A stretch of DNA of 11,737 bases from Pseudomonadota bacterium (GTDB lineage: Bacteria > Pseudomonadota > Alphaproteobacteria > Rhizobiales > Kaistiaceae): assembly GCA_023433185.1 (NCBI GenBank), contig JAEZEN010000421.1, forward strand, positions 1-11,737. Reading direction: 5' to 3'. A program made the position numbers and the translations under genes. Below, piece by piece: positions 1 through 11,737 of the stretch. Within the stretch, counting starts at the first letter, position 1. Each line of letters begins with the position of its first letter. Below the pieces are notes generated by a model. It saw nothing but the letters and a program-made list of their open reading frames with translations. It did not search any database and was not told the origin of the DNA.

Positions 1-1
1 C

Positions 2-538
2 CGGCCACTTTCCCCCTATGGCGCCTCCAAGCTCGCGATGGAGGGATACCTTTCAGCGTTCGCAGGGGCCTACGGCCTGGGCACGGTGGCTTTGCGATTT
101 TCCAATGTCTACGGACCGCATTCCTACCACAAGGGCAGCGTTGTCGCGGGGTTCCTCAAGCGGGTTCTCGATGGCGAGGAACTGGTCATCTACGGCGATG
201 GCGAGCAGGTCCGTGACTTCCTGTTCGTGGGCGATCTGGTCCAGGCCGTGCAAAAGGCGATCGAGAGCCGTGTGACCGGCGTGTTCCAGCTGGGTAGCGG
301 GCGTCCGACGCGCATCAACGACCTCGTCGCCGATATCCGTCGGGCAACAGCACATCCCGAGCTGGCGGTTCGCTACGTCGCGGCGCGGCGCGGCGAGGTT
401 CTGGCGACCTGGTGCGACGTGACCAGGGCGCGCCGCGAGCTCGGCTTCGAGCCGGCCACGTCTCTCACCGACGGTCTTGCAAGGACATGGGCCTGGTTCG
501 AGGCCGAACGTGCGCGGGACGAAGCACAGCACCCGTGA
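2..538 (+). CDS. NAD-dependent epimerase/dehydratase, extended SDR, C-terminal part
   Basis: This is the C-terminal 178 residues of a nucleotide-sugar epimerase/dehydratase whose start lies left of the window. The open frame enters at base 2 and shows the SDR active-site motif SPYGASK at once, with tyrosine codon 17-19 and lysine codon 29-31. It is followed by the substrate-binding signature of GalE-like enzymes: LRFSNVYGP, then a GDGEQVRDFLFVGDL stretch, then FQLGSG. The N-terminal Rossmann glycine motif must be upstream and is not seen. Enzymes of this group interconvert or oxidise UDP- or dTDP-hexoses for surface glycans, using bound NAD in the cytoplasm. The exact substrate (UDP-glucose/galactose, HexNAc, or glucuronate decarboxylation) cannot be decided from this half. 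The stop is TGA at 536-538. The sqdB-like gene follows on the same strand after 199 bases, so it may belong to the same transcript. Confidence 0.9.
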   Translation, partial: RPLSPYGASKLAMEGYLSAFAGAYGLGTVALRFSNVYGPHSYHKGSVVAGFLKRVLDGEELVIYGDGEQVRDFLFVGDLVQAVQKAIESRVTGVFQLGSGRPTRINDLVADIRRATAHPELAVRYVAARRGEVLATWCDVTRARRELGFEPATSLTDGLARTWAWFEAERARDEAQHP

Positions 539-737
539 CGCGCGTCATCGGGCAGGCGGCACCCGGATTTGCGAAGGGGATGACCGCCTCCCTGTCGGCC
601 CGTCTGTCATGGCGGTGCCACCCCCCGAGACCTCGGCGGTTGACATCATGGCCGTGAGTCGGGGATTGAGGTACTACAGGCGTCGGAGACCTGCGGTTCG
701 CGTTCGGTCCGGCAAACGCAAGGACGCAAGGGGTACG

Positions 738-1955
738 ATGGCGACGGTTCTGGTTCTCGGCGGCGACGGATTCTGCGGCTGGCCGACTGCGCTGCATCTC
801 AGTGCGCAAGGCTACAGCGTGGTTGTCATCGACAATCTGTCGCGACGCCATATCGACAACGAGCTCGAAGCGACCTCGCTCACGCCTATCCAGCCGATGG
901 GCACGCGGCTGAGGGCCTGGAGCGAGATCAGCGGTCGGGAGATCCTCTTTCACCATCTCAACGTGGCGAAGGAGTTCGCCGAACTGCTCGGACTGATCGA
1001 GCGCTACCGGCCGGTAGCCATCGTTCACTTTGCCGAGCAACGCGCTGCGCCCTACTCGATGAAGACGGCCAAGCACAAGGTCTACACCGTCGACAACAAT
1101 CTCAATGCCACCAACAACGTACTGGCGGCGATCGCCGAAAGTGGCCTCGACATCCACCTGGTGCATCTCGGGACGATGGGGGTCTACGGTTACTCCAGTG
1201 CCGGAATGGAGATCCCCGAGGGGTACCTGAAGGTAAAGGTGGGCGGGGAGGACGGCCAACTGCTCGAACAGGAGATACTCCACCCCGCCAACCCGGGCAG
1301 CATCTATCACCTGACCAAGGCCCAGGATGCGCTGCTGTTCCAGTTCTACAACAAGAACGATCGCATCCGCATCACCGACCTGCATCAGGGTATCGTCTGG
1401 GGTACGCAGACCGAGGAGACCCGCAGGGACGTCAGGCTGATCAACCGATTCGACTATGACGGCGACTACGGGACGGTGCTCAACCGCTTCCTGATGCAGG
1501 CAGCGGTCGGCCATCCGCTCACGGTCCACGGCACCGGAGGGCAGACCCGCGCCTTCATCAACATCCAGGACACCGTTCGTTGCGTTCGCCTGGCGATCGC
1601 GAACCCACCGGCGAAGGCCGACCGCGTCCAGGTGCTGAACCAGATGACCGAGACCCATCGCGTGCGCGATCTCGCGAAGATGATCAGTCGCCTGACCGGG
1701 GCGCCGGTCGACTATGTGTCGAACCCCCGCGCCGAAGCCGACGAGAACGAATTGAAGGTCAGCAACAAGACGATCCTCCGGCTCGGCCTGCGGCCGATCC
1801 TGCTTCAAACGGGACTGCTGCAGGAAGTGACCGAGATCGCGCACAAGTACCGGGACCGTTGCGACTTCGACGTGATCCCATGCATGTCCTACTGGAACCG
1901 CGACCGCGTGGCCGCGTCGCAGGAAGCAGCCCCGCTCCGGGTTGCCCGAGCCTGA
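738..1955 (+). CDS. sqdB: UDP-sulfoquinovose synthase (SqdB/SQD1 family)
   Basis: The 405-residue protein strongly resembles SQD1/SqdB, which joins sulfite to UDP-glucose to form UDP-sulfoquinovose using bound NAD. Seen in the sequence: the NAD motif GGDGFCGW (residues 8-15); the family signature DNLSRR (32-37) followed by SLTPI (47-51); HFAEQRAAPYSM (97-108); LGTMG with T146; YHLTK with catalytic Y190 and K194; DLHQGIVWG (214-222); and a QAAVGHPLTVHGTGGQTR segment (254-271). These fit the Thr-Tyr-Lys triad of plant SQD1. The ATG at 738 is chosen because it begins directly before the Rossmann strand and has AAGGGG at 728-733. The open frame continues upstream, but that extension looks noncoding. 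No sqdX, sqdC or sqdD partner for sulfolipid synthesis is visible. Lying among glycan genes, it may supply sulfoquinovose to a polysaccharide, as Agl3 does for archaeal glycans. The family call is firm; the glycan role is inferred. Confidence 0.87.
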   Translation: MATVLVLGGDGFCGWPTALHLSAQGYSVVVIDNLSRRHIDNELEATSLTPIQPMGTRLRAWSEISGREILFHHLNVAKEFAELLGLIERYRPVAIVHFAEQRAAPYSMKTAKHKVYTVDNNLNATNNVLAAIAESGLDIHLVHLGTMGVYGYSSAGMEIPEGYLKVKVGGEDGQLLEQEILHPANPGSIYHLTKAQDALLFQFYNKNDRIRITDLHQGIVWGTQTEETRRDVRLINRFDYDGDYGTVLNRFLMQAAVGHPLTVHGTGGQTRAFINIQDTVRCVRLAIANPPAKADRVQVLNQMTETHRVRDLAKMISRLTGAPVDYVSNPRAEADENELKVSNKTILRLGLRPILLQTGLLQEVTEIAHKYRDRCDFDVIPCMSYWNRDRVAASQEAAPLRVARA

Positions 1956-2077
1956 CGGGCGGGGACGTCCGCGCTCGGCTTCCGACGGAAGGTCTCGATT
2001 CGCGGATCGTCGTGCGTGCTCATGGTGCGGACCACGGACACGCAACCGTCCGGGAGGCAACGCATGACGTGGGACGC

Positions 2078-2887
2078 ATGACCGCGGGTACCGGCGTTGC
2101 CGACTTCCTGCTCACCGGCCTGCCGCGCAGCGGGACAACGCTGCTCACCGCCCTGCTCGACGACCCGCCCCGGTCTGTAGCGATCGGCGAACCGCGGTGG
2201 CAGCAAGAGTGGCGCCGGCGGAACGCGCCCGATCCCGAGGCCTTTGCCGTCTACTTGCGGGAGGACTTCGCACGGGTCCGTGCCGTGCTGCTGCGCGGTG
2301 AGGCCATCGAGGACCGGGTCGCAATGGACGGGCTGCCGCTGACCAACTACGTGCAGGACGGCGCGCGCGCCTTCGCATTCCGGGAGCGGCGCGAAGGGGG
2401 ACTGGCACCGGACTTCCGCCTGGCCATGAAGTGGCCGGCGCTCTATACCGCCGTACTGCCGGCGCTGGTGGCGAGCGGCGCGTTCCGCATCATCGCGCAG
2501 TTGCGCGATCCGCTGGCGACGCTGCGCTCGTGGAACGCAACCGACTTTCCGATCGCCCGCGGGCGCCTGCCGGCGGGCGAGCCCTACTGGCCGGAACTGG
2601 CCGAACTGTGCGGCTCCGAGCGACCGCTCGCGGAGAAGCAGGCGCGGATCTGGGAGCTGTTCGCGAGCCGTTATCTCGCGCTGGGTGAACGAATCACGCT
2701 GCTTCGCTACGAGGATCTGGTCTCCGATGCGGCGGCGACGGCGCGCCGCCTGGGGCTGGAATTTGCGGACGTGGCGGTGGTGCCGCGCCCGGATCGGCCA
2801 GATCCGGACCCGGCGGCGACCCGCGCGATGGCCGCGGCGATCGAGGCCTTCTGTCCCTCGGCGCGACGGCTCTATCCGAACCGGTGA
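2078..2887 (+). CDS. Sulfotransferase (PAPS-dependent family)
   Basis: The 269-residue protein has the two PAPS-binding signatures of sulfotransferases. The 5'-phosphosulfate loop TGLPRSGTT is at residues 13-21. The 3'-phosphate motif lies in IIAQLRDPLATLRSWN, with R143, D144 and S151. The C-terminal YEDLVSD (211-217) is also typical. Such enzymes move sulfate from PAPS to a hydroxyl of a sugar, lipid or small molecule; the acceptor here cannot be read. The start is uncertain: ATG 2078 sits a few residues before the P-loop, but GTG 2069 is in frame and better spaced from GGGAGG at 2052-2057. A five-codon frame from ATG 2064 also ends in ATGA across the 2078 start. It lies 122 bases after the sqdB-like gene and 10 bases before a glycosyltransferase, which suggests that a sulfated glycan is made here. 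Confidence 0.83.
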   Translation: MTAGTGVADFLLTGLPRSGTTLLTALLDDPPRSVAIGEPRWQQEWRRRNAPDPEAFAVYLREDFARVRAVLLRGEAIEDRVAMDGLPLTNYVQDGARAFAFRERREGGLAPDFRLAMKWPALYTAVLPALVASGAFRIIAQLRDPLATLRSWNATDFPIARGRLPAGEPYWPELAELCGSERPLAEKQARIWELFASRYLALGERITLLRYEDLVSDAAATARRLGLEFADVAVVPRPDRPDPDPAATRAMAAAIEAFCPSARRLYPNR

Positions 2888-2897
2888 GAGACCGGCG

Positions 2898-4331
2898 ATG
2901 ACCCGTCTCTGGCTATACTGGGAGAACCCGGCCGGCGGCGCGCCGCCGCCGCATGTGCTGCTCTGCAGCCGCATCCTCCGGCGGGTCTGTCTCGGCTGCG
3001 ACATCCGCCTCGTCACGCCTGACAACGTCCGGCACTACCTGCCGGACTACGATCCGCGCCTCGGCCGGATCCGCGTCGTCGACCGGCCCGGCACGGAGAT
3101 CGCGGTGCGCTGCGACTTCATTCGCGCGTTCCTGCTCGAGCGCCATGGCGGACTCTATGTCGACACGGACTGCATCGCCCTCCGCGACTTCGCAGAGATC
3201 GGTGGAAGGCTGTCCAAGGCGGAGTTCGTGGCCATGCGGCGCGTGACGTCGAAGGCGCAGCACATTTCCGTGGGCCTCTACGGTTCGGTCGCCGGTGGGG
3301 CCATCATCTCGGCCTATGGGGAGGCGCTGCGGAATCTCCTGCGGGAAAGGACCGACCTGAGATACATCGAGGCGGGTCAGACCCTGCTGACGCCGCTCGT
3401 CGATCGCTACAGCGAGACCTGCGAACTCCTGCCCGAGCACCTCGTTCACCCGGTCACCGCGCCACGGCAGAGCGCGTTCCTGCGGACGGATGTCGAGCCC
3501 GCCGAGATCATCGCGCCGGAGGCCTTCGGCTTCATGCTGTTCCACCGCACGTTCGAGGAGGCGCTGGCCGGCTGGAGCCTGCGCGATCTCTACTACGGCG
3601 ACATCCTGCTCTCGAAGGTCTTCCGACGCTGTCTGCCGGAGGTGGAGTTCGTCGCGCTGGAGCGCGATGCCGCGGCGTTCGGCGCCCGGGCGCTCATGGC
3701 GGGGGACGCGCTGCCTTGTCCTCAAGCGCATGGTCGAGTTCGAACCGCAAGGGCTGTCCGTCCGCGCCCGTCCGCCCCTCGCCCCGCAGCAGCGCCAGAT
3801 AGGCGTCGATCGCGGTCGCCGGGTTGTCGCCCGGCCCCCAGGGGCGATCCGGGAAGCTGCCGGCGGGCAGGCGCTCGACGATCGTGTCGAAGACAATGCA
3901 GTAGCTGCCGGTCGCGACGAGTGGCGCGTAGAGTTCAAGCTCCGCGAGGACATGATCGTGCGTGTGGCTTGAATCGAGGCAGACCAGGACCCGCTCAAAG
4001 CCGGCGGCGATCTCCCGGACCCGATCCGCGACGCTCGGATCGAGAGAGGGCCCTTCTATCAGCTCCAGGCGGCGGCGCAGGGGATGGTCGTCGAGCGCCG
4101 CCCGGTTGTGCGCGCGAATGTCGATGTCGACCCCCACGACCCGGCGCTTCGGCGCCCGCGGGTCGAGTGTCTCGCCACGCTCCGCCGCGTCGCAGAGCTC
4201 GAGCAGGGCGAGCAGCGAGGCGCTCAGGACCAGCGAGCCGCCGTGGGCGATACCGGTTTCGACGATCAGGTCGGGTTTCACCGCCCAGACGATCTCCTGC
4301 AGGGCGACCATGTCGGTCGGAACCTGGATGA
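2898..4331 (+). CDS. DXD-motif glycosyltransferase (GT32/capsular-synthesis type) with abnormal C-terminal readthrough
   Basis: Residues 1 to about 268 resemble small sugar-nucleotide glycosyltransferases of the DXD sugar-binding type. RCDFIRAFLLERHGGLYVDTD (71-91) is the hallmark, with D89 and D91 expected to hold metal and nucleotide-sugar. The protein starts MTRLWLYWEN, and the ATG at 2898 lies 10 bases after the sulfotransferase stop, so the two genes are probably cotranscribed. The domain ends near base 3700, but no stop follows. The frame stays open to TGA at 4329-4331, adding about 208 residues. That tail is arginine-, proline- and alanine-rich and is simply the antisense of the opposing CmcI-like gene, so it is very unlikely to be native. 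The expected product would be about 265 residues. The donor and acceptor are unknown. I trust the glycosyltransferase call up to about 3700 but not the tail. Confidence 0.72.
   Translation: MTRLWLYWENPAGGAPPPHVLLCSRILRRVCLGCDIRLVTPDNVRHYLPDYDPRLGRIRVVDRPGTEIAVRCDFIRAFLLERHGGLYVDTDCIALRDFAEIGGRLSKAEFVAMRRVTSKAQHISVGLYGSVAGGAIISAYGEALRNLLRERTDLRYIEAGQTLLTPLVDRYSETCELLPEHLVHPVTAPRQSAFLRTDVEPAEIIAPEAFGFMLFHRTFEEALAGWSLRDLYYGDILLSKVFRRCLPEVEFVALERDAAAFGARALMAGDALPCPQAHGRVRTARAVRPRPSAPRPAAAPDRRRSRSPGCRPAPRGDPGSCRRAGARRSCRRQCSSCRSRRVARRVQAPRGHDRACGLNRGRPGPAQSRRRSPGPDPRRSDRERALLSAPGGGAGDGRRAPPGCARECRCRPPRPGASAPAGRVSRHAPPRRRARAGRAARRSGPASRRGRYRFRRSGRVSPPRRSPAGRPCRSEPG
3694..4331. other. 638-base tail-to-tail overlap at a probable rearrangement junction
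   Basis: Two convergent coding frames overlap here: the plus-strand glycosyltransferase readthrough and the minus-strand CmcI-like gene. Only the minus-strand frame carries recognisable family motifs in this stretch. Homology of the plus-strand gene stops close to 3700, and the minus-strand protein loses its family's usual C-terminal ending at about 3715. The two losses meet within some 20 bases. This suggests that a short intergenic segment with both gene ends was deleted, or that two fragments were joined here. Confidence 0.5.
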
Positions 4332-4497
4332 TCGGCCGCCCCATCCACGTGTAGTTGTACATGTAGCGGCTCTGGAAGGCCTGCTCGATCCAGCGGGCCG
4401 AAAGCGCCTGCCACTCGCTGGCGGCCGGATAGCCGGCGATGCGCGCGCGCTTCTCCCGCTCGAAGGCGACGATCGGGTCGTCGGGCCCCTCCGTCAC
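3694..4497 (-). CDS. CmcI/rhamnosyl O-methyltransferase family protein, C-terminus shortened
   Basis: The 267-residue protein belongs to the cephalosporin-hydroxylase (CmcI) family, which also contains rhamnosyl O-methyltransferases acting on glycolipids. Visible motifs are YNYTWMGRPIIQVPTDM (47-63), the SAM-binding ETGIAHGGSL (80-89), VGVDID (121-126), LDSSHTHDHV (174-183), FDT (203-205) and FPDRPWGPGDNPATA (215-229). In a surface-sugar operon, O-methylation of a deoxysugar is more likely than hydroxylation. The start is GTG at 4497-4495, overlapping the upstream gene's TGA in a GTGA junction. The C-terminus is odd: relatives usually continue after an (E/D)xK step with a stretch like LLITVAPDGYLKR, whereas this one ends at K261 followed by AARPPP. 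No other minus-strand frame restores that ending. The core fold and SAM site are intact, so activity is possible but not assured. It is the last gene of the operon. Confidence 0.82.
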   Translation of the reverse strand: MTEGPDDPIVAFEREKRARIAGYPAASEWQALSARWIEQAFQSRYMYNYTWMGRPIIQVPTDMVALQEIVWAVKPDLIVETGIAHGGSLVLSASLLALLELCDAAERGETLDPRAPKRRVVGVDIDIRAHNRAALDDHPLRRRLELIEGPSLDPSVADRVREIAAGFERVLVCLDSSHTHDHVLAELELYAPLVATGSYCIVFDTIVERLPAGSFPDRPWGPGDNPATAIDAYLALLRGEGRTGADGQPLRFELDHALEDKAARPPP

Positions 4498-5315
4498 GGC
4501 CGCTGTGCCTCCCGGGCATCCTCCACAAGGCCCGGCAGGTCGTCCAGGATCGCGTTCCCGGCGAGGCCGAACTCCTCCGCGATGCGACTGACGTCGATCG
4601 GCGGGAATGTCCGCGTCGGCCCCCCCGGCGCGAAGGACACCGGCGCGCCGGTGCACAGGCGGAGCGCCTCCGCCAGCTCGGCGTGACGCGTGGTCCGGCC
4701 GCTGCCGACGTTGTAGACGCGGTGCCGGCCGCCGCCGGCGATCAGCGCCAGGAGGCGTGCCGCCTCGGTTGCCGCGATGTAGTCCTTTGCGGATTCCGGC
4801 GATTCCCGAATCGTCACGCTGCCTCTCTCCTCCAGCTCGGCCAACACCGCGCCCAGGAAGTCGAGCCGGCTCTGGCCCGCCCCATAGACGGAGGCGAGCC
4901 GCGCGACGCGGACCCGGGGAGAGTCGTGCGACAGGCAGAGTGACTCGCCCAGCAGCTTGCTGCAATCGTAGAGCCCGTCTGCCGACGGCACCGCGCGCAG
5001 CGGGGTGTCCTCGTCCGCCGGCACCGCCGGGTCCAGTCCGCCGTAGATCCGGGTGCTGGAGAGGTAGAGCCAGGAGTCGTAGCGAAGCCGCTGCAGCAGG
5101 CGGCTGAGCAGGCAGACATGCGCCTCGACCGCTGCGAAACGCCGTTCGCGGAAATCGGCGGTCAGCCCGATGGCGTAGATCACGTGCCCGGCTTCGCCGC
5201 TTGCCTGGGCCACGGCGTCGCGCGGCGGCACCGCCACGTCGTGCCCCTCCGCCCGCAGGCGGGCGCAGAGATGACGGCCGACGAAGCCTTCCCCGCCGAA
5301 GACGGTAAACCTCAC
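4494..5315 (-). CDS. SDR-family NAD(P)-dependent sugar epimerase/4-ketoreductase
   Basis: This 273-residue extended SDR has the Rossmann motif GGEGFVG (7-13), the active-site serine/threonine in LSSTRIYGG (85-93), and the catalytic pair Y116 and K120 in YDCSK. VASVYG-like (ASVYGAG, 141-147) and YNVGSG (201-206) motifs follow, as in nucleotide-sugar enzymes. It is shorter than GalE-type epimerases (about 310-340 residues), which fits a reductase. The gene starts at GTG 5315-5313, which overlaps the C-methyltransferase TGA by four bases, and it ends in a GTGA overlap with the next gene. Placed after a dehydratase, epimerase and C-methyltransferase, its likely job is NAD(P)H reduction of the C4 ketone of the CDP-sugar, the role NovS plays for noviose. 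That assignment rests on context; C4 epimerisation is an alternative. Confidence 0.84.
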   Translation of the reverse strand: MRFTVFGGEGFVGRHLCARLRAEGHDVAVPPRDAVAQASGEAGHVIYAIGLTADFRERRFAAVEAHVCLLSRLLQRLRYDSWLYLSSTRIYGGLDPAVPADEDTPLRAVPSADGLYDCSKLLGESLCLSHDSPRVRVARLASVYGAGQSRLDFLGAVLAELEERGSVTIRESPESAKDYIAATEAARLLALIAGGGRHRVYNVGSGRTTRHAELAEALRLCTGAPVSFAPGGPTRTFPPIDVSRIAEEFGLAGNAILDDLPGLVEDAREAQRP

Positions 5316-6565
5316 GCGCGGCCTGGCAGCGCTTCCGCCGCCACCTCCTGCATTGCCGGGACGGCCCGGACCAGGCGTCCGCCCCAGTCGTCGATATAGT
5401 GGAGCTGGGCCGCGATCTCGTCGGTCAGGTTCCAGGGCAGGATGACGACGCGGTCGGGCCGCTCGGCGCGCAGCCGTTCCTCGGAGACGACCGGAATGCG
5501 GCATCCGGGCAGGTACATCCCCTGCTTGGCCGGGTTGATATCGACCACGAAGGACAGCAGGTCCCGATGCACGTCCGCGAAGTTCAGGAGGGCCGTTCCC
5601 TTGGCCGCGGCCCCATAGGCGGCCACCTTGAGCCCCGCGCGCTCGGTCTCCTGCAGCCAGGCCAGGAAGTTCTTCCTGACCGTCTCGGCCCGGGCCTGCA
5701 TATCGCTGTAGAACGCGCGATCGCGCACGCCGGAAAGCTGCTCCCGGCGAAGCAGTTCGGCAACGCGAGCGCTCGCCGGGCGGTGGGCATGCTCTGCGGA
5801 CTCGGCGAAGACTCTCAGGCTGCCACCGTGGGTCGGCAGTTCCTCGACATCGAAGATGCGCAGGCCGCCGGCCGCGAAGATGTGTTCGACCGCCGTCAGC
5901 GAAAGATAGGAGAAATGCTCGTGATAGACCGTGTCGAACTGGTTCTCCTGGACCATGTTGAGGAGGTGCGGGAATTCGAAGCTCGCCACGCCTTGCGGCC
6001 GAAGAAGCAGGGCGATGCTGGCGACGAAGCCGTCGGGATCGGGGACATGGGCCAGAACGTTGTTGGCCACCAGCAGATCGGCCTGTCGTCCCGCCGCGGC
6101 GAGGTCGCGCGCCAGGTCCGGGCCGAGGAAGGCCTCGACGATCTCCAATCCGCGGGCCCGGGCCGTGCGGGCCGTCGCTGCGGTGGGTTCGATGCCGTAG
6201 CAGGGGATGCCGCGCGCGCGGACGTATTGCAGGAGGGCCCCGTCGTTGGCCGCCACCTCGATGACGCGACTCGCGGCGGTCAGGCCGAAACGCGCGATCG
6301 CCGCATCCACGAAGCGCTCGCTGTGGCGCAGCCAGGAGGCCGAGGCCGAGCTGAAGAAGGGGTAGTCTGCGGTGAAGAGTTCGTCGGGTCTGGCATGGTC
6401 CTCCGTCTGCACCAGCCAGCAGCTTTCGCAGACCAGAACCCGCAGCGGATAGCGGACTTCCGCCACGCTCAGTGCCTCCTCCGCGAGGAGCGCATTGACC
6501 AGCGGCATGGAGCCGAGGTCGAGGAAGGTAAGCGTCAGTGCCGCGCGGCAGTGGCGGCAGTTCAT
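5312..6565 (-). CDS. SAM-dependent sugar C-methyltransferase (NovU/TylCIII/EryBIII type)
   Basis: The 417-residue length and three-part build match the deoxysugar C-methyltransferases. The N-terminal zinc-binding part has C3, C6, C46 and C49. The central SAM domain has VIEVAANDGALLQY (101-114). Next comes the catalytic segment YHEHFSYLS (214-222), whose tyrosine and histidines match those implicated in proton abstraction in TylCIII-like enzymes. The C-terminal domain carries AAYGAAAKGTALLN (315-328) and VDINPAKQG (341-349). These enzymes add a methyl group to the carbon next to a 4-keto group of an NDP-6-deoxyhexose, at C3 (TylCIII, EryBIII) or C5 (NovU). Which carbon is used here cannot be read. 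The ATG at 6565 overlaps the TGA of the preceding epimerase gene (ATGA), and the end overlaps the SDR start (GTGA). Its presence indicates that the operon makes a branched-chain sugar. Confidence 0.9.
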   Translation of the reverse strand: MNCRHCRAALTLTFLDLGSMPLVNALLAEEALSVAEVRYPLRVLVCESCWLVQTEDHARPDELFTADYPFFSSASASWLRHSERFVDAAIARFGLTAASRVIEVAANDGALLQYVRARGIPCYGIEPTAATARTARARGLEIVEAFLGPDLARDLAAAGRQADLLVANNVLAHVPDPDGFVASIALLLRPQGVASFEFPHLLNMVQENQFDTVYHEHFSYLSLTAVEHIFAAGGLRIFDVEELPTHGGSLRVFAESAEHAHRPASARVAELLRREQLSGVRDRAFYSDMQARAETVRKNFLAWLQETERAGLKVAAYGAAAKGTALLNFADVHRDLLSFVVDINPAKQGMYLPGCRIPVVSEERLRAERPDRVVILPWNLTDEIAAQLHYIDDWGGRLVRAVPAMQEVAAEALPGRA

Positions 6566-7125
6566 GGCAGAACCACTCCTTCGAAAGCCGGGTCGAGCGA
6601 CGGAGCCGAGGCGTCGCGATCGGAAAGATCGGTGATCGGTTCCGGCCAGGCGATTGCCAGCCGCTGGTCGCAGGGGGCGATGGCCATCTCGGCGTCCGGC
6701 ACGTAGGCGGCAGTGTGAAGGTACAGCTCGCAATCGTCAGCCAGGGTCTGGAAGCCGTGGGCGCAGCCCTCGGGAACGAGCAGCATCCGGGCATCCCCGG
6801 CGGTGAGCGTCGCGCCGTGCCAGCGCAGGAAGCTCGGCGAGCCGGCGCGCAGATCGACCGCGACGTCGAACACGGCACCGCGCAGGCACGCGACGACCTT
6901 GGTCTCGGCGTGCGGCGGCCGCTGAAGGTGCAGGCCGCGAACAGTGCCGCGCCGCCGTGTCAGCGTCCGGTTTATCTGCTCGATCCTCCGCCCGCCGAGG
7001 AGCGGCTCCATCTCCTCGCGGCAGTACACCCGCTCGAGCCAGCCGCGCCGGTCCGAAAGCGGCCGACGTTCAATCAGCACGACGCCCTCGAGTCCGGTGG
7101 GTGAGATATTGAAGCGGCGGTTCAC
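6562..7125 (-). CDS. rfbC: dTDP-4-dehydrorhamnose 3,5-epimerase family protein (RmlC type)
   Basis: This cupin-fold epimerase has the usual RmlC length, 187 residues. Motifs include DRRGWLERVY (25-34), RGLHLQ with catalytic-type H66 (63-68), ETKVVACLRGAVFDVAVDLR (74-93), VPEGCAHGF (117-125), and Y141, which aligns with the catalytic tyrosine region. The enzyme acts on a 4-keto-6-deoxy NDP-hexose and inverts C3, C5 or both. With a CDP-glucose pathway upstream, the substrate is probably CDP-4-keto-6-deoxyglucose rather than the dTDP form, and the enzyme may be a single-centre epimerase like NovW; this is inference. The start is GTG at 7125-7123, in a GTGA overlap with the rfbG stop, and it ends in an ATGA overlap with the C-methyltransferase. 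The family is certain; the specificity is open. Confidence 0.88.
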   Translation of the reverse strand: MNRRFNISPTGLEGVVLIERRPLSDRRGWLERVYCREEMEPLLGGRRIEQINRTLTRRRGTVRGLHLQRPPHAETKVVACLRGAVFDVAVDLRAGSPSFLRWHGATLTAGDARMLLVPEGCAHGFQTLADDCELYLHTAAYVPDAEMAIAPCDQRLAIAWPEPITDLSDRDASAPSLDPAFEGVVLP

Positions 7126-8198
7126 GCTGTCGAGTCCCGATACCGAGTGATCTGTGCCAGCGTCTCCCTCCGCAGGTCACCACCATCGCGCCAGATCCGG
7201 TACCAGGCGGCGGTCTCCTCCAGCACCCGGGCGAAGGGCCATCGCGGGCTCCAGCCGAGCAGGTCCCGGGCGCGCGTCGAATCGATGCGCAGCACCTGGG
7301 TCTCGGCGATGTCCGACCGTTCCGGGTCGACTTCGACGGTCGCTTCCGGTCCCCAGGCGGCAGCCATCGCCCGCGCCACCGTGAGGACGCTCGCCTCACG
7401 GCCGGCTTCAGGACCGAAGTTCCATGCGGTCGCGAAGCGCTCTCCCTCCGGCGAGCAGAGGCATTCCGCCAGACGAAGGTAGCCGGACAGCGGCTCCAGG
7501 ACGTGCTGCCAGGGGCGGATGGAGTGCGGGTGGCGGAGGCGCACCGCCGTGCCGGCGTCGAACGCGCGCACGCAGTCGGGCACCAGGCGGTCGCGGGCCC
7601 AGTCGCCGCCGCCGATCACGTTGCCGGCTCGCGCCGTGGCAAGCCGCGCCGCTCTCGGCGGGTCTGCGAAGTAGCTGGCGCGGTAGGCGGTCGCTACCAG
7701 CTCGGCACCCGCCTTGCTGGCTTCGTAGGGGGTCTGACCACCGAGCGGATCAATCTCTCGACAGGGGTAGGGCCAGGGGCCGGGGGCATAGCACTTGTCG
7801 CTTGTAGCCAGCACCACGGCGCGCAGATCGTCTCGGCCGCGCAGGCAGTCGAGCAGATGCGCCGTACCCATCACGTTGACCGAGAATGTCTCCAGCGGCC
7901 GCGCGTGGCCTTCGCGGACCAGAGACTGCCCAGCGAGGTGAAAGACGACCTCTGGGCGCGCCCGCGCCAGTGCTCGGTCCAGAGCTTCGGCGTCCCTCAG
8001 GTCGGAGCGCTGCTCATCGGAAAGGGCGTCGGCGACCCCCGCAAGTTCGAAAAGGGCCGGGGACGTGGGAGGGTCCAGAGCGTAGCCGTAGACCTCGGCG
8101 CCCATCTCGCGCAACCACAGAACCAGCCAGCTGCCCTTGAATCCGGTATGCCCGGTCACGAGCACGCGCCGGTCCCGCCAGAAGGCCTCCGCCGGCAT
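7122..8198 (-). CDS. rfbG: CDP-glucose 4,6-dehydratase
   Basis: The 358-residue extended SDR matches RfbG, which converts CDP-glucose to CDP-4-keto-6-deoxyglucose with bound NAD in the cytoplasm. Visible are the N-terminal FWRDRRVLVTGHTGFKGSWL (6-25), highly typical of RfbG, HLAGQSLVR (87-95), TSDKCY (132-137) with the Asp-Lys of the dehydratase site, YEASK with Y158 and K162, ARAGNVIGGGDW (189-200), and RPWQHVLEPLSGY (228-240). The length equals that of known RfbG proteins. The ATG at 8198 is preferred because its A is shared with the rfbF TGA (TGATG) and the protein then begins right before the family motif; a GTG at 8216 is possible. The stop overlaps the rfbC-like start. No rfbH-type 3-dehydrase is present in the window, so the C3 hydroxyl is probably kept. 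Confidence 0.93.
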   Translation of the reverse strand: MPAEAFWRDRRVLVTGHTGFKGSWLVLWLREMGAEVYGYALDPPTSPALFELAGVADALSDEQRSDLRDAEALDRALARARPEVVFHLAGQSLVREGHARPLETFSVNVMGTAHLLDCLRGRDDLRAVVLATSDKCYAPGPWPYPCREIDPLGGQTPYEASKAGAELVATAYRASYFADPPRAARLATARAGNVIGGGDWARDRLVPDCVRAFDAGTAVRLRHPHSIRPWQHVLEPLSGYLRLAECLCSPEGERFATAWNFGPEAGREASVLTVARAMAAAWGPEATVEVDPERSDIAETQVLRIDSTRARDLLGWSPRWPFARVLEETAAWYRIWRDGGDLRRETLAQITRYRDSTA

Positions 8199-8980
8199 CA
8201 CCCGCTCTGGTCCCACACGTTCCAGGGCGCTCCTCCTTCGGTGTAGAGCCGCTCCAGGTAGTTCTGGTCCCGCATCGTATCCATGGGCTGCCAGAAGCCC
8301 TCATGACGGAAGGCCATCAGCCGGCCGGTCTTGGCAAGGCCGAGAAGCGGCGCACCTTCCCACGGCGTCTCATCACCCTCGATACAGTCCAGCACGCTGG
8401 GGGAGAGAACGAAGAAGCCGCCGTTGATCCAGCCGCCGTCGCCGAGCGGCTTCTCGGTGAAGGCCGCTACCTGGTCGCCGCTGCCGAGGTCCAGTGCACC
8501 GAAACGGCCGGGGGGACGAACTGCTGTCAGGGTCGCCGGTCGGCCATGGGCGCGGTGGAAGGCGAGCAAGGCGTCGAGATCGACATCGGCGAGGCCATCG
8601 CCCTAGGTAAGGCAGAAGTCCTCATCTCCCAGGAAGGAGGCGACCCGCTTGAGCCGCCCGCCCGTCTGGGTCTGCTCGCCGGTATCGATCAGGGTGACGG
8701 ACCACGGCTCAGCCCGGCGCCGGTGCACTTCAACCTCACCACTGTCCAGGCGGATCGTCACGTCGGTGAGGTGCAGGGCGTAGTTCGCGAAATACTCCTT
8801 GATCATGTAGCCCTTGTAGCCCAGGCAGATCACGAAATCGGTCAGCCCGAAGTGGCTGTAGAACTTCATGATGTGCCACAGGATCGGCCGCCCGCCGATC
8901 TCCACCATGGGCTTGGGCCTGTCGACCGACTGCTCGCTGATCCGCGAGCCGCGTCCGCCCGCCAGTATCACGACCTTCAT
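8198..8980 (-). pseudogene. rfbF: Glucose-1-phosphate cytidylyltransferase, interrupted by an in-frame amber codon
   Basis: This gene would make CDP-glucose from CTP and glucose-1-phosphate, the first step of the operon's pathway. From ATG 8980 the frame reads MKVVILAGGRGSRISEQ, then RPKPMVEIGGRPILWHIMKF (21-40), VICLGYKGYMIKEYF (50-64) and GDEDFCLT (118-125), all typical of RfbF. Codon 126 (8605-8603) is TAG. The same frame then continues GDGLADVDLDALLAFHRAHG, with PPGRFGALDL, FTEKPLGDGGWINGGFFVL, PWEGAPL and GFWQPMDTMRDQ, to a normal TGA at 8200-8198. Without the amber codon the protein would be 260 residues, matching the family (about 257). The family has tyrosine at codon 126, so one base change explains it. 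The 125-residue fragment lacks the metal-binding GDG and the sugar site and should be inactive. It could also be a sequencing error or be read by a suppressor tRNA. The downstream genes may suffer polarity. Confidence 0.88.
8603..8605 (-). other. In-frame amber (TAG) codon in rfbF
   Basis: On the minus strand the codons run CTT ACC TAG GGC GAT GGC. Family members have a TYGDG motif at this place, so TAG replaces TAC or TAT. No other stop or frameshift is seen in either half of the gene, and both halves share one frame. Confidence 0.9.
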
Positions 8981-9087
8981 CAGTGCGAGATCGTCCCCTT
9001 TGGTGGCCAGCTGCGGATCGCCGCTCGCGTCCAGGTGTTCGTCTATCATGGTCGGGCAGCGCCCCGAAAGGGAGCCGGATGGTCAAC

Positions 9088-10023
9088 TCACCGCCAGAGC
9101 AGCCCCTGCCCGGTTGGGAGCATCAGAATCCGGACGCCCAGTTCCTCGGCCACCTTGTCCAGATCGCGGCGTTGCACCGAATGCTTGGCGAAGCCGTAAT
9201 CGTCGAACACCACGGGGGCGCCGGGCTGCAGGTGGGGCCAGAAGTACTTCAGCGCCTCGCATTCCGGGAACGCGACGTTCATGTCGATATGCAGGTAGGC
9301 GACGGCCGTCCCGCGATAGTGGACGAGGCTGTCGGGGACCGGACCTTCCACGATGCGGACGAAATCCTTGTCGGCGAATGTCGCGCGCACCAGCTCCGCG
9401 AGCCGAGGGGCCGGCGTGATGCCGCGGTTGGGGACCCGTGCTTCCTCCTCGGTTACCTGTTCCGCTACGGAGCCGCTGAAAGTATCGAAGAGGTAGAAGC
9501 TACGGGCGGCGAATTCATCGTTTCCGAGATAGCTGATGATGCACTGTGCGCCACCGCCGCGGTCGACGCCGCACTCGACGAAGTCGCCAGGCAATGCGGC
9601 CGCCCGAGCGGCACAGGTCATCAGCGTGTAGCGGCGCCACCGCAAGTCGTGATGGCCGTAGGCGAGGATACGGCCGGCTTCGTAGGCCGATTTGAAGCGC
9701 TCGTCCTCCAGCCAGTCCGCTGCCGCGAGGCTGGCGAGATTGTCCCCCGCATAGGGCGCCCTCCGGAGGAGGCGGGCGATCAGCCTGCAGCGCCTCTCGT
9801 CCTCCCGCATCTCCCGATAGGCATCCAGCAGGTTCTTCAGAGCGGTGCTCGTCGTCGCCGCCCGCAGGCAGGCGATCAGGCTGCTCTCGGGGTCTGTCGC
9901 GAGCGCGCCTCGCAGATGATGCCTGAGGATTCGGCGGAGATTCTCGTCCGCCGTGACCGCGGTGAGTCGGCGCGCGGCAACAGTCTCCTCGCTCCTGTCC
10001 GCCACTGGCGGCTTCTCGTCCAT
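9088..10023 (-). CDS. TylF/MycF-family O-methyltransferase (macrocin O-methyltransferase type)
   Basis: The 311-residue protein carries a TylF-type SAM-dependent, metal-dependent O-methyltransferase domain in roughly residues 110-311. Motif I is in GDFVECGVDRGGGAQ (146-160), followed by FYLFDTFSGS (176-185). The metal/catalytic acidic residues are in YLHIDMN (D247) and VVFDDYG (D274, D275). Relatives methylate sugar hydroxyls in antibiotics (TylF, MycF, NovP) and many surface glycans. An N-terminal extension of about 100 residues, charged and probably helical, exceeds the usual domain and has no recognised motif. The ATG at 10023 follows GGAG at 10037-10034. The gene is first in the minus-strand run, 107 bases before rfbF, and probably acts on the sugar made by that operon, either as a nucleotide sugar or after transfer. 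The precise hydroxyl cannot be inferred. Confidence 0.85.
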   Translation of the reverse strand: MDEKPPVADRSEETVAARRLTAVTADENLRRILRHHLRGALATDPESSLIACLRAATTSTALKNLLDAYREMREDERRCRLIARLLRRAPYAGDNLASLAAADWLEDERFKSAYEAGRILAYGHHDLRWRRYTLMTCAARAAALPGDFVECGVDRGGGAQCIISYLGNDEFAARSFYLFDTFSGSVAEQVTEEEARVPNRGITPAPRLAELVRATFADKDFVRIVEGPVPDSLVHYRGTAVAYLHIDMNVAFPECEALKYFWPHLQPGAPVVFDDYGFAKHSVQRRDLDKVAEELGVRILMLPTGQGLLWR

Positions 10024-10315
10024 GCGAACTTGGCTCCGCTCGCCGGAGGCGCTCCTGGATTGGAGCCTATCCCGAGACCTCCGGGCAGCATACCACGGCA
10101 TTCGCCGAATCCCCGTGCTTGCCGCGGCCCTGGCAGGAATTCGCGCCGGTCGCAATCGGCCGCCGCAAGATCGGCACCCAGGCCGCACCTGCCGCGCCGC
10201 GGGCTCTCCCGCAACGCGCTAGACATCGCGAAGCGGGCGAGCCGCCGTCCGGCGAAATCGTCGCAGAGGCGCGCAGCCGGGCAAGTTCCGAAATCTGCCA
10301 ACCCGGAGACAAGCA
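10024..10315. other. Divergent intergenic region, 292 bases
   Basis: This gap separates the start of the minus-strand sugar operon from the start of the plus-strand hydrolase, so both promoters should lie here. On the minus strand TATGCT at 10093-10088, preceded by TG one base upstream, resembles an extended -10 element, but no convincing -35 is found. A plus-strand frame from ATG 10022 (66 residues, to 10222) contains a short hydrophobic stretch but has weak third-position G/C bias and no recognised motif. The only clear site is the hydrolase ribosome-binding sequence GGAG at 10305-10308. Confidence 0.6.
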
Positions 10316-11146
10316 ATGGCAATCATCACCACATCCGACGGGACCACCATCTTCTACAAGGATTGGGGCCCGAAAGACGCCCAGCCCATCATGTTTCACC
10401 ATGGCTGGCCGCTCAGCGCCGACGACTGGGACAACCAGATGCTGTTCTTCCTGTCCGAAGGTTATCGCGTCATCGCGCATGATCGGCGCGGTCATGGCCG
10501 ATCCGACCAGACCGACACCGGCAACGAGATGGACACCTATGCCGCGGACGTGGCTGAGATCGCGAGGGCGCTCGATCTTCGCGATGCCGTCCACATCGGC
10601 CATTCGACCGGCGGCGGCGAAGTCACCCGCTATGCGGCCCGGGCCGAGCGTGGCCGCGTGGCCAAGGCCATCCTGATCGCCGCGATCCCGCCGGTGATGG
10701 TTCAGTCCAGGGCCAACCCGGACGGCGTCCCCATGGAGGTCTTCGACGGGCTGCGGTCCGCCCTCGAGACCAATCGCGCGCAGTTCTACCGCGATCTGCC
10801 GAGCGGGCCCTTCTATGGCTTCAACCGGGAGGGAGCGACGGTGAGCCAGGGCCTGATCGACAACTGGTGGCGTCAAGGCATGAGCGGCGGGGCAAAGGCG
10901 CACCACGACTGCATCGAAGTGTTCTCGGAGACCGACTTCACGGAAGACCTGAAGGCACTCGCCATCCCCGTGCTTATCATCCATGGCGAGGACGACCAGA
11001 TCGTGCCCATCGCGAACTCCGCGCACAAGGCGATCAAGCTCGTGAGCGACGGCACGATGAAGACCTATCCCGGGCTGTCGCATGGTCTCTTCGCGACGCA
11101 TCCCGATGTGGTGAACCCGGACATGCTCGCCTTCATCAGGGCCTGA
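10316..11146 (+). CDS. Alpha/beta hydrolase, cofactor-free chloroperoxidase/arylesterase type
   Basis: The 276-residue protein is full length for non-heme haloperoxidase-like alpha/beta hydrolases such as Pseudomonas fluorescens arylesterase. The N-terminus reads MAIITTSDGTTIFYKDWGPK. The oxyanion-region motif HHGWPLSADDWDNQ (28-41) follows, then AHDRRGHGRSDQ (54-65). The nucleophile is S97 in GHSTGGGE, the acid D227 in HGEDDQIVP, and the base H256 in GLSHGL, so the triad is complete. Known members hydrolyse esters, and many carry out perhydrolysis that gives halogenation in vitro; the natural substrate here is unknown. No signal peptide is visible, so it is probably cytoplasmic. The ATG has GGAG at 10305-10308 with 7-base spacing. 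It is transcribed away from the sugar operon and toward an AraC-type regulator, and nothing ties it to glycan synthesis. Confidence 0.93.
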   Translation: MAIITTSDGTTIFYKDWGPKDAQPIMFHHGWPLSADDWDNQMLFFLSEGYRVIAHDRRGHGRSDQTDTGNEMDTYAADVAEIARALDLRDAVHIGHSTGGGEVTRYAARAERGRVAKAILIAAIPPVMVQSRANPDGVPMEVFDGLRSALETNRAQFYRDLPSGPFYGFNREGATVSQGLIDNWWRQGMSGGAKAHHDCIEVFSETDFTEDLKALAIPVLIIHGEDDQIVPIANSAHKAIKLVSDGTMKTYPGLSHGLFATHPDVVNPDMLAFIRA

Positions 11147-11324
11147 GACGGCTTTCCGAAGCCCACCGAAACCGCGGGAGATGCGATGCTGGCCGGCTGG
11201 GCGTCGCACCTCCGGCATCGATGCAGCAAGCAGCGCCTCGCCTCGACCACTCGAGCGGAAGGATCCCGCCATGACGAAACCAGGTCCGGTCTTCCCCGAA
11301 GGACGGCAAGATTTGCGCGACAAC

Positions 11325-11350
11325 GCGACGTCACGGCTCGATGATGTCGC
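11325..11350 (-). terminator. Possible hairpin between convergent genes
   Basis: GCGACGTCA at 11325-11333 pairs with TGATGTCGC at 11342-11350 (9 pairs, one of them G-U or A-C depending on the strand) around an 8-base loop. It lies 17 bases beyond the stop of the AraC-type gene and about 180 bases beyond the hydrolase stop. No U-tract follows on either strand, so it is a weak terminator candidate at best. Confidence 0.3.
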
Positions 11351-11367
11351 GACGCGACCGGACAGGC

Positions 11368-11736
11368 CTATTGCACGAACACGCGCTCCGGATCGCGCGC
11401 CGCCCGGCGATACTCGGTCGGGCTCATGCGGTGATGCTTGGTGAACACGCGGGCGAGGACCTGGTTCGACGAGTATCCCACCTCCTGCGCGATCTCGGTG
11501 ACCGGCAGATCCGTCGACGCAAGGAGCTCGCAGGCCTTCTCCATCCTCAGTCGCGTCAGGTAGACCCGCGGCGGTACGCCGACACTCTGCTTGAACATGC
11601 GCGCGAAATGAAACGGCGACAGCCGCGCTTCGGCTGCCAGCTCGTCGAGGCTGATGTCCTCCGCGAGCCGCGCCCGCAGCAGTTCGAGGCATCGCCTCTC
11701 CGCCCAGGGGGCGAGGCCACCCTTGACCGGCCCGAA
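11368..11736 (-). CDS. AraC-family transcriptional regulator, C-terminal DNA-binding part
   Basis: The last 122 residues of an AraC/XylS-type regulator are present; the gene begins right of the window. Both helix-turn-helix units of the family can be read. The first lies in EDISLDELAAEARLSPFHFA followed by RMFKQSVGVPP and a YLTRLRMEKACELL linker helix. The second lies in PVTEIAQEVGYSSNQVLARV followed by the signature FTKHHRMSPTEYRR. The preceding GGLAPWAERRCLELL is the usual lead-in to this domain. The stop is TAG (11370-11368), and the C-terminus DPERVFVQ is short and ordinary. The ligand-binding half is missing from view, so the inducer cannot be guessed. It converges on the hydrolase gene, and no operator could be identified, so regulation of that gene is possible but unsupported. 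Confidence 0.9.
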   Translation of the reverse strand, partial: FGPVKGGLAPWAERRCLELLRARLAEDISLDELAAEARLSPFHFARMFKQSVGVPPRVYLTRLRMEKACELLASTDLPVTEIAQEVGYSSNQVLARVFTKHHRMSPTEYRRAARDPERVFVQ

Positions 11737-11737
11737 G

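Follow-up and report, generated by a model that had tools for sequence, protein, structure and literature searches.

Does a TAG codon inside rfbF, the gene for glucose-1-phosphate cytidylyltransferase, mean that the enzyme is lost, or is the codon an error, or is it decoded or reverted in some special way? We analysed the whole stretch of 11,737 nucleotides around this codon, here called the window. Most likely, a known gene has been put out of action by a recent, ordinary mutation, without any novel mechanism of decoding or switching.

The complete rfbF frame covers 8980..8198 on the minus strand; it opens with the ATG at 8980 and contains the TAG at 8605..8603 as one of its codons, Table 1. 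Counted from this family start, with the frame read with X at the stop, the TAG is residue 126. The pieces on the two sides of the stop were searched apart against TIGR02623 (glucose-1-phosphate cytidylyltransferase). The N-terminal half of the profile, positions 1-125, is present before the stop (E 6.4e-65, 219.1 bits) and the C-terminal half, positions 127-255, behind it (E 8.5e-56, 189.2 bits), which leaves just one profile position to the stop, without a change of frame. This bears out the sequence-only reading, which had described a single in-frame amber codon with the frame intact on both sides. Due to the TAG, the pieces reach only these separate scores, and no single continuous RfbF frame above the curated TIGR02623 cut-off of 300.25 bits was found. 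The gene caller of the protein database starts the truncated product (P0002, 148 aa) at 9049; the family start is at 8980.

Both halves of the gene match the RfbF family (structures 1TZF and 1WVC) end to end. The window differs from the family in that the stop takes the place of the tyrosine in the TYGDG motif, and the product ends before GDG. In the intact relative P0005, which matches 1TZF at E 2e-114, the TYGDG motif is aligned. The aspartate of GDG is presumably metal-binding.

Table 1. Coordinates, strand and basis of assignment of the features around rfbF in the window.
Feature	Position	Strand	Basis
TylF-like O-methyltransferase, upstream of rfbF, start not settled	9088..10188	-	PF05711
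rfbF before the stop, 125 aa (family numbering)	8606..8980	-	TIGR02623 1-125
In-frame TAG, residue 126 of RfbF	8603..8605	-	frame reading and TIGR02623 profile
rfbF behind the stop, ends in TGA	8198..8602	-	TIGR02623 127-255; conserved columns without excess change
rfbG, CDP-glucose 4,6-dehydratase, ATG overlaps the rfbF TGA	7122..8198	-	TIGR02622 above cut-off; 358 aa database product
rmlC-like sugar 3,5-epimerase	6562..7125	-	PF00908; TIGR01221 below its cut-off
Sugar C-methyltransferase-like (Methyltransf_13/14)	5312..6565	-	PF08421, PF08484
NAD-dependent epimerase/reductase (SDR), stop TGA	4494..5309	-	PF01370
CmcI / rhamnosyl O-methyltransferase-like, without the C-terminal motif of most relatives	3694..4530	-	PF04989

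The residue replaced by the stop, which the sequence-only reading had given as the tyrosine directly before GDG in a conserved motif, is nearly invariant. It is tyrosine in all 76 readable rfbF loci of a first set (80 loci given) and in all 33 readable loci of a second set (37 loci), while in 30 loci from a viral collection it is tyrosine in 28 and tryptophan in two. Together these 139 loci represent 130 distinct sequences, of which 129 have tyrosine and one has tryptophan at the DNA level, and none contains a stop inside the alignment. The 30 viral-collection contigs (L119-L148) thus hold RfbF relatives, and two of them (L145 and L146) carry the same rfbF, with tryptophan before GDG. For the class-wide RfbF matches, 29 new loci were aligned and show no stop; other stop marks, among them a "2 TAG" mark on an incomplete gene that lies at the end of a contig, are outside that set. 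A TAG mark in rfbF of Methylobacterium goesingense was rejected as a candidate, being the natural gene end and not an internal stop.

A true sister strain was not found in the genome-contig, class-genome and plasmid searches, and the nearest relatives are the four proteins P0003-P0006. All four have tyrosine at residue 126; their identity to the front part of the window protein is 90, 89, 89 and 81%, and over all 83, 84, 84 and 79%. For three of them the length of the longest contig (8,915, 55,831 and 2,365) recurs, with the same source, among RfbG relatives with 74-76% identity, an indirect hint that these three lie in the same operon as those RfbG relatives. The fourth has no RfbG partner, and an unrelated RfbG (P0256, 54%, other source) also shows the length 8,915. 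In a scan of genome contigs, the best 80 of 592 RfbG relatives are 45-55% identical. In the class of M. goesingense, a centre chosen by guessing that the window is alphaproteobacterial, RfbF identity reaches 67% in 385 genomes and the identity of the SqdB-like protein reaches 70% in 372. Among plasmid records, none covering 80% of the window was found. With the hydrolase end left out, 55 records match; among the matches listed, coverage is at most 7% of the query, and Cupriavidus rfbF or rfbF-rfbG is found at 74%. In a distant plasmid search, 117 records were found to carry rfbF, at 60-80%.

On the minus strand, the genes follow in the order TylF-like, rfbF, rfbG, RmlC-like, C-methyltransferase, SDR and CmcI-like, with an AraC regulator at the far end of the window. 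We infer that this gene set fits the synthesis of a CDP-activated, C-methylated deoxysugar for a surface glycan. The plus strand carries an epimerase fragment, an SqdB-like epimerase, a sulfotransferase, a DXD glycosyltransferase and an alpha/beta hydrolase. The second of the two plus-strand epimerases is taken here to be SqdB-like, Pfam giving the epimerase family only; this gene and the sulfotransferase gene behind it (795-2887) adjoin the sugar operon. The alpha/beta hydrolase region (10305-11161) has 85.5% DNA identity to a plasmid of Rhizobium sp. WL3, and horizontal transfer of this region is possible.

Starts and stops overlap along the operon, with TGATG between rfbF and rfbG, and GTGA and ATGA at later junctions. 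These overlaps agree with the earlier proposal that the downstream genes are translationally coupled and make polarity plausible. With a stop about 400 bases early, rfbG should therefore be translated less, and the genes after it perhaps as well.

To judge the age of the stop, we compared the part behind it with relatives. Two of the 47 columns conserved at 90% or more deviate there, while 105 full-length relatives average 1.90 and 55 of these 105 have at least two. At the 80% conservation level, four of 63 columns deviate, against a mean of 4.11. Behind the stop, the window gene lies on average 41.0% away from 101 outgroup sequences, P0005 39.8 and P0003 40.1; before the stop the values are 27.5, 30.0 and 29.5, respectively. 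The outgroup sequences themselves give 39.2 behind and 25.2 before the stop. The rear part of the window gene is a little more diverged relative to its front than in P0005 and P0003, and not more than in the outgroup. The rear part has a third-position GC of 0.79 and so falls inside the 0.77-0.90 of the genes read in the right frame, a range that leaves out the sulfotransferase and the glycosyltransferase (wrong frames). An excess of substitutions at conserved sites, as in an ageing pseudogene, was thus not found behind the lesion, and it follows that the lesion is either young or not real. A young lesion is one of the options of the sequence-only reading (recent, erroneous, or tolerated by suppression). 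As read from the sequence, the allele may be young, not real, or tolerated, and clear decay is not visible.

We consider it probable that rfbF of an uncultured bacterium was recently inactivated by a nonsense mutation, its operon presumably serving to make a CDP-activated, C-methylated deoxysugar for a surface glycan. The support consists of the family pieces that flank the stop, the tyrosine in 129 of 130 distinct relatives, the lack of extra change behind the stop, and the occurrence of the truncated product on two contigs. Translation would halt after 125 residues, before GDG and everything behind it, and the enzyme would be dead, so that no CDP-glucose would come from rfbF. Given the overlapping junctions, expression of the downstream genes would probably drop as well, and the surface glycan would be expected to lack the C-methylated deoxysugar. 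If the stop is real in the cells, the loss may have been tolerated or favoured, for example by phages.

Such losses have precedents. Phage-resistant Salmonella carry nonsense and frameshift mutations in rfaH and rfb genes (PMC11538992). As in the window, these are early or mid-gene losses of function in surface-glycan genes, but the Salmonella mutants were selected by laboratory exposure to phages, whereas the window allele is known from sequence alone. In an O-antigen-deficient food isolate of Salmonella Senftenberg, rfbD is truncated by an inversion via an insertion sequence (PMC13304406). This is a natural loss of rfb function, as that in the window would be, but it is due to the inversion and not to a nonsense codon. 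Judged by titles, no literature on a nonsense codon in rfbF was found. Loss-of-function mutations in rfb genes are already well known, and the window is a further case if the stop is real.

The main rival to the knock-out is that the living gene is intact, and that the TAG is an error of assembly or sequencing, or comes from a minority variant in the consensus of a low-coverage metagenome contig. We give this a smaller but still appreciable chance. The window is probably a metagenome contig, the junction between the glycosyltransferase and the CmcI-like gene may itself be a misjoin, and the change behind the stop is no larger than in relatives; the absence of decay fits a sequence error as well as a young mutation. 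However, the other frames of the operon are open, and the identical truncated protein (P0002), like RfbG, is found on two contigs of up to 32,866 bases, so that an error peculiar to a single assembly becomes less likely. Against the knock-out, the two contigs may share reads or be one sequence entered twice.

The fragments of RfbF in the protein database also bear on an error. Among the best 120 of 7991 matches, all short RfbF, 11 end exactly at residue 125, or 10 of 119 without the window's own. Ends at positions 126-135 have a mean of 1.8 per position compared with 10 at 125 (Poisson P 2e-5), in a count that leaves out 35 of the 120 with unaligned tails of more than two residues, two aligned to 256, and the window's own. 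If six tailed fragments aligned to 126-135 are added, the background is 2.4 per position and the Poisson P 2e-4. The query was the 125-residue piece, which itself ends at 125, and this may bias the count. Without P0226, which has a one-residue offset, the fragments ending at 125 have 66-83% mutual identity, so these ends are not one inherited event. Six of the ten belong to "src", a source without contig listings, but so do 55 of the 119 overall. One of the ten is named "partial" by its source, and another (P0166) occurs on two contigs of up to 17,859 bases. A stop can be reached from a tyrosine codon by more single-base changes than from the codons next to it; the number of such routes was rejected as the origin of the pile-up, as it does not predict the other fragment ends (Spearman 0.00 over 126-215, 0.04 with 125 included). 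The pile-up may come from contig ends, read errors, real alleles or query-end bias.

Another explanation is that the rfbF stop is part of an older and broader decay of the operon, in which the end of the CmcI-like gene was lost first; we regard this as unlikely. The last gene of the operon is its main support. The CmcI-like protein ends with AARPPP directly after a mostly conserved lysine, while 12 of 15 relatives have a [TS]-x-APDG-aromatic motif near the C-terminus, following the place of this lysine, and end within about 15 residues. The other three (L033, L089 and L120, the least similar) also lack APDG, so the motif is not universal. The missing end was not found in any frame of the DNA that follows, which means that it is not a simple frameshift. 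Here, at 3694-3735, the CmcI-like gene abuts the 3' part of the convergent glycosyltransferase, whose plus-strand frame crosses the end of the CmcI-like gene without a stop until 4331. A deletion or misjoin near 3717 is the simplest reading, and a natural variant of the end is possible. For the glycosyltransferase, plasmid matches are weak and limited to four Pantoea records, and no match was found in 240 genomes at E 1e-25. Against broader decay, rfbG, the rmlC-like gene, the C-methyltransferase gene and the SDR gene all have open frames, and their alignments to relatives cover almost the full length (for SDR with two relatives only). The statement in the sequence-only reading that there is no further decay is nevertheless doubtful, given the absence of this C-terminal motif. 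A possible second defect would also fit the preferred knock-out, in a pathway no longer under full selection.

It is very improbable that full-length RfbF is made by readthrough of the TAG or with the help of a suppressor tRNA, although the part behind the stop looks constrained. In the window, araC ends with TAG, eleven residues behind its HTH domain; judged from this one gene, TAG appears to serve as a normal stop, and the amber of rfbF did not qualify as recoded or suppressed. The RNA behind the amber folds as its shuffles do (z 0.02), no tRNA genes were found within the window, and the relatives have no stop at residue 126. Tolerance by suppression, as had been suggested, thus finds no support.

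The further suggestion of a reversible nonsense allele, acting as an on/off switch of the glycan, is hardly credible: ten other listed RfbF sequences end at residue 125, and the nine compared in register differ clearly, but these may be contig ends or read errors, there is no stop among the 130 distinct relatives, and no mechanism of frequent reversal is seen in 8000-9300, which has no inverted repeat of at least 14 bases and only one imperfect direct repeat of 15 bases that does not span the stop.

As it stands the finding matters little: the stop is either another inactivating allele of a well-known gene for sugar activation or an error. It is a reminder that a lone premature stop in a metagenome contig should be backed by reads before biology is built on it. 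It would be highly surprising if residue 126 were a recurrent natural nonsense site in unrelated environmental bacteria, perhaps under repeated selection such as phage escape, with reversion restoring the glycan. If it were true that truncation at this codon recurs in living populations, selection on glycans in uncultured bacteria would be measurable from sequence.
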